Of a stretch of DNA of 64,000 nucleotides, positions 1 through 64,000 are shown piece after piece. A program made the translations under genes and the position numbers. Each line of letters begins with the position of its first letter. Positions within the stretch are counted from its first letter, which is position 1. The stretch lies in contig CABZFV010000008.1 in the NCBI GenBank assembly GCA_902525075.1, positions 1 through 64,000 on the forward strand, in the 5' to 3' direction. The notes under the pieces were generated by a model. That model was not told the origin of the DNA. It saw only the letters and a list, made by a program, of their open reading frames with translations, and did not search any database. The DNA is from an uncultured Prochlorococcus sp. GTDB taxonomy: Bacteria; Cyanobacteriota; Cyanobacteriia; PCC-6307; Cyanobiaceae.

Positions 1-1
1 T

Positions 2-1123
2 CAATCTGATGCTGATAATTCTGTAAAAAGTGATTCAAAACTTTTACAAAGTCCCCTTGTTAGTGAAGAGGATGTTGCACATATTGTAGCTTCATGGACA
101 GGTGTGCCTGTTCAAAAATTAACAGAAACTGAATCAGTCAAGCTTCTAAATATGGAGGAAACACTTCACCAAAGGCTAATTGGACAAGATGAAGCTGTAA
201 AGGCTGTTTCAAGAGCTATAAGAAGAGCAAGAGTTGGATTAAAAAATCCTAATAGGCCAATTGCAAGTTTTATCTTCTCTGGTCCCACTGGTGTTGGTAA
301 AACTGAGTTAACTAAATCATTAGCTTCATATTTCTTCGGTAGTGAGGAAGCAATGATCAGATTAGATATGTCAGAATTTATGGAAAGACATACAGTTAGT
401 AAACTTATTGGCTCTCCTCCTGGTTATGTTGGTTTTAATGAAGGTGGCCAGCTCACTGAAGCTGTTAGAAGACGTCCTTATACCGTCGTTTTATTTGATG
501 AAGTTGAAAAGGCACATCCAGATGTTTTCAACTTATTATTACAACTACTTGAAGACGGAAGATTAACTGACTCCAAAGGTAGAACTGTAGATTTTAAAAA
601 TACATTGTTAATAATGACCTCCAATATCGGTTCAAAAGTAATCGAGAAAGGTGGTGGCGGACTAGGATTCGAATTCTCAGGTGATTCAGTTGAAGATAGC
701 CAATATAACAGAATTAAATCACTAGTTAATGAAGAACTTAAGCAATATTTTAGGCCTGAATTTTTAAATAGGCTTGATGAAATAATTGTATTCAGACAAT
801 TAACTAAAATTGAAGTTAAAGAAATTGCTGAAATAATGTTGCAAGAAGTTTTTGCCCGACTACAGGATAAAGGTATTAAATTAAATGTCACAGATGCTTT
901 CAAAGAAAGACTTGTTGAAGAAGGTTACAATCCTTCATACGGAGCAAGACCTTTGAGAAGGGCAGTTATGCGTTTACTAGAAGATAGTTTGGCTGAAGAA
1001 GTTCTTTCTGGGAGAATAAAAGATGGAGATAACGCTTTAGTTGACATAGATGATAATAAAAAAGTTACAATAAATATTTCTTCTGAAGAATCTTCTCAAG
1101 AATTGGCAGGTGCTAACTTCTAA
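2..1123 (+). CDS. clpC: ATP-dependent Clp protease ATPase subunit ClpC, C-terminal part
   Basis: This is the second AAA+ module of a ClpC/HSP100 unfoldase, which feeds substrates to the ClpP protease. The frame is open to the left edge, so the start and the first ATPase module lie outside the window; the methionine at 104 is internal. Visible are Walker A GPTGVGKT (at 281), Walker [12 protein letters not shown], the TSNIGS sensor region and the sensor-2 motif GARPLRRAV near the end. The C-terminus after that domain is short, as usual for cyanobacterial ClpC. ClpC rather than ClpB is favoured by the linker and the GGGGLGFEF segment, but this is from recognition only. Confidence 0.93.
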
Positions 1124-1144
1124 TCATTAATCATTCAAAGAAAT

Positions 1145-2236
1145 ATGCAGTCTATCTCTCCAGAAACTATATACAGGGGAAATGCTGCTTGGGAAAAATC
1201 TTTACCTCAAATTACTAAATTAACTAAAAGTCCATTAATCCTAGGTAGAGGGATTCAAACAAATAATTTGAGAAATAATATTTTTAATGATTTAAAAAAT
1301 CAAGAACTTGATGTAAATTCTACTAATTTACAATTTGATTGTTGTTACGAAGATATTTCAAGAGTTAAGAATATTATTTCAAATAATAATAATGATTGTG
1401 TTATCGCAGCTGGAGGTGGCAAAGTTCTAGACGCTGGAAAATATATAGCCGAGTCTCTTAATATCCCTTGTATTACAGTTCCCCTTAGTGCCTCTACATG
1501 TGCTGGTTGGACAGCCTTATCTAATATTTATACAAAGGATGGTCAATTTTTAAAAGATGTTGCATTAGGATCTTGTCCGAAAATTCTAGTTTTTGATCAT
1601 AAATTTATTCAAACAGCTCCATCAAGAACACTTGCAAGTGGCATAGCAGATGCCTTGGCAAAATGGTACGAATCCTCAATAACAAGTTCAAAAATAGATG
1701 ACGGTCTTGTTCAACAAGCAATTCAGATATCAAGAGTTTTAAGAGATCAACTATTAATAGATGGAGGAAAAGCATTTAAGGGTCAATTTGAAAATAATCA
1801 ATCTTGGCAAAATACTGTAGAAGCATGTGGACTTACAGCAGGATTAGTTGGCGGTATTGGTGGAGAAAAATGTAGGACTGCAGCAGCACATGCTATTCAT
1901 AATGCAATTACTCAGATAATCACCCCTAATAAATTCTTACATGGTGAGATTGTTGGGGTTGGATTATTATTGCAATTAAGACTAGAAGAAATGAAAAATA
2001 ATAATAAATTAGCTGATCAATCAATTAAACAATTATTTGTACTTATGAAAGAATTGAATTTGCCAACTACTATCGGACAACTTGGAATAAATGTTTTTGA
2101 AAATAATAATTTAGAGAAAATTGCTGATTTTACTTGTCGAGATAAATCTGAGATTTACTTTTTGCCTTTTGAAATTAATAAACGAGACATAATAGAGGTT
2201 ATTTCAAATTTTGAACAACAAAAAATTAAAACATAA
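1145..2236 (+). CDS. Iron/zinc-containing alcohol dehydrogenase, glycerol dehydrogenase-like
   Basis: A 363-residue protein of the GldA branch of metal-dependent alcohol dehydrogenases, which oxidise polyols with NAD. The nucleotide loop GGGKVLDAGKYIA lies near residue 90. Candidate metal ligands are the Asp in SGIADALAKW, the His in AAAHAIHNAI and the His in HGEIVGVG, in the usual family order. The start lies 21 bases after clpC, and the end overlaps the next hydrolase start by 26 bases, so the pair is probably co-transcribed. The true substrate in this organism is not known; glycerol is inferred only from the family. Confidence 0.85.
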   Translation: MQSISPETIYRGNAAWEKSLPQITKLTKSPLILGRGIQTNNLRNNIFNDLKNQELDVNSTNLQFDCCYEDISRVKNIISNNNNDCVIAAGGGKVLDAGKYIAESLNIPCITVPLSASTCAGWTALSNIYTKDGQFLKDVALGSCPKILVFDHKFIQTAPSRTLASGIADALAKWYESSITSSKIDDGLVQQAIQISRVLRDQLLIDGGKAFKGQFENNQSWQNTVEACGLTAGLVGGIGGEKCRTAAAHAIHNAITQIITPNKFLHGEIVGVGLLLQLRLEEMKNNNKLADQSIKQLFVLMKELNLPTTIGQLGINVFENNNLEKIADFTCRDKSEIYFLPFEINKRDIIEVISNFEQQKIKT

Positions 2237-3143
2237 ATATTTTTTGACTAAAAACAATTTTGAACAATTAAGTGATTTAAATGCAGAATTTTTCGAAAGT
2301 GCCAAATCGTCACTATTAGATCCTTTAGGTCTCTATTTGGCAAATGATGTTAAGTGGATAAAACTCAACCAAAATTGGAACTCCTTAAAATTCCCAGTAG
2401 TTATGGGAGGAAAAGGTCAACCCATACTTCTTCTACATGGCTTTGATAGTAGTTTTTTAGAATTCAGAAGAATATATAAATCACTAAAAAGTAATTTTCA
2501 AGTTATCGTTCCTGATCTTCTGGGTTTTGGTTTTAGTCCCAGGTGCGCAACAAATGAATACAATTCCTCGAAAATAATTTCGCATTTAATTGATCTCCTT
2601 AAGACATTAAAAATGACAAAGAATCTAAAAATTATAGGTGCCTCTATGGGAGGCTCAACAGCTTTAAAACTTGCTTATGAAATTCCTGATTCTATTGATA
2701 AAATTATCCTTTTGTCCCCCGCCGGATTGTTTGGAGAACCTAAGAGTATCCCTTTTCCTCTTAACCAAATTGGCGCCTCATTTCTTGGATTGCCTCAGGT
2801 TAGAAAAAGTCTTTGTAGGCAAGCATTTGCTTTCCCAGATGAATGCGTTGGTAAAATGGAAGAGCAAATTGCTTCAATTCATTTAGGTTGTGCAGGATGG
2901 AGGAATTCACTTGCATCATTTGCAAAAAGTGGTGGGTTTGCAGGGACTCAAAAATATATCCAAAATTTCTCAATTAAAACATTATGTGGAGAAAATGATC
3001 GAATTCTTGGAAAAAAAGAGATTAAAAATTTAAGAAGTATTCAAAAATTAAATTTTATAGGGTTACAAAATTGTGGTCATCTTCCACATATAGATCTGCC
3101 ATCATTATCTAGTAAAATTATCCAAGATTATTTTTTGGAATGA
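2211..3143 (+). CDS. Alpha/beta-fold hydrolase
   Basis: A 310-residue alpha/beta hydrolase. The oxyanion segment HGFDSS, the nucleophile elbow GASMGG, a late acid in ENDRILG and the catalytic His in GHLPH appear in the right order. It resembles the chloroplast/cyanobacterial hydrolases sometimes placed near pheophytinase or haloperoxidase, but the substrate cannot be read from the sequence. The start is a TTG inside the end of the preceding dehydrogenase gene. No in-frame ATG occurs until the core domain, so the TTG is the best choice and implies translational coupling. Confidence 0.82.
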   Translation: MNNKKLKHKYFLTKNNFEQLSDLNAEFFESAKSSLLDPLGLYLANDVKWIKLNQNWNSLKFPVVMGGKGQPILLLHGFDSSFLEFRRIYKSLKSNFQVIVPDLLGFGFSPRCATNEYNSSKIISHLIDLLKTLKMTKNLKIIGASMGGSTALKLAYEIPDSIDKIILLSPAGLFGEPKSIPFPLNQIGASFLGLPQVRKSLCRQAFAFPDECVGKMEEQIASIHLGCAGWRNSLASFAKSGGFAGTQKYIQNFSIKTLCGENDRILGKKEIKNLRSIQKLNFIGLQNCGHLPHIDLPSLSSKIIQDYFLE

Positions 3144-3155
3144 AGGATTTTTTAA

Positions 3156-4013
3156 TTAATTTAGATACTTTAGAATTATAAAAATATAATACAAAACAGA
3201 TGGAGTAAAGATGTAACTGTCAATTCTATCAAGAATTCCTCCATGTCCTGGTAAAAAAGTTCCTGAATCTTTTATTTTTGCATCTCTCTTCATCATAGAT
3301 TCAATTAAATCTCCAACTAATGCCATAAGAGAAATTGAAATTCCATATATTATTCCAACAAATAATGGATTTTCCCAATTCAATAAAAATGCGAAAATTA
3401 TGGCTAATAAAGTTGAACAGGATATTCCTCCAATTAAACCTTCTATAGTTTTGCTTGGAGATATTGGAGATAGAGATGTTTTACCAAATGACTTCCCAAT
3501 GAAATAAGAACCAATATCACTAGCTACAATTAAAAAACAAGAAGTTAAAGTTAAATGCAGACCTGTAGTATTTGATAAGTTCTCCAACGACATAAAACCC
3601 TGATTTGAACTTATTATCACTGAATCTAATCCTCTTAACTTAATCCAGTAACTAGGTAAAAAACCTAAATAAAATAATCCAAAAATAGAGGCTGCAATAT
3701 CTGAAATTGTCCCAGGTTTTGGTTGTAAAAGTAACCAAGTGCATATCCCAACTGAACAGATTGGCAAAATTGAATTTGAAATTTCTCCTTCAAGCACACC
3801 AATAGTCTCAAGATAAGTAAAAACTATAATAATAAAGGATGAAAATAATGTGGTTTTTGTAGCTGGTCTTATTCCTTTAAATTCTGCCATTCTAAAAAAT
3901 TCTAATAATGCTAGATATGTAAGCAAAGCAGTTGCCAATGTAAAAAACCATCCCCCCATCAAAACAACAATTAAACCAAAAATTCCTATTAGTAACCCGC
4001 TTCTTAATCTCAT
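3156..4013 (-). CDS. cdsA: Phosphatidate cytidylyltransferase
   Basis: Makes CDP-diacylglycerol from phosphatidate and CTP, the branch point for phosphatidylglycerol in the membrane. The 285 residues hold about seven hydrophobic segments, and the C-terminal family signature is complete: MMKRDAKIKDSG followed by HGGILDRID. It lies 9 bases downstream of the decarboxylase gene on the same strand, so the two are probably one transcript. It converges with the preceding hydrolase with a 12-base gap. Confidence 0.93.
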   Translation of the reverse strand: MRLRSGLLIGIFGLIVVLMGGWFFTLATALLTYLALLEFFRMAEFKGIRPATKTTLFSSFIIIVFTYLETIGVLEGEISNSILPICSVGICTWLLLQPKPGTISDIAASIFGLFYLGFLPSYWIKLRGLDSVIISSNQGFMSLENLSNTTGLHLTLTSCFLIVASDIGSYFIGKSFGKTSLSPISPSKTIEGLIGGISCSTLLAIIFAFLLNWENPLFVGIIYGISISLMALVGDLIESMMKRDAKIKDSGTFLPGHGGILDRIDSYIFTPSVLYYIFIILKYLN

Positions 4014-4022
4014 ATGAAATTG

Positions 4023-5420
4023 CTATATTTCTATGACTCTTATATTAAAATTTACCAGATCTTTGTTGCATAAACTTTGATTATTTATCCAATTAAACCT
4101 ATCTATATCAATTTTTTCGCCTGGAATTAGGAGAGGTATCCCAGGAGGATAAGGGCAAATAATATCTCCAGATATTTTATTTAATGATTGTGAAAAAGAA
4201 ATACTCCGAGTCTTACTTCTCCAAGCAATTCCAATTTCGATTTCGGGAGCTTGAACTAATTCAAAGGGCGATCTCAGCACTTCTAAACTTTTGGATTTTT
4301 TGGAATTTAATAGTAATTTTTTCCATAACTTTTCAAATAAATTAACAAAATTTTTTTGATTTCCAAATCCTAAGCAAAAAGTAAGAGTCATCATTTCTGG
4401 TAATTCGGCAATAAGTCCATTTCTATAAAAAAAATTATCAGCAGTAAAACCATCAATCCCAACCTTAGAGGTATTTACTACAATTTTTAAGGGGTCTTGA
4501 GTTTCTATGAGAGGAATATTTTTTTGAATTAATTTTTTATAAATACTTTTTGCCTCTAAAATTCTTTTTTGATATTTTGATAAACTTTTTTTGTCAAGCC
4601 AGTCCCTAATAGACTCTTCACAAGAAGAAAGTAATAAGGAACTTGGACTGGTGGTTTGCAGCAAATTAATACTTTTGATTAATTTATATTCATTTATTAG
4701 ATTCCCTTTGTACCAAAGTACCGCCGTTTGAGTTAATCCATTGAGTGACTTATGCAATGAGTTAACCACTAAATCAGCGTTTGATGATAAGGCCGATTTT
4801 GGTAAATTAAGATTTTCACAAAAAAGGAAATATGAACCATGGGCTTCATCAACTAAAACAGGTAAATTTTTTTTATGACAACAATCTATTAAAGGCTCTA
4901 AATCACCCGCATAACCATGATAAGAGGGATTTACAAGAATAACCCCTGCAATATTATTCTCATCAAAATTTAATTTTTTAAATACATTTTCCAACCAAAT
5001 TTTTGTAATTGGTTTGTAATGACCCGTTATTGTTGAAAATTCTAAGTCAAAAAATATTGGATTAATATTCTGCATCGCACAGATTTTTATGACACTTATA
5101 TGAACATTTCTAGGCATCAGGATATTTTCGCCTGGATTTGCCATTGAAATTACTGCTGATTGTATTAATCCGGAAGCTCCATTAACTCCAAAAAAACATC
5201 CTTTAGCCCTAAATTTATCTGAGAATTCTCTTTGAGATTTAGCAACTATTCCGCTTTGGGATAGTGGGGAGCCTATTTCTGGTAGTTCGGGCAAGTCCCA
5301 ATACCCAGGTGGATTTTTTAACAACTTCACTAATTTCTTTGGTAAAGCTGCCCCTCTGTTATGAGCGGGAAAGAATAAAGACTTTAAAAACTTTTTAGTT
5401 AGAAAAGATGAAATGCTCAT
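4023..5420 (-). CDS. Orn/Lys/Arg decarboxylase, class I fold (PLP-dependent)
   Basis: A 465-residue fold-type I PLP enzyme of the Orn/Lys/Arg decarboxylase group, which makes polyamine precursors. The PLP lysine is K224 in NSLHKSLNG, with the supporting DEAHGS motif (D191, H194). The protein is shorter than inducible enterobacterial enzymes (about 715 residues) and lacks their N-terminal wing domain, as in the short cyanobacterial/Bacillus (SpeA/YaaO-like) form. Substrate choice between arginine, lysine and ornithine is not resolved from the sequence. Together with cdsA it forms a minus-strand pair. Confidence 0.87.
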   Translation of the reverse strand: MSISSFLTKKFLKSLFFPAHNRGAALPKKLVKLLKNPPGYWDLPELPEIGSPLSQSGIVAKSQREFSDKFRAKGCFFGVNGASGLIQSAVISMANPGENILMPRNVHISVIKICAMQNINPIFFDLEFSTITGHYKPITKIWLENVFKKLNFDENNIAGVILVNPSYHGYAGDLEPLIDCCHKKNLPVLVDEAHGSYFLFCENLNLPKSALSSNADLVVNSLHKSLNGLTQTAVLWYKGNLINEYKLIKSINLLQTTSPSSLLLSSCEESIRDWLDKKSLSKYQKRILEAKSIYKKLIQKNIPLIETQDPLKIVVNTSKVGIDGFTADNFFYRNGLIAELPEMMTLTFCLGFGNQKNFVNLFEKLWKKLLLNSKKSKSLEVLRSPFELVQAPEIEIGIAWRSKTRSISFSQSLNKISGDIICPYPPGIPLLIPGEKIDIDRFNWINNQSLCNKDLVNFNIRVIEI

Positions 5421-5485
5421 AAAGTATTATTGACATATATAGAATGGGCTACATGTTAATCTTTTTTTGATATTTTTTAACTTTA

Positions 5486-7141
5486 ATGGAAAGATCTTAT
5501 TCGGAATATTCAGCAAAAGAAGACTTTCTTTGGTTGATTTTGAGACCATGGATTTTTATCCCAAGAGTTTTATATATCCTTTTAACTTTTATTTTTCTTT
5601 TTTTAAGAATACTATTTCAAGGTAACAGTAAAAATAAAAATGTACAAAAAAATCTCTCGAAATATCTTTTTGATGTAATAACGGATTTAGGGCCTTGTTT
5701 TATCAAATTAGGCCAAGCACTCTCAACTAGACCAGATCTTGTTAGACAAGATTGGCTTACTGAACTTACAAACTTACAAGATAATCTCCCAGCATTTGAT
5801 CACAAAATTGCTTTAAAAATCATTGAAGAGGAACTTGGATCCCCTGCTAATGAATTATTTGAAGAGTTTCCAGATAGTCCAATTGCTTCAGCAAGCTTAG
5901 GTCAAGTTTATAAAGCAAAATTAAATAATTCTTATCTAGCTGTGAAAGTACAGCGGCCTAATTTATATTTCCTTATAAGAAGGGATGTTGTTATCTTAAG
6001 GTTTTTAGGAACTTTTTTATCCCCACTCTTACCATTAAATATAGGTGTTGGAATTGGAGAAATAATAGATGAATTCGGTAAGGCACTTTTTGATGAAATT
6101 GACTATCAAAAAGAGGCCGAAAATGCTTTGAAGTTTGCAAATTTATTCAAAGAAAATCCAAATATTTTTATTCCTAAATTAGAAAAACAGTTTTCATCCA
6201 AAAGGGTAATCACAACTTCTTGGATTGATGGAGTCAAGTTAAGAGATCGATTTTTACTAGAGGAAAATAACTTAATACCTGCTTCGTTTATAAAAACATG
6301 TGTCATCAGTGGACTGCAGCAATTATTTGAATTTGGATATTTTCATGCAGACCCACATCCAGGAAATATGTTTGCTCTCAAAGGAGGAAATGCAGATTGT
6401 GGGAATTTAGCGTATGTTGATTTTGGAATGATGGATACTATTACAAATTCAGATAGACTTACTCTTATTAAGGCGATTGTTCACATAATAAACGAAGAAT
6501 ATTATCTTCTCGCAGAAGATTTCCAGAAATTAGGTTTTTTAACCAAAGAACAAGATCTTCAAAAACTTGTTGAACCATTAAAAGAAGTTCTAGGAGGATC
6601 TTTTGGCGCTGAGGTTGGTAATTTTAATCTTAAAAATGTAACTGACAAATTCTCAAAACTAATGTATTCCTATCCTTTCAGAGTTCCCAGTAGGTTTGCC
6701 TTAATAATAAGAGCCGTTGTTAGTCAAGAGGGTTTAGCACTAAGATTAGATCCTGAATTTAAAATTTTAAAAATAGCTTATCCATATATTGCAAAAAAAC
6801 TACTGACCGATAATTCTGAAGAGATTTTAGACATACTTTTAGAAGTCGTTTTTGATAAAAAAGGTCAAATCCAAATAGAAAAAGTTGAAAGTTTACTAAA
6901 CATTTTATTTAGAGATTCAGAGAATATTAATTCAGATCTCATACCAGTTGCGAACGCTGGATTGAAATTATTCGTCAGTAAAAAAGGATCCGAAGTTAGG
7001 AAAAATCTTCTTTTAAGTCTTATAAAAGATGAAAAATTAGAATTTACTGATGCAAAAAAACTCTTAGCTTTAATTAGAGATACTTTTAGCCCTCTAAATA
7101 TTGCAAAAAGTGCAGTACAAAATATTATTTCAACAGTTTAG
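5486..7141 (+). CDS. ABC1/AarF/UbiB family atypical kinase
   Basis: A 551-residue ABC1-domain protein. The family signature KLGQALSTRPDL is near residue 75, the alanine-rich nucleotide loop SPIASASLGQVYKAKL follows, and HADPHPGNMF and YVDFGMMD form the catalytic and metal-binding loops. A strongly hydrophobic stretch at residues 20-45 suggests membrane association. Family members affect quinone or prenyl-lipid metabolism; in cyanobacteria and plastids they are linked to plastoquinone and tocopherol metabolism, but the phosphorylation target is unknown. It diverges from the decarboxylase gene across 65 bases. Confidence 0.88.
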   Translation: MERSYSEYSAKEDFLWLILRPWIFIPRVLYILLTFIFLFLRILFQGNSKNKNVQKNLSKYLFDVITDLGPCFIKLGQALSTRPDLVRQDWLTELTNLQDNLPAFDHKIALKIIEEELGSPANELFEEFPDSPIASASLGQVYKAKLNNSYLAVKVQRPNLYFLIRRDVVILRFLGTFLSPLLPLNIGVGIGEIIDEFGKALFDEIDYQKEAENALKFANLFKENPNIFIPKLEKQFSSKRVITTSWIDGVKLRDRFLLEENNLIPASFIKTCVISGLQQLFEFGYFHADPHPGNMFALKGGNADCGNLAYVDFGMMDTITNSDRLTLIKAIVHIINEEYYLLAEDFQKLGFLTKEQDLQKLVEPLKEVLGGSFGAEVGNFNLKNVTDKFSKLMYSYPFRVPSRFALIIRAVVSQEGLALRLDPEFKILKIAYPYIAKKLLTDNSEEILDILLEVVFDKKGQIQIEKVESLLNILFRDSENINSDLIPVANAGLKLFVSKKGSEVRKNLLLSLIKDEKLEFTDAKKLLALIRDTFSPLNIAKSAVQNIISTV

Positions 7142-7251
7142 TTTTTAATATTTATTGTTAATTAACTTACCTATTAATTTAATTCTATTAGAATTGAATA
7201 AAATATTTTAAAAATGAGAAGTAAAAGGATTATTTAGCATTGGAAGATTAA

Positions 7252-7746
7252 ATGAATATTTTGAAAAATCTCTTTTTATTTTTTAAAAAATCTGAAAAAA
7301 ATAAAGAATTTAGTCCTGGATTGGTTGACCAATCTTTAGAAATTGCAAAGTTAGTAAAGGAAGCAAGAATTCAACAAAACCTTACAATAAAAGATTTGTC
7401 ATACATTTCAAAAATCCCTGAACGAATAATAACCTCTATTGAAAATAATAATAAAAGTACTAGGCCAGAGTATCCTTTTATAAGATCTATATTAATTAAA
7501 TTAGAGGAATGCTTAGTATTAAAAAAAAATACATTATTAAATTTAGCAGTTAAAGAAAGAAAAATTTTAAAGAAAAAGGGAAATGATTTTATGTTCAGGA
7601 AATTCGATCTTATCAATACATGGCAAGGAAGTCTTTTGTATTTTTTTATATTAGTTTCAACTATTTTTATATTAAAGAGATACTTTATTTTAAATGTAAA
7701 TGTTATGGAGATTCAAAATATTGAAAATCAAATTATTGATAAATAA
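7252..7746 (+). CDS. Membrane-anchored helix-turn-helix protein, RodZ-like
   Basis: A 164-residue protein with an Xre/RodZ-type helix-turn-helix at about residues 30-85 (VKEARIQQNLTIKDLSYISK, then IPERIITSIEN) and one transmembrane helix at about 123-142. A short tail of about 22 residues follows the helix. This is the layout of RodZ, which links MreB to the cell wall, but the periplasmic domain is almost absent. A cell-shape role is therefore inference only; a membrane-bound regulator is the alternative. It lies 110 bases after the ABC1 kinase gene. Confidence 0.6.
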   Translation: MNILKNLFLFFKKSEKNKEFSPGLVDQSLEIAKLVKEARIQQNLTIKDLSYISKIPERIITSIENNNKSTRPEYPFIRSILIKLEECLVLKKNTLLNLAVKERKILKKKGNDFMFRKFDLINTWQGSLLYFFILVSTIFILKRYFILNVNVMEIQNIENQIIDK

Positions 7747-7759
7747 TTTTTAATAATAT

Positions 7760-9280
7760 CTACATTAGAGTTCTCCCAAAATTATTTCCTAGCTCACTAA
7801 ACATTTTTATATTATTTTCTATTTCTTCTAAAGGACAATTTAACTTCCATTTCCAGTTATTTTTTGTGGTCCCAGGTTTGTTTAATCTACTTGAATCGTC
7901 TAGAGATAAAAGATCTTGTAATGGAGCGATAAAAAGATTAGCATTTGTCTCCATGCCAATTTCTATTAAATCCCAAGAAGGATTTTCTGAAAATTTATAC
8001 TCATCTTTTATTCTTTTTTGGGATTCATAATCTAAATTTTCCCACCATGAAACAGAGGTAGAGTTGTCGTGAGTACCTGTATAAACAACCCAATTTTCTC
8101 CTTCAATATTCTTTGGTAAATAAGGATTATCTTCATTGCCATCAAAAGCAAATTGTAATATTTTCATGCCAGGCAGTTCAAAGTTTTTCCTTAATTTCTC
8201 TACATCTGGAGTTATTACTCCCAGATCCTCCGCAATAATAGGTAGATAGTTACCCCCTAGATCCTTTTTTACTTTATTTAATAGTGTTTTACCTGGAGAA
8301 TTTATCCATTTTCCAACAATTGCCGTTTTAGAATTGCCATTAACTCTCCAGTAACCTGCTAAACCCCTGAAATGATCAAATCTTAATATGTCCACAAGTT
8401 CAAATTGTCTTTGAAATCTTTTTCTCCACCAATTGAAATTAGTCCTTTTGTGCTTTGTCCAAAAGTAAGTTGGGGTACCCCATAATTGTCCTGTTGATGA
8501 AAAATAATCAGGTGGAACTCCACTTTGAAAGATTAAATCTCCATTTTTAAAAATTGAAAATAATGATTTGTTACTCCATACGTCGGCGCTGTCTCTAGAT
8601 ACATAAAAAGGCAAATCACCTATCAGCTTAATATTTCTTGATTTTGCAAAGTTTTTAATGACGCTCCATTGCTCATCAAGATGCCACTGTATTAATTTTT
8701 TAATAAGTATTTCTTCATTTTTTTTCTTAATCCAGGACTTTAAGAACTTATTATTTTTTAATTTAAATTCTTGAGGCCATTCCCACCAAGGCAACATATT
8801 AAATTCCTCTCTGATAACAACGAATGTTGCATAATCTTCAACCCAAGAATGCCTACTGACCCATTTGTTAAAATTAATTTTTCTTTCTTCAGATTGTGAA
8901 CTCCAACCTTGCAAAAGGAGGAGACCTAATTTTTTTGTTAGGTCATCCGCAATATCAAAATCAAAATGATCTTTATTCTGATTTGTTGGACCTATATTTT
9001 CTTTATCTGAGATGTAGATAAAACCTTTTTCGATTAAATCATCTATATCCAAAAACCAAGGGTTTAGTGCAAAACTAGATGGGGAACTATATGGCGAACC
9101 TGTAGAGTCAGTAGGTGTAAGAGGTAAAAATTGCCAGTATTCAATTCCATGCTTATGAAGTTTTCTTATCCACTCTTTAGCTCCCCGCCCAAAAGTTCCA
9201 CATACTCTTCCTCCCGGAATACATGTTGGATGCATAAGTAAGCCTAATGATTTTCTTTCAATAATTGACTCTATAGGCAT
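7760..9280 (-). CDS. malQ: 4-alpha-glucanotransferase (disproportionating enzyme)
   Basis: A 506-residue GH77 enzyme that transfers glucan segments during glycogen breakdown. Family blocks are visible: SPYSSPSSFALNPWFLDID near the N-terminus, GDLPFYVSRDSADVW, the nucleophile region ILRFDHFRGL, the acid IIAEDLG and the late YTGTHDN. Length is normal. It converges with the RodZ-like gene across 13 bases and is divergent from prs. It fits functionally with the GH57 gene at 25,339. Confidence 0.95.
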   Translation of the reverse strand: MPIESIIERKSLGLLMHPTCIPGGRVCGTFGRGAKEWIRKLHKHGIEYWQFLPLTPTDSTGSPYSSPSSFALNPWFLDIDDLIEKGFIYISDKENIGPTNQNKDHFDFDIADDLTKKLGLLLLQGWSSQSEERKINFNKWVSRHSWVEDYATFVVIREEFNMLPWWEWPQEFKLKNNKFLKSWIKKKNEEILIKKLIQWHLDEQWSVIKNFAKSRNIKLIGDLPFYVSRDSADVWSNKSLFSIFKNGDLIFQSGVPPDYFSSTGQLWGTPTYFWTKHKRTNFNWWRKRFQRQFELVDILRFDHFRGLAGYWRVNGNSKTAIVGKWINSPGKTLLNKVKKDLGGNYLPIIAEDLGVITPDVEKLRKNFELPGMKILQFAFDGNEDNPYLPKNIEGENWVVYTGTHDNSTSVSWWENLDYESQKRIKDEYKFSENPSWDLIEIGMETNANLFIAPLQDLLSLDDSSRLNKPGTTKNNWKWKLNCPLEEIENNIKMFSELGNNFGRTLM

Positions 9281-9525
9281 GTTTTCAATATATTTTGATT
9301 CTTTAAACTTAACGTGTTTTTAATTCTCTAAATTCAACCTTATACAAATTTTTTTTAATTGACAAATATCATTGCTGATTTTTTAGTCTGGATAAATATA
9401 AATTCTAATTTTTAATCAACAATTTTTGCTTAATTGAGGTGACTTTTGAAAATATCTAGTCATTATCTTTTGCGAAATTCACATAAACGACTACGATGAT
9501 AATATAGTTTTATGGTGCAAATTTC

Positions 9526-10521
9526 GTGACAAGTTTTATCACGGCAATGCAGAGTAAAGAATCGAACTTTAATCTAACTAATAGTAGATTAAGGTTAGTA
9601 AGTGGGACAACAAACCCAAAGTTAACTGAAGAAATTGCATCATACTTAGGGATTGAAAATGTACCTTTAATATCTAAAAGATTTGCAGATGGAGAACTTT
9701 ATGTTCAGATTCAGCAATCTATTAGAGGTTGTGATGTATTTCTCATACAACCTACATGCGCTCCTGTAAACGATAGTTTAATGGAGCTCATGATAATGGT
9801 TGACGCTTGCAAAAGAGCTTCTGCAAGACAAATAACGGCTGTAATCCCTTATTTTGGATATGCAAGGGCAGATAGGAAAACCTCAGGAAGAGAGTCTATA
9901 ACTGCAAAATTAACTGCTAATTTATTAGAGAAATCAGGAGTTGATAGAGTTTTAGCGATGGACTTACACTCGGCTCAAATACAAGGCTACTTCGATATAC
10001 CATGCGATCATATTTACGGTTCACCTGTATTAATTGATTATCTAGAATCTCTAGATTTAGAAGAAATAGTTGTAGTCTCTCCTGATGTAGGCGGGGTAGC
10101 AAGAGCGAGAGCGTTCGCGAAATTAATGAATGATGCGCCGTTGGCTATCATTGATAAAAGGAGAGCTGCGCATAATATCGCTGAAAGTCTAACCGTTATC
10201 GGTGAAGTCAAAGGTAAAACGGCTATTCTTATAGACGACATGATAGATACGGGAGGTACAATTTGTTCTGGAGCAAATTTATTAAAAAAAGAAGGAGCTA
10301 ATAGAATATTTGCATGTGCCTCACATGCTGTATTTTCTCCTCCTTCCTATGAAAGATTAAGTTCTAAGAATCTTTTCGAACAAGTTATTGTGACTAACAG
10401 CATACCAGTTATACATAAAGATAATTTTCCACAGTTAAAAGTTCTTTCCGTCGCAAATATGCTTGGGGAAGCTATTTGGAGAATCCACGAAGAAAGTTCT
10501 GTTAGTTCTATGTTTAGATAA
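9526..10521 (+). CDS. prs: Ribose-phosphate pyrophosphokinase
   Basis: Makes PRPP from ribose-5-phosphate and ATP for nucleotide, His and Trp synthesis. The 331 residues include MDLHSAQIQGYF (metal and ATP site), PDVGGVARA and the PRPP loop IDDMIDTGGTI. The GTG start at 9526 gives an N-terminal extension; an ATG at 9547 would remove seven residues and is a possible alternative. A -10-like AT-rich element lies near 9500, so the 245-base gap to malQ most likely carries both promoters. Confidence 0.95.
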   Translation: MTSFITAMQSKESNFNLTNSRLRLVSGTTNPKLTEEIASYLGIENVPLISKRFADGELYVQIQQSIRGCDVFLIQPTCAPVNDSLMELMIMVDACKRASARQITAVIPYFGYARADRKTSGRESITAKLTANLLEKSGVDRVLAMDLHSAQIQGYFDIPCDHIYGSPVLIDYLESLDLEEIVVVSPDVGGVARARAFAKLMNDAPLAIIDKRRAAHNIAESLTVIGEVKGKTAILIDDMIDTGGTICSGANLLKKEGANRIFACASHAVFSPPSYERLSSKNLFEQVIVTNSIPVIHKDNFPQLKVLSVANMLGEAIWRIHEESSVSSMFR

Positions 10522-10534
10522 AAAAAATTATTTT

Positions 10535-10969
10535 TTACAACCCTTGTAATTTCTTTAATCTCTCAGTTTCAATCTTAAATTGTTTTTTGATCTTTTCAGG
10601 AACATTATCTGGACACACTTGAAGAGCTGATTCAACTAATTGCAGAGATGCAATAAATTGTAATTGTTTCATATCAACTGTTTGTTCTTTATTTTTCTCT
10701 ATTATTTTCCCTCCATGTTTTTGTGATACTACTGATGCGAACGTTGCTGAGGCAACGTTTAATGTTTTTGGGAAATCCAGATCAAATCCTTTTCTTGTCG
10801 CATTACATAGAAATGAAACACCCATCCCATGATATAAATCTAAATCATTTTTATTGGCAGGCAAATTTTTAACATTCGCATTTACTTTATTAAATTCATT
10901 ATTTGTATCAAATAAAAAAGATGAAAAAATTAGAGGAATTGCAAAAATTTTAGATATTTTTAAACTCAT
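10535..10969 (-). CDS. Conserved picocyanobacterial secreted protein, function unknown
   Basis: A 144-residue protein with an N-terminal hydrophobic segment that looks like a signal peptide (SKIFAIPLIFSSFLF). The mature part is helical and has two cysteines (in SFLCNAT and LQVCPDN), which could form a disulfide. Similar proteins in this group have been labelled as class II cAMP phosphodiesterases, but no phosphodiesterase motif is seen here and the label is not supported. It converges with prs across 13 bases. Confidence 0.7.
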   Translation of the reverse strand: MSLKISKIFAIPLIFSSFLFDTNNEFNKVNANVKNLPANKNDLDLYHGMGVSFLCNATRKGFDLDFPKTLNVASATFASVVSQKHGGKIIEKNKEQTVDMKQLQFIASLQLVESALQVCPDNVPEKIKKQFKIETERLKKLQGL

Positions 10970-11040
10970 ATTTGATTTATTTTTAATTCACATTATTAAA
11001 GATAACATTTTTATTTTTAAACTAAATGTGCCCACAGAAT

Positions 11041-11580
11041 TTATTTAATTATTTTAATTTCGTGATGATTTTCTACTATTTTAAGCATATCTTTGTTCCA
11101 TGAATATATAACCCTAAATCTATAATTATCAGAATCTACAAGTCTTGTATGTTCAAGAATATACCAATCTTTGTAAGAAGATTCAAAAATCATTTCGTGT
11201 TCGTCGACTTGTTTAATATTTGAAATACCTTCATCATTACTTAAATAAAATTTTTCCCTCTTAAGTTGATGGCCTTTTAAAAAAGCATGCATTTCTCCTC
11301 GTTCTTTATACTGGGGATTTTCGTCAAAGAAATTATATTTTTTTTCTGGATACCAGGTAAATTTATAATGCGACTCCCATTCAGACTTACTCTCGAGAGC
11401 TTGAATATTTATATTCATACTTAAACTATAAGTTTTTTGTACTTCATCGAGAAAATACGTTCTATTAGATTTCCATAATCCAATATTCCTGGAAAACCAC
11501 CTTTTTAAATTACTATTTAAGTTGATTTCAGGAGGGTTTTCACCAAAATGTAAATTTTTCTTCGGATTAATAGCAACCAT
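11041..11580 (-). CDS. Lipocalin-like protein, possibly CpeS/CpcS-related
   Basis: A 179-residue protein without membrane segments or signal. The segment WFSRNIGLWKSNRTYFLDE, followed by alternating strands and a late RFRVIYSWNKD, resembles the beta-barrel of CpeS/CpcS bilin lyases and DUF3598-like proteins. The resemblance is by eye. High-light Prochlorococcus has almost no phycobiliprotein, so a chromophore-lyase role would be notable, but a generic lipocalin role is equally possible. Confidence 0.5.
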   Translation of the reverse strand: MVAINPKKNLHFGENPPEINLNSNLKRWFSRNIGLWKSNRTYFLDEVQKTYSLSMNINIQALESKSEWESHYKFTWYPEKKYNFFDENPQYKERGEMHAFLKGHQLKREKFYLSNDEGISNIKQVDEHEMIFESSYKDWYILEHTRLVDSDNYRFRVIYSWNKDMLKIVENHHEIKIIK

Positions 11581-11686
11581 TTATAAAAAAGTCCTATTTA
11601 TTTAATAGCCTATCTGTAAAATAAAAAAAAATATCTTAAGGTGTTTATAAGGATTAACAGCTTTTCAACACTTCAGAGGAATTCAT

Positions 11687-12805
11687 TTGAATGATAAAAA
11701 AGAGCTAAAACTAATACTTGTGGCAGCTAGAAATCAACTTTCTAGTAATGATATTAAGTCCCTAATAGCTTATTTAGAATCAGACGATTGTGAATTTGAG
11801 ACATCTCTTCAGATCTCAGAACCCACAGAGCAACCAGAATTACTTGAATTACATAGATTAGTCGCTATTCCTGCTCTTATAAAGGTTTCCCCAGCTCCAA
11901 AGCAAATATTTGCTGGAAGTAATATTTTCTCTCAGTTGCAAAAATGGTTACCAAGGTGGTCACAGGAAGGCTTAACAAAAAATCTTGGGATTAATTTGCA
12001 GCCATCCAAAATTGATTCAACAAGAACTCAAAAAGAATTTCTATTGGAAGACGAACTTCTTGTTTTAAGACAAGAAAATGAAACATTAACAAAAAGAATA
12101 GAATCTCAGGAAAGATTATTAAGAATGGTCGCGCATGAATTAAGAACACCTTTAACTGCTGCTACTTTGGCTGTTCAAAGTCAAAAACTTGGACAAATAG
12201 ATATTTCAAAATTGCAGGAAGTTATAAAAAGACGTCTTGAAGAGATTGAACTCTTATCTCAGGATCTTTTAGAGGTTGGAACAACAAAATGGGAAGCATT
12301 ATTTAATCCTCAGAAAATTGATTTAGGTAATATTAGTGCTGAAGTAATACTCGAATTAGAAAAATTCTGGAGATTAAGGAATATTGAAATTGATACTGAT
12401 ATTCCATCCGATCTGCCAAGTGTATTTGCAGATCAAAGAAGAATGAGGCAAGTATTTTTAAATTTAATTGAAAATGCTATTAAATTTTCTAAAGATTCTG
12501 GATCTATAAAAATAACAATGATTCATAAGACAAATCAATGGGTAGAAATAACAATTTGTGACAAAGGTGCAGGTATTCCTTTGAGCGAACAAAAAAGAAT
12601 TTTTCTTGATAGGGTTAGACTTCCCCAGACTTCTGAAGGAACATCAGGATTTGGTATAGGGTTATCAGTATGTCGGAGAATAGTACAAGTCCATGGAGGA
12701 AGAATATGGGTCGTATCTGAAGTAGGAGAAGGTTCCTGCTTCCATTTCACAGTTCCTGTGTGGCAAGGACAAAACAAAGAGCAACAATACTTGACGAAAG
12801 GCTAG
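11687..12805 (+). CDS. sasA: Circadian-clock output histidine kinase SasA
   Basis: A 372-residue sensor kinase. Residues about 7-95 form a KaiB-like thioredoxin-fold domain that in the family docks on KaiC. A coiled linker follows, then the phospho-acceptor H150 in [11 protein letters not shown], the N-box [18 protein letters not shown] and the G2 motif GFGIGLSV. The start is TTG, preceded by AGAGGA about 6 bases upstream. Prochlorococcus is known to lack KaiA, so SasA is the main reader of its reduced kaiBC timer; that point is established knowledge, not visible here. Confidence 0.93.
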
Positions 12806-12847
12806 CTTTACTCTTAGTTTTTAATAAGCTGTTATGCTAAATTACCT

Positions 12848-12920
12848 GGCCCCATCGTCTAGAGGCCTAGGACACCTCCCTTTCACGGAGGCGACAGGGG
12901 TTCGAATCCCCTTGGGGCTA
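12848..12920 (+). tRNA. tRNA-Glu (UUC)
   Basis: A full cloverleaf of 73 bases. The anticodon loop CTTTCAC carries TTC, the anticodon stem is CCTCC/GGAGG, and the T arm is AGGGG-TTCGAAT-CCCCT. The acceptor stem is GGCCCCA/TGGGGCT with a first G-U pair and discriminator A, as is usual in cyanobacterial tRNA-Glu. CCA is not encoded. Besides translation, glutamyl-tRNA(Glu) is the precursor for 5-aminolevulinate and hence chlorophyll. Confidence 0.95.
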
Positions 12921-12931
12921 TGAACTTAAAT

Positions 12932-13474
12932 TTATAAAGATCTTTTTGATGATTTTGCTTGCCTATCTACGGCAATCAAATTTTCTGAAAGATCCTTTTT
13001 CAGTCTTTTCTCTATCATCCCTATTGGCATCCACTGACAACCTTGAACAGTAAGATCATAAATTAATGAGTTTGATGAAGTGTTTTTAATATTTTGAATT
13101 TTCCAACTACCCTCAAACTTTCTGAAATCTCCTTTTATTAAATTAAATTTTAAAAGGCCAAGCTCCTTATCTTCAAATAAATCTATAGTTACCTCAGCTG
13201 AAAACTTCATGCCAAGGAAATCCTGAGCCCCAACTTGTTTAAGGTGGACATTATTTCCCTTTTGAAATATTTTTTTGCTCGATAAAAGATTTGGTATGTA
13301 GAGATTTAGCCGATCATAATCTGTTAAAACACTCCACAAAGAATCAAAACTTGCAGAAGTTGTAAGTTGAGCTGCCAGTCGTCTTGTCCCGCCGGAAAAC
13401 TTCTCCATCGTCTGCTCAATTGTCCTGTAATCATTGTTCTTAGAATGATCTTCTGATTCTTGAGGATTATTCAT
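12932..13474 (-). CDS. SRPBCC/START-like (polyketide cyclase/coenzyme Q-binding type) protein
   Basis: A 180-residue soluble protein. FDSLWSVLTDYDRLNLYIPNL opens a typical SRPBCC helix-grip domain, followed by alternating strands and a long C-terminal helix (GMIEKRLKKDLSENLIAV). Such proteins bind hydrophobic ligands, and the plant and cyanobacterial relatives are plastid or thylakoid-associated. The ligand is unknown. It lies between tRNA-Glu and petH and converges with the tRNA. Confidence 0.75.
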   Translation of the reverse strand: MNNPQESEDHSKNNDYRTIEQTMEKFSGGTRRLAAQLTTSASFDSLWSVLTDYDRLNLYIPNLLSSKKIFQKGNNVHLKQVGAQDFLGMKFSAEVTIDLFEDKELGLLKFNLIKGDFRKFEGSWKIQNIKNTSSNSLIYDLTVQGCQWMPIGMIEKRLKKDLSENLIAVDRQAKSSKRSL

Positions 13475-13652
13475 AAATGAATTTTTTAATTAGATAAAAA
13501 ATTATTTCTGTGTAACTATACTGATAAAAACAACAAATACTGAAAAATTAAAATAATTTCTTTGATTTATCCCGATCTCAAAACGTAACCATTTTTGTAA
13601 AATCACTACAAATTAAACTACAAATTGATAATCTTTTATAAAAGAAATCTAA

Positions 13653-14783
<1,131 letters not shown>

Positions 14784-14892
14784 ATCTTTGATATTTAAAT
14801 TTAGGTTCATTTCCTAAATACTTTTTGGTTTAGACACAATATGTAGCTAATATTTGAAAAAAAGAGGATTTTAAATATAGAACACTATAAAT

Positions 14893-16416
14893 ATGCCTTC
14901 AACTTTAAGTAATCCTCTAAGATTAGGTTTACGTCAGGAAAGAGTCATATCTCCACAATGCTTAGTAATATTTGGCGCTAGTGGAGATCTTACTCATAGA
15001 AAATTAATACCAGCATTATTTGAACTATATTTGCAAAGAAGAATCCCTAGTGAATTTGGCATTGTTGGATGTGCGAGAAGACCTTGGACTGATAATGAGT
15101 TTAGAAAAAAGATGGAAGTAAAGCTATTAAATCAAATATCTGGTAAAGAAAGGGAGTGGGAACAATTTTCTAATTATCTTTTCTATGAACCAGTTGATCT
15201 ACAAAAAAGCGATCATGTCTTAAAGCTTTCTAAGAGATTAAATGAAATTGATAAAACGCAAGCTACTCATGGGAATAGAACATTTTATTTGTCAGTATCT
15301 CCGAATTTCTATGCAAGTGGATGTAAAGCTCTTAAAGCAGCTGGCCTTTTAGATGACCCTAAGAAAAGTCGTTTAGTGATTGAGAAGCCTTTTGGAAGAG
15401 ATTATTCAAGTGCAAAAAAATTGAATAAGATTGTCCAAAGTTGCGCTGAAGAAAGTCAGATTTATAGGATTGATCATTATTTAGGTAAAGAGACAGTTCA
15501 AAATATTCTTGTTTTGAGGTTTGCTAATACTATTTTTGAACCAATCTGGAACAGAAATTATATATCAAGTGTTCAAATTACTTCATCTGAAACAGTGGGT
15601 GTTGAAGATAGAGCAGGTTATTACGAAAGCTCTGGTGCTCTTAGGGATATGCTTCAAAATCATATGACACAAATGCTTGCTGTTACTGCTATGGAACCTC
15701 CTGGAAAGTTTGAACCAGAAGCAATAAGAAATGAAAAAGCTAAGGTTCTTCAAGCTTCAAAACTTGCTGACGAAAATGAACCATGGAATTGTTGTATAAG
15801 AGGTCAATATGGAGAAGGAGGAAATATTTCAAATAGACTAAAAGGATATAGGCAGGAAGATGGTGTTAATTGTAATAGCACTACAGAAACTTATATTGCG
15901 ACAAAAGTTTTCGTTGATAACTGGCGTTGGCAAGGCGTTCCTTTTTATCTGAGAACAGGTAAAAGACTACCTAAAAGACTTGGAGAAATAGTCTTAACTT
16001 TTAAAGACGTTCCTGTTCATTTATTTGAATCAACAATAATAAATCCCGCCCCAAATCAACTTATCCTTAGAATTCAGCCAAATGAAGGGGCTACTTTCAA
16101 ATTTGAGGTAAAATCTCCTGGTTCTGGAATGAAATCAAGACCTGTTGAGATGGAGTTTTCTTATGATGAATCATTTGGAGAACCCTCAGATGAAGGCTAT
16201 GTAAGATTATTAGCTGATGCAATGCTTTCTGACCCAACCCTATTTACTCGAAGTGATGAAGTAGAAGCTGCCTGGAAACTCTATACGCCATTAATAGAAT
16301 TGATGGATAATTCTCCTTGGAAGCTACCTATTTATAATTATGAATCTATGACGTGGGGACCTCCTGAGGCTGATCAATTAATTTCAAAAGATAATATTTT
16401 CTGGCGTAGACCCTAA
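14893..16416 (+). CDS. zwf: Glucose-6-phosphate 1-dehydrogenase
   Basis: Entry enzyme of the oxidative pentose phosphate pathway, which supplies NADPH in the dark. The 507 residues show the dinucleotide loop GASGDLTHRK (28-37), IEKPFGRD (163-170) and the active-site RIDHYLGKE (192-200). Length is normal. The end lies 2 bases before opcA, its allosteric partner, and the cobyrinate synthase follows at once, so the three probably form one operon. Confidence 0.97.
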   Translation: MPSTLSNPLRLGLRQERVISPQCLVIFGASGDLTHRKLIPALFELYLQRRIPSEFGIVGCARRPWTDNEFRKKMEVKLLNQISGKEREWEQFSNYLFYEPVDLQKSDHVLKLSKRLNEIDKTQATHGNRTFYLSVSPNFYASGCKALKAAGLLDDPKKSRLVIEKPFGRDYSSAKKLNKIVQSCAEESQIYRIDHYLGKETVQNILVLRFANTIFEPIWNRNYISSVQITSSETVGVEDRAGYYESSGALRDMLQNHMTQMLAVTAMEPPGKFEPEAIRNEKAKVLQASKLADENEPWNCCIRGQYGEGGNISNRLKGYRQEDGVNCNSTTETYIATKVFVDNWRWQGVPFYLRTGKRLPKRLGEIVLTFKDVPVHLFESTIINPAPNQLILRIQPNEGATFKFEVKSPGSGMKSRPVEMEFSYDESFGEPSDEGYVRLLADAMLSDPTLFTRSDEVEAAWKLYTPLIELMDNSPWKLPIYNYESMTWGPPEADQLISKDNIFWRRP

Positions 16417-16418
16417 AA

Positions 16419-17720
16419 ATGAAACCCCAACTAACACTTCAAACCCCTTTAGAGCTGCCTTATCAGGAAATTTCTAATTACCTCAATAAATTATGGATTT
16501 CAGAAGATAATGATAATAGTGGAGCTAATACTTTTACATTAATGGTCTGGCAGCCTGCTTGGCTAGAACAATGTTTGGTTCAAAAAGGATTAGTAAATGG
16601 ACCAATTACTGGAAATTTAAGTCCTGAGATAATTGAAGTTGCTAAAAAATTTATATTAGATCAAGGACTTCCTATCACTACTTCCCTTAATAGTGAAGAA
16701 GTATTGAATTTGTTGAAGAAAAATTTTTCTAATAAAGACTTTGAAGATTTTAGAGGACAATTTTTTGAATCATCAATAAGTACATTGAATCCAAGAAGAT
16801 TAATAACTCTAGCGCCAACATTAAATAAAAATTCAGATATCAAAACTTTTGTATCCGCTTACTGTCCATTAAGTGATACTCCAGCTATGCAACCTATATG
16901 TGGTGATTTAGTTGTTATTAGGGGGGGCTCGGCCTCAATATCTAATAAAGGATTAAAAATAATTGATGGTTTATCAATTGATGAATTACCTTCATGGTTG
17001 TGGTGGAATGGAAGCTTGGATGAATCGCCCGAAATCTTCGAATTTTTTACTAATTATGGTCTAAGGTTAATAATTGATACTGCTCTTGGATCGCCTCAAA
17101 GATGTTTAAAAGTTTTAGATCAATTAAATAACGCGAATAAAGCTATTAATGATTTGAATTGGGTTAGATTGAAAAATTGGAGGGAATCATTGGCAATGAT
17201 TTTTGATCCGCCCTCTAGAAGACAAATTTTAGATCATATTACTGATATTGACATTGATATCGCAGGAGATCATATGATTCAAGCTTTGTTCTTGATTTCA
17301 TGGATTAGCGATAAGCTTGGTTGGTCATTTCTAAGAGTTAAAAGGGATAAAGAATCAATAAAAATAGAATTTGAAAGAATTAATGGCGAAATAATTTCTG
17401 CATCAATTAATCCCTTATCTTTGGGAAATCCAAGTATTCATTTAGGACAAGTTATTGGATTGAGGCTGATTTCAAAAATTAGTGAGGTTCAAAAAAATAA
17501 CACTTGTGTAATACTTGGCTGTGAATCAGTGGAGTGTATGAGACTTGAAGCAGGGGGAATGGCCAATATGGAATTAATAGAACAAGTTGTTCCAAATTCT
17601 TTTTCTACATCAGAGTATGATGTTAGTAAATTGTTGAGAAGTAGTAGAGGTAATACCAGCCCTCTTTTTGAAAATTCTATTAAAATAGCCCTTCAAATAT
17701 TTAATGGTTTTAATAACTAA
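16419..17720 (+). CDS. opcA: Glucose-6-phosphate dehydrogenase assembly protein OpcA
   Basis: OpcA activates Zwf and links it to redox state in cyanobacteria. The 433-residue protein is recognised from its position 2 bases behind zwf and from family blocks such as PRRLITLAP, the middle LPSWLWWNG and the C-terminal half with CVILGCESVECMRLEAGGMA. Several cysteines are present. Co-transcription with zwf is inferred from the spacing. Confidence 0.93.
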   Translation: MKPQLTLQTPLELPYQEISNYLNKLWISEDNDNSGANTFTLMVWQPAWLEQCLVQKGLVNGPITGNLSPEIIEVAKKFILDQGLPITTSLNSEEVLNLLKKNFSNKDFEDFRGQFFESSISTLNPRRLITLAPTLNKNSDIKTFVSAYCPLSDTPAMQPICGDLVVIRGGSASISNKGLKIIDGLSIDELPSWLWWNGSLDESPEIFEFFTNYGLRLIIDTALGSPQRCLKVLDQLNNANKAINDLNWVRLKNWRESLAMIFDPPSRRQILDHITDIDIDIAGDHMIQALFLISWISDKLGWSFLRVKRDKESIKIEFERINGEIISASINPLSLGNPSIHLGQVIGLRLISKISEVQKNNTCVILGCESVECMRLEAGGMANMELIEQVVPNSFSTSEYDVSKLLRSSRGNTSPLFENSIKIALQIFNGFNN

Positions 17721-17723
17721 TAG

Positions 17724-19115
17724 ATGCCTTGTGTAATATCTTCTCCTTCTACTGATAATGGCAAAACTACATTATCGCTTTTGCTATCTTGTTGGGCGTT
17801 CTCAAAAGGTATAAAGTTACAAACTTTCAAGGTTGGCCCAGATTATCTTGATCAACAACAACTTAGTTCAATTGGCCAACCTATTTGTAGGAATCTAGAT
17901 ATTTTTTTAAGTGGTGAGGAGTGGGTTCAAGAAAGTTTTTTAAAACATTCTTTGAAATATGAATTCTCATTAATTGAAGGGGCAATGGGTCTATTTGATG
18001 GATTAGGGGCTACAACCTATTCAAGTACAGCAAATATTTCTAAACTTCTTGATGCTCCAATAATTTTTATTGTTAATGCTAGAGGTCAAGTAGCTTCTCT
18101 TCTGGCGACTATTCGAGGTTTTAGAGATTTTGATAGTGATTTGTCAATAGCAGGAATTATATTTAACAACGTTAATTCAGATAGACATAAAAAATTGATC
18201 AAAGAGGTTTTTAAAAATGAAGAAATCGAAATTTTTGGTTTTTTACCATCTGATTCAAAAATAACTTTAAACAAAGCTAATTTAGGTTTGATATCTCCAA
18301 TGGAAAATGAAAAAGAAATTGATGTTGAATATTTTGCAAATTTCGCCGAAAGAAACCTTGATGTATTTTCTCTTATTAAATTTTTGAAATCTCCTCAAAA
18401 GAAAATAGTTAATTCTGTTAATTTTAAAGATTTTAAAATAGACAAAAGTAAACCTATAGCAATTGCAGAAGATAAAATCTTTCATTTTCAATACCCTGAA
18501 ACTAAGGAGTTTTTGAGTGAAATAGGCATTCCATTAATTTCATGGAGTATTTATGATGATGAAGAAATACCTAATGAGGCTTCTTCTTTAATTATTCCTG
18601 GGGGATTCCCTGAAAAATATGCTGATCATATAAGTAACTCTACAAAAAGCTTAAATTCGTTAAAGAAATTCCGCCAAAATGGATTTATATATGCTGAGTG
18701 CGGAGGGATGATGATTTTAGGAGACTTCATAAAAGATGAAAATGGTAATAATCATAAAATGAGTGGTATCCTGCCTTTTAGATCAAAAAAAAGTAAACTT
18801 TCAGTAGGTTATAGATACATTGAGGGTTTAAAAGATACTCCTATCATTAAAAAAAATCAATTAATTAGAGGACATGAATTTCATTATTGGGAAATTGAAA
18901 ATAATTTATCTGAACTTGATTTTGGAAAGGCTGATCATCAGAAGAAACTTTCTTCCCCATGGAAAATTAAATCTTGGAAAACTGAATACAAAAATGAAGG
19001 CTTTTTTGATGAAAAATTACATGCAAGTTGGATTCACTTACATTTACCAAGTTCTCTAGAAGTCGCAAAAAACTTTATAGATGCCACCCAAATTACTTTT
19101 TCAAAGCATTTTTAA
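17724..19115 (+). CDS. cbiA: Cobyrinic acid a,c-diamide synthase
   Basis: Glutamine-dependent amidation of the corrin ring in (pseudo)cobalamin synthesis. The 463 residues contain an N-terminal P-loop-like ATPase domain (SSPSTDNGKTTLSLLLS, VGPDYLD, EGAMGLFDG) and a C-terminal class I glutamine amidotransferase domain with LIIPGGFPEKYA and the cysteine in YAECGGMMILG. The start is 3 bases after opcA. A cobalamin gene in the pentose-phosphate operon has no obvious functional reason. The 3' end overlaps the convergent DUF212 gene by 4 bases. Confidence 0.93.
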   Translation: MPCVISSPSTDNGKTTLSLLLSCWAFSKGIKLQTFKVGPDYLDQQQLSSIGQPICRNLDIFLSGEEWVQESFLKHSLKYEFSLIEGAMGLFDGLGATTYSSTANISKLLDAPIIFIVNARGQVASLLATIRGFRDFDSDLSIAGIIFNNVNSDRHKKLIKEVFKNEEIEIFGFLPSDSKITLNKANLGLISPMENEKEIDVEYFANFAERNLDVFSLIKFLKSPQKKIVNSVNFKDFKIDKSKPIAIAEDKIFHFQYPETKEFLSEIGIPLISWSIYDDEEIPNEASSLIIPGGFPEKYADHISNSTKSLNSLKKFRQNGFIYAECGGMMILGDFIKDENGNNHKMSGILPFRSKKSKLSVGYRYIEGLKDTPIIKKNQLIRGHEFHYWEIENNLSELDFGKADHQKKLSSPWKIKSWKTEYKNEGFFDEKLHASWIHLHLPSSLEVAKNFIDATQITFSKHF

Positions 19116-19591
19116 TTAATTACCAAATCAAATATTTTGAGAGGAGAACCTAAAAAAAACATTCCGGGTAAAGTGATTAATGGTCCTAAAAAACTCCCTA
19201 CCATGACCTCAATTTTTGTATGGCCTAGGGTCTCTTTTAAAAGTAATTCAGATTGAGGGTCTAGTTTTTTTGATAGTTTATTAATTTCTGCAGCTTGAAT
19301 CCCAGCTGATTTTCGAACACCACTAGCATCATACATAACTATAAGTGCTACAGCAACAGATAATGCGAATATTGAGCTATCAAATCCTAATTCATAACCT
19401 ATACCAGATGTAGCGCCAGTTATTAAGGCGGAATGACTTGAAGGCATACCACCCGTCTCGAACATAATTCCAAATCTTATCTCACCAGTTGAAAAGAAAT
19501 TGAATACGATTTTAAAAAATTGAGCTAGCAAACAGGATAATAGGCTCCAGAAAAGAACTGAATTATTAAAAAAAGAAAAAAAATCAGACAT
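19112..19591 (-). CDS. Divergent PAP2 family (DUF212) membrane protein
   Basis: A 159-residue integral membrane protein with the family motifs GGMPSSHSAL and YDASGVRKSAG, which resemble the phosphatase motifs of PAP2 enzymes. Probably a lipid or pyrophosphate phosphatase of the inner or thylakoid membrane, but the substrate is unknown. It is 14 bases downstream of crtE on the same strand; an undecaprenyl- or prenyl-phosphate substrate would fit that neighbour but is inference. Confidence 0.85.
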   Translation of the reverse strand: MSDFFSFFNNSVLFWSLLSCLLAQFFKIVFNFFSTGEIRFGIMFETGGMPSSHSALITGATSGIGYELGFDSSIFALSVAVALIVMYDASGVRKSAGIQAAEINKLSKKLDPQSELLLKETLGHTKIEVMVGSFLGPLITLPGMFFLGSPLKIFDLVIN

Positions 19592-19605
19592 AAATTAAAA
19601 AAACA

Positions 19606-20508
19606 TTATCTATCTCTATTTGTAATAAAGTCAGCTAAAAATATTAAATACTTTGCATCTGCACCCCAAGGTTCAATTGCTTTTTTTGCTTTTTCAACTA
19701 AATCAAATGCTCTTTTCTTTGACTCCGCCATTCCAAGTAATTTAGGGTAAGTAGTTTTGTCAGCTAAAAGATCTTTGCCGGCAGTTTTACCAAGCTTTTC
19801 ACTGCTGGAAGTTAAATCAAGAATATCATCTATTATTTGGAAGGCTAAACCAATTCCCTCTGCATATGTTGTCAGAGCTTGTAATAGTTTTTCGTTGGCT
19901 CCTGCGATCATCGCGCCTGTTCTAACACAGGCCTTCAATAAAGCCCCGGTCTTGTGAAGATGAATATATTCGAGAGTTTCAAGGTCGACTTCTTTGCCTT
20001 CGCATTCCAAATCAACAACTTGTCCCCCGACTAAGCCTGGTGCACCAGCAACTAAGGATAATTCGCCAACTACATTTAATAATCTATTTGGATCGACTCC
20101 AGGGCTTCTTAAAGAGACCATTTCAAAGGCTCTTGTTAACAAAGCATCGCCTGCAAGAATAGCTATAGCATCTCCATATACTTTATGATTTGTCGCCCTA
20201 CCTCTCCTCAAGTCATCATTATCCATGGCGGGTAGATCATCATGAATCAAGGACATTGTATGGATCATTTCTATTGCTACCGCAGTAGGAACTGCAAGAG
20301 AAGGTTCTCCTCCAGCCAGTGCACAAGATGCTAAACATAAAATTGGACGTATTCTTTTCCCTCCAGCTAAGAGGGAATATCTCATTGATTCTCTTAATAT
20401 TTCTGGCTTCTCAGGGCCCAAGGAAAAATCAAGTGCTTCTTCTACAATCTTTTTTGTGTTTTTAAGATATTTTTCAAAATCAGAAATACTATTTATAACA
20501 TCAGTCAT
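19606..20508 (-). CDS. crtE: Geranylgeranyl diphosphate synthase
   Basis: Makes C20 prenyl diphosphate for carotenoids, the chlorophyll phytyl tail and quinones. The 300 residues include the first Asp-rich motif [14 protein letters not shown] and the second QIIDDILD, with GGKRIRP near the start. It lies between folD (upstream, 36 bases) and the DUF212 gene (downstream) on the minus strand, so a three-gene transcript is likely. Confidence 0.94.
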
Positions 20509-20544
20509 TTTATACCTTTAGTAAAAAAAATTTCATCTTGGAGT

Positions 20545-21441
20545 TTATGGCAAAAGGTCATTAAGAGTTGATGATAAACCAAATTGTTTTTGCCAGCTAA
20601 AAATAGTATTTACAAGTAACATTGTTACTGTCATTGGTCCAACACCCCCTGGGACAGGTGTGTAAGCAAATACTTTGGAAATAACATCTTCTAATAATAC
20701 ATCGCCACATAATCTGGTTTGATTTTTATCGGAACTTTTTAATCTATGTATTCCAACATCAATAACTACTGCTCCTTCTTTAACAAAACTCGAATCTACA
20801 AGATTGGGTTTTCCTGCAGCCGCAATTAGAATGTCGGCTTCTCTACAAACTTTATTCAAATTTAATGTTTTAGAGTGAGTAATTGTTACCGTGCCATTTA
20901 GGTTTAACAACATAAGCGATAGGGGTTTCCCAACAAGCAAACTTCTTCCTATGACAACAATTTTCTTGCCTTCAATTGTAATATTTTGGGATCTTAATAA
21001 ATTAATAATTCCTGCTGGTGTGCATGATCTCATCGCAGGCTCATTTTTTACTAGTTTGCCGATGTTAATCTCATTTAGTCCATCTACATCTTTGCTTGGA
21101 TTAATATGGCTGATCAGTTTTTGCTCGTCAAACTTCTTTGGGATGGGAAGTTGTAGTAACATTCCATCAATATCTTTATTAGAGTTAAGTTTGATTATTA
21201 ATTGTTCAACTTCTTTTTGCTCTACACTATCTTTTAGATGAAAGATAAAGCTCTTTATTCCAATCCTTGAACATGCTTTTTCCTTATTTTTAACGTAAAC
21301 ACCACTCGCGGGGTCTTCACCTATTCTTATTACAGCTAAACCAGGAGCTCTTTTTGCAATTTTTTTATTACTCGAGATATAATTAGACAATCTTTCTTCA
21401 ATTTCAAGAGATAATTTTTTTCCGTCTAATTTTAATGACAT
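20545..21441 (-). CDS. folD: Bifunctional methylenetetrahydrofolate dehydrogenase/cyclohydrolase
   Basis: Converts 5,10-methylene-THF to 10-formyl-THF through two steps in one-carbon metabolism. The 298 residues show [15 protein letters not shown] (with the catalytic lysine region), [15 protein letters not shown], the nucleotide loop [13 protein letters not shown] and the C-terminal [11 protein letters not shown]. Length is normal. First gene of the folD-crtE-DUF212 run. Confidence 0.96.
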
Positions 21442-21515
21442 TTAGAAAAACATCTCCTTTTTACACTTAGCATGCCTATAATTTTAAATTATTCAAATAG
21501 ATTTATCTATATTCT

Positions 21516-22991
21516 GTGCAAAACATCATAACTACCTTAAAGAAATTGTTTTATCAGTGGAGGCGAAGTCAAGTCCCAGCAAAACAACCAATTAAAATTT
21601 CAAGAATAGATAATCTCATAATTTTTTTAGTATGCATTTTAATTTCAATAATTTCTTCTTATAAACTACTTCTTATCTCGCCTTTAAATATCGCAGATAT
21701 TTTTTCTTGGTTTTTGACATTTATTGAAATACTTATTAGTTCTGGAGTTCTGATATTAGTTTCAAAAAAAGAGAATCCTACAATTTCCTCAAGACAGATT
21801 ATCTTGATCATTACTCTTCTTTTAGCAGTACAAGTTTCGAAATTAGCCTTAGCTTCAACCATAAGTCCATTATCTATGATAATTCCACCGGCATTAATAA
21901 TATCTCAAGGAATGGGAACCATAACAGCTTTAACTTGGGTATCAATAGCGAGTCTTATTTGGCCTGACCCAGAAATTGTTATCAATAATAATTTATTTTT
22001 TATTTTATTAGTTTTTGCTTCAATAGTATCTCTTCTTGGAGGAAGAATAAGAAGTAGAGCTCAGTTACTTCAACTATCAATTTTTGTGCCCATAGGATCT
22101 TTCTTGAGTCAATGGATATTGATTGGTAAAGATAAAATATCTCTTATTAATAATAAGCAAGATTTTGTTTTAACAAATGGGGATATATTTTCTGATTCCT
22201 TGCTATTGGCTATAGTTATGCTTTTTACAATTTTATTTATTCCTATTTTTGAATCGATATTCGGATTATTAACTAAAGCAAGATTGCTCGAATTAGCTGA
22301 TAAGGAGAAGCCCCTAATTAGAAGATTGTCTCTAGAAGCTCCTGGTACTTTTGAACATACCTTACTTATATGTGGTTTAGCAGAGGAGGCAACAAGAATG
22401 ATTGGTGGTGATATTGATCTTATTAAAACTGGAGCGTTATATCATGATGTTGGCAAATTACATGCACCTAATTGGTTTATTGAAAATCAGGATGGTTCAA
22501 AAAATCCACATGACGAATTAGATGATCCTATTAAAAGTGCAGAAGTATTACAAGCTCATGTTGATGAAGGATTGAAATTTGCAAGAAAAAATAGACTACC
22601 TAAGCTGATAGCTAATTTTATTCCTGAACATCAAGGTACCCTTAAAATGGGATATTTTTTTCAAAAAGCTAAAGAAAAAAATCTTGACATTAATGAATAT
22701 TATTTTAGATACAAAGGCCCTATTCCCCAGTCCAAAGAAACAGCCATTTTAATGCTTGCCGATGGATGTGAAGCAGCTCTAAGAGCTATGAATATTAATG
22801 CATCTGATAATGAAGCTTTGAAAACAATTTCTAATATTATCTACTCTCGTAAAAAAGATGGGCAATTAGATGACAGCAATTTATCCAAAGGAGAAATTTT
22901 TCTAATAAAAAGGGCATTCTTGAATGTGTGGAAAAGAATTAGACACAGAAGAATTCAGTATCCAACTGGCAAAAATAATACTTTTTCTTAA
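21516..22991 (+). CDS. Membrane HD-domain phosphohydrolase, 7TM-HD (PgpH) type
   Basis: A 491-residue protein with about six to seven hydrophobic helices at residues 33-250 and a cytoplasmic HD domain from about 260. HD residues are H281 (TFEHTLL), H310-D311 (YHDVGK), the PEHQGT motif and a late LADGCEAA. Family members such as PgpH hydrolyse cyclic di-AMP. The large extracellular 7TMR-HDED domain of the longer Bacillus form is absent. The start is GTG. A c-di-AMP role in potassium or osmotic control is inference. Confidence 0.85.
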   Translation: MQNIITTLKKLFYQWRRSQVPAKQPIKISRIDNLIIFLVCILISIISSYKLLLISPLNIADIFSWFLTFIEILISSGVLILVSKKENPTISSRQIILIITLLLAVQVSKLALASTISPLSMIIPPALIISQGMGTITALTWVSIASLIWPDPEIVINNNLFFILLVFASIVSLLGGRIRSRAQLLQLSIFVPIGSFLSQWILIGKDKISLINNKQDFVLTNGDIFSDSLLLAIVMLFTILFIPIFESIFGLLTKARLLELADKEKPLIRRLSLEAPGTFEHTLLICGLAEEATRMIGGDIDLIKTGALYHDVGKLHAPNWFIENQDGSKNPHDELDDPIKSAEVLQAHVDEGLKFARKNRLPKLIANFIPEHQGTLKMGYFFQKAKEKNLDINEYYFRYKGPIPQSKETAILMLADGCEAALRAMNINASDNEALKTISNIIYSRKKDGQLDDSNLSKGEIFLIKRAFLNVWKRIRHRRIQYPTGKNNTFS

Positions 22992-23000
22992 TTTTAAATT

Positions 23001-23393
23001 TTATAACCTAATACTTCTTCGATGTTTCGGATTACACCAATAAAGAAGAGCTAGCGTACTTAATAATGTTGTTAAAAGGGTAAAACCACCAACTCCATAA
23101 ATGTCTTGAAGAGTTATGAGCCTTACAACTGAATAAGGACCCATACCAGAGATTACCATTGATAAAGATACCAGAGTTAAAGTTACTCCCCACTTTCTTT
23201 CTGCTAAAAGAGCTGCTGAAGAAACTATTCCAACAATTGCAGCAGGCCATCCAAGACTTATTGCAAGAGTTATATTTGCTACTTTTAGAGGAGGTCCATA
23301 ACTTATTATTATTGCGATTATTGGAAGTGCAATTATGTTGCCGATTAAGCCAACCCACGAAAGTGCCCAATATCCAAGTACCCTTTCTCTCAT
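23001..23393 (-). CDS. Conserved membrane protein, function unknown
   Basis: A 130-residue protein with four predicted transmembrane helices (about residues 10-32, 38-64, 68-86 and 98-120) and a basic tail (KHRRSIRL). No catalytic motif is recognised. It converges with the 7TM-HD gene across 9 bases. An overlapping frame of 112 codons on the same strand has a composition unlike a protein and was not called. Confidence 0.7.
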   Translation of the reverse strand: MRERVLGYWALSWVGLIGNIIALPIIAIIISYGPPLKVANITLAISLGWPAAIVGIVSSAALLAERKWGVTLTLVSLSMVISGMGPYSVVRLITLQDIYGVGGFTLLTTLLSTLALLYWCNPKHRRSIRL

Positions 23394-23476
23394 TATTTTC
23401 TGCTTTAACTATTAGTTAAATCTACATTATTGAGAGACTATTTTTTAATGCTACTTAATAATCCTAAGAAAATAAT

Positions 23477-25120
23477 TTAATTTGCAGGATTAGATAGAAA
23501 TTTGTTATCAGAATTCTCTAAATTATCAAATTGTGGATGAATTGAATTTTTTTTCTCAGAAAATACAAGTCTATTTAAAGCATTAACGTATGCATTCGCT
23601 GCAGCAACTACAACGTCAGTGTCAGCAGAATGACCAGAATATATTTTATTATCCCTTCTTATTCTTATTGTTACTTCGCCCAAAGCATCAATTCCTTCTG
23701 TTACCGACTTAACAGAAAATTCAATTAATTCATTAGGAACTTTAGCTAATTTATTTAAAGCCTCGCATACAGCATCAACTGGCCCTGTCCCTATTGATAC
23801 AGCAGTATCCTCACTATTATCTTCTGTGTTTAGAAGTGAAATGGTTGCAGTAGGTTTAGAAGCGTTACCACAACTTACTTGTACAAGACTTAATTGAAAT
23901 TTAGCTTCTGGTAGCTGAACTTGTTCACTAACAATTGCTTCTAAGTCTCTATCAGTAATTTCTCTTTTCCTGTCAGCTAGATCCTTAAAACGAGCAAAAG
24001 CATCATTTAGATCTTCTCGGCTTAAGTCATATCCCATTTCTTCTAATCTTGCTCTTACCGCACTTCTTCCACTCAGTTTCCCTAAAGATATTTTGTTGTC
24101 ACTCAAACCAACAGTTTTTGCATCGATAATTTCGTAAGTTAATCTATTTTTTAAAACCCCATCCTGATGAATGCCTGACTCATGAGCAAAAGCATTAGCT
24201 CCCACAATTGCTTTATTGGGTTGTACAGTCATTCCAGTTAGGTTAGAAACAAGTCTAGAGGTTTTTGTTATCTCTTCTGTTCTTATAGCCGTAAGAGGAG
24301 TTGGGGAATCTGGATTCCTTTTGAAAAAACTATTAAAAAAACTTTTCCTGACATGAAGTGCCATTACTAATTCTTCTAGAGAGGCATTCCCGGCTCTTTC
24401 TCCAATTCCATTAATAGTACATTCTAATTGTCTTGCTCCATTTTTTACTGCCTCAAGAAAATTGGCTACTGCTAAACCCAAATCATTATGACCATGAACC
24501 GAGATTACTGCCTCATCAATATTTGGAACATTTTTATTTATATCGGCAATTAGGTTGCCAAATTCACTAGGAGTTGTAAACCCAACAGTATCAGGGATAT
24601 TTATTGTTGTCGCTCCTGCAGTAATGGCCAGTTGAATAACTTCGTATAAAAATTCAGGATCACTCCTTGAGGCATCTTCACAAGAAAACTCAATATCATC
24701 TACTAAGGATTTCGCATAATTAACCATTTCTGGAACTATTTGAAGAACATCTTTTCTGGATTTTTTTAGTTTATGTTTAAGATGAATATCGCTTGTCGCA
24801 ATAAAAGTATGTATTCTTTTCTTGGGAGCTGGACTTACTGCTTCGTAACATGCTTTTATGTCTCCTTTGGACGCCCTAGCTAAACCACATATTATGGGGC
24901 CATTTTCTTTCCCTACGACATTAGCAATTTTATTAACAGCTTTAAAATCTCCTTGACTTGCGAAAGGGAATCCAGCTTCAATAACATCTACTCCTAATCT
25001 TGCTAATTGATGGGCGATAGCAAGCTTTTCTTCAAGATTTAAACTGGCACCAGGAGATTGCTCTCCATCTCGAAGAGTTGTGTCAAATATCAAAATTCTT
25101 CCAGGATCTTTTGACATCAA
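23477..25120 (-). CDS. leuA: 2-isopropylmalate synthase
   Basis: First committed step of leucine synthesis, condensing acetyl-CoA and 2-oxoisovalerate. The 547 residues show [14 protein letters not shown] at the N-terminus, the metal motif VHGHNDLG, the [10 protein letters not shown] region and [11 protein letters not shown], followed by a C-terminal LeuA allosteric domain (about 400-520) that binds leucine. The 218-base gap to the next gene holds AT-rich sequence and no recognised element. Confidence 0.96.
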
Positions 25121-25338
25121 AAAGAATTACCTAAATTTATATTAAGCTAATAAAAAAAATTTGACTAGATTTAGTCTAATAAAAAATTTCTGAATGTTTA
25201 TAAGTTAAATAATATTGGTTAAAATTCTGAAAAAAAAAATCAAATCCTTATATTTTTAAAGTATTGTTTTAGGATTAAAGCCTTTTTTATAAATTAATTT
25301 CGATTTTTTATAGAACTATAGGCATAAATTTAAAAAGT

Positions 25339-26940
25339 ATGAATGGGCAATACTCTAAAAATAATGTTTTAGGCCAGTTAGCAATAGTTTTACATGCTCA
25401 TCTACCTTATGTCAGGAAAAATGAAAAAAACTCCTTAGAAGAGGATTGGTTATTTCAGGCGATTCTGGAATGTTACATACCACTACTTCAATCAATAGAA
25501 TCTTCAAAAAATGAAAATCCTGAAAATACAAAACTCACTATTAGTTTGTCTCCAACATTATTATCACTTCTAAATAATAAACAAATTCAAGAAACTTTCC
25601 CAAGCTGGATTAAAACAAGGAATGATTTCCTAAATGAACTGCCACAAGAAGAAAAAAATGCCTCTGCATTTTTAATGAATAATCTTAATGATAAATACTT
25701 ATACTGGCAAAATTGTTCTGGAAATTTAATTGAGAAGTTTAGGATTTTAAATAAATCTGGAAATTTGGATATTCTTACTTGTGCTGCTACTCACGGATAT
25801 CTGCCAATTTTAAGGGAGAATCCTGAAACTGTAAAAGGACAAATCAATACAGCCATTAGGTGCCATGAAAATATTTTTGAAACAAAGCCTTTAGGCATTT
25901 GGTTACCTGAATGCGCATATTATGAGGGTTTAGATGAAATGCTTTTCAATTCTGGAATTAGATATACAATCTTAGATGGACACGGAATTCTAAACTCAAC
26001 ACCAAGGCCTAGGTATGGTGTATATGCTCCAATATGTTCGAAAAAAGGAATAGCATTTTTCGGGAGAGATAGTGAGTCAACCTTGCCCGTTTGGTCCGCT
26101 AAGGATGGGTTCCCGGGCGACAAAGTCTATAGGGAATTTCATAAAGATTTGGGGTGGGAATTACCTCTCTCAAAGCTCCAAAAGAAGGGTATTTCATCTA
26201 AAAGACCTTTGGGTTTAAAGTTTCATAAGATTACAGATGAAAACATTTCTTTAGGGGAGAAAGAGTTTTACCTTGAAAATGAAGCCAAAAATAAGGCAGC
26301 AAAACATGCTGATACCTATCTTCTAGCGAGATCCAAACAACTAGAAAAATTGACTTTATCCTCTTCCTTTAAGCCTTTATTGGTAGCTCCATTTGATGCA
26401 GAGTTATTTGGTCATTGGTGGTATGAAGGACCTTTTTTTATTGAAAATATACTAAAGAACTCTATTAAATATTCGATTAAGCTTACAAATTTAAAAGAAT
26501 TCTTAGTGCAAAAACCAAATCTTCAGATTTGTGATCCATCGCCATCAAGCTGGGGGCAAGGTGGTTACCATAATTACTGGATTAATGATGCAAATGCATG
26601 GATTGTTCCAAAGATAACAAAGGCAGGCTCAACATTTGTAGATTTGTGCTCGGAAAATTTTAATGATGATTTATCCATAAGACTCTTCAAGCAAGCTGCA
26701 AGAGAACTTCTTCTTTCTGAGTCTTCTGATTGGAGTTTTATTTTAAGAGCTGGAACTACCACTGAACTCGCAAAAGAGAGAATAGAAAGACACTTATTCA
26801 GGTTCTGGAAATTGGTTGAAATGATTAAAAATCATTCTAATATTAATTTTAAATTTCTTGAAGATGTTGAGGAAGAGGATAAAGTCTTCCAAAATATTAA
26901 TATTGATGATTGGCGAAAAAAAAATACTAATTTAACTTGA
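25339..26940 (+). CDS. Glycoside hydrolase family 57, probable 1,4-alpha-glucan branching enzyme
   Basis: A 533-residue GH57 protein. The five-block pattern is visible: LHAHLPYVR (18-26), WLPECAY with nucleophile E191, and PFDAELFGHWW with acid D353. The length and the C-terminal helical domain match the cyanobacterial and archaeal branching-enzyme subgroup, which acts in glycogen synthesis; an amylase or 4-alpha-glucanotransferase role is less likely. The 3' end overlaps the convergent crtL gene by 14 bases. Confidence 0.85.
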   Translation: MNGQYSKNNVLGQLAIVLHAHLPYVRKNEKNSLEEDWLFQAILECYIPLLQSIESSKNENPENTKLTISLSPTLLSLLNNKQIQETFPSWIKTRNDFLNELPQEEKNASAFLMNNLNDKYLYWQNCSGNLIEKFRILNKSGNLDILTCAATHGYLPILRENPETVKGQINTAIRCHENIFETKPLGIWLPECAYYEGLDEMLFNSGIRYTILDGHGILNSTPRPRYGVYAPICSKKGIAFFGRDSESTLPVWSAKDGFPGDKVYREFHKDLGWELPLSKLQKKGISSKRPLGLKFHKITDENISLGEKEFYLENEAKNKAAKHADTYLLARSKQLEKLTLSSSFKPLLVAPFDAELFGHWWYEGPFFIENILKNSIKYSIKLTNLKEFLVQKPNLQICDPSPSSWGQGGYHNYWINDANAWIVPKITKAGSTFVDLCSENFNDDLSIRLFKQAARELLLSESSDWSFILRAGTTTELAKERIERHLFRFWKLVEMIKNHSNINFKFLEDVEEEDKVFQNINIDDWRKKNTNLT

Positions 26941-28138
26941 GCATTCCTAGTTTTACTTTTAAAGGTGAATTTATAAACATCTTACTCATAACGTAAATTA
27001 GTTTTGGAAGTGGAAGTGTATTAGTAAGAAAACCTACCCATTCATTGGTTGATAATCTAAAGAAATTTGAGAAAAAGCTTCTTAATCTACTTTCGTCAAA
27101 ACTCATCAATCTTCTCAGACCATATTGGTAAAGTTTGTGCCTTTGTGTTAACTCGTAAGGCCATAGGATTTCCCAACCTTTTGAAGCTAACTCAAGTGAA
27201 CTTAGTTGAGGTTCTTTTAAAAAGACTGCTAATTTTTGTGCAAGAAGTGGAGCCCTTCTTAATAAAGATCCAACCATGTATCCTGATGCAGGATGAACCA
27301 TACTTGCAGCCCCTCCGAAACCAAGTACAAATTGTTTTTTAAATGGGAGGGGTAAATTCATAGGGAAAAGGCAATTCTCTTCATGAAAAATTTCACTTAC
27401 CTCAATACCCTTACTATTAAGTCTTTTATAGAGTCTTTTTTTAAGATTTTCTTGGGATAATGCAGGATAACTAGCTAATGAAGTTTCTTCAACAAAAAAA
27501 GTCTCGTTGCCAAGATCCATTGCGTAAAGAAAGGAAGGAGATGATAACTTCTCTTCATTGTTTAAATGATTTGGACGAAAATCCATTAGAACAAATTGTT
27601 CTTTATTAACAGGTGGTGATGTAAATTTACCTACAATTCCGTAAGCAGCTTGTTGAGCGATTTCATTTTGTACTGGTCTTTTTACAAAATTACTTTTATG
27701 ACCACTTGCATCAATAACTAATCTCGCCTTTATTTTTAGACCTGAAAAACAAATTACCTCAGATAGTTTATTTTTTTCTTTAATGTCTTTTGCTGTTTCA
27801 TTCAACCATTCAATCCCTTTACATTTTTTTAAAAGCTCATTTTGAAAGGCTTCTTGATTTATTAAACCATAATCGTAATTGTGTTTTGTCGGAGTATCCC
27901 CTTTTTTATTTTTCCCATCTCCAAAAAAACTGACTGTTTGACACCATCTATGAGATAACAAGGACTCTAACCCTAATTCTTCTAACTCAGATGCCCAGAT
28001 ACCATATGTATTCTCCCATTTTTCATTTGGAGATTTTGTTGATATTCCCTTAATATTTAGATCTTGATTGGCTAATTCTGAAGCTAGACATAATGCTGCA
28101 GGACCAGAACCTAAAATTAAAATATCAAGTATTTCCAT
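26927..28138 (-). CDS. crtL: Lycopene cyclase, CrtL type
   Basis: Cyclises lycopene to beta-carotene. The 403 residues begin with the FAD loop ILGSGPAALCLASELA; KWENTYGIWASELEELGL is characteristic of CrtL-type cyclases, and FGGAASMVHPASGYMVG marks the conserved late region. Prochlorococcus has two such cyclases; this one looks like the beta-cyclase CrtL-b, but assigning b versus e needs a tree. It lies 24 bases downstream of gyrA on the same strand. Confidence 0.9.
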   Translation of the reverse strand: MEILDILILGSGPAALCLASELANQDLNIKGISTKSPNEKWENTYGIWASELEELGLESLLSHRWCQTVSFFGDGKNKKGDTPTKHNYDYGLINQEAFQNELLKKCKGIEWLNETAKDIKEKNKLSEVICFSGLKIKARLVIDASGHKSNFVKRPVQNEIAQQAAYGIVGKFTSPPVNKEQFVLMDFRPNHLNNEEKLSSPSFLYAMDLGNETFFVEETSLASYPALSQENLKKRLYKRLNSKGIEVSEIFHEENCLFPMNLPLPFKKQFVLGFGGAASMVHPASGYMVGSLLRRAPLLAQKLAVFLKEPQLSSLELASKGWEILWPYELTQRHKLYQYGLRRLMSFDESRLRSFFSNFFRLSTNEWVGFLTNTLPLPKLIYVMSKMFINSPLKVKLGMLKLN

Positions 28139-28162
28139 ATTATTTAGCTAACCATAAGGCTT

Positions 28163-30760
28163 TTAATTTTGTTCAACTGAGCTGGGTTGGTCTTTTTCCT
28201 CTATTTGTTCACGAGGCACCAACACCACTTCAGATAAATGATCACCGTCATCTAATCTTTGTAATTTTACTCCTGTAGCTGCCCTGGATTGCTGAGAGAT
28301 TTTATCTGCGTTTGTTCTTACTATTACACCTTTTTCAGTCACAAGTAGTAATTCTTCGCCCTCGCCAAGGACCTTCAAACAAACTAGCTGATCATCTTTA
28401 ATTCTAAATTTTATTGCTCTCAAACCCATGCCTGCTCTTTTTTGTAATCTAAACTGAGCTACAGGCACTCTCTTCCCTAGTCCAAATGCACTGGCTATTA
28501 ATACCCATGGACCATCGGATGAGTTTTCCTCAACATTATAATCAAGATCTTCTGTGTAATCCTCAATTTTAGCCAATTGATCAACCAAATTAGATGTTAA
28601 AACATCCATAGAAACTAGATTGTCTCCTTTTCTCAAGTTCATTGATTTAACCCCTCTTGCTGTTCTACCAAGTGGTCTTAATTCATTGATATCTAGTCTG
28701 AAATGAATCGCCATTCCTGTTTTAGATCCAATTAAAACACTATCACCTTCTTTTGATAATCTGACCCAGGTTAGGGCATCTCCATCCTCAAGATTAATTG
28801 CTATTAGCCCATTTGAGCGAATTTTTGAAAAAGCAGAAAGTGCAGTTCTTTTTATAAAGCCAGCTTTGGTTAGCATTAATAAATAACGATCGTCAACGAA
28901 AGAATCCACCGCAACTAATGAAGTAATTTTTTCTTCTCTTGGAATTGGGAGAAGTTGAACTGATGGAGTCCCTTTTGCTGTTCTGCTACTCATAGGAACT
29001 CTATATGCGGGGAGAGCGTAAGCTACTCCTCTATCACTGAAAAGCACAAGAGTATCATGATCGTTACAGCTTATAAATAATTTTACGTCATCATCTTCTT
29101 TGGTTTTTGTACCAGCTTTACCCCTTGAACCACGACTGGTAGATTCAAAATCATTAACAGGCATTCTTTTTAAGTAACCTGCTTCAGTTAATAGAACTAC
29201 GGATCTGTCATTAGCTATGAGATCAATATCATCTAATCCGCCACCTAAATCTTGTATTTCTGTTTTCCTAGGAGAAGAGAATCTTTCATCGATTTTATTA
29301 AGTTCTTCTAGAATAATTCCAAAAATTCTTTCTTTACTATTTAATATTTGCTGATAAAGATTGATTTTTCGGGTTAAATCATTATGTTCTCCTTTGATTT
29401 TATCTGCTTCTAGTGCTGTTAATCTTCTTAACTGCATTTGTAGAATTGCATCTGCTTGTATGGAAGATAATTTATGGTCTTTTTGTAATTTTTCTCGAGC
29501 TGATATTGAATCTTTCGCTGATCTTATTAGATTTATAATCTGATCCATAGCATCTAAGGCCAATAAAAGACCTTTTACAATATGATCTCTTTCTTCTGCC
29601 TTTTTTAATAAAAATGTTGTTCTTCGCCTTATTGTCTCAACTCTAAAATCTAGAAAAACGTCTAACATTTTTCTAAGTGATAGTGTTGTGGGCTCTCCTT
29701 TTACTAGTGCAAGGATATTTGCACTAAAGTTATTTTGTAGAGGTGTTAACTTAAATAAATTATTTAAAACTACTTGTGGGTATGCATCTCTTTTTAGTTC
29801 AATAACAATCCTCATCCCATCTCGATCACTTTCATCTCTAATATCTGAAATACCTTCTAATTTTTTTTCATTAACCAAATCAGCAATTCTTTCTATCAAG
29901 GCTGCTTTATTGGTTTGAAATGGAAGCTCCGTAATTATTACTGCATCTTTCTCTGCTCTACCAATGGATTTAATTTGCTCAATATTTGCTACCCCTCTCA
30001 TGGTTATTGATCCCCTTCCTGTTTTGAATGTTTCTCTAATACCCTCTCTGCCTAAGATTTGACCACCTGTGGGAAAATCAGGACCCTTAATTATTTCAAA
30101 AAGTTCACTATCTCTGATTGAAGGAGTTTTAATTATTGATTTAAGACCATTAATCAATTCCCCTAAGTTATGAGGTGGAATATTAGTTGCCATTCCTACT
30201 GCTATTCCAGATGATCCATTTAAAAGTAGTTGAGGGATCCTAGCAGGTAGTACTGTTGGCTCTTGCTGAGAACCGTCAAAATTATCGGCGAAATCTACAG
30301 TTTCAGATTCAATATCCTCTAATAAACTTTCATCCGTAAGAGACTGTAAACGAGATTCTGTATATCTCATTGCTGCTGGAGGATCATTATCAACAGAACC
30401 AAAGTTTCCATGGCCATCTATGAGCGGCATCCTCATAGAGAAATCCTGGGCCATCCTTACCAAAGCATCATAAACAGCAGTATCGCCATGAGGGTGGTAT
30501 TTACCAAGTACTTCTCCTACAACTCTTGCACATTTTCTGTATGGTCTACCGCTAGTTAAACCAAGTTCATACATTGCGTAAAGAATTCTTCTGTGAACAG
30601 GTTTTAATCCATCTCTTGCATCTGGCAGAGCACGACCAACTATAACGCTCATTGCATACTCAAGGTATGAACGAGACATCTCATTTCTTAAGTCAGTTTG
30701 AATAATTCGGTCGTTATTTTCGTTTAATCCTGAGTTATCGGAATCTAAAATATCAGACAT
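28163..30760 (-). CDS. gyrA: DNA gyrase subunit A
   Basis: Breakage-reunion subunit of DNA gyrase. The 865 residues show the quinolone-resistance region [22 protein letters not shown], the catalytic tyrosine in [10 protein letters not shown], and a C-terminal beta-pinwheel with repeats including the GyrA-box-like [10 protein letters not shown] short acidic tail follows. The 180-base upstream gap contains a 13-base A tract near 30,804 and divides it from the divergent guaB-like gene. Confidence 0.96.
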
Positions 30761-30940
30761 ACAAAAATCCTTTCTTTAATAATAATCGCTGATAGTCATA
30801 ATTAAAAAAAAAAAAAGATTTATTTAATTCCCAAATACTCACATTTACACACAAATCAAAATAAAACCTGTTGTTTTTGAATAAACCTTGGCTTATTACC
30901 CCTTTAGTTGTTAATTTAATCAGAATAAAAGAAAACTACC

Positions 30941-32104
30941 GTGAATATTGAACTTGGTTTAAATAAAAAAGTCAGACGGGCTTATGGCATCGATGAAATA
31001 GCTTTAGTCCCTGGTAAAAGAACAATTGATTACGATTTAACTGATCCTTCTTGGTCAATAGGTGATTTAAAAAGAGAAGTTCCCATCATCGCCAGTGCCA
31101 TGGATAGTGTTGTCGATGTCAATACGGCTGTAGAGCTCACAAAATTAGGTTCCCTAGGGGTTATTAATATGGAGGGTATACAAACACGATATGAAAACCC
31201 TGATGAAATATTGAACCAAATAGCATCAGTCGGAAAGAATGATTTTGTTCCATTAATGCAGAAAATATACAGTGAACCGATCAAGGAGAGATTGATTATA
31301 CAAAGAATAAATGAGGTGAAAGAAAGAGGAGGTATAGCAGCTTTTAGTGGGACTCCTCAAGCTGCCATTAAGTTTAAAGAAACACTTAATAATTCTAAAA
31401 TTGATTTATTTTTTCTTCAAGGAACAGTTGTTTCTACTGAACATCTAGGTATGAAAGGTAAGGAAACCTTAAATATTAAAGATCTCTGTCAATCTATGGA
31501 TGTCCCTGTTGTAGCGGGTAATTGTGTTACTTACGAAGTTGCGAAACTTCTAATGGATGCTGGAGTTGCAGGATTGATGGTTGGGATAGGACCTGGAGCG
31601 GCATGTACATCAAGAGGAGTATTGGGAATTGGAATCCCTCAAGCAACTGCAATTGCTGATTGTAGTGCGGCAAGAAATGATTACTTTAAAGAGAGTGGTC
31701 GTTATATTCCTATTATTGGTGATGGAGGAATTGTTACTGGCGGAGATATTTGCAAATGTTTAGCATGTGGAGCAGATGCTGTAATGATTGGATCTCCAAT
31801 AGCTAAATCCTCAAACGCTCCAGGTAAAGGATTTCACTGGGGTATGGCTACTCCAAGTCCAGTATTGCCAAGGGGCACAAGAATCGAAGTTGGTTCTACA
31901 GGATCCTTAGAAAGAATAATTAAAGGCCCTGCCTTACTTGATGATGGGACACATAACTTAATTGGAGCCATTAGAACCTCAATGAGTACTCTTGGGGTAA
32001 AAAATATTAAAGAAATGCAAGAAGTTGAAATAGTTATCGCACCATCGCTTCTCACAGAAGGTAAGGTTTATCAAAAAGCTCAGCAGCTTGGGATGGGTAA
32101 GTAG
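30941..32104 (+). CDS. IMP dehydrogenase-like protein, short form (GuaB3 type)
   Basis: A 387-residue barrel of the IMPDH/GMP reductase family without the CBS pair found in normal GuaB (about 490 residues). The active-site loop GPGAACTSRGVLG carries the catalytic cysteine, IIGDGGIVTGGD follows, and SPIAKSS is the phosphate site region. This matches the GuaB3 group known from cyanobacteria and actinobacteria; the cyanobacterial form has been reported to act on IMP, which I recall but cannot check. The start is GTG. Yfr1 follows directly. Confidence 0.85.
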   Translation: MNIELGLNKKVRRAYGIDEIALVPGKRTIDYDLTDPSWSIGDLKREVPIIASAMDSVVDVNTAVELTKLGSLGVINMEGIQTRYENPDEILNQIASVGKNDFVPLMQKIYSEPIKERLIIQRINEVKERGGIAAFSGTPQAAIKFKETLNNSKIDLFFLQGTVVSTEHLGMKGKETLNIKDLCQSMDVPVVAGNCVTYEVAKLLMDAGVAGLMVGIGPGAACTSRGVLGIGIPQATAIADCSAARNDYFKESGRYIPIIGDGGIVTGGDICKCLACGADAVMIGSPIAKSSNAPGKGFHWGMATPSPVLPRGTRIEVGSTGSLERIIKGPALLDDGTHNLIGAIRTSMSTLGVKNIKEMQEVEIVIAPSLLTEGKVYQKAQQLGMGK

Positions 32105-32188
32105 ATCACCTAAAGCAAAATTATAAATCCTTAGTGAATTAAGTATTAATTTGAAAAATTTTCTAATTAGGAGTTATTATGAAATGAT

Positions 32189-32243
32189 GGGGGAAACCCC
32201 ATACTCCTCACACACTAAATCGCCCGATTAATCGGGCTTTTTT
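32189..32243 (+). ncRNA. yfr1: Small regulatory RNA Yfr1
   Basis: Recognised from its full structure. A 5' hairpin GGGG-AAA-CCCC (from 32,189) is followed by the single-stranded ultraconserved core ACTCCTCACACACT (32,203-32,216), then a perfect terminator stem GCCCGAT/ATCGGGC and a T run. The position between the guaB-like gene and trxA is the known Yfr1 site in Prochlorococcus. Yfr1 base-pairs with mRNAs through the exposed core, with outer-membrane porin mRNAs among reported targets. Confidence 0.93.
32222..32243 (+). terminator. Rho-independent terminator of Yfr1
   Basis: A perfect inverted repeat GCCCGATTAATCGGGC followed by six or seven T. It forms the 3' hairpin of Yfr1 and separates it from trxA. 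Confidence 0.92.
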
Positions 32244-32334
32244 AGATATTTTGTTACTTATATTATTTAATCTGTAATGAAATCATCACTTAAAAGATTT
32301 GCCTGCTAAATTTTCAAAAAGGAATACTTAAATT

Positions 32335-32658
32335 ATGTCAACAGCTCCAGCCGTAACTGATTCTTCATTTGACAAAGATGTACTGCAAAGTGATCTACCA
32401 GTATTGGTTGATTTTTGGGCACCATGGTGCGGTCCATGTAGGATGGTTGCACCTGTTGTTGAGGAAATCTCAAAAGACTTTGAAGGGAAAATTAAGGTTT
32501 TTAAATTAAACACGGATGAGAATCCAAATGTAGCCAGTCAATACGGAATTAGAAGTATTCCTACATTAATGATCTTTAAAGGAGGTCAAAAGGTTGATAC
32601 CGTTGTTGGTGCAGTGCCAAAAGCAACTCTTTCGAGCACTTTAACTAAGCATTTATAA
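32335..32658 (+). CDS. trxA: Thioredoxin
   Basis: A 107-residue m-type thioredoxin with the active site WCGPC at residues 31-35 and the cis-proline region SIPTLM. It reduces target disulfides such as Calvin-cycle enzymes using electrons from ferredoxin- or NADPH-thioredoxin reductase. The start is ATG with a plausible upstream AGGAAT. It is followed 11 bases later by hisH. Confidence 0.96.
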
Positions 32659-32669
32659 ATTTAAAAGCT

Positions 32670-33287
32670 TTGCATAAAATTGGACTTATAGACTATGGAA
32701 TGGGTAATATTCATTCTGTAACAAAATCTCTAGAAAGTCTAGGAGAAGAAATTATATTAATTAAAAACTTTAATGATTCTAAGCTTTGTAAGGCGATAAT
32801 ACTTCCTGGAGTTGGAGCATTTGATCCGGCGATGAATAATCTTATAAATACTGATTTGATAACTGATTTGAAAAATTGGATTAAAAGTGGGAAATCCTTT
32901 TTTGGGATATGTTTAGGTCTCCAACTCCTTTTTGAATCTAGTGATGAAGGAAAAGTTCAAGGGTTGGGGATTTTAAAAGGAAAAATACAAAAAATACCCA
33001 ATATTGTTAACCAAAGAATCCCACACATGGGTTGGTGCCAACTTTTACCAACAAAAAATAATACTTTATTTGGTATTGAAGAATTAAATAACTGGGTCTA
33101 TTTTGTACATTCCTATCATGCAATCCCAGATGACTTAAATATTATTGCAGCTCAGGTTAATTATGGCTCTGAAAAATTAACTGCAATGATAGAGAATGAT
33201 AATTTATTGGCCTGTCAATTTCATCCCGAAAAATCTGGAATAACCGGTGAAAAACTTTTGAAAAGATGGCTGAGTAATATTCAATAA
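32670..33287 (+). CDS. hisH: Imidazole glycerol phosphate synthase, glutaminase subunit
   Basis: Supplies ammonia to HisF in histidine synthesis. The 205 residues form a class I glutamine amidotransferase with nucleophile C81 in GICLGLQLLF, the HSYH segment and the His-Glu pair in QFHPEKSG. The start is TTG at 32,670, giving MHKIGLIDYGMGN; no ATG fits better. It lies between trxA and rsmD. Confidence 0.95.
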   Translation: MHKIGLIDYGMGNIHSVTKSLESLGEEIILIKNFNDSKLCKAIILPGVGAFDPAMNNLINTDLITDLKNWIKSGKSFFGICLGLQLLFESSDEGKVQGLGILKGKIQKIPNIVNQRIPHMGWCQLLPTKNNTLFGIEELNNWVYFVHSYHAIPDDLNIIAAQVNYGSEKLTAMIENDNLLACQFHPEKSGITGEKLLKRWLSNIQ

Positions 33288-33300
33288 CTGATGCTTAAGG

Positions 33301-33900
33301 ATGAAGACTAACTTAAGATTAATAGGTGGTAAAAAACTCCAAAGTCCGAATAATTCTTATACTAGACCTACAACTTTGAGAGTAAGAGAGGCCATTTTTA
33401 ACATATTAAACAAAAGAGTTGAGAATAGTAACTGGTTAGATTTATTTAGTGGGACAGGGGCCATATCTTGTGAAGCCTATAATCACGGGGCGAGCAAAAT
33501 AATTGCAATTGAAAAAAACAAAATCAACTCAAAAGTTTGCTTAGAAAATTTACTCTCGATGGAGAATATAGAGAACAGGAGGAATGATATCGAAGTTATT
33601 TGTAAAGACGTTTTGAAATGGACAAAACCTAATTATGAGAGAAACTTATCATCTAGAAATATGGATTTAAACAAATTAAAATTTGATTTTGTTTATCTTG
33701 ATCCTCCATACGATGTGAATTTCCATGAATTAGTTTTAAATCAATTATTTAATTGTAATCTTTTAAAAAAAGATTCAACAGTTATTTGTGAACATTCTCC
33801 AAATCTATTTATTAAAAAAAGTACTTTGTGGGAAACTATAGATGTACGAAATTATGGGCAGTCAAGATTAACATTTTTAATCAATGTCCAGCATCCCTGA
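33301..33900 (+). CDS. rsmD: 16S rRNA (guanine-N2)-methyltransferase RsmD
   Basis: Methylates G966 of 16S rRNA. The 199 residues show [12 protein letters not shown], the SAM loop [10 protein letters not shown] and the catalytic DPPYDV motif. Its 3' end overlaps the convergent petG gene by 24 bases. Confidence 0.92.
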
Positions 33901-33996
33901 ACCTCTTCGGTATTGATTCCATGCACTTACGAATAATCCAAGAAGAGTTATTGGGACTAAACCTAAAACAATTCCACATAGAAGAGGCTCGATCAT
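33877..33996 (-). CDS. petG: Cytochrome b6-f complex subunit V
   Basis: A 39-residue single-helix subunit of the cytochrome b6f complex. Reading the minus strand gives [15 protein letters not shown], then ITLLGLF and a tail of [10 protein letters not shown], matching PetG closely. It was found by reading because it is shorter than usual ORF cut-offs. It overlaps the end of rsmD by 24 bases in convergent orientation and diverges from cytochrome cM across 56 bases. Confidence 0.95.
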
Positions 33997-34052
33997 TTTT
34001 TTTGACTTTTTTAAATTTCTTACTCACAATTGTTACATAGAGACTATTTTTT

Positions 34053-34439
34053 GTGTCAACATCTTCATCAACTGCAGTAGAAAAAAACTTTAAGAGAGAA
34101 TTCTTAAAAATTGTTTTTGTTGTATTTGGAGTTTTATTAATTTGTTTTTCAATATTTTTCTTAAATCATCGTGAAAATAACAAATATATCATTGAAACTC
34201 TTGAGATTAATGGCTCTGCTAAGGAAGGAGATGCTCTTTTTAAGATAAATTGTGTTGGATGTCATGGGATTACAGCAAGAGGATTAGTGGGTCCAGACTT
34301 ACACTCAATAACTCAACGTTTGAATGATAAAGAGATAATAAAACAGGTTACTGGAGGCCTGACTCCTCCTATGCCAAGTTTTGAAATAGATCCTGTAAAT
34401 ATGTCGAATTTATTAAAATATCTTCATAGCCTTGAATGA
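34053..34439 (+). CDS. cytM: Cytochrome cM
   Basis: A 128-residue c-type cytochrome anchored by an N-terminal helix (residues 18-38). Haem attaches at C67-V-G-C70-H71 and the axial ligand is M107 in PPMPSF. Length and layout match cytochrome cM of cyanobacteria, a low-potential protein tied to stress and respiratory control. The start is GTG. The stop overlaps the next ATG by 4 bases. It lies opposite petG, so two electron-transport genes share a promoter region. Confidence 0.88.
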   Translation: MSTSSSTAVEKNFKREFLKIVFVVFGVLLICFSIFFLNHRENNKYIIETLEINGSAKEGDALFKINCVGCHGITARGLVGPDLHSITQRLNDKEIIKQVTGGLTPPMPSFEIDPVNMSNLLKYLHSLE

Positions 34440-35188
34440 TTTTGGAAAAAAATTTTTCTAATTTAAAGGTAATTTTAGTTGAACCAAGTGGCCCTTTAAA
34501 TGTAGGAAGCGTCGCTAGATTATGCAGTAATTTTGAAATTGATGAATTAAGAATTGTTTCTCCGAAATGCGATATATTTTCTTTAGAAGCAAAAAAAATG
34601 GCCCTTAAAGGTCAAAAATATCTTGAAAATTGCAAGATTTTTGATGATCTTAAAAAAGCAATTTTTGATTGTGATTTAGTTTTAGCATCTTGTGGAAGGA
34701 TTGATGTAAATAAAGATTCATTTTTTGGATCTTCTGAAGATATAATTGACTGGACTTTATCCTTTGAAAAGATAAATAATTTGGCAATTGTATTTGGAAG
34801 AGAAGACAGAGGTTTAACTAATATTGAATTGCTTCTGGCAAATAAAACTTTTAATATCCCAACATCTCAGGATAATCCTTCATTAAATCTTTCTCACGCT
34901 GTTTCAATAGTTTTGTATGAATTAAATAAGTCTTCTAAAAAAAATTTTAATAATGAATTAAAAGTCTTTAACTTAGCATCATCGAAAGAAGTACATGAAA
35001 CATTTGTGGAGATAGAGGAAATGCTTTTGAGAGTTGGATATCTCTTAAAACATACTTCTAAGGTAAAAATCAGTAAATTTAAGAACTTTATATTGAGGGC
35101 AAATACATCAATGCACGAAATAAATGTTTTAAGAGGAATTGTTCATCAAATAAACTGGTTTTTGAACAATTCAAAAAAAAATAAGTAA
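34436..35188 (+). CDS. SpoU-type (TrmJ-like) RNA 2'-O-methyltransferase
   Basis: A 250-residue SPOUT-fold enzyme. VEPSGPLNVGSVARL matches motif 1, VFGREDRGLTN motif 2 and NPSLNLSHAVSIVLYEL motif 3, with the knot at the C-terminal part. The TrmJ subgroup (tRNA Cm/Um32) is favoured by PLNVGSVAR. The start overlaps the cytM stop (ATGA), implying coupling. Confidence 0.86.
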   Translation: MILEKNFSNLKVILVEPSGPLNVGSVARLCSNFEIDELRIVSPKCDIFSLEAKKMALKGQKYLENCKIFDDLKKAIFDCDLVLASCGRIDVNKDSFFGSSEDIIDWTLSFEKINNLAIVFGREDRGLTNIELLLANKTFNIPTSQDNPSLNLSHAVSIVLYELNKSSKKNFNNELKVFNLASSKEVHETFVEIEEMLLRVGYLLKHTSKVKISKFKNFILRANTSMHEINVLRGIVHQINWFLNNSKKNK

Positions 35189-35305
35189 GTATAAATTTGA
35201 ATAGTTATTATTTCTCTATAGTTTTAATTTGAAAGGGATATTTACTAAAAACATTTTCTGAAGTAGCATCTATTGATTATTTGAATATTCAAGAAAACTA
35301 AAACT

Positions 35306-36394
35306 GTGCCTACAACAAAGAAAAGAAGAGTTTTTCCTTTTACAGCTGTAATTGGTCAAGAAGAAATGAAATTGGCTCTTTTGTTAAATGTTATTGATCC
35401 AAGAATTGGAGGAGTGATGATAATGGGTGATAGAGGCACTGGAAAGTCTACTACAATCAGAGCCTTAGCTGATTTGTTGCCTGCAATCGATGTTGTTAAA
35501 GACGATCCATATAATAGTTCTCTAGTCGATCCTGATTTACAAAGTAAAGAAGTTTTGGAAAAAATATCTCAAGGAGAAAATCTAGAGAGAATTCAAAAAC
35601 AAGTTCCCATGGTTGATTTGCCTTTAGGGGCTACTGAAGACAGGCTTTGTGGAACCATAGATATAGAGAAGGCTTTGAGTGAAGGTGTTAAGGCATTCGA
35701 ACCTGGTTTGTTAGCTAAAGCTAATAGGGGTTTACTATACGTTGATGAAGTGAATTTGCTTGATGATCATTTAGTTGATGTACTTTTAGATTCGGCTGCT
35801 TCCGGATGGAATACAGTTGAAAGGGAGGGAGTTTCAGTTCGACATCCTGCGAGGTTTGTTCTTATTGGTTCAGGTAATCCAGAAGAAGGTGAATTAAGGC
35901 CTCAACTATTGGATAGGTTTGGAATGAGCGTTGAGGTTAAAACAGTTAGAGATGCTGAATTAAGAGTTCAAGTAGTAGATCAAAGAACTTCTTTTGACGA
36001 TAATCCTGATGAGTTTTCCTTGAGTGTTGAGAAACAACAGGATGAACTTCAACAAAAGGTTATTAAAGCACAAGAAATATTAAATTCTGTACAAATGGAC
36101 GATGACCTAAGACTGAATATTTCTGCAATCTGCGGAGAACTAGATGTTGATGGTTTACGTGGAGATATTGTTACAAATAGGTCTGCAAGAGCAATTGCAG
36201 CCTTTGAGGGCAGAACTGAAGTGCAAGAAGATGACATAGCAAGGGTAATTTCTTGTTCTTTAAGACACAGACTAAGAAAAGATCCTCTAGAACAAGTTGA
36301 TTCAGGTGAAAGAGTTATTCAAGCTTTTTGTAAAGTATTTGATTTAGATGAGAAAGAAAATCTTTCAAAATTTCAACTGTCTGCAGAAACTTAA
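35306..36394 (+). CDS. chlI: Magnesium chelatase subunit I
   Basis: AAA+ subunit of the enzyme that inserts Mg into protoporphyrin IX, the first step of the chlorophyll branch. The 362 residues show Walker [21 protein letters not shown], the Walker B region [16 protein letters not shown] and the sensor [19 protein letters not shown]. The start is GTG at 35,306. The 117-base upstream gap probably holds its promoter; ruvC follows after 5 bases. Confidence 0.97.
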
Positions 36395-36399
36395 TTACA

Positions 36400-36873
36400 G
36401 TGAGAATTATTGGGATTGATCCTGGATTAGCTAGAGTTGGTTATGGAATTATTGAAATAGAAAATGAAAAAAAGATATTATTAGATTGTGGTGTCATTGA
36501 GACAGGTAAAGATAAAAAAGAAGAAGATAGACTTTATGAGATATTCAAAGATCTTAATGAATTAATAAATCATTGGAATCCTACATCAGCGGCGGTAGAA
36601 AAATTTTTCTTTTACAGATCAAGCACTACCATTAGTGTGGTGCAGGCTAGAGGGGTAATTATGATGGTATTGGCCTCAAAAAAAATTCATGTTAGTGAAT
36701 ATTCTCCTGCTCAGATTAAATTAACCATTGCTGGGTCTGGAAAAGCATCTAAGAAACAAGTTCTTGATGCTGTTATGTATAGCTTAGAACTTAAAAAACC
36801 TCCAAAACCGGATGATTCAGCAGACGCATTGGCTATAGCACTCACAAAACTAAATGAAGATGGTTTTAACTGA
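36400..36873 (+). CDS. ruvC: Holliday junction endonuclease RuvC
   Basis: Resolves four-way junctions. The 157 residues carry the four acidic residues of the RNase H-like site: [18 protein letters not shown] and [10 protein letters not shown]. The start is GTG. Co-transcription with chlI upstream and the cyclo-ligase downstream (9-base gap) is likely. Confidence 0.94.
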
Positions 36874-36882
36874 AAATTTAAA

Positions 36883-37440
36883 ATGACGATCTTTGAAAGT
36901 AAGAAATTGGAGAGGGATTCGTTTAGAAAACTGAGAAATGGGATTACTCTTAATCAAAGAGAAAATGTAGAAAAGAATGTAAGATTATATGTTGATTCAT
37001 TTGTTAAGGGATATAAAAATATTGGTTATATAGCAATATATTGGCCTCTAAAAAATGAAGTAGATATAAGAGGCCTTAAGAAAAAATTTAGTTTAGCTTT
37101 GCCTAGATGTAAAGATAAAAAAGAGTTGTTCTTTTATCCATGGGATGAAGAACCTCTTACCAAAGATTCTGAAGGGATACTAAGTCCAAAAGACTCTTCC
37201 CCATTAAGTTATTTGCAGATAAGCATGATATTTGTTCCATGTCTTTCCATTGATAAAAATTTAACAAGATTAGGTTATGGAGGAGGTTATTTTGATAAGT
37301 TAAGGAGAAATAATAATTGGAGAAATGTTCCATGCATTGGAGTATTAACTTCTAATTGTGTAAGTACGATTCCATTAACTAGAGCTGATTGGGATATCCC
37401 TTTATCAGGCTTTATCACAGAAAAAGAAATATTTGTATAA
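36883..37440 (+). CDS. 5-formyltetrahydrofolate cyclo-ligase family protein
   Basis: A 185-residue enzyme that recycles 5-formyl-THF to 5,10-methenyl-THF with ATP. Typical blocks are IYWPLKNEVD near the middle, the LSIDKNLTRLGYGGGYFD substrate and phosphate loop, and an N-terminal RDSFRKLRNGI. Sits between ruvC and sufE in a plus-strand run. Confidence 0.88.
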   Translation: MTIFESKKLERDSFRKLRNGITLNQRENVEKNVRLYVDSFVKGYKNIGYIAIYWPLKNEVDIRGLKKKFSLALPRCKDKKELFFYPWDEEPLTKDSEGILSPKDSSPLSYLQISMIFVPCLSIDKNLTRLGYGGGYFDKLRRNNNWRNVPCIGVLTSNCVSTIPLTRADWDIPLSGFITEKEIFV

Positions 37441-37480
37441 TAGGAAATTAATAAAGTTGATTAATTTATAGTTTTACAAA

Positions 37481-37900
37481 ATGGAAAATCAGGAAAAATA
37501 CTATAATTTGTCAAAATTAGTAGAAAAGTTGAAGAAATCAGAAGATCCAAAAAGAAAATATGAATACATTTTGTGGTTGGGCAAAAAATTGAAAGAACCA
37601 AATAGTGAAATCCTTGTTGAAGAAAATAAAGTTAAGGGATGCGTTTCAGAAGTTTTTGTTAAGGCAAATTTTATAAGCGGTAAATTATTTTGGGAAGGAT
37701 ATTCTGATGCATTAATAACTAAGGGTTTATTGGCATTTTTAATTTCTGGGTTAAATGAATTAACACCTAATGAGGTTGTTAAAATAGATAAGAAATTCAT
37801 AGAAGATACTGGTTTGAAAGCAAGCTTAACGCCTTCAAGATCAAATGGTTTTTTAAACATATTATTGAAAATGCAGTCTCAAGCAAATGAGTTTTTGTAG
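37481..37900 (+). CDS. sufE: Cysteine desulfuration protein SufE
   Basis: Accepts sulfur from the desulfurase SufS for iron-sulfur cluster assembly. The 139 residues match the compact SufE fold, with the acceptor cysteine in VKGCVSEVFV and the late PSRSNGFLNIL. The rest of the suf operon is not in the window, which is normal for Prochlorococcus. Confidence 0.92.
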   Translation: MENQEKYYNLSKLVEKLKKSEDPKRKYEYILWLGKKLKEPNSEILVEENKVKGCVSEVFVKANFISGKLFWEGYSDALITKGLLAFLISGLNELTPNEVVKIDKKFIEDTGLKASLTPSRSNGFLNILLKMQSQANEFL

Positions 37901-37944
37901 GTTTAATAATATAAAATTATATTCAAAGTTAAAAGAAATAAAAA

Positions 37945-39246
37945 ATGAGAAAATGCAAAATTGGGATTGTAGGTTTTGGGACTGTAGGGTCAGGGATTTA
38001 TAAAATATTAAGTTCTGAAGTTGATTCACATCCAATTCTACAAGAAATAGAAATTGTTAAAATAGCGGTTAAAGATCTTCATAAAAAAAGAGATGTTGAC
38101 CTAGACAATAATTTGTTAACTGATGATCCATTTAAATTAATTAATAACCCCTCTATAGATGTAATTGTTGAAGTAATGGGAGGGGTTGATTTAGCGAAAG
38201 ATATTATTATGCAGTCATTAAAATTAGGTAAATCTGTTGTTACTGCAAATAAAGCAGTCATTGCAAGATATGGAGAAGAAATATATAAAACTGCATCTTC
38301 AGAAGGAGTTTATATATTGTCAGAGGCAGCTGTTTGCGGGGGTATTCCTATAATTGAACCCTTAAAAAGATCATTAAAAAGTAACAGCATAAAAAAAATG
38401 GTTGGGATAATAAATGGCACAACAAATTTTATTCTTTCAAAGATGAGTAATGAAAAAGCTGATTATAAGGAGACCTTAAAACTGGCCCAAAGCCTTGGGT
38501 ACGCCGAATTTGATCCAACTGCAGATGTTGAGGGTCATGATGCTGCTGATAAGATCTCAATTCTTAGTGAACTTGCATTTGGAGGGAAAATCAAGAGAGA
38601 GGAGATTCATTCTGAGGGCATTAGTAAAATTAATCTAAAAGATATAGAATATGCAAATAAATTAGGATTTGAAATAAAACTTTTAGCGCTCTCCGAAAGG
38701 GGACAAATTAATAGTAATGATTCACTTGCTTTGAATATTTGGGTAGGACCTTCTTTGATTCCAAAATCCCATCCATTGGCAACAGTTAAGGGAGTTAACA
38801 ATGCCTTATTGATAGAGGCTGATCCTCTTGGAGAGATAATGTTGTATGGTCCAGGTGCAGGGAGTGGCCCAACTGCTGCATCAGTAGTATCAGATATACT
38901 GAATTTGCATGCTACCTCAGGGGAAAATAATAATTTAATCGATCCATTATTATCTTTTGATTTCTGGAGAGACTGTCATATCATAGAACCTTCGCAAATA
39001 AATAAAAAAAATTATCTAAGAATTATTTGTCTCGATAGTCCAGGTGTAATAGGAAAGATTGGAGATATTTTTGGAAAGAATAATGTATCAATTGAATCAA
39101 TTGTTCAACTAGATGCAAGTGAAGATAGAGCTGAAATTGTCGTCATAACTCATGAGGTAAATAATGGAGATTTTGAGAAATCTAAAGATGAAATAAATTC
39201 GCTAAATGAAGTCAAAATTATTGCAAGTCAATTAAGTTGTATTTAA
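37945..39246 (+). CDS. hom: Homoserine dehydrogenase
   Basis: Reduces aspartate semialdehyde to homoserine for Thr and Met synthesis. The 433 residues contain the NAD(P) loop GFGTVGSGIY, the catalytic region GIINGTTNFIL and ADVEGHDAADK, and a C-terminal ACT domain (about residues 350-433) of the type that senses threonine. Length is normal. Confidence 0.95.
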   Translation: MRKCKIGIVGFGTVGSGIYKILSSEVDSHPILQEIEIVKIAVKDLHKKRDVDLDNNLLTDDPFKLINNPSIDVIVEVMGGVDLAKDIIMQSLKLGKSVVTANKAVIARYGEEIYKTASSEGVYILSEAAVCGGIPIIEPLKRSLKSNSIKKMVGIINGTTNFILSKMSNEKADYKETLKLAQSLGYAEFDPTADVEGHDAADKISILSELAFGGKIKREEIHSEGISKINLKDIEYANKLGFEIKLLALSERGQINSNDSLALNIWVGPSLIPKSHPLATVKGVNNALLIEADPLGEIMLYGPGAGSGPTAASVVSDILNLHATSGENNNLIDPLLSFDFWRDCHIIEPSQINKKNYLRIICLDSPGVIGKIGDIFGKNNVSIESIVQLDASEDRAEIVVITHEVNNGDFEKSKDEINSLNEVKIIASQLSCI

Positions 39247-39316
39247 AAAAATAGTTTGCAAATTTCTTTATGGCTTGTTAAACCGAAGAAAGTAAGTGGT
39301 TGATTTTAGCACCTAA

Positions 39317-39577
39317 ATGATTCATTCAAAACTATTAGACAATAAAAATAATAATAATTTAATTCTTTCTGAAAACCTTTATAAAGGCGCTTGTGTAAAA
39401 ATTAAAAATAGCAATAAGACTTTTCAAGTAATTGGTATAAATATAGGTAAAAAAATTTGTTGGGTGAGAGAGTGGCCTTTTCTTTGTAATTCTAAAAAAA
39501 CATTTGCTTTAGAAATAAGTCAAATAACATTACAAATTTTTTGCTCAAATAATTCTTCAGAACAAGGAAGTACTTAA
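39317..39577 (+). CDS. Small conserved picocyanobacterial protein
   Basis: An 86-residue protein with no signal or membrane helix. The central part (ACVKIKNSNKTFQVIGINIG, then KKICWVREWP) looks like a small beta-barrel, which would suit nucleic-acid or partner binding, but no family is recognised. It sits 5 bases before the binding-lipoprotein gene. Confidence 0.65.
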   Translation: MIHSKLLDNKNNNNLILSENLYKGACVKIKNSNKTFQVIGINIGKKICWVREWPFLCNSKKTFALEISQITLQIFCSNNSSEQGST

Positions 39578-39582
39578 GAAAT

Positions 39583-41154
39583 ATGAAAAAAAATTTTTTT
39601 TTATCATTATTTATTATTTTAATTTCTTTTTTACAGAATTCTTGCGGCTCAAAAAGAATATCAAAAAAAATCATAGTAGCAAGTTCTGGAAAAATTGAAT
39701 CTTTAGATCCAGCTAGAGCTAATACTCTTAAAGCAATTCAACTAATTAGTTCTCTGGGAGACACGTTATATGAATTAAATTCACAAGGAGAATTAATACC
39801 TGAATTGGCCTCAGGGATGCCAATTATTTCAAAGGATAGACTTCAAATAACTATCAATTTAAGAAAAAATGTTCTTTTTCACGATGGAACTTCATTTAAC
39901 TCGAATGCAATAAAGTTTACTTTTGATAGATTCAAAAGAATTGGAACAATGAATTATATTTTAGGAAATAAGATTAAATCAATAGAAACGCCAAGTGAAT
40001 ATTCAGTCATAATAAATTTAACTAAACCATCAAGTTCTTTAAATGGTTTACTTACATCGGTAAATTTAACTCCAATATCTCCTACATTTTATAAAAAATA
40101 TTCTGATAAGTTTCTGAATGAAAAATTCGTTGGTACTGGCAAGTATGTGCTGAACAGTTTTTCTAATGAAGTTCAATCAATTGATCCAAATTTGAATTAT
40201 TGGGGTGAAAAGCCCTTAAATAAAGGCATTAATTTTGTGGGATATTCAAATTCATCTTCTCTTTTTGGGGCTTTAAAAAGTAATCAAATTGACGTGCTTT
40301 TATCAAATTCAATTGATGATAGTCAGAGAAAAAGTCTAAATAATTTAAGTAAAAATAAACAGTTTAAAGAAGGTAATAGTCCTTTCACTGAATTAAGTTT
40401 TATAAGCCTTAAAACTAGTTCTTATCCCTTAAACAATCTTAATTTAAGACTGGCTTTGGCAAAAAGTCTTAATAGAAAATTAATTAATGAAAAAGTAAGT
40501 TATGGATTAAGGAAGCCATCTAGATCAATTATTCCGCCGATATTAAAAAAAGATAATCAAGAACTTTGGCCTAAATATGATTATTTAGAAGCGAGAAAGC
40601 TATTGCAAAAAGAAAATTATTGCGATGGAAATATTCTTAAAATACCTCTTACTTATAGATCTAATGTACCCGCTGACAAGCTTATTGCTCTGACATGGCA
40701 GGAAGAAATTAAAAATTCTTTGAAAGATTGTATTGATATTGAACTTAATGGGGTTGAATCTACAACAGTTTATAAGAATCTAAGTTTAGGAATTTATACG
40801 GCAGTTATTCTCGATTGGACTGGGGCTTATTCAGATCCAGAGGCTTATCTCACCCCTCTTTTAAGTTGTAATGAAATAGTTGATGGCATATGTAAAAAAG
40901 GAGAATCAGTTTATAGCGGCAGTTTTTGGGCATCTAATGAAGTTGAAAGTTTATTTCTTGAAAGTGAAAAAATAAGTGGAATTAAAAGATTAGAAAAACT
41001 TGTTGAAATTGAAAAAATAGCAGCAAATTCAATACCTTATATTCCTATTTGGATATCCTCTCAAAAAGCATGGTCTCAAAATAATATATCAAAACCTATT
41101 TTTAATGGTGCAGGAATAATTTCATTGAGTGATCTAGAGTTAATTGATGAGTAG
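39583..41154 (+). CDS. ABC transporter substrate-binding lipoprotein, peptide/nickel type
   Basis: A 523-residue family-5 binding protein. The N-terminus is a lipoprotein signal with lipobox cysteine C21 (LQNSCGS). The conserved blocks SLDPARANTLKA, LRKNVLFHDGTSFNSNAIKFTFDR and FVGTGKYVLNSF are visible. The ligand could be peptides, nickel or opines; the sequence does not decide. It overlaps the permease gene by a few bases. Confidence 0.87.
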   Translation: MKKNFFLSLFIILISFLQNSCGSKRISKKIIVASSGKIESLDPARANTLKAIQLISSLGDTLYELNSQGELIPELASGMPIISKDRLQITINLRKNVLFHDGTSFNSNAIKFTFDRFKRIGTMNYILGNKIKSIETPSEYSVIINLTKPSSSLNGLLTSVNLTPISPTFYKKYSDKFLNEKFVGTGKYVLNSFSNEVQSIDPNLNYWGEKPLNKGINFVGYSNSSSLFGALKSNQIDVLLSNSIDDSQRKSLNNLSKNKQFKEGNSPFTELSFISLKTSSYPLNNLNLRLALAKSLNRKLINEKVSYGLRKPSRSIIPPILKKDNQELWPKYDYLEARKLLQKENYCDGNILKIPLTYRSNVPADKLIALTWQEEIKNSLKDCIDIELNGVESTTVYKNLSLGIYTAVILDWTGAYSDPEAYLTPLLSCNEIVDGICKKGESVYSGSFWASNEVESLFLESEKISGIKRLEKLVEIEKIAANSIPYIPIWISSQKAWSQNNISKPIFNGAGIISLSDLELIDE

Positions 41155-42169
41155 AAATTTAAATAAATTACTAAATTATTCCTTATTAAAAATTTCATTA
41201 ATACCGATAATGCTATGGATAATTTCTTCATTAGTATTTATTTTATTGAGAGTTGCTCCAGGCGATCCCGTCGATGCCATACTTGGATCTGGTGCAGATG
41301 AGGTTTCTAGGGAATTCCTAAGAAATAAATTGGGGCTAAATGAACCTTTAATAAGTCAATATTTTTCATATATTAAAAATATATTGCACTTAGATTTTGG
41401 CCAATCTCTTAGTACCGAGGAGCCAGTCCTCAATATTATTATTAAGTCATTGCCTGCAAGTCTTGAGCTTGGATTTTTTTCAATATTAAGTGCCACACTA
41501 ATAGGCTTCCCATTGGGATTAATTGGCTTAAGAAATAAAGGTAAAAAGACTGATTATACTGCGAGAATACTAGGAATTGCTACATATGCGATCCCTCCTT
41601 TTTGGGGTGCAATGTTAGCGCAATTATTATTTTCTGTATTCTTTAATATTTCCCCAATTGGAGGTAGATTTCCAATATTTCAGCAACAACCACAAATTAC
41701 AGGTTTTCTGGTTTTAGATAGTATTCTTTCAAATAATATTATTGCTTTGAAAGATAGTCTTTATCATCTCGCACTCCCTTCGATTACCCTTGGCTTTTTA
41801 TTAAGTGGTATATTCAGCCGCTCATTAAGAGTAAATTTGGATAAGACATTAAAAAGTGATTATGTAAATGCTGCTATATGCAGAGGAATATCAAGGAAAA
41901 AAATATTTTTAAATCATGCATTGCCTAATGCTCTATTGCCAATTGTCACTATTTCTGGCTTGACTATGGCCTCATTAGCAGGAGGTGCTTTATTGTTCGA
42001 GGTAACTTTTTCATGGCCAGGTATTGCTTTAAGATTACATGAAGCTATTTCTCAAAGAGACTATACCTTGGTTCAAGGAATTGTAATTTTTACCTCTATG
42101 CTCATAGTCTCTTTAAATCTCTTCGTGGATATTTTAATTGCATATTTAGATCCACGAATAGAGTACTAA
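41147..42169 (+). CDS. ABC transporter permease, DppB type
   Basis: A permease of about 340 residues with six helices and the DppB-type N-terminus (RVAPGDPVDAILG). The EAA-like loop YVNAAICRGISRKKIFLNHALPNALLP is the contact for the ATPase. The ATG at 41,147 is preferred to the adjacent TTG at 41,144. The usual second permease (DppC) and ATPases are not next to it, since the following gene is convergent. It overlaps that gene by 4 bases. Confidence 0.87.
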   Translation: MSRNLNKLLNYSLLKISLIPIMLWIISSLVFILLRVAPGDPVDAILGSGADEVSREFLRNKLGLNEPLISQYFSYIKNILHLDFGQSLSTEEPVLNIIIKSLPASLELGFFSILSATLIGFPLGLIGLRNKGKKTDYTARILGIATYAIPPFWGAMLAQLLFSVFFNISPIGGRFPIFQQQPQITGFLVLDSILSNNIIALKDSLYHLALPSITLGFLLSGIFSRSLRVNLDKTLKSDYVNAAICRGISRKKIFLNHALPNALLPIVTISGLTMASLAGGALLFEVTFSWPGIALRLHEAISQRDYTLVQGIVIFTSMLIVSLNLFVDILIAYLDPRIEY

Positions 42170-43716
42170 TTTTTGGAAAGTTCTTTTATTGTTTCAAGAT
42201 CTAAAAGATGGAAATCAAGTCCTAAATCTCTTTGGTTTTTAATAACATTAGGGATATTTTGGTCTTTAATATTTTTTAAAAATTCAACTATAAATTTAGT
42301 AGATAAGTCTTGTACTAATATTGGCTCTGAACCAATAAAAGTTTCATTTATTTTGAAGACGTCATTATTTTCTTCATAGCTTTTATTAATTCTTATTGGA
42401 GAGAAATGACTTGCCCCTTCAATAATTAGAAATCTATTTGATGGATTATTTAAAGCAGAAAAAACTCTAAATTGTTCATTCATTAATGGTGTAATAAGGT
42501 CATAAGTACCTCCTATTAGAAGAGTTGGTGTTTTAATGCCTGTACTATTTTCTTTTGGCCATACTAAACTGCCAAATGAATTAAAACCTATAATCGCACT
42601 GGCCTTATTAGAGTTATTTTTCTTAGGGAATGGTATTTCGCTCAACTGACATTGAAGTAATTTAGATAAATTCGTTACCGCAAAGTCTTTTAATGCCGAA
42701 TCACATTTTTCCTCAAGTTCATCAATAGGTTTATTGCCTTCATATAAAAGTGCTATTAAAGCACCAAGTGAATGCCCCATTAGAATATAAGAATCATTAG
42801 GTAAACCAAATTCTCCATTTTCATGAGCTTTTAATACAGCATCTAAATCTTTAATTCTATATAAGAAAAAGTCTGCACTTCCTGGGATTGTGTCATTACC
42901 TTCAAGTACTTCTATAAATGAATCCAAATTACTTCCTCTATGATCTATGAATAATATTGGCCAACCTCTTTTAGCCAATTCGTTGCCTATCCATTTGAAA
43001 TTATTAATTTCGCCTCCAAGTCCTGGCATAAAAATTATCAGTTCTTTATCTTCATTAGTTTTATTGCTTTTCCATATTTCAATTTCAAAAGGTTTCACTC
43101 GGTGAGGAGCATAAATTTTTTTATCAATTTTTATTAGATCTTTAGTTGATTTTTTTTCAGTATTTTTGTAGGCATTTTGGTTAGTCTTTTCAAGTTTATT
43201 TAATTTCGATAAAAGTTCTTGTTGCATTGATAATTCATTTTTCCAAGATGAAATTATTAAAATTAAATTATCAATATCAAGTGAAATTTCCTCTGATGGT
43301 AATGCCTTTATGATTTCTAAAGTTGAAACTTCTTTTTTTTGATCTAATAAATTTTCTATGGTGTTATAAATTTCTATTCCATTATTGTCATTTGGAACTT
43401 TAATGCTTTTGCTTAATTCTGTAAGAAGTTTACGCCCTACCCAACTTCTTAATATTTCTCTATTTAATCCCTCTTCCTTGAAAACTGGAAATTCTAAAAA
43501 TTTTGATAATTCAAAAACTCTTATAAATCCATTTTTTTTTAACCAATCTATTAATTCTGTTGAATCATCTTTGTATTTTTCTAATTTTGATAATTGTTCT
43601 ATAGTAAGAGGGATTTCCATCTCTTCAAACTTAATATTTATCTTTTCAGCAGCCTTTAAACCATTATTAAAAAATAAACCACAAAAACTAAAAAAAATTA
43701 TAAAAATGTATTTCAC
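42166..43716 (-). CDS. Secreted alpha/beta hydrolase with N-terminal DUF1400-like domain
   Basis: A 516-residue protein. A signal peptide (MKYIFIIFFSFCGLFFNNG) is followed by a helical domain at about 25-190 resembling DUF1400 of cyanobacterial predicted dienelactone hydrolases, then the hydrolase domain with FMPGLGGEINNF, the nucleophile GHSLGAL and the late His in EGASHFSP. Substrate unknown. Its start codon is 2 bases from the MFS start on the other strand. Confidence 0.8.
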   Translation of the reverse strand: MKYIFIIFFSFCGLFFNNGLKAAEKINIKFEEMEIPLTIEQLSKLEKYKDDSTELIDWLKKNGFIRVFELSKFLEFPVFKEEGLNREILRSWVGRKLLTELSKSIKVPNDNNGIEIYNTIENLLDQKKEVSTLEIIKALPSEEISLDIDNLILIISSWKNELSMQQELLSKLNKLEKTNQNAYKNTEKKSTKDLIKIDKKIYAPHRVKPFEIEIWKSNKTNEDKELIIFMPGLGGEINNFKWIGNELAKRGWPILFIDHRGSNLDSFIEVLEGNDTIPGSADFFLYRIKDLDAVLKAHENGEFGLPNDSYILMGHSLGALIALLYEGNKPIDELEEKCDSALKDFAVTNLSKLLQCQLSEIPFPKKNNSNKASAIIGFNSFGSLVWPKENSTGIKTPTLLIGGTYDLITPLMNEQFRVFSALNNPSNRFLIIEGASHFSPIRINKSYEENNDVFKINETFIGSEPILVQDLSTKFIVEFLKNIKDQNIPNVIKNQRDLGLDFHLLDLETIKELSKN

Positions 43717-43718
43717 TA

Positions 43719-44948
43719 GTGATTAGTCCAAATAGTTTACAAATTAGCAAAAATTGGTGGATTCAATTTCCTTATCATTTGAGGTTAATAACCAAGATAA
43801 GATTTTTCGCTGCATTTGGAGCAGGAGGTGTTATTTATTTAACATCACTTATTTTTAATAACCTAGGATTAACGGCTACAGATATTGGCCTCGGATTTAC
43901 CATTTCAGCAATAATTGGAACAGTAACAAGACTCTTTACAGGTAATTATCTTAATAAAACGGGAAAAATACAATTTCCGATAATTACTTCTTCAATACTA
44001 AGTATTGCCGCTAGCTTTTGCCTCATTTTTTCAAGAGATACTTTTTTGTACATAATTGGACAATCACTTGTTGGGGCTGCTGCAGGAATATATTGGCCTG
44101 CTGCCGAGTTTGGGGTGCCCTATTTTTGTCATCCTATTGAAACACGTAAAGCTTATGCCCTTGTTAGAAGTTCGGAAGCTTTAGGAATATTTCTAGGGGT
44201 ATTCTTAGGGGGGTATATGACGAATTTTTTGTATTCCAAATCAATATTTATAAATGATATATTTTGCATGTTAGTTATCACGTATTTAATATCTAGAAAT
44301 AGTTCTTCTATAAAAAGAAACCTAGAAAATTTTCAAAAAAAATTAGTAGATCCAATTAATCAGGGACAATTGAAATGGAATAAAAATTCAACAATAATAA
44401 TTTTATCTATTTTATTGATAACTACCTCTTTAGCCCTAATACAAGTAACTTTGCCTCTGGATCTAGTTAAAGGTGGAGTATATCGTAATCCATTAAGCAA
44501 AGAAATTATTAGTCTTATAATTTCAATTCAGTTAATTTTATTGTTGTTTTTACAATGGCCTGTCGGTTCTTGGATATCTAAGAAAGAAAGATTATTTGGC
44601 TTGAAATTTAGTTTAATAAATTTCACTTTCGCTTCATTTTTATTATTTATTTCTAGTTATTTAAATATCCCAGCGTTTTATTTAATTTCTTTGGCATTGA
44701 TTTTAATAAGTTTAGGGACTGCTTCATTTCTTCCAACATCAACAGATGTCGTTTTCAGAATAGCTCCTTCAAATAAAAAAGGTTTTGCACTTGCTCTACT
44801 ATCACAATGTTTTGCTATGGGTTATTTTTTTGGACCATTTATTTCAGGACGCATATTAGATCTATTTGGTTATGCTTCAATAATCTGGCTTTCAATTTCT
44901 TGTTGTTGCTTTATTGCATTTACAATTCTATTTAAGAGATTATTTTAA
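43719..44948 (+). CDS. Major facilitator superfamily transporter
   Basis: A 409-residue protein with about twelve hydrophobic helices. The loop after the second helix has RLFTGNYLNKTG, a variant of the MFS signature. The start is GTG at 43,719; a TTG at about 43,780 would shorten it by 20 residues and leave room for a promoter facing the hydrolase gene. Substrate unknown. The 3' end overlaps the DUF2834 gene by 4 bases. Confidence 0.83.
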   Translation: MISPNSLQISKNWWIQFPYHLRLITKIRFFAAFGAGGVIYLTSLIFNNLGLTATDIGLGFTISAIIGTVTRLFTGNYLNKTGKIQFPIITSSILSIAASFCLIFSRDTFLYIIGQSLVGAAAGIYWPAAEFGVPYFCHPIETRKAYALVRSSEALGIFLGVFLGGYMTNFLYSKSIFINDIFCMLVITYLISRNSSSIKRNLENFQKKLVDPINQGQLKWNKNSTIIILSILLITTSLALIQVTLPLDLVKGGVYRNPLSKEIISLIISIQLILLLFLQWPVGSWISKKERLFGLKFSLINFTFASFLLFISSYLNIPAFYLISLALILISLGTASFLPTSTDVVFRIAPSNKKGFALALLSQCFAMGYFFGPFISGRILDLFGYASIIWLSISCCCFIAFTILFKRLF

Positions 44949-45316
44949 TTAATCTTTTCTAATTCAATAATTCTTCTCTCTCTTAGAAATAAGAAAAAAG
45001 GTGCAGAAAATGCGAAGGCTATAAGAAAAGTTCCAATGTATACAACCCACATATTCTTCATGTTTAGCTTTTTTGATTCATTTACTATCCATATAAAAAT
45101 AGCGCTTGCACCTACTAATAAGTCTCTAGAAATTGACTGAGCTGCAGGGTTTGCATTCGCTAAAGAAATGAAGTTATTTATATCAAAACTGTTTCCATAT
45201 TCCCTAGCAAATTCGAAATTTGCCAACATTGGCAGAACAGCCCCCAAAATTGATAGAAAAAGGTAAAGAACAGATAGTATCTGTTTATTATCTTTTAAAA
45301 TGTTAAATGAATTCAC
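44945..45316 (-). CDS. DUF2834 family small membrane protein
   Basis: A 123-residue protein with three hydrophobic helices (about 13-32, 65-80 and 90-110) and a basic end. AREYGNSFDINNF between helices one and two, and the RDLLVGA segment, resemble the DUF2834 family of cyanobacterial and proteobacterial membrane proteins. Function unknown. Confidence 0.7.
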   Translation of the reverse strand: MNSFNILKDNKQILSVLYLFLSILGAVLPMLANFEFAREYGNSFDINNFISLANANPAAQSISRDLLVGASAIFIWIVNESKKLNMKNMWVVYIGTFLIAFAFSAPFFLFLRERRIIELEKIN

Positions 45317-45357
45317 TTGTCAAAAATATTTCTTTTAATAATAGTATTTAAAAGCTT

Positions 45358-46227
45358 ATGGTTGTTGAAAAGAATAATAAAGTTGAAGACTATAAATTTA
45401 AAAAAGGAAATTTAAATTTTGCCGTTGTTGGTCATGTTGAGTGGATAAATTTTTTAAAGGTTGATCAATTACCAAAACCCGGAGTCATTTCTCATTCTGA
45501 AAAGTCCCTTGATTATCCAGCTGGTGGTGGATCTATTATCGCGAAAATACTTTCTGATTTAACTTCAAACCAAATTCATTTTTTTACGTCATTAGGTAAT
45601 GATGATTATGGAGATAAGTGTTTCAAGATTCTCTCAAATATGGGAATTAAGATGCATGTAGCTTGGCGTGATAAACCAACTAGAAGAGGATTTAGTTTAA
45701 TTGACTCTCAAGGTGAAAGAGCAATAACAGTTATTGGTGAAAGGTTAGCTCCAACTCATAAAGACAAGTTGGAATGGAATATTTTAAAAAAAATGGACGG
45801 AATTTTTATTACGGCATCTGATTCAGAGATTTTTAAAATGGCTAGATCAGCTTCAATACTATGTACGACACCAAGGGTAGGATTAAATACAATTAATAAT
45901 TCAAATGTTCTTTTAGATGGATTAATAGGCAGTAATCTTGATCCAGGAGAAATTTTTTCTTTTTCTGAATTATCGTTAAAACCAAAATATACTATTAAAA
46001 CCGAGGGAGAGAAGGGAGGCATAATATTCCCAGGAGGAAGATATAAGGCTCTTAAAAACAAAAAATTAAAGGTTGATTCTTATGGATGTGGCGATTCATT
46101 TGCTGCTGGGATTCTTTATGGAATGGCATCTAAATGGGATATAGATAAAAGTTTAAATCTTGCTAAAGTAATGGGAAGAGACGCAAGTGAATTTTTCGGC
46201 CCATATGCAAATAGTGATGAAAAATAA
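45358..46227 (+). CDS. PfkB family carbohydrate kinase
   Basis: A 289-residue ribokinase-like sugar or nucleoside kinase. The N-terminal PAGGGSIIAKILSDL and the C-terminal DSYGCGDSFAAGILYG, with the catalytic Asp, are the two PfkB signatures. The sugar is unknown; fructose or ribokinase labels would be guesses. Two small hypothetical genes follow on the same strand. Confidence 0.88.
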   Translation: MVVEKNNKVEDYKFKKGNLNFAVVGHVEWINFLKVDQLPKPGVISHSEKSLDYPAGGGSIIAKILSDLTSNQIHFFTSLGNDDYGDKCFKILSNMGIKMHVAWRDKPTRRGFSLIDSQGERAITVIGERLAPTHKDKLEWNILKKMDGIFITASDSEIFKMARSASILCTTPRVGLNTINNSNVLLDGLIGSNLDPGEIFSFSELSLKPKYTIKTEGEKGGIIFPGGRYKALKNKKLKVDSYGCGDSFAAGILYGMASKWDIDKSLNLAKVMGRDASEFFGPYANSDEK

Positions 46228-46243
46228 TTGAATTAAGACTTAT

Positions 46244-46435
46244 ATGAGCAATCTAGATAATAAAAATAAAAATCTACTTGTAGAAAACATTATTGTTTTC
46301 TTTTTATTTACTGTTTTTTTAGTTTTTAATTCTTTAAAAACTTTATCTAAAATTTTTACCTATGGAATCATAAAAAAAGAAATATTAACTACTAAAAGTA
46401 ACTTAGGCGTAGATATAAAAATAAAAATTAAGTAA
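46244..46435 (+). CDS. Small single-helix membrane protein
   Basis: A 63-residue protein with one hydrophobic helix (IIVFFLFTVFLVFNSL) and basic flanks. No homology recognised. Its stop codon overlaps the start of the next gene by 1 base (TAATG), indicating coupled translation. Confidence 0.5.
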   Translation: MSNLDNKNKNLLVENIIVFFLFTVFLVFNSLKTLSKIFTYGIIKKEILTTKSNLGVDIKIKIK

Positions 46436-46788
46436 TGAATGTATTTTTAGTTTTTCTAATTTTAGGAGTTATTTTTTTGGTCTTCAAAAAAATTAATTCT
46501 AAAAAAACAAAGAACTTAAAATTAGATAAATTTAAAAATAAATTACAGAGCACGCAAACAAATATTGACAGGATTTTTTTAAGAGAGGAAGAAAAAACTT
46601 TTTCAAATCCTAATATAAATATTTATATTGGTGTTTATGACAACGAAGAAAATATAAATAGAAAATCCAATATACACAGAGCAAGACTTTCAAAATTTAA
46701 GAAATCCAAATTAAATGGCGAGATGATATTTCAAGACGATGAACAAAGGATTTATAAATTTAATGACGGTAAGAAAGTTTACTTATAA
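46435..46788 (+). CDS. Small membrane-anchored protein, function unknown
   Basis: A 117-residue protein with an N-terminal helix (VFLVFLILGVIFLVF) and a basic cytoplasmic part ending in FNDGKKVYL. Translationally coupled to the preceding 63-residue gene. No domain is recognised. Confidence 0.55.
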   Translation: MNVFLVFLILGVIFLVFKKINSKKTKNLKLDKFKNKLQSTQTNIDRIFLREEEKTFSNPNINIYIGVYDNEENINRKSNIHRARLSKFKKSKLNGEMIFQDDEQRIYKFNDGKKVYL

Positions 46789-46797
46789 TTTTTAATG

Positions 46798-47316
46798 CTA
46801 ACTACACTCAAGACTTTCTCTTGTTGAAACTCCTGTTGTTGGATTGATCCCATCAGCGATTTCACAAAGATTTCTTTGGTCTTCGCTGTCAAGGATGGCA
46901 TAAGAAAAATCTGCTCCTTCTATTTGAGCTCCTGCAAAACTGCTGCCTGATGCGATCATATTTATTAAAACAGCATTTCTAAGATCTGTTTTTTGGAAAT
47001 TAACTCGATCAGAGAGAGTATCGGTCAGGTCGATTCCATTTAAATTAGAACCTTTTAAATCAGATAGGGTTAATGTAGTTCCATGTAAATCAACATCACT
47101 AAAATCTGCATCTCTAGCAACTGCTCCAGCTATAGAAGATAAATGAAGATCCTCTCCATGGAAATCGAATCCTGTGATATTAGATCTTACATAACTTGGA
47201 ACTTCATCTCCTTCTCCCTTAACAGCAACATTCGCTCCAGCAAAAACTGGAGAGGATAAAACCAAGAAAGAAAAAGTTATACATAAAAAATATCTTAAAA
47301 ACCTAAAAAATTTCAT
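46798..47316 (-). CDS. Exported pentapeptide-repeat protein
   Basis: A 172-residue protein with a signal peptide (ending around SSPVFAGA) and a right-handed beta-helix of repeats such as [19 protein letters not shown] and [12 protein letters not shown]. It resembles thylakoid-lumen pentapeptide proteins of cyanobacteria and plants. Two cysteines near the end could form a disulfide. Function unknown. Confidence 0.82.
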
Positions 47317-47399
47317 ATTAATAAATTTGAGTAATTCTATTTTATAACAATTAGATAATTTTTAAAATTTATGACTAAATTTGGAACTCCTTTTTAAAA

Positions 47400-47921
47400 T
47401 TATTTAACACTATAAATTTTGAATCTAGGCTCTAAATTGGTTATACAATCTAGAAGTTTTTTGTTATCTTTGCTATTCGTAACCTTGAATTCAGATTCAA
47501 CTGTACCTTCTTTATCTCTTATAGCTTGATTTAAAACTATAGAACCGTTTTGGTCAGATACTGATCGATGAAAAGTTCCTCTAGGTATTCTTAAAATGTA
47601 TCCGCAAGATTCTAATCTAACTTTATAAAAAGGATAATCCCAGCCAAAATTGACAAGAAAAAATGTTCTTCCCCCGGAGATAGCCAGTAGATTATCTTCT
47701 TGATTGTGATGTATGTAAAATTGCCAATTCTTAAATTCTTCATCATTTGGAGGACTAACTGCAGGCCCACTGTGAATAACTAGATCTCTATAGTTTGATT
47801 CATTTACACTAATATCAAAAAATCTTACATCTTTTGTATCGCGAAATTTTTCATAACTTATCAATTCAAACATTTTCGATTTGTTTGATTTGATAACTGG
47901 AATTTCTAAACTTGAGTTCAA
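47400..47921 (-). CDS. Cupin-like protein of unknown function
   Basis: A 173-residue soluble protein. FYIHHNQEDNLLAISGGRTFFLV and YILRIPRGTFHRSVSD look like the two histidine-bearing strands of a cupin barrel. No specific enzyme is recognised. It is flanked by AT-rich gaps of 83 and 126 bases, without recognised elements. Confidence 0.6.
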   Translation of the reverse strand: MNSSLEIPVIKSNKSKMFELISYEKFRDTKDVRFFDISVNESNYRDLVIHSGPAVSPPNDEEFKNWQFYIHHNQEDNLLAISGGRTFFLVNFGWDYPFYKVRLESCGYILRIPRGTFHRSVSDQNGSIVLNQAIRDKEGTVESEFKVTNSKDNKKLLDCITNLEPRFKIYSVK

Positions 47922-48047
47922 TTTTCTTTAAAGATTAAACAAATGAAAACAGATATATATATACAAGAACGTATCAATTAACACTAAAAAAGAAACATAT
48001 TATTTTTTATATTTTTCTGTTATTTTAAAAGATTAAAAATTTAGTGT

Positions 48048-48905
48048 TTATTTAATTTCAAGAGGTTTGATTTCCCAGGATAAAGTATTTTCTAAATTAT
48101 TTTTTCCTATAAAGTTTCCTGTAATTACAGAGGTTAAATTAGATTTTGAAGAGGATACCAATGTTAAATATCTATCATCTATTAATCCTTTTCCGCTTGG
48201 ATCAAAACCTCTCCAACCAGCACCTGGAATATATAATTCGGCCCAAGCGTGTAAATCCAACTCAGAGGGTAACGGATCTTCAAAATGATAACCACTTACA
48301 AACCTACTTGGGATCCCTATAGACCTGCAAGCTTCAACCATTAGCATTGCTAAATCTCTGCATGAACCTATACGTTCTCTAAGTGTTCTGCTAGCCGGCC
48401 ATGCTGGACCAGTATGTCTTTTGGTATATTTAACCCGATCTTGAATAATCTCTATTAGTTGGTAGGTAAATGATAATGCGTTATTAATGCTTCCTGCTAA
48501 GGCTTCTTGAGCAAGTTCTACTGCAGAGGGATCGTGTTGTCCATTTGGCATCCATCCCTCTAATGCTCCCTGTAAATCTCTATTAATAATGCTTCTACAA
48601 AAAGGTAATGATAAATCTCTATTTTTAACTCCATCAATAATGTTTGGATGTTTAATAGTTTCAACTTCACTGACTGATTCAATAATTAAATTATCTGTTA
48701 ATCCATTAAATCTGATTCTATTAATCTCTTCCCCGCTGGCCGCAAGTAATGGATAAATAATTTCTGGTTGTGGGGTTATTTTTAATTCAAAATTCTTTAG
48801 CTTTTGGAATCCATTTGACCTTGGCTTTATACATAATCTATGCTCGCCTAATTGAACAGGGTCTTCGTATTTATATTCAAGTTTGTGAATGTATTTAATT
48901 CTCAT
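48048..48905 (-). CDS. Transglutaminase-like cysteine peptidase
   Basis: A 285-residue protein with an N-terminal bacterial transglutaminase-like domain (about 1-90) and a catalytic core. The triad is C182 (GSCRDLAML), H219 (DLHAWAE) and D235 (GFDPSGKG). In many bacteria this gene travels with the alpha-E and ATP-grasp genes, as here, and comparative studies proposed a peptide-synthesis/cleavage system. The substrate is unknown. Confidence 0.87.
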   Translation of the reverse strand: MRIKYIHKLEYKYEDPVQLGEHRLCIKPRSNGFQKLKNFELKITPQPEIIYPLLAASGEEINRIRFNGLTDNLIIESVSEVETIKHPNIIDGVKNRDLSLPFCRSIINRDLQGALEGWMPNGQHDPSAVELAQEALAGSINNALSFTYQLIEIIQDRVKYTKRHTGPAWPASRTLRERIGSCRDLAMLMVEACRSIGIPSRFVSGYHFEDPLPSELDLHAWAELYIPGAGWRGFDPSGKGLIDDRYLTLVSSSKSNLTSVITGNFIGKNNLENTLSWEIKPLEIK

Positions 48906-48916
48906 TAATAAACTTA

Positions 48917-49858
48917 TTAATTAATAAAATATTTTTCTTGAATGAGATCATTTAATTTATTTAAATCCATTTGCAATGAATCAATCGCCTCATGTAAACC
49001 ATCATTGATTATATCTTCAATTCTGATATAACTCCACTTTGCTTTAAGCAAACCTCTCATGCATTCTAATTCTGAAGGATTTTCAGTACTTGGAGAGTTA
49101 TCTATTGATTTAAGAGTATTGCTTATCCCATCAAGACAGTATCTTACTGATCTAGGGAAAATTGGATCAAGTAAAAGAAATCTCGCAACTGAATTCGGCT
49201 TTATAGAATTTTGCACTGCTTTCCTAAACATTTGATAAGCTCCAGCTGAACGTAAAAGTGCAATCCATTGCAGTTCATCAAGAACTCCTCCAAGTTCATC
49301 TAAGCTGGGTAAGAGTAAATAATATTTAACATCTAAAATTCTTGATGTTTTGTCAGCTCTTTCGATTAATCTACCAAGAATGCTGAATCTCCAGGCAAGA
49401 TCTTTGCTTAGAGTCGCATCTGTAATTCCATAAAAAAGCTGACATTCTCTCCTTATTTCGCTTAATTGTTCTTGTCTTGGTTTATTCCATATTGCTTCTC
49501 CTTCTTGCATATTCCAATATAAAATATTAATTTGTTCCCACATTTCTGTGGTCATAACATCTCTGATTTGTCGTGCATTTTCTCTTGCCATTTGAATGCA
49601 AGAAATTATACTGTTTGGGTTTAAACGATCTCTTATTAAAAAATTAATAACGTCATCAGGTTTTTTCTCTGGGAATCTTTTATCAAAAGATTCTCTGTCA
49701 CTAGAAGCGTCAATTAACGGTAGCCAGGGTTCTGCACTTCCTGGCGGACAATCTAATGACATTACTTCGCTTACTTCCACGAAACGAGATATGTTTTCCG
49801 CACGTTCTAAATAACGATTGATCCAATAAAGAGATTCTGCTACACGACTTAAAAGCAT
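48917..49858 (-). CDS. Alpha-E domain protein
   Basis: A 313-residue all-helical protein. MLLSRVAESLYWINRYLERAEN is the diagnostic N-terminus of the alpha-E (DUF403) family. In the conserved neighbourhood it accompanies a circularly permuted ATP-grasp and a transglutaminase, and may act as their partner or scaffold. It starts 1 base after the ATP-grasp gene ends. Confidence 0.88.
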   Translation of the reverse strand: MLLSRVAESLYWINRYLERAENISRFVEVSEVMSLDCPPGSAEPWLPLIDASSDRESFDKRFPEKKPDDVINFLIRDRLNPNSIISCIQMARENARQIRDVMTTEMWEQINILYWNMQEGEAIWNKPRQEQLSEIRRECQLFYGITDATLSKDLAWRFSILGRLIERADKTSRILDVKYYLLLPSLDELGGVLDELQWIALLRSAGAYQMFRKAVQNSIKPNSVARFLLLDPIFPRSVRYCLDGISNTLKSIDNSPSTENPSELECMRGLLKAKWSYIRIEDIINDGLHEAIDSLQMDLNKLNDLIQEKYFIN

Positions 49859-49859
49859 A

Positions 49860-51302
49860 TTATTTACCTACAACCCATGTATCTTTGCATCCTCCACCTT
49901 GAGAAGAATTGACGACTAATGATCCTTTTTTTAATGCTACCCTCGTTAGCCCGCCTGGGCTAACCCATGAATCTTTTCCTCTTAATATGTATGGCCTTAA
50001 ATCAACATGACATGGATATAGTTCTCCATCACATAACGATGGCACAGTAGATAATTCTAACGTTGGTTGTGCTATGAAATTTCTAGGATTTTTTTTAATT
50101 TTATTAGCGAATTCTTCTATTTCACTGGTTGTTGATTGAGGTCCAATTAACATTCCATAACCCCCGGCTTCTGCTACAGACTTAACAACAAGTTTTGATA
50201 AATTTTCTAGAACATATTCTCGATCTTTTTGGTAATGACAAATATACGTTTCTACATTTTTAATAATAATTTCTTCATCAAGATAATATTTAATCATTTT
50301 TGGAACAAATGAATAAATCATTTTGTCATCTGCTATTCCAGTACCAGGTGCATTTGCTAAAGCAACATGACCTGCCTTAAAAACATCAAGTAATCCGCTA
50401 ACACCAAGGCAGGAATCTTTTCTGAAATTAAGAGGATCTAAGAAATCATCATCAATTCGCCTGTAAATGACATCTACTCTTTTTAATCCAGAGGTAGTTT
50501 TTAAATATACATAATCATCATTACAAACTAAGTCATGACCTTGAACTAGTTGGATGCCCATTTCTTGCGCTAGATAACTATGTTCAAAATAAGCACTATT
50601 AAAAATTCCTGGAGTTAGTAGAACTATCTTGGGAGTGTCAGTCCAAACAGCAAGTTCTTGAAGCGTTTTTAAAAGATATGATGGATATTCATCAATTGGT
50701 TTTACTATTCTTCCTGAGAAAAGATTAGGAAAAATATTTTTCATAACTAATCTATTTTCTAAAAAATAAGCAACCCCAGAAGGGCACCTTAAATTATCTT
50801 CTAAAACATGCCAATCTCCTTTTCTATCCCTTATTAAATCAAGTCCCGAAATTTGACACCATTTATTTAGTGGAGGTTTGAAACCTATCATCTGAGGTCT
50901 CCAACCTTCTGAACTCTCTATTAATTCTCTTGGAATTATTCCATCATTTATTATTTTTTGAGAATTATAAATATCATCTAGGAATAAATCTATTGCCTCA
51001 AGCCTTTGTTTTAGGCCTTTTTCTAACGTTACCCAATCATCTTTACTAATTATTCTGGGAAGTGGATCAAAAGGTAATATTCTCTCAGTACCTTTTAAAC
51101 CAGTATCGTTTAATCTAAAAGTTGCACCATGTCTTAGTAATAATTTTTTTGCGGCAGAGTGATTCCTGTTTAATTCTTCAAGTCCCATATTATCTAAAGA
51201 TGAAAGAAGTGGAATCAATATTTCTCTAGCAGAGTTTACATTGTCCTTAAAGTATTCATCAAAACTATTTTTAGGCTGATAACTTGAAAACATATATTTC
51301 AT
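49860..51302 (-). CDS. Circularly permuted ATP-grasp protein
   Basis: A 480-residue protein of the DUF404/DUF407 type. Seen are LLRHGATFRLND at the start, DLIRDRKGDWHVLEDNLRCPSGVAYFLENR (metal/ATP core), GTGIADDKMIYSFVP and SVAEAGGYGMLIGP. Proposed to form amide or peptide bonds. First gene of the three-gene minus-strand run with almost no spacing. Confidence 0.88.
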   Translation of the reverse strand: MKYMFSSYQPKNSFDEYFKDNVNSAREILIPLLSSLDNMGLEELNRNHSAAKKLLLRHGATFRLNDTGLKGTERILPFDPLPRIISKDDWVTLEKGLKQRLEAIDLFLDDIYNSQKIINDGIIPRELIESSEGWRPQMIGFKPPLNKWCQISGLDLIRDRKGDWHVLEDNLRCPSGVAYFLENRLVMKNIFPNLFSGRIVKPIDEYPSYLLKTLQELAVWTDTPKIVLLTPGIFNSAYFEHSYLAQEMGIQLVQGHDLVCNDDYVYLKTTSGLKRVDVIYRRIDDDFLDPLNFRKDSCLGVSGLLDVFKAGHVALANAPGTGIADDKMIYSFVPKMIKYYLDEEIIIKNVETYICHYQKDREYVLENLSKLVVKSVAEAGGYGMLIGPQSTTSEIEEFANKIKKNPRNFIAQPTLELSTVPSLCDGELYPCHVDLRPYILRGKDSWVSPGGLTRVALKKGSLVVNSSQGGGCKDTWVVGK

Positions 51303-51430
51303 CGTTTAGTAACTTTTACTTTAGCTTTATATCTTTATTCGTATTTATGGCTACCAAAAATAATATATCTTGACTAGATCTATATCATTATTTTGATCAT
51401 TGAAGTATATTTCTTAAAAATCTAAAAAGC

Positions 51431-51667
51431 ATGAGTTCTAGTAATTGGCAATTTGTTTTTTTTAGATATTTCGCAAGCTTTCTTTTTATCCTCTCTCATA
51501 GTTTGCTGGTTCTTGATCATCTACCAGTAGGGGCGGCACTTCACGGACTTGGGGAAGTTTTTATTGCACCTTGGGCTTTTAGGGAAAGAGCATGGGATCT
51601 TGTTGTTATTGCAGTTTTATTTTTCTTCTTCGATATCTGGGGACTTATAAACACTCCTTGGAATTAA
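51431..51667 (+). CDS. Small conserved membrane protein
   Basis: A 78-residue protein with hydrophobic segments at about 10-27 and 55-72, and a conserved-looking middle (VGAALHGLGEVFIAPWAFRE). No family is recognised; probably picocyanobacteria-specific. Its start is an ATG with no strong ribosome site. The 128-base gap to the ATP-grasp gene holds both divergent promoters. Confidence 0.65.
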   Translation: MSSSNWQFVFFRYFASFLFILSHSLLVLDHLPVGAALHGLGEVFIAPWAFRERAWDLVVIAVLFFFFDIWGLINTPWN

Positions 51668-51711
51668 CTGATATTATTTATTTACTAATTATTGGAAAAT
51701 CATAATAAAAA

Positions 51712-51933
51712 ATGATTTCACATTTTAATCAAATTTATAAAATAATTTTTCTTTTATTACTTACGAATAGTTCCAGTTTATATGCACATAATTTATTTAA
51801 TGGTGGTTGCAAAGAACATTGCGGCCAAAAAGTTAAAGTAATAAGTAATAAAAACAAATTAAAAAATATTGATGATCGAATAAATATTGAGAGTAAAAAT
51901 TCTTGTTTAAATAAATCACTATGTAGGGGTTAA
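51712..51933 (+). CDS. Small exported cysteine-containing protein
   Basis: A 73-residue protein with an N-terminal signal-like segment and then NGGCKEHCGQK (CxxxC) and two further cysteines near the end. The four cysteines suggest two disulfides or a metal site in the periplasm. No family recognised. Confidence 0.55.
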   Translation: MISHFNQIYKIIFLLLLTNSSSLYAHNLFNGGCKEHCGQKVKVISNKNKLKNIDDRINIESKNSCLNKSLCRG

Positions 51934-51957
51934 CCTCTCTAGATTTTTTAAATTGTT

Positions 51958-52233
51958 TTATGAAAGTTTTTCTTTGATAATTATCATTAAAGTACTATTT
52001 GCTTGATAATTTTTATTAGGAGGATTTATTTGATTTTTAATTAAAAAAATAAAAGTATATATTAACGGTAGAAGTAATGATGATGCGGCAACTAAAGCAA
52101 TTATCTGGTTCAACCTAATAAATGGTTTTTTTATAAGATCCTCTCCACACAAGCCACAAATTAAAGTACCATTAGACGATTGTTTTTGAAATTGATATTT
52201 AGGATTGCAATATGGGCAATAATATTGAACCAT
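51958..52233 (-). CDS. Zinc-ribbon membrane protein, function unknown
   Basis: A 91-residue protein with a zinc ribbon at residues 6-34 (CPYCNPKYQF and CGLCGEDLIKK) and one transmembrane helix at about 42-66. The type is common in picocyanobacteria. The variable C-terminal tail overlaps a Zur-box-like palindrome at 51,975. Confidence 0.72.
   Translation of the reverse strand: MVQYYCPYCNPKYQFQKQSSNGTLICGLCGEDLIKKPFIRLNQIIALVAASSLLLPLIYTFIFLIKNQINPPNKNYQANSTLMIIIKEKLS
51975..51986. promoter_or_regulatory. Perfect 12-base palindrome, Fur/Zur-box-like
   Basis: TGATAATTATCA is identical to the palindrome at 60,926. Here it lies at the 3' end of the zinc-ribbon gene, not in a promoter, so it could be a chance result of codons for Met-Ile-Ile-Ile. 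The cis position relative to a start codon is missing, hence low confidence. Confidence 0.25.
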
Positions 52234-52792
52234 TTTAAAATTTTATTACTTTAATCATTATCTATAAAATTAAAAGAAAGTCATCTTATTAAAAAAAGAG
52301 GGCTTAAATAAGCCCTCTTTTATCTCTTACTTATATTTTTTACTGAAGTTAAAAACGCACCTAAATCATGGATCCTTGTTGCTAACTTCTATTAAGCTAA
52401 TGCTCACCAAAATTAACTAATTGTCTTTAACTGGGGCAAAAACTCTAGAATTAAGCTTGTTTCTTAAAGGGCACCTAAACGATGCAGAAGAAGGAAGCTT
52501 AGACATTAATAAAAAATAATTGGAGCAGTTAATTAAATTAGTTCGGTTTATTCCGAAATTTCAGGCAGGCTATCGATCATTTTGAAAGACCTCCTAGAAC
52601 TCAACAATATAAAATTAGGAAAATATTTCTCTAAAGACAATCCGTTTTTATACGCATTGCTTTTTAATTAAAAATGTCCGAGAGTAGTAATCAATCGCGC
52701 AAATTTTTTTGAGATATTTTTAGTAAGTTTTGCTTATTTCTTTTGATATTTAATTCGACTATCTTGATTTTAAATAATTGAGGAACTCATTT
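52234..52792. other. 560-base stretch with no recognised gene; candidate minus-strand RNA
   Basis: No convincing protein gene was found. On the minus strand a perfect AGGAGGT (52,595-52,589) stands 9 bases before an ATG that opens a 10-codon frame, MIDSLPEISE (52,580-52,548). A second mini-frame of 29 codons follows at 52,506-52,417. A hairpin with a T run on the minus strand at 52,291 ends the stretch. A motif, GCACCTAAA, occurs at 52,358 and 52,471. It does not match tmRNA, 6S RNA, SRP RNA or RNase P as far as I can judge. Confidence 0.4.
52291..52322 (-). terminator. Hairpin terminator, stronger on the minus strand
   Basis: The stem GAGGGCTTA/TAAGCCCTC is extended by A-T pairs and is followed on the minus strand by seven T (the A run at 52,291-52,297). 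The plus strand has only about four T, so it can work weakly both ways. Confidence 0.7.
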
Positions 52793-52948
52793 ATGAATCA
52801 TTCGAAAGAAGTTAAGAAAACTGATCAATCAAACCCTATAGACGAATATTTTCAATGTCTCTCATATTGCGATATTCACCCAAAAGGTATAGATAATGAC
52901 TGTGAAGTCATTTGTATGGAAAGACATTTAAAAGCTAACTATTGGTAA
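52793..52948 (+). CDS. Small cysteine-rich picocyanobacterial protein
   Basis: A 51-residue protein with a good ribosome site (TTGAGGAA about 8 bases upstream). The pattern YFQCLSYCDIHPKG, then CEVICMERHLK, gives four cysteines spaced CxxxC and CxxxC, suggesting a helical hairpin with disulfides or metal. The type is familiar from Prochlorococcus small proteins. Convergent with the WD40 gene. Confidence 0.7.
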   Translation: MNHSKEVKKTDQSNPIDEYFQCLSYCDIHPKGIDNDCEVICMERHLKANYW

Positions 52949-52966
52949 TTTTATATTTTTCTACTT

Positions 52967-54040
52967 TTACTTAAACCCCTTAGAAAAAAGGTTTGTACGA
53001 ACTTTAAATTTCCATACATTTACAACACCTTTTGCATTGACTGCTGCAAGTGCGCAATCATCAGGTCTCCAGGAAATTGCCCCTACTAAATCTCCTGCGA
53101 ATGCAGCTCCAACGGGATCACCATTGCCGTCATTTTTGAGGAAACTTGCGACAACAGAACCATCCCTAGATCCTGAGGCTACAAGCATACCTTTATTTGA
53201 AAAGGCTAGGCTCGAAATAGGTTCTGTATGGTGACATAGCTCTCCTGGCATAGTCCCTTCTGGACCATTGCCTATAAAGCTCCATACTGTGATTCTTTCA
53301 CTGCCGCTAGTCGCTAATAATTTTCCGCTGTCATCAAAAGAAAGGTGACTTGGTTTTCCAGGGTATCCAGTCATTTCAGCATCCATTCCTGTTGATCTTC
53401 TCCAAAAATGAACTGAATTGTCTTGACTCCCACAGGCGACTATATCTCCATCAGGGCTTAATTCCATAGAGACCAATGATCCTTGCCACTCGAGTTTTTG
53501 ATTCGTTTTATTATTAACAATGTCAAAGAATGTCACTCTGCCGTAGCATGCAGTTGCGAGCTCATTTTTATTTGACCATGTTATTGCACTTACTGTGCTT
53601 GGATGGTCTTCTGAGATCCATTTCTCTTCTCCAATTTCATTAAAAACATATACTTTTTTTGAGGAAGCTATTGCTAGAAATAAACCGTCATTAGACCACT
53701 TGAGGTGTTCTACCCAACCCTTACCAAGATTAAGTTTTTTAATTACTTTACCTTCGTGGCAATTACAAATTTGAACATTTCCATCCTGACCTGATGTTGC
53801 AAAAATCTCACCCTCTGGATGAATTGCCATTGCGAGTAGACCACCAGAGTGAGTATTTTCTTTTTTCCAAATAATTTTTCCAGTTTCTCCTTCGAACGAA
53901 AAAAGACCTCCTGCCACGTCGCCAACAATAAATTGTTTTCCTTTAAGAGCCCAGCCACATGCTATGGCGTAATCGTTAACTTCAGCAGTCCATCCTTCAT
54001 GGAACATGCCTCTTGGGCTAAATGGTTCTATATCAGGCAT
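52967..54040 (-). CDS. WD40 repeat protein in the zinc operon
   Basis: A 357-residue protein of about seven WD40-like blades, for instance HPEGEIFATSGQDGNVQIC, LSPDGDIVACGSQDNSVHFW and FSNKGMLVASGSRDGS. No signal peptide. It starts inside the end of the COG0523 gene (13-base overlap), so it is translated with it. WD40 proteins are scaffolds; here it probably serves the zinc GTPase or a metalloprotein target, which is inference from position. Confidence 0.85.
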   Translation of the reverse strand: MPDIEPFSPRGMFHEGWTAEVNDYAIACGWALKGKQFIVGDVAGGLFSFEGETGKIIWKKENTHSGGLLAMAIHPEGEIFATSGQDGNVQICNCHEGKVIKKLNLGKGWVEHLKWSNDGLFLAIASSKKVYVFNEIGEEKWISEDHPSTVSAITWSNKNELATACYGRVTFFDIVNNKTNQKLEWQGSLVSMELSPDGDIVACGSQDNSVHFWRRSTGMDAEMTGYPGKPSHLSFDDSGKLLATSGSERITVWSFIGNGPEGTMPGELCHHTEPISSLAFSNKGMLVASGSRDGSVVASFLKNDGNGDPVGAAFAGDLVGAISWRPDDCALAAVNAKGVVNVWKFKVRTNLFSKGFK

Positions 54041-55377
54041 TTATCAAAGCCTTCTTGCATCTCTTTCTCATTTAAATTTCTACCGATAAAAACAAGTTGA
54101 TTTCTACGAGGTTCGTTACCCCATTCTTTATCAGGTTGTGCAGTAAATAACATGTGAACTCCCTGGAAAACTATTCTCCTTGGGTTACCTGAGTAACTTA
54201 TAAAACCTTTAGTTCTGAATATATCCACTCCTTTTTCTGATAGAAGTCTTCCCATCCAAGTATTTAGTTTTTCTGGGTCAACATCTCCAAAACGCTCTAT
54301 AGCAATTGAGCCAACTTCATCATCATGTTCGTGCTCTGCTTGCCAGAATCTTTCAGTATTAAATGGAATCTCTTTATTTTCGTCACTTTTAATGACTTTC
54401 ATATTGAATTCTTCAGCGGTGTGCTGTGTAAACAAACCTATTTTTGTTGGTTTTTCTATGTTTAGGATGAAGGATTTATTTCCTTTATCCTCCAATTTGA
54501 GATTCATATGTTCTCCATATGGGATGGTATTTCCAGGATCTAAACTATTAGCTTTTTCTGCATAAAGTCTCACGGAGGATTCAGCACCATCTTTAAGTTC
54601 CTCTTCACTCTCTCCTTGATTAGCAAGGGCTACTAAGGACATTTCTGGATCCGGTCCTTCTTCAAGCATTAATTCATATTTACCTGCATCAAGATCGTAA
54701 ACACCTGTCCACTCAAAAGGATATTCTGGCTCAAGGAATGTTGGCCTGCGTTTAAGGATCTGATCAAGATCAAATGCACTTAGATTTAAGACTGTTTCAA
54801 TTGGTACTTTGGCATTCTCGGCTCTAATAATTCGGGTCATTCGGTTCATATCTCTCAATCTTGATTCAAGAGTATCTAGTGCATCATCAGAGACTAAATC
54901 AGTTTTATTAAGGACAAGAACATCTGCAAATGCCACTTGTTCTGAACTTTCATCACTCCTGCCTAACTGTTGATCAATGTGGGCAGCATCAACTAAAGTC
55001 ACAATTCCATCAAGAGTGAATTCAGAACTAATCTCTTCATCCATGAAAAATGTCTGAGCAACTGGGCCTGGATCTGCTAATCCTGTCGTTTCTACTAAAA
55101 CATAGTCAAACTTATCTCTTCTTTTCATAAGGTTGCCAAGGACTCTTATTAAATCGCCGCGAACAGTACAACAAATGCACCCGTTTGACATCTCAAATAC
55201 TTCTTCATCGGCATTAATTACGAGACCTTGATCTATACCTACTTCACCGTATTCATTCTCAATTACTGCTATTCTTTTCCCATGCTCTTCACTCAATATT
55301 CTATTAAGCAAAGTAGTCTTCCCTGAACCTAAAAATCCAGTGAGAATAGTAACGGGAACTTTATCTTGGATGCTCAT
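54028..55377 (-). CDS. COG0523/CobW-family GTPase (zinc chaperone type) with an insert domain
   Basis: A 449-residue G3E GTPase. Seen are Walker A GFLGSGKTT (14-22), the metal motif C67-I-C69-C70 in NGCICCTVRGDL, ETTGLADPGP and NKTD (157-160). The C-terminal CobW_C part is about 340-449, with an acidic/His stretch AEHEHDDE. Between them, at about 219-328, is an unusual module beginning FEWTGVYDL that resembles one in ZnuA next door. The role is probably metal transfer under zinc limitation. It sits 77 bases after znuA and is likely co-transcribed. Confidence 0.9.
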   Translation of the reverse strand: MSIQDKVPVTILTGFLGSGKTTLLNRILSEEHGKRIAVIENEYGEVGIDQGLVINADEEVFEMSNGCICCTVRGDLIRVLGNLMKRRDKFDYVLVETTGLADPGPVAQTFFMDEEISSEFTLDGIVTLVDAAHIDQQLGRSDESSEQVAFADVLVLNKTDLVSDDALDTLESRLRDMNRMTRIIRAENAKVPIETVLNLSAFDLDQILKRRPTFLEPEYPFEWTGVYDLDAGKYELMLEEGPDPEMSLVALANQGESEEELKDGAESSVRLYAEKANSLDPGNTIPYGEHMNLKLEDKGNKSFILNIEKPTKIGLFTQHTAEEFNMKVIKSDENKEIPFNTERFWQAEHEHDDEVGSIAIERFGDVDPEKLNTWMGRLLSEKGVDIFRTKGFISYSGNPRRIVFQGVHMLFTAQPDKEWGNEPRRNQLVFIGRNLNEKEMQEGFDKCLI

Positions 55378-55454
55378 TTACTGATTTTTACTAAATAAAC
55401 AATAGTTTAATAATAGTAATAATTAGAAATGAAAACCGTTTTTATTAGAAAAAT

Positions 55455-56963
55455 TTAATCTGAAAGTTTGTACCATTCAGACTCAAGATTGGAGCCAGAT
55501 TCTTTATCGCAGCTTCCGCCTAATGAATCAACAATTGTACAAGTGTTGTGTACAGCTACTGAAACAGTATTACCATCCATCATCAATCCATCAACAAATA
55601 TTTGATCAGGAGAAATAGGAATAGAACTTTGTCTGCTTAGATTTCTTAACAGTTTGGAAGCAGGTTTTTGCTCTGGGAAAAGAGCCAAAACATTATCTTC
55701 TTTAAGTTCTTTAAGTACAGATTTTATATTTTCCGGTCTTAAGCTTGAGGAGTCTCCAAGAAAGTCAAGTAAACTAATGGTTTCAAAACCAAAAGCATCA
55801 CCGTAGTATTCCATCGCCTTGTGTTTAGACACAATTATTCTGTTCTCCTCAGGAATGGAGACTACTTGTTCGACGATCCAACTATCCAAGTCTTCCAAGA
55901 TAGAATCAGCCTTTTCAAATCTTTCATTAATTTGCTTTCTTATGCTTCTCTTAGAAGCATCCTTCTTTAAACTTTCGTTTATAACATTTCCCATTTTTAT
56001 GATGTTATGCGGATCATGCCAGACATGAGGATCTAGTCCTCCATGGTCATGATGATGATGCCCCTCTCCTTCATCTGGTACTTGTGCTATCGGCTCTACA
56101 TCACTATTCAATGCGTCTTTAAAAAAGTGCTCATTTGCCTCAAACTCAAAAGGCATGTGTTCAGTAAAAAATGTGTACTGACCATCTTCTTTAATTTCCA
56201 CGTTGAAAACTGTGCTTTCTTTTCGTTGATCAAAGTTAAGCACAAAAGCTTTATTACTTGCTGTAAGAGTCCCATTATTATTTCTCCTTGTTGAGAATCT
56301 AGATCCTAATAGTTCTTTAGCTAAATCTTCCGATCCCTCTATGTCATTAGATTTTAGAATTACCATTTTCATTGCAGGATCTGCATATTCGCCATCAACT
56401 TTTGCGAATGACCATTTGTAGGATCCTTTAGATAATTGGAATTTACCTGCCCATTCGAAAGCTCCTTCAGCGTGGTCATCATGTCCACCATGATCTGAGT
56501 GATCGTCATGACCTCCATGATCAGAGTGGTCATCTACCTTAGCTGAATGTTCAGCGTGATCATCATGTCCCTCATGATCAGAGTGCTCATTTACATTTAT
56601 TGCGCTAACACCTATAACAACTGTTTGTTTTTTGCTTTCCCAATTTCTCATACTTGGAGTCATTTCTTTACCAAGAGTGAATACTTTATCGGCGTTATTA
56701 AGTAATTGAGCTTGTCTTGGATTGATCTTAAAGTCATGAACATCCTGCTTTCTATCTACTAAACATGTAACTTCGTCAGAAGGTAATGCAATTGATTTAA
56801 CTAAATCACAAACTAGTGGTTCTACTGCTACGTATGACTTTCCCTTAGCCAAAACATCCTGCCCAAAACCAGAAAATATTATTGTTCCTGCTATCACTGA
56901 ATTTTTGATAATTGAATTACTTGAACTTGTTTTATTTGTTAAAAGTCTTTCCATAATTGACAT
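55455..56963 (-). CDS. znuA: Zinc ABC transporter substrate-binding protein, histidine-rich, with insert domain
   Basis: A 502-residue protein, far longer than the usual 300. After a signal segment (about 18-36) comes the first ZnuA lobe with H76 (QDVHDFKINPRQ). A His/Asp-rich stretch at 127-164 includes repeated DHSDHGGHDDH. The insert module follows at 168-278, then GHHHHDHG with DPHVWHDP (H313) and H381 in SKHKAMEYYG, so the metal ligands of the ZnuA fold are kept. The periplasmic protein delivers zinc to ZnuBC. Alternative start M4 is possible. Confidence 0.92.
   Translation of the reverse strand: MSIMERLLTNKTSSSNSIIKNSVIAGTIIFSGFGQDVLAKGKSYVAVEPLVCDLVKSIALPSDEVTCLVDRKQDVHDFKINPRQAQLLNNADKVFTLGKEMTPSMRNWESKKQTVVIGVSAINVNEHSDHEGHDDHAEHSAKVDDHSDHGGHDDHSDHGGHDDHAEGAFEWAGKFQLSKGSYKWSFAKVDGEYADPAMKMVILKSNDIEGSEDLAKELLGSRFSTRRNNNGTLTASNKAFVLNFDQRKESTVFNVEIKEDGQYTFFTEHMPFEFEANEHFFKDALNSDVEPIAQVPDEGEGHHHHDHGGLDPHVWHDPHNIIKMGNVINESLKKDASKRSIRKQINERFEKADSILEDLDSWIVEQVVSIPEENRIIVSKHKAMEYYGDAFGFETISLLDFLGDSSSLRPENIKSVLKELKEDNVLALFPEQKPASKLLRNLSRQSSIPISPDQIFVDGLMMDGNTVSVAVHNTCTIVDSLGGSCDKESGSNLESEWYKLSD
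56471..56592 (-). repeat. Tandem repeat encoding the His/Asp-rich loop of ZnuA
   Basis: Imperfect direct repeats of about 15-36 bases, visible on the plus strand as CATGATC(A/T)GAGTG-like units, encode the repeated HSDHGGHDDH segments. Such loops in ZnuA bind several zinc ions and may vary in copy number between strains. Confidence 0.75.
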
Positions 56964-56987
56964 AAAAAATTATTAAATACTTAAAAA

Positions 56988-57002
56988 TGATAATCATTTT
57001 CA
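56988..57002. promoter_or_regulatory. Putative Zur box between znuA and znuC
   Basis: TGATAATCATTTTCA is a 7-1-7 inverted repeat with one mismatch, close to the Fur/Zur-type consensus TGATAATNATTATCA. It is 25 bases upstream of the znuA start and 97 bases upstream of znuC. It fits repression by the Fur-family gene at 57,884. Only footprinting or motif searches in other strains would confirm it. Confidence 0.65.
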
Positions 57003-57098
57003 TTATTCAAAGCAAGTAATGGTATCAAATGTTATGAAAATAATATGAAACTTGTATTATTGGTAAGCTTATAAAGTGACTTTTTTAAAGATTAATTA

Positions 57099-57869
57099 AT
57101 GGCTACTTTAGTCGCTGAAAATTTAACCTATTCATACACAAAAAAAAGTAAGCCAGTTTTAAGTAAGGTATCGGTTGAGATTAAACCTGGTACTCTAACA
57201 GCGCTAGTTGGTCCAAACGGAGCTGGCAAATCTACTCTTTTAAGAATATTGCAGGGACAATGTATTCCGGATAATGGCCAGATAACAATTGACGGGGAGA
57301 AGTTAATTAGACAAAGATCTCAAGTCTCACTTATGCCACAAAGAAGCTCTATGAATTGGAAATTTCCAATAACTGTAGAAAAACTAGTTTCATTAGGACA
57401 AATAAAATACTCAAAATCAAAAAGTAGTAGTCCTTTTCAAATAAAAGCTCTTCTTGCCAACCCTAATGCATGGATTAATAAATGCTGTGAATTAGAGGCC
57501 ACAATGCAAAGAGTCGGCATTGCAAATATTGCTAACAGAAGGCTTGATTCTTTATCTGGTGGACAACAACAAAGAGCTTTATTAGCCAAAACATTAATGT
57601 CTCCAGCAAAAATTTACCTTCTTGATGAACCTTGTGCAGCTTTAGATCCACCTGCAAAGGAGGATTTTCTAAAAATTGTTCGTCAACTTGCTGATGCTGG
57701 TCTTTCTTTAATGGTAAGCAGTCATGATTGGGGCACTTCGTTAAATAGTTATGATCAAGTTATTGTTTTGGATAAAGCTGTATTGGCCTCTGGAAGCCCT
57801 GATTCTATAAAAGATAAATTAGAGGATATAAATATCAGCTCAATTGAGGATAATAGTTGTTGTGATTAA
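57099..57869 (+). CDS. znuC: Zinc/manganese ABC transporter ATP-binding protein
   Basis: A 256-residue ATPase with Walker A GPNGAGKST (38-46), signature LSGGQQQRA (152-160) and Walker B IYLLDEP. The pairing with a Zur-like regulator and ZnuA favours zinc. The gene ends 14 bases before the 3' end of the convergent Fur-family gene, so the permease znuB is separated from it by that gene. Confidence 0.92.
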   Translation: MATLVAENLTYSYTKKSKPVLSKVSVEIKPGTLTALVGPNGAGKSTLLRILQGQCIPDNGQITIDGEKLIRQRSQVSLMPQRSSMNWKFPITVEKLVSLGQIKYSKSKSSSPFQIKALLANPNAWINKCCELEATMQRVGIANIANRRLDSLSGGQQQRALLAKTLMSPAKIYLLDEPCAALDPPAKEDFLKIVRQLADAGLSLMVSSHDWGTSLNSYDQVIVLDKAVLASGSPDSIKDKLEDINISSIEDNSCCD

Positions 57870-57883
57870 AAAAATATTTAGTT

Positions 57884-58318
57884 TTAACTTTGTGCTTGAT
57901 AGCAGTTCTGGCAAAGTCCAAAATACTCCAGGGTATGAAACAACAATTGGAATTTCTTTGGATTTGTTTTGGGTGTATGAATATCTTTTACAGGGCACCC
58001 TTCCATTTTTGATGTCTCACCACATTGAACACAAGTCAAATGATGAATGTCTCTGTCTACGGGAGTGTAAAGAACCTCTCCTGTTGGGAGATGTCTAGAA
58101 CGTATTAAACCATGCTTTATAAGAACTTGAAGATTCCTGTAAACAGTTGTCAGTCCCATAGCTTTTCCGCTTTCAATCAATTGTCTATGCAACTCTTGAC
58201 CGCTCAGTTCATCGTCACATTTATTAAGTTCTTCAAGAAGTTGTTCTTGTCTTTTGGTAATGTCAGACTTAGTTACCATTGTTTCCGAAATCTTTTTTTG
58301 TCCCGTATTTTTGATCAT
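57884..58318 (-). CDS. zur: Fur-family transcriptional regulator, probable Zur
   Basis: A 144-residue regulator with the winged helix (about 20-85; GKAMGLTTVYRNLQVL) and the dimerisation domain with two zinc cysteine pairs (CVQCGE and CQNC). It probably represses zinc-uptake genes when zinc is bound. The identity as Zur rests on its position between znuC and znuB. The start at 58,318 is 17 bases from the znuB start on the other strand; M14 is an alternative. Confidence 0.85.
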   Translation of the reverse strand: MIKNTGQKKISETMVTKSDITKRQEQLLEELNKCDDELSGQELHRQLIESGKAMGLTTVYRNLQVLIKHGLIRSRHLPTGEVLYTPVDRDIHHLTCVQCGETSKMEGCPVKDIHTPKTNPKKFQLLFHTLEYFGLCQNCYQAQS

Positions 58319-58335
58319 ACCGAATACTTAGATTA

Positions 58336-59121
58336 ATGTCTTTTATTAATAGCAGTTGGTGGCTTGTTCCTTTAATAATAACTATTTTTTCAGGAATTCT
58401 ATGTCCAGCTATGGGAACTGTATTAATAACACATAGGAGATTACTTCAAGTGAATTTAATCTCTCACTGCGTTTTGCCAGGGCTTGCTTTAGCATTGGCG
58501 CTTGGAATTCATCCTTCAATTGGTGGGGTTATCAGTGGTCTTTTAGGTTCTGTAATTGCAGAAAGTTTAACTAATAAAAAGAGTGAAAACTATGAAGCAA
58601 TAATGAACACAATATTAGCCGGAATGCTTGGGTTTGGAGTCCTTATAATCCCTCTACTCGGAATAAGGATTGATTTGGAGGCAGTATTATTTGGCGATTT
58701 ATTGACAGCAAATTTCGGAGATTTACTTAGAACAATAATTGCTTTTTTAGTATTTATACTTTTAATGACTTTTGGATATGAAAAAGTTGTTTATGTTGGA
58801 TTAGATCCAGAAAGTGCATCCGCTAGTGGTATAAACGTTTCTTTATTAAATCTTGCTTTGAGTTTTACAACGGCATTAGTAATTGTTAGTTCAATGTCAG
58901 CAGTGGGAGTAATTCTTGTAATTGCTCTTCTTTCTACGCCAACTTTGTTAGGGCTAAATAAGGCTCATAGTTTAAGAATTGCAATGATGAGGTCTTCATT
59001 TTTTGGATTATGTATCTCACTTCTTGGATTTATTCTCTCTATAGTCTTTAATCTTTCGCCTGGACCAGCAATTAGCGTTATTTGTGTTGCGTCCCTTTTA
59101 ATTCCTAAGCTTCGCAAATAA
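58336..59121 (+). CDS. znuB: Zinc/manganese ABC transporter permease
   Basis: A 261-residue ABC-3 family permease with about eight helices. The GLDPESASASGIN segment and the loop after it are typical of the family. It lies on the far side of the Fur-family gene, apart from znuC. The start codon lies in the promoter region of the regulator. Confidence 0.9.
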   Translation: MSFINSSWWLVPLIITIFSGILCPAMGTVLITHRRLLQVNLISHCVLPGLALALALGIHPSIGGVISGLLGSVIAESLTNKKSENYEAIMNTILAGMLGFGVLIIPLLGIRIDLEAVLFGDLLTANFGDLLRTIIAFLVFILLMTFGYEKVVYVGLDPESASASGINVSLLNLALSFTTALVIVSSMSAVGVILVIALLSTPTLLGLNKAHSLRIAMMRSSFFGLCISLLGFILSIVFNLSPGPAISVICVASLLIPKLRK

Positions 59122-59268
59122 TTAAATCTTAAATGTCCAATCAGAATTTAATGCTTGAGCTTCTGGATTGTTTTTTAATGCTACTTCCATAGCTTCTTTT
59201 TTATTATTAGCTATAACAACTTCATCAAATTCCTTTCCATTTTTTTTGAGACTTACTTTGAAACGCAT
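59122..59268 (-). CDS. Small conserved picocyanobacterial protein
   Basis: A 48-residue frame found by reading the minus strand: it begins MRFKVSLKKNGKEFDEV and ends NSDWTFKI. The pattern of alternating strand then a helix (KKEAMEVALKNNPEA) suggests a tiny beta-alpha fold. It starts behind znuB with its stop adjacent to the znuB stop. Short but with a typical coding pattern. Confidence 0.65.
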   Translation of the reverse strand: MRFKVSLKKNGKEFDEVVIANNKKEAMEVALKNNPEAQALNSDWTFKI

Positions 59269-59351
59269 AAAAATTATTTAATTAATCAAAAGTTAACCAC
59301 TAAGCAAGTAGATTTAAATACTTTTAAAAGTTAATTGATGAAATAGAAACT

Positions 59352-59600
59352 TTAGTTATTCTGAAGTTTTTCTACTACAGATTCTTTCTCAATCTTAGCT
59401 ACATCCTGTAATCCATTAGCATCAAACCAAGGCGCGTTTTCCCAATTAAATCCTTCCCCAAAAGTATTATCGGGAGCAGCTACGTACCAGTGACATGACG
59501 AATCGGGAACATCTACAGCACATTTTGACCAGTCAGCTTCCCATTGTGGAACTTGTACCCACATTACAGATGCTAATAAAAAAGAAAAAATAAAATTCAT
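59352..59600 (-). CDS. Small exported Trp-rich protein
   Basis: An 82-residue protein with an N-terminal signal-like segment and aromatic blocks such as SSCHWYVAAPDN and GFNWENAPWFDANG. Two cysteines may form a disulfide. Common in Prochlorococcus; function unknown. Confidence 0.65.
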   Translation of the reverse strand: MNFIFSFLLASVMWVQVPQWEADWSKCAVDVPDSSCHWYVAAPDNTFGEGFNWENAPWFDANGLQDVAKIEKESVVEKLQNN

Positions 59601-59609
59601 AATTATCGG

Positions 59610-59753
59610 TTAGCAAAATTTTGAAAGATTTTTTTCACATTCTTTCTTTCTTTTCTTCCAGTAATTTTCAAGTATTTGATATTTATGCTTATTTTTGAAT
59701 TGACTTAAATGAATATTATTCTGATTAAGAACCGAAGTGTTTTTGATTTTCAT
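59610..59753 (-). CDS. Small basic protein, candidate
   Basis: A 47-codon frame with MKIKNTSVLNQNNIHLSQF at the start and a Cys-containing end (KKECEKNLSKFC). It resembles short Prochlorococcus proteins I recall. There is no strong Shine-Dalgarno. Medium support. Confidence 0.5.
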   Translation of the reverse strand: MKIKNTSVLNQNNIHLSQFKNKHKYQILENYWKKRKKECEKNLSKFC

Positions 59754-59830
59754 GACTCAAGCTGTCAATGTAGATTATATTTAAGACACTTTATAGATTT
59801 TTTGAAGTGAATTTATACTTAATTTTTGTC

Positions 59831-59965
59831 CTACTTTTGTGTAGGTAAGTATTTTTCGGGATTATTTTCAATATAAGTAAGCGAATATTTGACAATACCG
59901 ACTATTACTGAAAAAAGAGCAATTGCCGAAATAAGAAAAATGATTTTTTTGTAAATGCTTTTCAT
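59831..59965 (-). CDS. Small single-helix membrane protein
   Basis: A 44-residue frame with one hydrophobic helix (IIFLISAIALFSVIVGIV) between a basic start MKSIYKK and a short polar tail NNPEKYLPTQK. A typical small membrane protein; function unknown. Confidence 0.5.
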   Translation of the reverse strand: MKSIYKKIIFLISAIALFSVIVGIVKYSLTYIENNPEKYLPTQK

Positions 59966-60050
59966 GAATTTTTTATGTTTTTGATTATTTTTTTCATCAA
60001 CGCCCAATTTTTCTGAAAGATTTAAATAATTAGTAATTTATACTGTAGCC

Positions 60051-60155
60051 TTTTAAATTATCTACGGAGTAAATTAATTACATTAGAAACTCCTCACACA
60101 CTTTTTTCTGATAACTTTAAAAGTACTCGTCCGCAATGTTTGAGTACTTTTTTAT
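60051..60155 (+). ncRNA. Candidate small RNA with a Yfr1 core motif
   Basis: ACTCCTCACACACT at 60,089-60,102 is identical over 14 bases to the core of Yfr1 at 32,203. A 10-base-pair terminator stem follows (AAAAGTACTC/GAGTACTTTT) with a T run. A -10-like TATACT at 60,039 suggests a start near 60,051. It lacks the 5' GGGG/CCCC hairpin of Yfr1; instead an upstream GGAGT could pair with the core ACTCC. Size about 100 bases. Transcription is not shown. Confidence 0.7.
60119..60153 (+). terminator. Terminator of the Yfr1-like RNA
   Basis: A ten-base-pair perfect stem with a 13-base loop and a 3' T run. It is not next to any plus-strand protein gene upstream, so it supports an independent RNA. Confidence 0.85.
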
Positions 60156-60229
60156 ATTTTTTGCGATGTGACAGTTAAGATAGAGGTCTATTAGGCATTA
60201 CATTTTTTGAAATTAAGTGTGATATTAAG

Positions 60230-60326
60230 CTGGTGTGTAGGAGTAATTGATTTATTTCAGTGGAAACAAGGAAACACTTGATATAAATCAATTTTAAAAG
60301 ATCTCTCAAAGAGAGATCTTTTTTTT
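60230..60326 (+). ncRNA. Yfr2-family small RNA
   Basis: A long 11-base-pair stem (60,245-60,255 with 60,283-60,293) presents the loop motif TGGAAACAAGGAAACAC, the hallmark of the Yfr2-5 family of abundant cyanobacterial RNAs. It is followed by a 12-base-pair terminator AAAAGATCTCTC/GAGAGATCTTTT with T tail. The size of about 97 bases matches the family. The 5' part holds GTGTGTAGGAGT at 60,233-60,244, complementary to the Yfr1 core except for one bulge. Confidence 0.85.
60296..60326 (+). terminator. Terminator of the Yfr2-family RNA
   Basis: A 12-base-pair perfect stem with an AAA loop followed by a T run of about six beyond the stem. No protein gene precedes it on this strand. Confidence 0.9.
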
Positions 60327-60457
60327 GTGGATTTTTAGAAGTACATATTAAATTCTGAATATAAAAACATATATGCTTTCTTCCAAAATAATTAGATACG
60401 TCATTACAAATTAGTAATTTAATTAGTTAGATTATGATTCGTTAAATACTTCTGTTA

Positions 60458-60841
60458 ATGAAAATACTTTTTTTAACAATTTTAATTTTTACAAGCTTTT
60501 TATTCCCTTCTTCATCATTTGCCTCACATATAGAACTAAAACCTTGTGTAGAGATTGCTCATTGTGTACGAGAAGAATGGGAGGTTAATAATATTGAGAA
60601 ACCTTTTGAAGAGATTAAAACATTTATCGAAAACACTCCAAGAACTGAGATTGTAGAAATAGATGGCGATTATCTTCATGCTGAGGCAACCAGTAAATGG
60701 ATGAAGTATGTAGACGACTTAGAAGTATCCTTTCTACCTGAATCAAACATCTTATTAATAAGATCAGAATCAAGAGTTGGAGAAAGTGATTTGGGAGTGA
60801 ATCAAAAAAGAGTTGATTTACTAAAATCTAAAATGTTTTAA
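60458..60841 (+). CDS. Exported DUF1499 family protein
   Basis: A 127-residue protein with a signal peptide (to about SSFASH) and the DUF1499 domain: a conserved early PCVEIAHCV, the middle VEIDGDYLHAEATSKWMKYVDDLE and SESRVGESDLGVNQKRVDLL at the end. Widely found in bacteria and plastids; function unknown. Confidence 0.85.
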   Translation: MKILFLTILIFTSFLFPSSSFASHIELKPCVEIAHCVREEWEVNNIEKPFEEIKTFIENTPRTEIVEIDGDYLHAEATSKWMKYVDDLEVSFLPESNILLIRSESRVGESDLGVNQKRVDLLKSKMF

Positions 60842-60925
60842 GATAAAAAGTAAAAAAAAATAATTTATTTTTATTGTTTTTTGTATAACTTTTCCATTTT
60901 AAAAAAAAATTAGCAGATAAAAAAG

Positions 60926-60937
60926 TGATAATTATCA
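60926..60937. promoter_or_regulatory. Perfect palindrome, candidate Zur/Fur box
   Basis: TGATAATTATCA is a perfect palindrome, 45 bases upstream of the next start codon. A further half site TGATAAT follows at about 60,945. Identical halves occur in the candidate Zur box at 56,988. It could place the following membrane protein under zinc or iron control. Confidence 0.5.
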
Positions 60938-60981
60938 TCATGCCTTGATAATGGCAAATTTATTATATTTTCTCTGAAAAG

Positions 60982-61266
60982 ATGATCATAAATTTTATAT
61001 ATTTATTGTTATCTAGTTTTGTTTTTTTCTGTTTTTATATAAATATTAAAAAAAATGGAGTTAAATGGATAATCAAAGGTCTTTTGCAAATTGGAATATT
61101 GGTATTATTCATTGGAGGGTTTTTCAAAATATTTTTCACCTTACCCCCTAATTTATTTATAAAAATATTTTTTCTTATTATTTATACATGGTGCACTGTT
61201 GGAATAAATGTAAATTTCATGATCCCTTTGATTAGTTTGATTGACCAAAAAATAGTAAATAAATAA
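60982..61266 (+). CDS. Small membrane protein, possibly metal-regulated
   Basis: A 94-residue protein with three hydrophobic helices and a basic loop between the first two (NIKKNGVKW). No transporter signature is recognised. The palindrome upstream is the only clue to its role. Confidence 0.6.
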   Translation: MIINFIYLLLSSFVFFCFYINIKKNGVKWIIKGLLQIGILVLFIGGFFKIFFTLPPNLFIKIFFLIIYTWCTVGINVNFMIPLISLIDQKIVNK

Positions 61267-61341
61267 AACTAAAATATGCCTTAATTCTCAGTACAAAAAT
61301 AAATCTATTTCCTTAATATGCAATATTAAAATTTATAGGAT

Positions 61342-61452
61342 TTATTTTTTTTCTTTTGAAAGTCTCTTCCTTGTATACCTAGTCTTTAATACCAAGTCTG
61401 TCATTACATATATTCCAAATAAAAGAATGATTATTCCAATAAAGTATTTCAT
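61342..61452 (-). CDS. Small single-helix membrane protein
   Basis: A 36-residue frame: helix YFIGIIILLFGIYVM, then DLVLKTRYTRKRLSKEKK, a strongly basic tail. The same layout occurs repeatedly in Prochlorococcus; function unknown. Confidence 0.6.
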   Translation of the reverse strand: MKYFIGIIILLFGIYVMTDLVLKTRYTRKRLSKEKK

Positions 61453-61482
61453 TATTTTTTATGTAATTACTATTTTTGAGAT

Positions 61483-61890
61483 TTATTCATGATACCAACT
61501 AATTTTAATATCTATTTCTTGAGATAAATTTCTTGTAACTGGACATTCTTTGGAAGCTTTTTTCAAAAAATCAATAGTTTCATTAGAAGTGCTCTCTGGT
61601 ATGAAAATATCTATTATTAGTTCTTTTATCTTCCTCTCGCTATTTCGTGTCATTACTTTTTCAATATTTAAATATATACCTTTCAAATCAAATCCTTTCG
61701 ATTTGGCTTTGATTGCCATGATAGTTAGCAGGCAAGTACCTAGAGATGTTGCTAATAAATCAGTTGGGGAAAAACTTTCACCTTTACCGCAGTGATCTAA
61801 AGGTGCATCAGTTCTAATAAGACTTCCAGATTGTAGATGAATAGCCTCACAGTTTAAATTTCCTAAATAAGAACATTTAACTTTAGTCAT
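61483..61890 (-). CDS. OsmC/Ohr family protein
   Basis: A 135-residue OsmC-type peroxiredoxin-like enzyme. The motif GESFSPTDLLATSLGTCLLTIM carries the first redox cysteine, and ECPVTRNLSQEI carries the second. It probably reduces organic hydroperoxides, but the exact subgroup (OsmC, Ohr or YhfA) is not decided. Confidence 0.88.
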   Translation of the reverse strand: MTKVKCSYLGNLNCEAIHLQSGSLIRTDAPLDHCGKGESFSPTDLLATSLGTCLLTIMAIKAKSKGFDLKGIYLNIEKVMTRNSERKIKELIIDIFIPESTSNETIDFLKKASKECPVTRNLSQEIDIKISWYHE

Positions 61891-62016
61891 TTTAAAAAAA
61901 TTAAATTAGGAAAATATTATTAATAAAAAATTATGGAACATAACAAGATTATTGATGAGAAAATTTTTTTGCATATTAGTGGAGTATTAAGGAAATTCAT
62001 CATTCAAGTTTTGAAA

Positions 62017-62259
62017 TCAGTTTTTATATCCATATTCCTCTAAGCAATACTCAATTAATTCAATTGATTTATTAAGAGTTCTTTTATTTTTATTTTCTAG
62101 ATCGAAACATTCATTTAAAACATGTATAGATTCATTTAAGAATGATTCTTCTTTATTTTTTATATCTTTAACTTGATTTATATAAATTAATTTTTTAATC
62201 CCAATTAGGGAAAATATGATTATTGATATTGTAAAAATTGCTATTTTGAATTTATTCAT
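62017..62259 (-). CDS. Small membrane-anchored protein
   Basis: An 80-residue protein with an N-terminal helix (IAIFTISIIIFSLIGI) and a helical, Asn/Glu/Lys-rich rest with a cysteine pair. No family recognised. Confidence 0.5.
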   Translation of the reverse strand: MNKFKIAIFTISIIIFSLIGIKKLIYINQVKDIKNKEESFLNESIHVLNECFDLENKNKRTLNKSIELIEYCLEEYGYKN

Positions 62260-62323
62260 ACAATTAGTTATTACAAATATTTTAATTTACTTAATATCTA
62301 AAAACTTTACATAGCTTATAGAA

Positions 62324-62425
62324 CTAAGTAATTACATATGTAGCTGCTGTTATTGCTATGGCAGTAATTGAAATGAAGATGTATGGAACAACCTTTAAAG
62401 GTATATATAGATTATTTTTAGACAT
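62324..62425 (-). CDS. Very small membrane protein
   Basis: A 33-residue frame beginning MSKNNLYIPLKVVPYIF, with one helix ending AIAITAATYVIT. Found by reading, with coding-like composition but no homology. Confidence 0.45.
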   Translation of the reverse strand: MSKNNLYIPLKVVPYIFISITAIAITAATYVIT

Positions 62426-62539
62426 AACTAGAACCTTTATACAAATAATTACATTCCCTTTAAACTTTATAAGTCTTCAAATATACAAATTAATTTTCTT
62501 TTATAAATTCAATCCTTTTAAAGATTAACAAATTTAAAT

Positions 62540-62746
62540 TCATTGAATTTTCATTAAATAAAGTATCTCTAAATCTTGTCTTGAGTCTGATATTTTTCTT
62601 TTTAAAAAGATTAATTCTTCTTGGCTCATTTTTGATTCTTTTATCATCAATTCTGCTTGTTCAATAGCATGTTCTATATTTCTAATTTTAATATCTCTTA
62701 TTGAGGGATCATCTTTACATGCTTTTTTAGTATTTGCATCTAACAT
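62540..62746 (-). CDS. Small helical protein
   Basis: A 68-residue helical protein with repeated charged residues (IEHAIEQAELMIKESKMSQEEL region) that could form a coiled coil. No homology recognised. Composition looks coding. Confidence 0.55.
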   Translation of the reverse strand: MLDANTKKACKDDPSIRDIKIRNIEHAIEQAELMIKESKMSQEELIFLKRKISDSRQDLEILYLMKIQ

Positions 62747-62803
62747 ATGTACGAAAATATCACCTTGAATATAATCTAATTTAAAACTTCATTATGCTAC
62801 AAC

Positions 62804-62891
62804 CGCAAATTTAATTAAAATAAATTATTATCAAATTAAGAACTTTAACCTTAGCTAACCCTCTCTTCAATTGATCGAGTGGGTTTTTTTT
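62804..62891 (+). ncRNA. Candidate small RNA ending in a strong terminator
   Basis: A terminator (AACCC-T-CTC ... GAG-T-GGGTT plus T run) at 62,857-62,891 has no plus-strand gene within 1.5 kb upstream. A -10-like TATGCT stands near 62,795, so an RNA of about 90 bases starting at about 62,804 is plausible. No family match. Confidence 0.35.
62857..62891 (+). terminator. Rho-independent terminator
   Basis: Nine-position stem AACCCTCTC/GAGTGGGTT with one T-T mismatch, an internal TCAATTGA palindrome in the loop and seven T after the stem. Confidence 0.75.
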
Positions 62892-62925
62892 ATGGTGTAA
62901 TATACTCCTAGCATTTACTATTAAT

Positions 62926-63300
62926 TTGGAAGATTCAAAACTTAATCCTGAGGAAAATAATTCAATCGAATCGTCCCCCAATTTGAATGAAGACAATAAA
63001 GATCTTAATGAGGGGAATAAAAAAGAAGAAAATGTTAAGGCATTTACAGAATTTCTAGAGAAAGCAAGTAATCAAGATTCTTCAGAAGAAAAAGTAAAAC
63101 TTGATTCTGAGCCACAAAAACTAAAAATTGACAAATCACTTTTTAAAAGATTTCTTAATAATGGATTTGATGGCATTTCAACTAATCCAAACTATAAAAT
63201 GTTGGCATTATTAATAGTCCTTTTAATTAATCTGTCTCTATTTTTTGTAATTGGCAATATGGGTAAAGCGTTTTTAAGAAATGCAGGAATTATGGGTTAA
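62926..63300 (+). CDS. Small acidic membrane-tail protein
   Basis: A 124-residue protein with a TTG start. An acidic, Asn/Glu-rich N-terminal region (to about 70) is followed by FLNNGFDGISTNPNYKML, one helix at about 91-108 and the tail GKAFLRNAGIMG. It looks like a cytoplasmic domain anchored near its C-terminus. A -10-like element (TATACT) lies about 25 bases upstream, which would leave almost no leader. Confidence 0.6.
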   Translation: MEDSKLNPEENNSIESSPNLNEDNKDLNEGNKKEENVKAFTEFLEKASNQDSSEEKVKLDSEPQKLKIDKSLFKRFLNNGFDGISTNPNYKMLALLIVLLINLSLFFVIGNMGKAFLRNAGIMG

Positions 63301-63396
63301 AAATTATTTATTTCTTTTTGGATATTCATCTTTACAATTTTGATTCTTCAAATGAAACTGTGATATTTTCTTGTCAAATTAATATTTAAATAAAAT

Positions 63397-63558
63397 TTGG
63401 ATAATCAAGAGCAAGAAAATCCAGTAGTTTATCTTTCTAATTTAGTCAAGAAATTAGATGTAAAAAACAGAAATGGTTTAGTAGCCTTAGCAATAGTAAA
63501 CCTTGTAGTGATTCTTTTATTTAAATTTTATTTGAAAGGATCTGGATTATTATCTTGA
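63397..63558 (+). CDS. Small membrane-tail protein
   Basis: A 53-residue protein starting at TTG: polar start DNQEQENPVVYL, one helix (VALAIVNLVVILLFKF) and a short end. It resembles the preceding gene in layout and TTG start; both may be related small tail-anchored proteins. Confidence 0.5.
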   Translation: MDNQEQENPVVYLSNLVKKLDVKNRNGLVALAIVNLVVILLFKFYLKGSGLLS

Positions 63559-63591
63559 ATTTAACTGCTGGTAGTATTTTCAGTGTTTTAA

Positions 63592-64000
63592 TTAATCATT
63601 AGAGACTGAATTTGAATTCAACAAGGAAATTGAAGGCCTTATATAAATAAAAATAGACCCATACATATCCTGCATAATTCTCATTTCATCGTCTAAATAT
63701 ACAATTGAAACCTGACAATTTGGCGATTCTTTATTCCAAGGTAACTTATTCCATACCTCTTTAACTGGATACCATCGATCCATAAGTAATTCACTAAATA
63801 ATGGAATCTTATTAAGTCCATCAACTTTGGAAACTTTTGTCTTTTCTAAATTCATATCAAGTAAATTATTTCTTAAAATTAAATCACTTGCTAGGGTTAT
63901 TACTCTTCCACCAAAAGTAGGCAATAGTTTGAACCAACCTAAGATAGGAATAGTTGTAAGACCAAATATTGTAGTGTCAAAAGTAGATATAAATTCTTTT
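63592..64000 (-). CDS. PAP/fibrillin-like protein, partial
   Basis: The frame is open to the right edge, so the N-terminus is missing. About 136 residues remain, with the fibrillin-like end VSIVYLDDEMRIMQDMYGSI and the hydrophobic block IFGLTTIPILGWFKLLPTFGG upstream of the first possible start. Fibrillins are plastid- and thylakoid-associated lipid-binding proteins; a plastoglobule-like role is inferred. Confidence 0.75.
   Translation of the reverse strand, partial: KEFISTFDTTIFGLTTIPILGWFKLLPTFGGRVITLASDLILRNNLLDMNLEKTKVSKVDGLNKIPLFSELLMDRWYPVKEVWNKLPWNKESPNCQVSIVYLDDEMRIMQDMYGSIFIYIRPSISLLNSNSVSND

Follow-up and report, generated by a model that had tools for sequence, protein, structure and literature searches.

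A homologous inserted module, probably metal-binding, in an adjacent COG0523 GTPase and ZnuA-type protein of an uncultured Prochlorococcus

Why should two neighbouring genes encode zinc proteins of different compartments that appear to hold the same inserted stretch of sequence? The question is raised by a 64,000-nucleotide stretch of an uncultured Prochlorococcus sp. (contig CABZFV010000008.1, positions 1 to 64,000; the whole stretch is called the window here), in which the gene for a COG0523 GTPase lies beside znuA (Table 1). The GTPase has the Cys-x-Cys-Cys motif (GCICC at residues 66–70, with Cys at 67, 69 and 70), and in the ZnuA protein H76, H313 and H381, which we take to be the three conserved His ligands, are invariant in 12 of 12 rows of a binding-protein alignment. 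Between the divergent znuA and znuC genes lies a site with a single mismatch to TGATAATNATTATCA, presumably the Zur-box consensus. Because Zur-box-like sites with up to three mismatches occur in the window at chance level (17 against an expectation of 17.5), support for this site comes down to its position and its single mismatch.

Table 1. Features of the locus with the two module copies (positions are those of the window)
Feature	Positions	Strand	Basis
WD40-repeat protein, 13-base overlap with the GTPase end	52967..54040	-	Pfam WD40 E 1.8e-26
COG0523 (CobW/G3E) GTPase, 449 aa	54028..55377	-	Pfam cobW E 2.4e-61 (residues 8-184), CobW_C E 1.8e-24 (356-448)
His motif HEH, GTPase residues 349-351, after the module	54325..54333	-	alignment with 8 module-less relatives
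Module, cytoplasmic copy, GTPase residues ~218-329	54391..54726	-	BLASTP, profile and hhalign comparison; AlphaFold model
ZnuA-type (cluster A-I) substrate-binding protein, 502 aa	55455..56963	-	Pfam ZnuA PF01297 E 1.5e-42
His-rich segment after the module, ZnuA residues 302-307, directly before the DPHVW motif	56043..56060	-	sequence
Module, extracytoplasmic copy, ZnuA residues ~166-284	56112..56468	-	BLASTP, profile and hhalign comparison
His-rich segment before the module, ZnuA residues 127-164	56472..56585	-	sequence
Zur-box-like site TGATAATCATTTTCA	56988..57002	+	1 mismatch to TGATAATNATTATCA
ABC ATPase, ZnuC by position	57099..57869	+	Pfam ABC_tran E 1.1e-30
FUR-family regulator, probably Zur (from its position)	57884..58318	-	Pfam FUR E 2.7e-19
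ABC-3 permease, ZnuB by position	58336..59121	+	Pfam ABC-3 E 1.6e-42

A preliminary description of this DNA had proposed that the two adjacent zinc proteins share an inserted module. The open reading frames lie where it placed them, and BLASTP, profile and hhalign comparisons bear out the homology. FEW begins at residue 221 in the GTPase and at 169 in ZnuA, DPxM at 243 and 195, FT(Q/E)H at 316 and 266, and EF at 323 and 273. When the full-length proteins were compared by BLASTP, the module was the sole significant match (E of 2e-4, 28% identity over 114 columns), and the next match had an E of 0.72. A local alignment score of 73 was reached by none of 5000 shuffled comparisons (mean 28.6, sd 5.0, maximum 65). 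A profile built from GTPase modules only retrieved the window ZnuA copy with an E of 8.5e-16, and a profile of 16 binding-protein modules from haloarchaea and a Desulfobacteraceae genome retrieved the window GTPase copy with an E of 4.4e-20; neither search returned a reversed decoy up to an E of 10. Direct comparison by hhalign of a GTPase-only alignment (10 rows) with a ZnuA-type-only alignment (7 rows) gave an E of 1.2e-24 and a probability of 99.6. The pairwise identity is low enough to leave some room for chance or for convergence on short motifs, but the cross-kind E values, the absence of decoys and the like order of predicted strands and helix in the two copies make that explanation practically negligible. 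We conclude from these sequence comparisons that the window GTPase and ZnuA carry a homologous insert of ~110 residues, one copy being cytoplasmic and the other secreted.

Comparison with solved structures identified the module as an insertion in both proteins. Escherichia coli YjiA (1nij) matches GTPase residues 6–214 and 351–444, with 5 YjiA residues between the aligned pieces against 136 in the window GTPase. A solved manganese-binding protein (4utp) matches ZnuA residues 41–110 and 304–465, and here 28 residues separate the pieces in 4utp against 193 in the window ZnuA. The placement of the GTPase copy between the G domain and CobW_C agrees with the YjiA alignment and the Pfam matches, as had been described. 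The ZnuA copy had been said to follow the His-rich loop; it sits instead inside the loop, with His-rich sequence on both sides. Similarly, the statement that neither standard family has the module is true of the solved YjiA and 4utp structures but not of COG0523 GTPases at large, a large clade of which carries it.

The GTPase module alone (54379–54735) was predicted by AlphaFold to be a β-sandwich with one helix (pLDDT 94.7), and the ZnuA module has the same order of predicted elements in a full-length model with low overall confidence. Different predicted folds or a non-significant alignment had been named as grounds for abandoning the idea of a shared module; the predicted orders are alike and the alignments significant. 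A VIA structure comparison of the GTPase module found no close solved relative. Its best rows were GOLD-type, namely 4tlg (Z of 6.1, the highest obtained, rmsd 3.3, 87 aligned residues) and p24 (Z of 5.6), at 4–9% identity, and an ephrin receptor domain was tied at a Z of 5.5. We take the C-terminal part of SEC14L to be a GOLD domain. A Z of ~6 may reflect only a common arrangement; carbohydrates, lipids and proteins are frequent ligands of such folds, and entries of this kind fill the VIA rows. Foldseek returned no match to the module at an E of 0.001 or better, and searches of Pfam, NCBIfam and PDB sequences returned none covering it. The preliminary description had no name for the module, and none was found in these libraries. 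Pfam searches with 94 modules gave just scattered weak matches, and a module profile gave one chance match to PDB sequences (E of 1.1). ZinT, a model that Pfam presumably includes, was absent from the matches of both window proteins up to an E of 1 and from the best 25 of the 27 Pfam families found for the 94 modules.

The proposed search for further carriers was productive. A pattern scan of genome contigs yielded at least 117 module loci, which come from at least 16 named phyla and include both bacteria and archaea; a profile confirmed each of the 117. COG0523 GTPases are the commonest carriers. Besides ZnuA-type binding proteins, the module is found at the C terminus of a CDF exporter (L092; Cation_efflux E of 1.4e-38), in HupE/NiCoT-like membrane proteins with a His-rich loop (L032 and L129, a kind read from the sequence, L129 having no Pfam match) and in free-standing, lipoprotein-like copies with His-rich ends. 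Two modules also occur in one 873-residue ZnuA frame, but there the same sequence is repeated around a run of unknown residues, which suggests an assembly artefact. Carriers are mostly metal proteins, in keeping with part of what the preliminary description proposed. It had suggested a common task that might be zinc sensing, zinc sequestration or partner binding; a task confined to zinc fits less well with a free-standing copy that adjoins a urease operon (L039) and a partial copy that adjoins CbiM, a cobalt uptake component (L206). A clear nickel or cobalt gene adjoins only 2 of the 7 free-standing copies whose neighbours were inspected (L038, L039, L040, L202, L203, L205 and L206). Carriers do not always lie near zinc genes, a point that the preliminary description had put up for checking: a znu-type or FUR-type gene was present in 31 of 99 GTPase loci (stretches of mean 7.2 kb), and in 56 of the 99 the stretch contained neither of these nor another CobW gene.

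In a module tree of 67 chosen rows and 118 columns, cytoplasmic copies split from extracytoplasmic ones. The adjacency of the GTPase and znuA genes might suggest that the insert was recently copied between neighbours in the picocyanobacterial lineage, but the ZnuA copies join a Verrucomicrobia copy (96/87) and then the copies of two genomes in the phylum sample taken around an Alicyclobacillus genome (98/93). A tree constrained to unite the 12 picocyanobacterial copies of the two kinds was worse by 58.9 log-likelihood units and was rejected (AU p of 0.0018), and we consider recent copying very improbable. As judged from this tree, the two copies in the window belong to two old lineages. The preliminary description had not foreseen these lineages. 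A single clade of binding-protein modules was not rejected (AU p of 0.25). In a G-domain tree of 34 of 141 carriers, from which five long-branched module-less rows were removed before the final tree, one carrier (L142) was placed apart from the carrier clade, a position lacking good support, and a single clade of all carriers was not rejected (AU p of 0.093).

One Glu, one Asp, one His and a second Glu are invariant in both module alignments, of 15 and of 94 rows, the larger made up of the two window copies and 92 of the 111 module stretches that were usable among the 117 loci. They correspond to Glu222, Asp243, His319 and Glu323 in the GTPase and to Glu170, Asp195, His269 and Glu273 in ZnuA. 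As Glu8, Asp29, His105 and Glu109 they are present in 15 of 15 rows of the alignment that preceded the pattern scan; His105 and Glu109, neither of which the search pattern required, are kept in 94 of 94, and rows of both module lineages are among those keeping the invariant residues. The 40-residue flanks of 52 binding-protein copies contain on average 8.2 and 7.6 His, and those of 8 further copies of other kinds 5.1 and 5.8 (neither set thinned for kinship), the comparison level in other open reading frames being 2.67 His per 80 residues. GTPase copies average 0.4 His before the module and 2.4 after it, with at least 4 over both flanks in 29 of 124; in L133, also a GTPase, a His-rich stretch lies within the module itself.

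Given the kinds of carrier, the His-rich flanks and the invariant Glu/Asp/His/Glu, the module probably binds metal, which would be mainly zinc and perhaps cobalt or nickel in places, and the conserved residues may form one metal site. We lean towards regarding it as an accessory metal-binding β-sandwich domain that stands by His-rich segments and is mobile among metal-handling carriers. Several observations count against metal binding: the His-poor flanks of the GTPase copies; the HEH motif, which in the alignment with 8 module-less relatives is present in them too, there after the G domain; the GTPase loci without znu-type, FUR-type or second CobW genes, and the few free-standing copies beside a metal gene; a far relative (L205, E of 1.4e-6) without the Glu-Trp and the second Glu; and the other ligands often bound by similar folds. 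For an accessory metal-binding domain, metal would first be caught loosely by the His-rich segments. The module would then offer a structured site made of the invariant residues, tighter than the loop alone, and the metal would be handed to the carrier's own metal site, the three His of ZnuA or the CxCC of the GTPase. More tentatively, the module may be an old unnamed metal-relay domain of bacteria and archaea that serves both ends of the metal path, in the catchers outside (ZnuA and the lipoproteins) and in the deliverer inside (the COG0523 GTPase), its two lineages having the same Glu/Asp/His site.

The module could instead be a docking domain for a protein partner, such as the WD40 protein inside and a transporter part outside, with the conserved residues keeping the fold or a contact face. 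A WD40 gene immediately follows 56 of the 76 GTPases with the module and is next to none of 26 module-less COG0523 genes in the same loci, a control made up of other subfamilies, and the GOLD-type domains of the best fold rows are mostly interaction domains. However, among 8 module-less relatives, drawn from the best 20 of 2097 matching records, four (L212, L213, L215 and L218) also have a WD40 neighbour. We therefore reject a tie between the pairing and the module; the pairing belongs to the GTPase subfamily, and the association does not make the WD40 protein a partner of the module. Carriers in two compartments show no evident partner in common, and invariance of a Glu, an Asp, a His and a second Glu would in our judgement be unusual for a docking face. 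We regard docking as unlikely, if not far-fetched. Alternatively, the module might sense metal load and gate its carrier, acting on GTP hydrolysis or on metal release by ZnuA without supplying metal. Its position between the G domain and CobW_C, and between the His-bearing parts of ZnuA, would suit such a role, but in the free-standing lipoprotein-like copies the chain holds nothing else that could be gated, and we think it improbable.

The window ZnuA resembles other cluster A-I proteins in its PF01297 domain, three conserved His and His-rich loop, and differs from them by a domain of ~120 residues in that loop. AdcA, chains of which are among the structural-alignment matches of the window ZnuA, likewise combines zinc binding with an additional domain. 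We take AdcA to be a ZnuA-like protein fused to a C-terminal ZinT domain, which sets it apart from the window proteins with their lack of a ZinT match. COG0523 proteins are proposed metal chaperones, their precise function being called enigmatic in PMC6689063. Genes of COG0523 subfamily 5 cluster with WD40 and znuABC genes, several having putative Zur sites, and by gene context the window GTPase likewise has a WD40 neighbour and a znuABC neighbourhood; the accessible text on this subfamily mentions His stretches but no inserted domain (Haas et al. 2009, PMC2770081), and the WD40-neighboured relatives described above are module-less. As described in PMC6689063, AztD, a periplasmic zinc chaperone, is like the module accessory to an A-I zinc-binding protein, but it is a β-propeller, unlike the predicted β-sandwich of the module. 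ZepA, compared by its description, is an extracellular cyanobacterial zinc-handling protein with a β-sandwich domain, and the accessible part of PMC10957091 mentions no such module that would make it the source. The largely open-access literature searched, including accessible parts of PMC2770081, PMC6689063, PMC9337993 and PMC10957091, contained no description of the module.

A domain common to a proposed chaperone, importer binding proteins, an exporter and lipoproteins is compact enough to be tested by itself. Should it bind metal, it would be a common element of metal transfer; should it bind a partner, it would point to that partner. Its presence would also mark a set of hypothetical lipoproteins, archaeal as well as bacterial, as likely to be metal proteins. 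Zinc uptake in marine picocyanobacteria, organisms of waters where zinc is very scarce, gains a further part as well.

The preliminary description had proposed that the COG0523 GTPase and the adjacent ZnuA hold one module in common, and the region it named proved to be the sole significant match between the two proteins, with a local score exceeding all 5000 shuffles. A GTPase-only profile matched the window ZnuA copy (E 8.5e-16), a binding-protein profile (haloarchaeal and desulfobacterial) matched the window GTPase copy (E 4.4e-20), and profile-profile comparison of GTPase-type with ZnuA-type modules gave an E-value of 1.2e-24; because the GTPase profile includes the window GTPase copy itself, the cross-kind matches alone count. 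E. coli YjiA (1nij) has 5 residues at the place of 136 in the window GTPase, and in eight relatives lacking the module a His motif follows the end of the G domain almost directly, the window module sitting between the two. In ZnuA, the His loop and module together span 193 residues versus 28 in a solved manganese-binding protein (4utp).

Modelled alone, from an alignment containing copies of all kinds, the GTPase module gave a pLDDT of 94.7 and a pTM of 0.87, and the full-length ZnuA model, from 12 binding proteins, was weak (pLDDT 67.7). The predicted order of strands and helix is the same in both modules, within the limits of the weak ZnuA model. Foldseek returned no PDB match to the module at E ≤0.001, and the top VIA rows were SEC14L and p24 GOLD domains (Z 6.1 to 5.6) with an ephrin receptor domain tied (5.5), a Z range common for VIA. 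From these models and searches, the module is predicted to be a beta-sandwich of GOLD-like or jelly-roll look without an established relative. In a 15-row alignment predating our DNA pattern scan, Glu8, Trp9, Gly11, Leu15, Gly18, Asp29, His105, Glu109, and Phe110 (module numbering) were invariant. The scan pattern required Glu8, Trp9, Gly11, Leu15, Gly18, Asp29, Pro30, and Met32; His105 and Glu109, neither of which it required, remained invariant across 94 rows. From the strand order of the model, Glu8, Asp29, His105, and Glu109 may all be located along a single edge of the sandwich. The conserved set is incomplete in L205, a far relative that has lost some of it.

Coordinates of features (window positions unless a genome or locus is named; model rows in residues)
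Feature	Coordinates	Strand	Remark
ZnuA	55455-56963	minus	first in transcription order
COG0523 GTPase	54028-55377	minus	transcribed after ZnuA
WD40 protein	52967-54040	minus	transcribed after GTPase
Second Zur-box-like site	60926-60940
94-aa membrane ORF	60982-61266
Two COG0523-like hits plus one weak, partial hit	G000:C30:3405-4007, G000:C13:15452-15853, G000:C14:44-247		own genome, outside window
GTPase module model	strands 9-15, 18-24, 32-38; helix 44-58; strands 63-65, 76-79, 87-93, 97-103, 113-115
Module in ZnuA model	strands 171-177, 180-187, 199-204; helix 208-220; strands 225-227, 232-234, 239-241, 250-257, 261-267
Natrinema versiforme module lipoprotein	L039:5887-6438
Partial module ORF	L206:799-1800
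GTPase module with His-rich stretch	L133:7150-7998
Pantoea soli plasmid GTPase and WD40 genes	L035:7001-8376

Beyond znuA, on the side opposite the GTPase, lie genes for a ZnuC-type ATPase, a FUR-family protein (minus strand), and a ZnuB-type permease. Between znuA and znuC is a Zur-box-like site with one mismatch to what we take to be the consensus; the frequency of sites with up to three mismatches across the window did not exceed chance expectation. A second site, with one mismatch to the same assumed consensus, lies 41 bases upstream of a small membrane ORF. In the window's own genome (34 contigs, 1.4 Mb), whose size and genes suggest a Prochlorococcus-type marine picocyanobacterium, the module profile matched the two window copies only; other COG0523-like matches there are listed in the table.

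The ZnuA module was matched (E 0.01) in 21 of 40 genomes in a sample of relatives and in 23 of 292 from the phylum (10 of 115 genera), own genome included in both. Samples from the phyla of four other genomes gave, centre genome included, 8 of 299 (Alicyclobacillus), 2 of 299 (Steroidobacteraceae), 12 of 199 (Solibacter), and 1 of 247 (Desulfobacteraceae, the centre genome itself). By these counts the module occurs sporadically. The DNA pattern scan of genome contigs gave at least 117 loci, and the profile confirmed the module at all 117 listed, some in cut or split frames; 98 had it in GTPases alone, 14 in binding proteins alone, 4 in other carriers, and 1, from a Verrucomicrobia genome (L171), in both a GTPase and a binding protein. 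These counts are not frequencies, since the list is a lower bound and the pattern was designed to skip common picocyanobacterial copies. The listed loci span at least 16 named phyla, including 2 from the archaea, and a further 3 loci lack a phylum; the only Nitrososphaerota locus among them, in a 0.7 Mb metagenome bin, may be misbinned, whereas haloarchaeal copies occur on complete plasmids too.

Other carriers are varied. In Paenibacillus (L092) the module is C-terminal to a CDF exporter, and in Alicyclobacillus (L032 and L129) it adjoins His-rich sequence within a membrane protein that we read as HupE/NiCoT-like, the L129 protein having no Pfam match at E 1e-6. Haloarchaea have free-standing modules with His-rich ends behind a putative lipoprotein-site Cys, and similar copies occur in genomes of the Alicyclobacillus phylum sample. 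The Natrinema versiforme copy adjoins a urease operon, a hint of nickel, and a partial module ORF (L206) directly precedes CbiM and has an ABC ATPase on its opposite side, which hints at cobalt or nickel. Of the seven free-standing copies whose neighbours were examined, the other five showed no clear gene for either metal next to them. Two relatives of the window genome each have a ZnuA frame with two tandem modules in a single His-rich loop, one of 623 aa in which the two copies have diverged (L019, G023) and one of 615 aa (L065, G197). An 873-aa two-module ZnuA frame (L055, G255), where the repeat flanks a run of unknown residues, was set aside as an apparent assembly artefact. One GTPase module (L133) itself contains a His-rich stretch. 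The Pantoea soli plasmid genes persist only as short frames and have probably decayed.

Among 76 GTPases with the module, 56 had WD40 immediately downstream, compared with 5 of 562 other ORFs, but WD40 also adjoins four of the eight module-less relatives. Haas et al. (PMC2770081) had linked COG0523 subfamily 5 with WD40, znuABC, and Zur sites; the pairing is therefore already known and a property of the GTPase subfamily. The expectation that carriers always lie near zinc genes did not hold, a znu-type or FUR-type gene being present in 31 of 99 GTPase loci within the stretches examined.

A branch of the module tree (98/92) separated 22 extracytoplasmic copies (17 binding-protein and 5 lipoprotein-like) from 45 others (42 GTPase and 3 membrane-protein); the C terminus of CDF exporters is cytoplasmic. 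Inner forks are weak because the alignment has only 118 columns. A single group of picocyanobacterial GTPase and ZnuA copies was rejected (AU p 0.0018). In the G-domain tree, 33 of 34 carriers formed one clade (98/93), nested in a larger group with the eight module-less relatives, and a single origin for all 34 was not rejected (p 0.093); insertion into GTPases may thus have happened once.

The portions of Pfam, NCBIfam, PDB sequences, and literature that we searched contained no description of the module, its two-compartment spread, or its five carrier sorts. Its kind is already known, since zinc-binding proteins can bear accessory domains, as in AdcA with ZinT. Most non-GTPase copies adjoin or sit within His-rich stretches: at least four His in the two flanks together were counted in 49 of 52 binding-protein and 8 of 8 other copies, and in 29 of 124 GTPase copies, kinship being ignored. 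The main rival reading is that the module is a docking domain. Because the carriers are mostly metal movers, most non-GTPase copies have His-rich neighbours, and an acidic/His set is invariant, the simplest reading is an accessory metal site; we put the chance that the module binds metal at slightly better than even. The flexible His segment would then act as a collector, with the adjoining module providing the accessory site.
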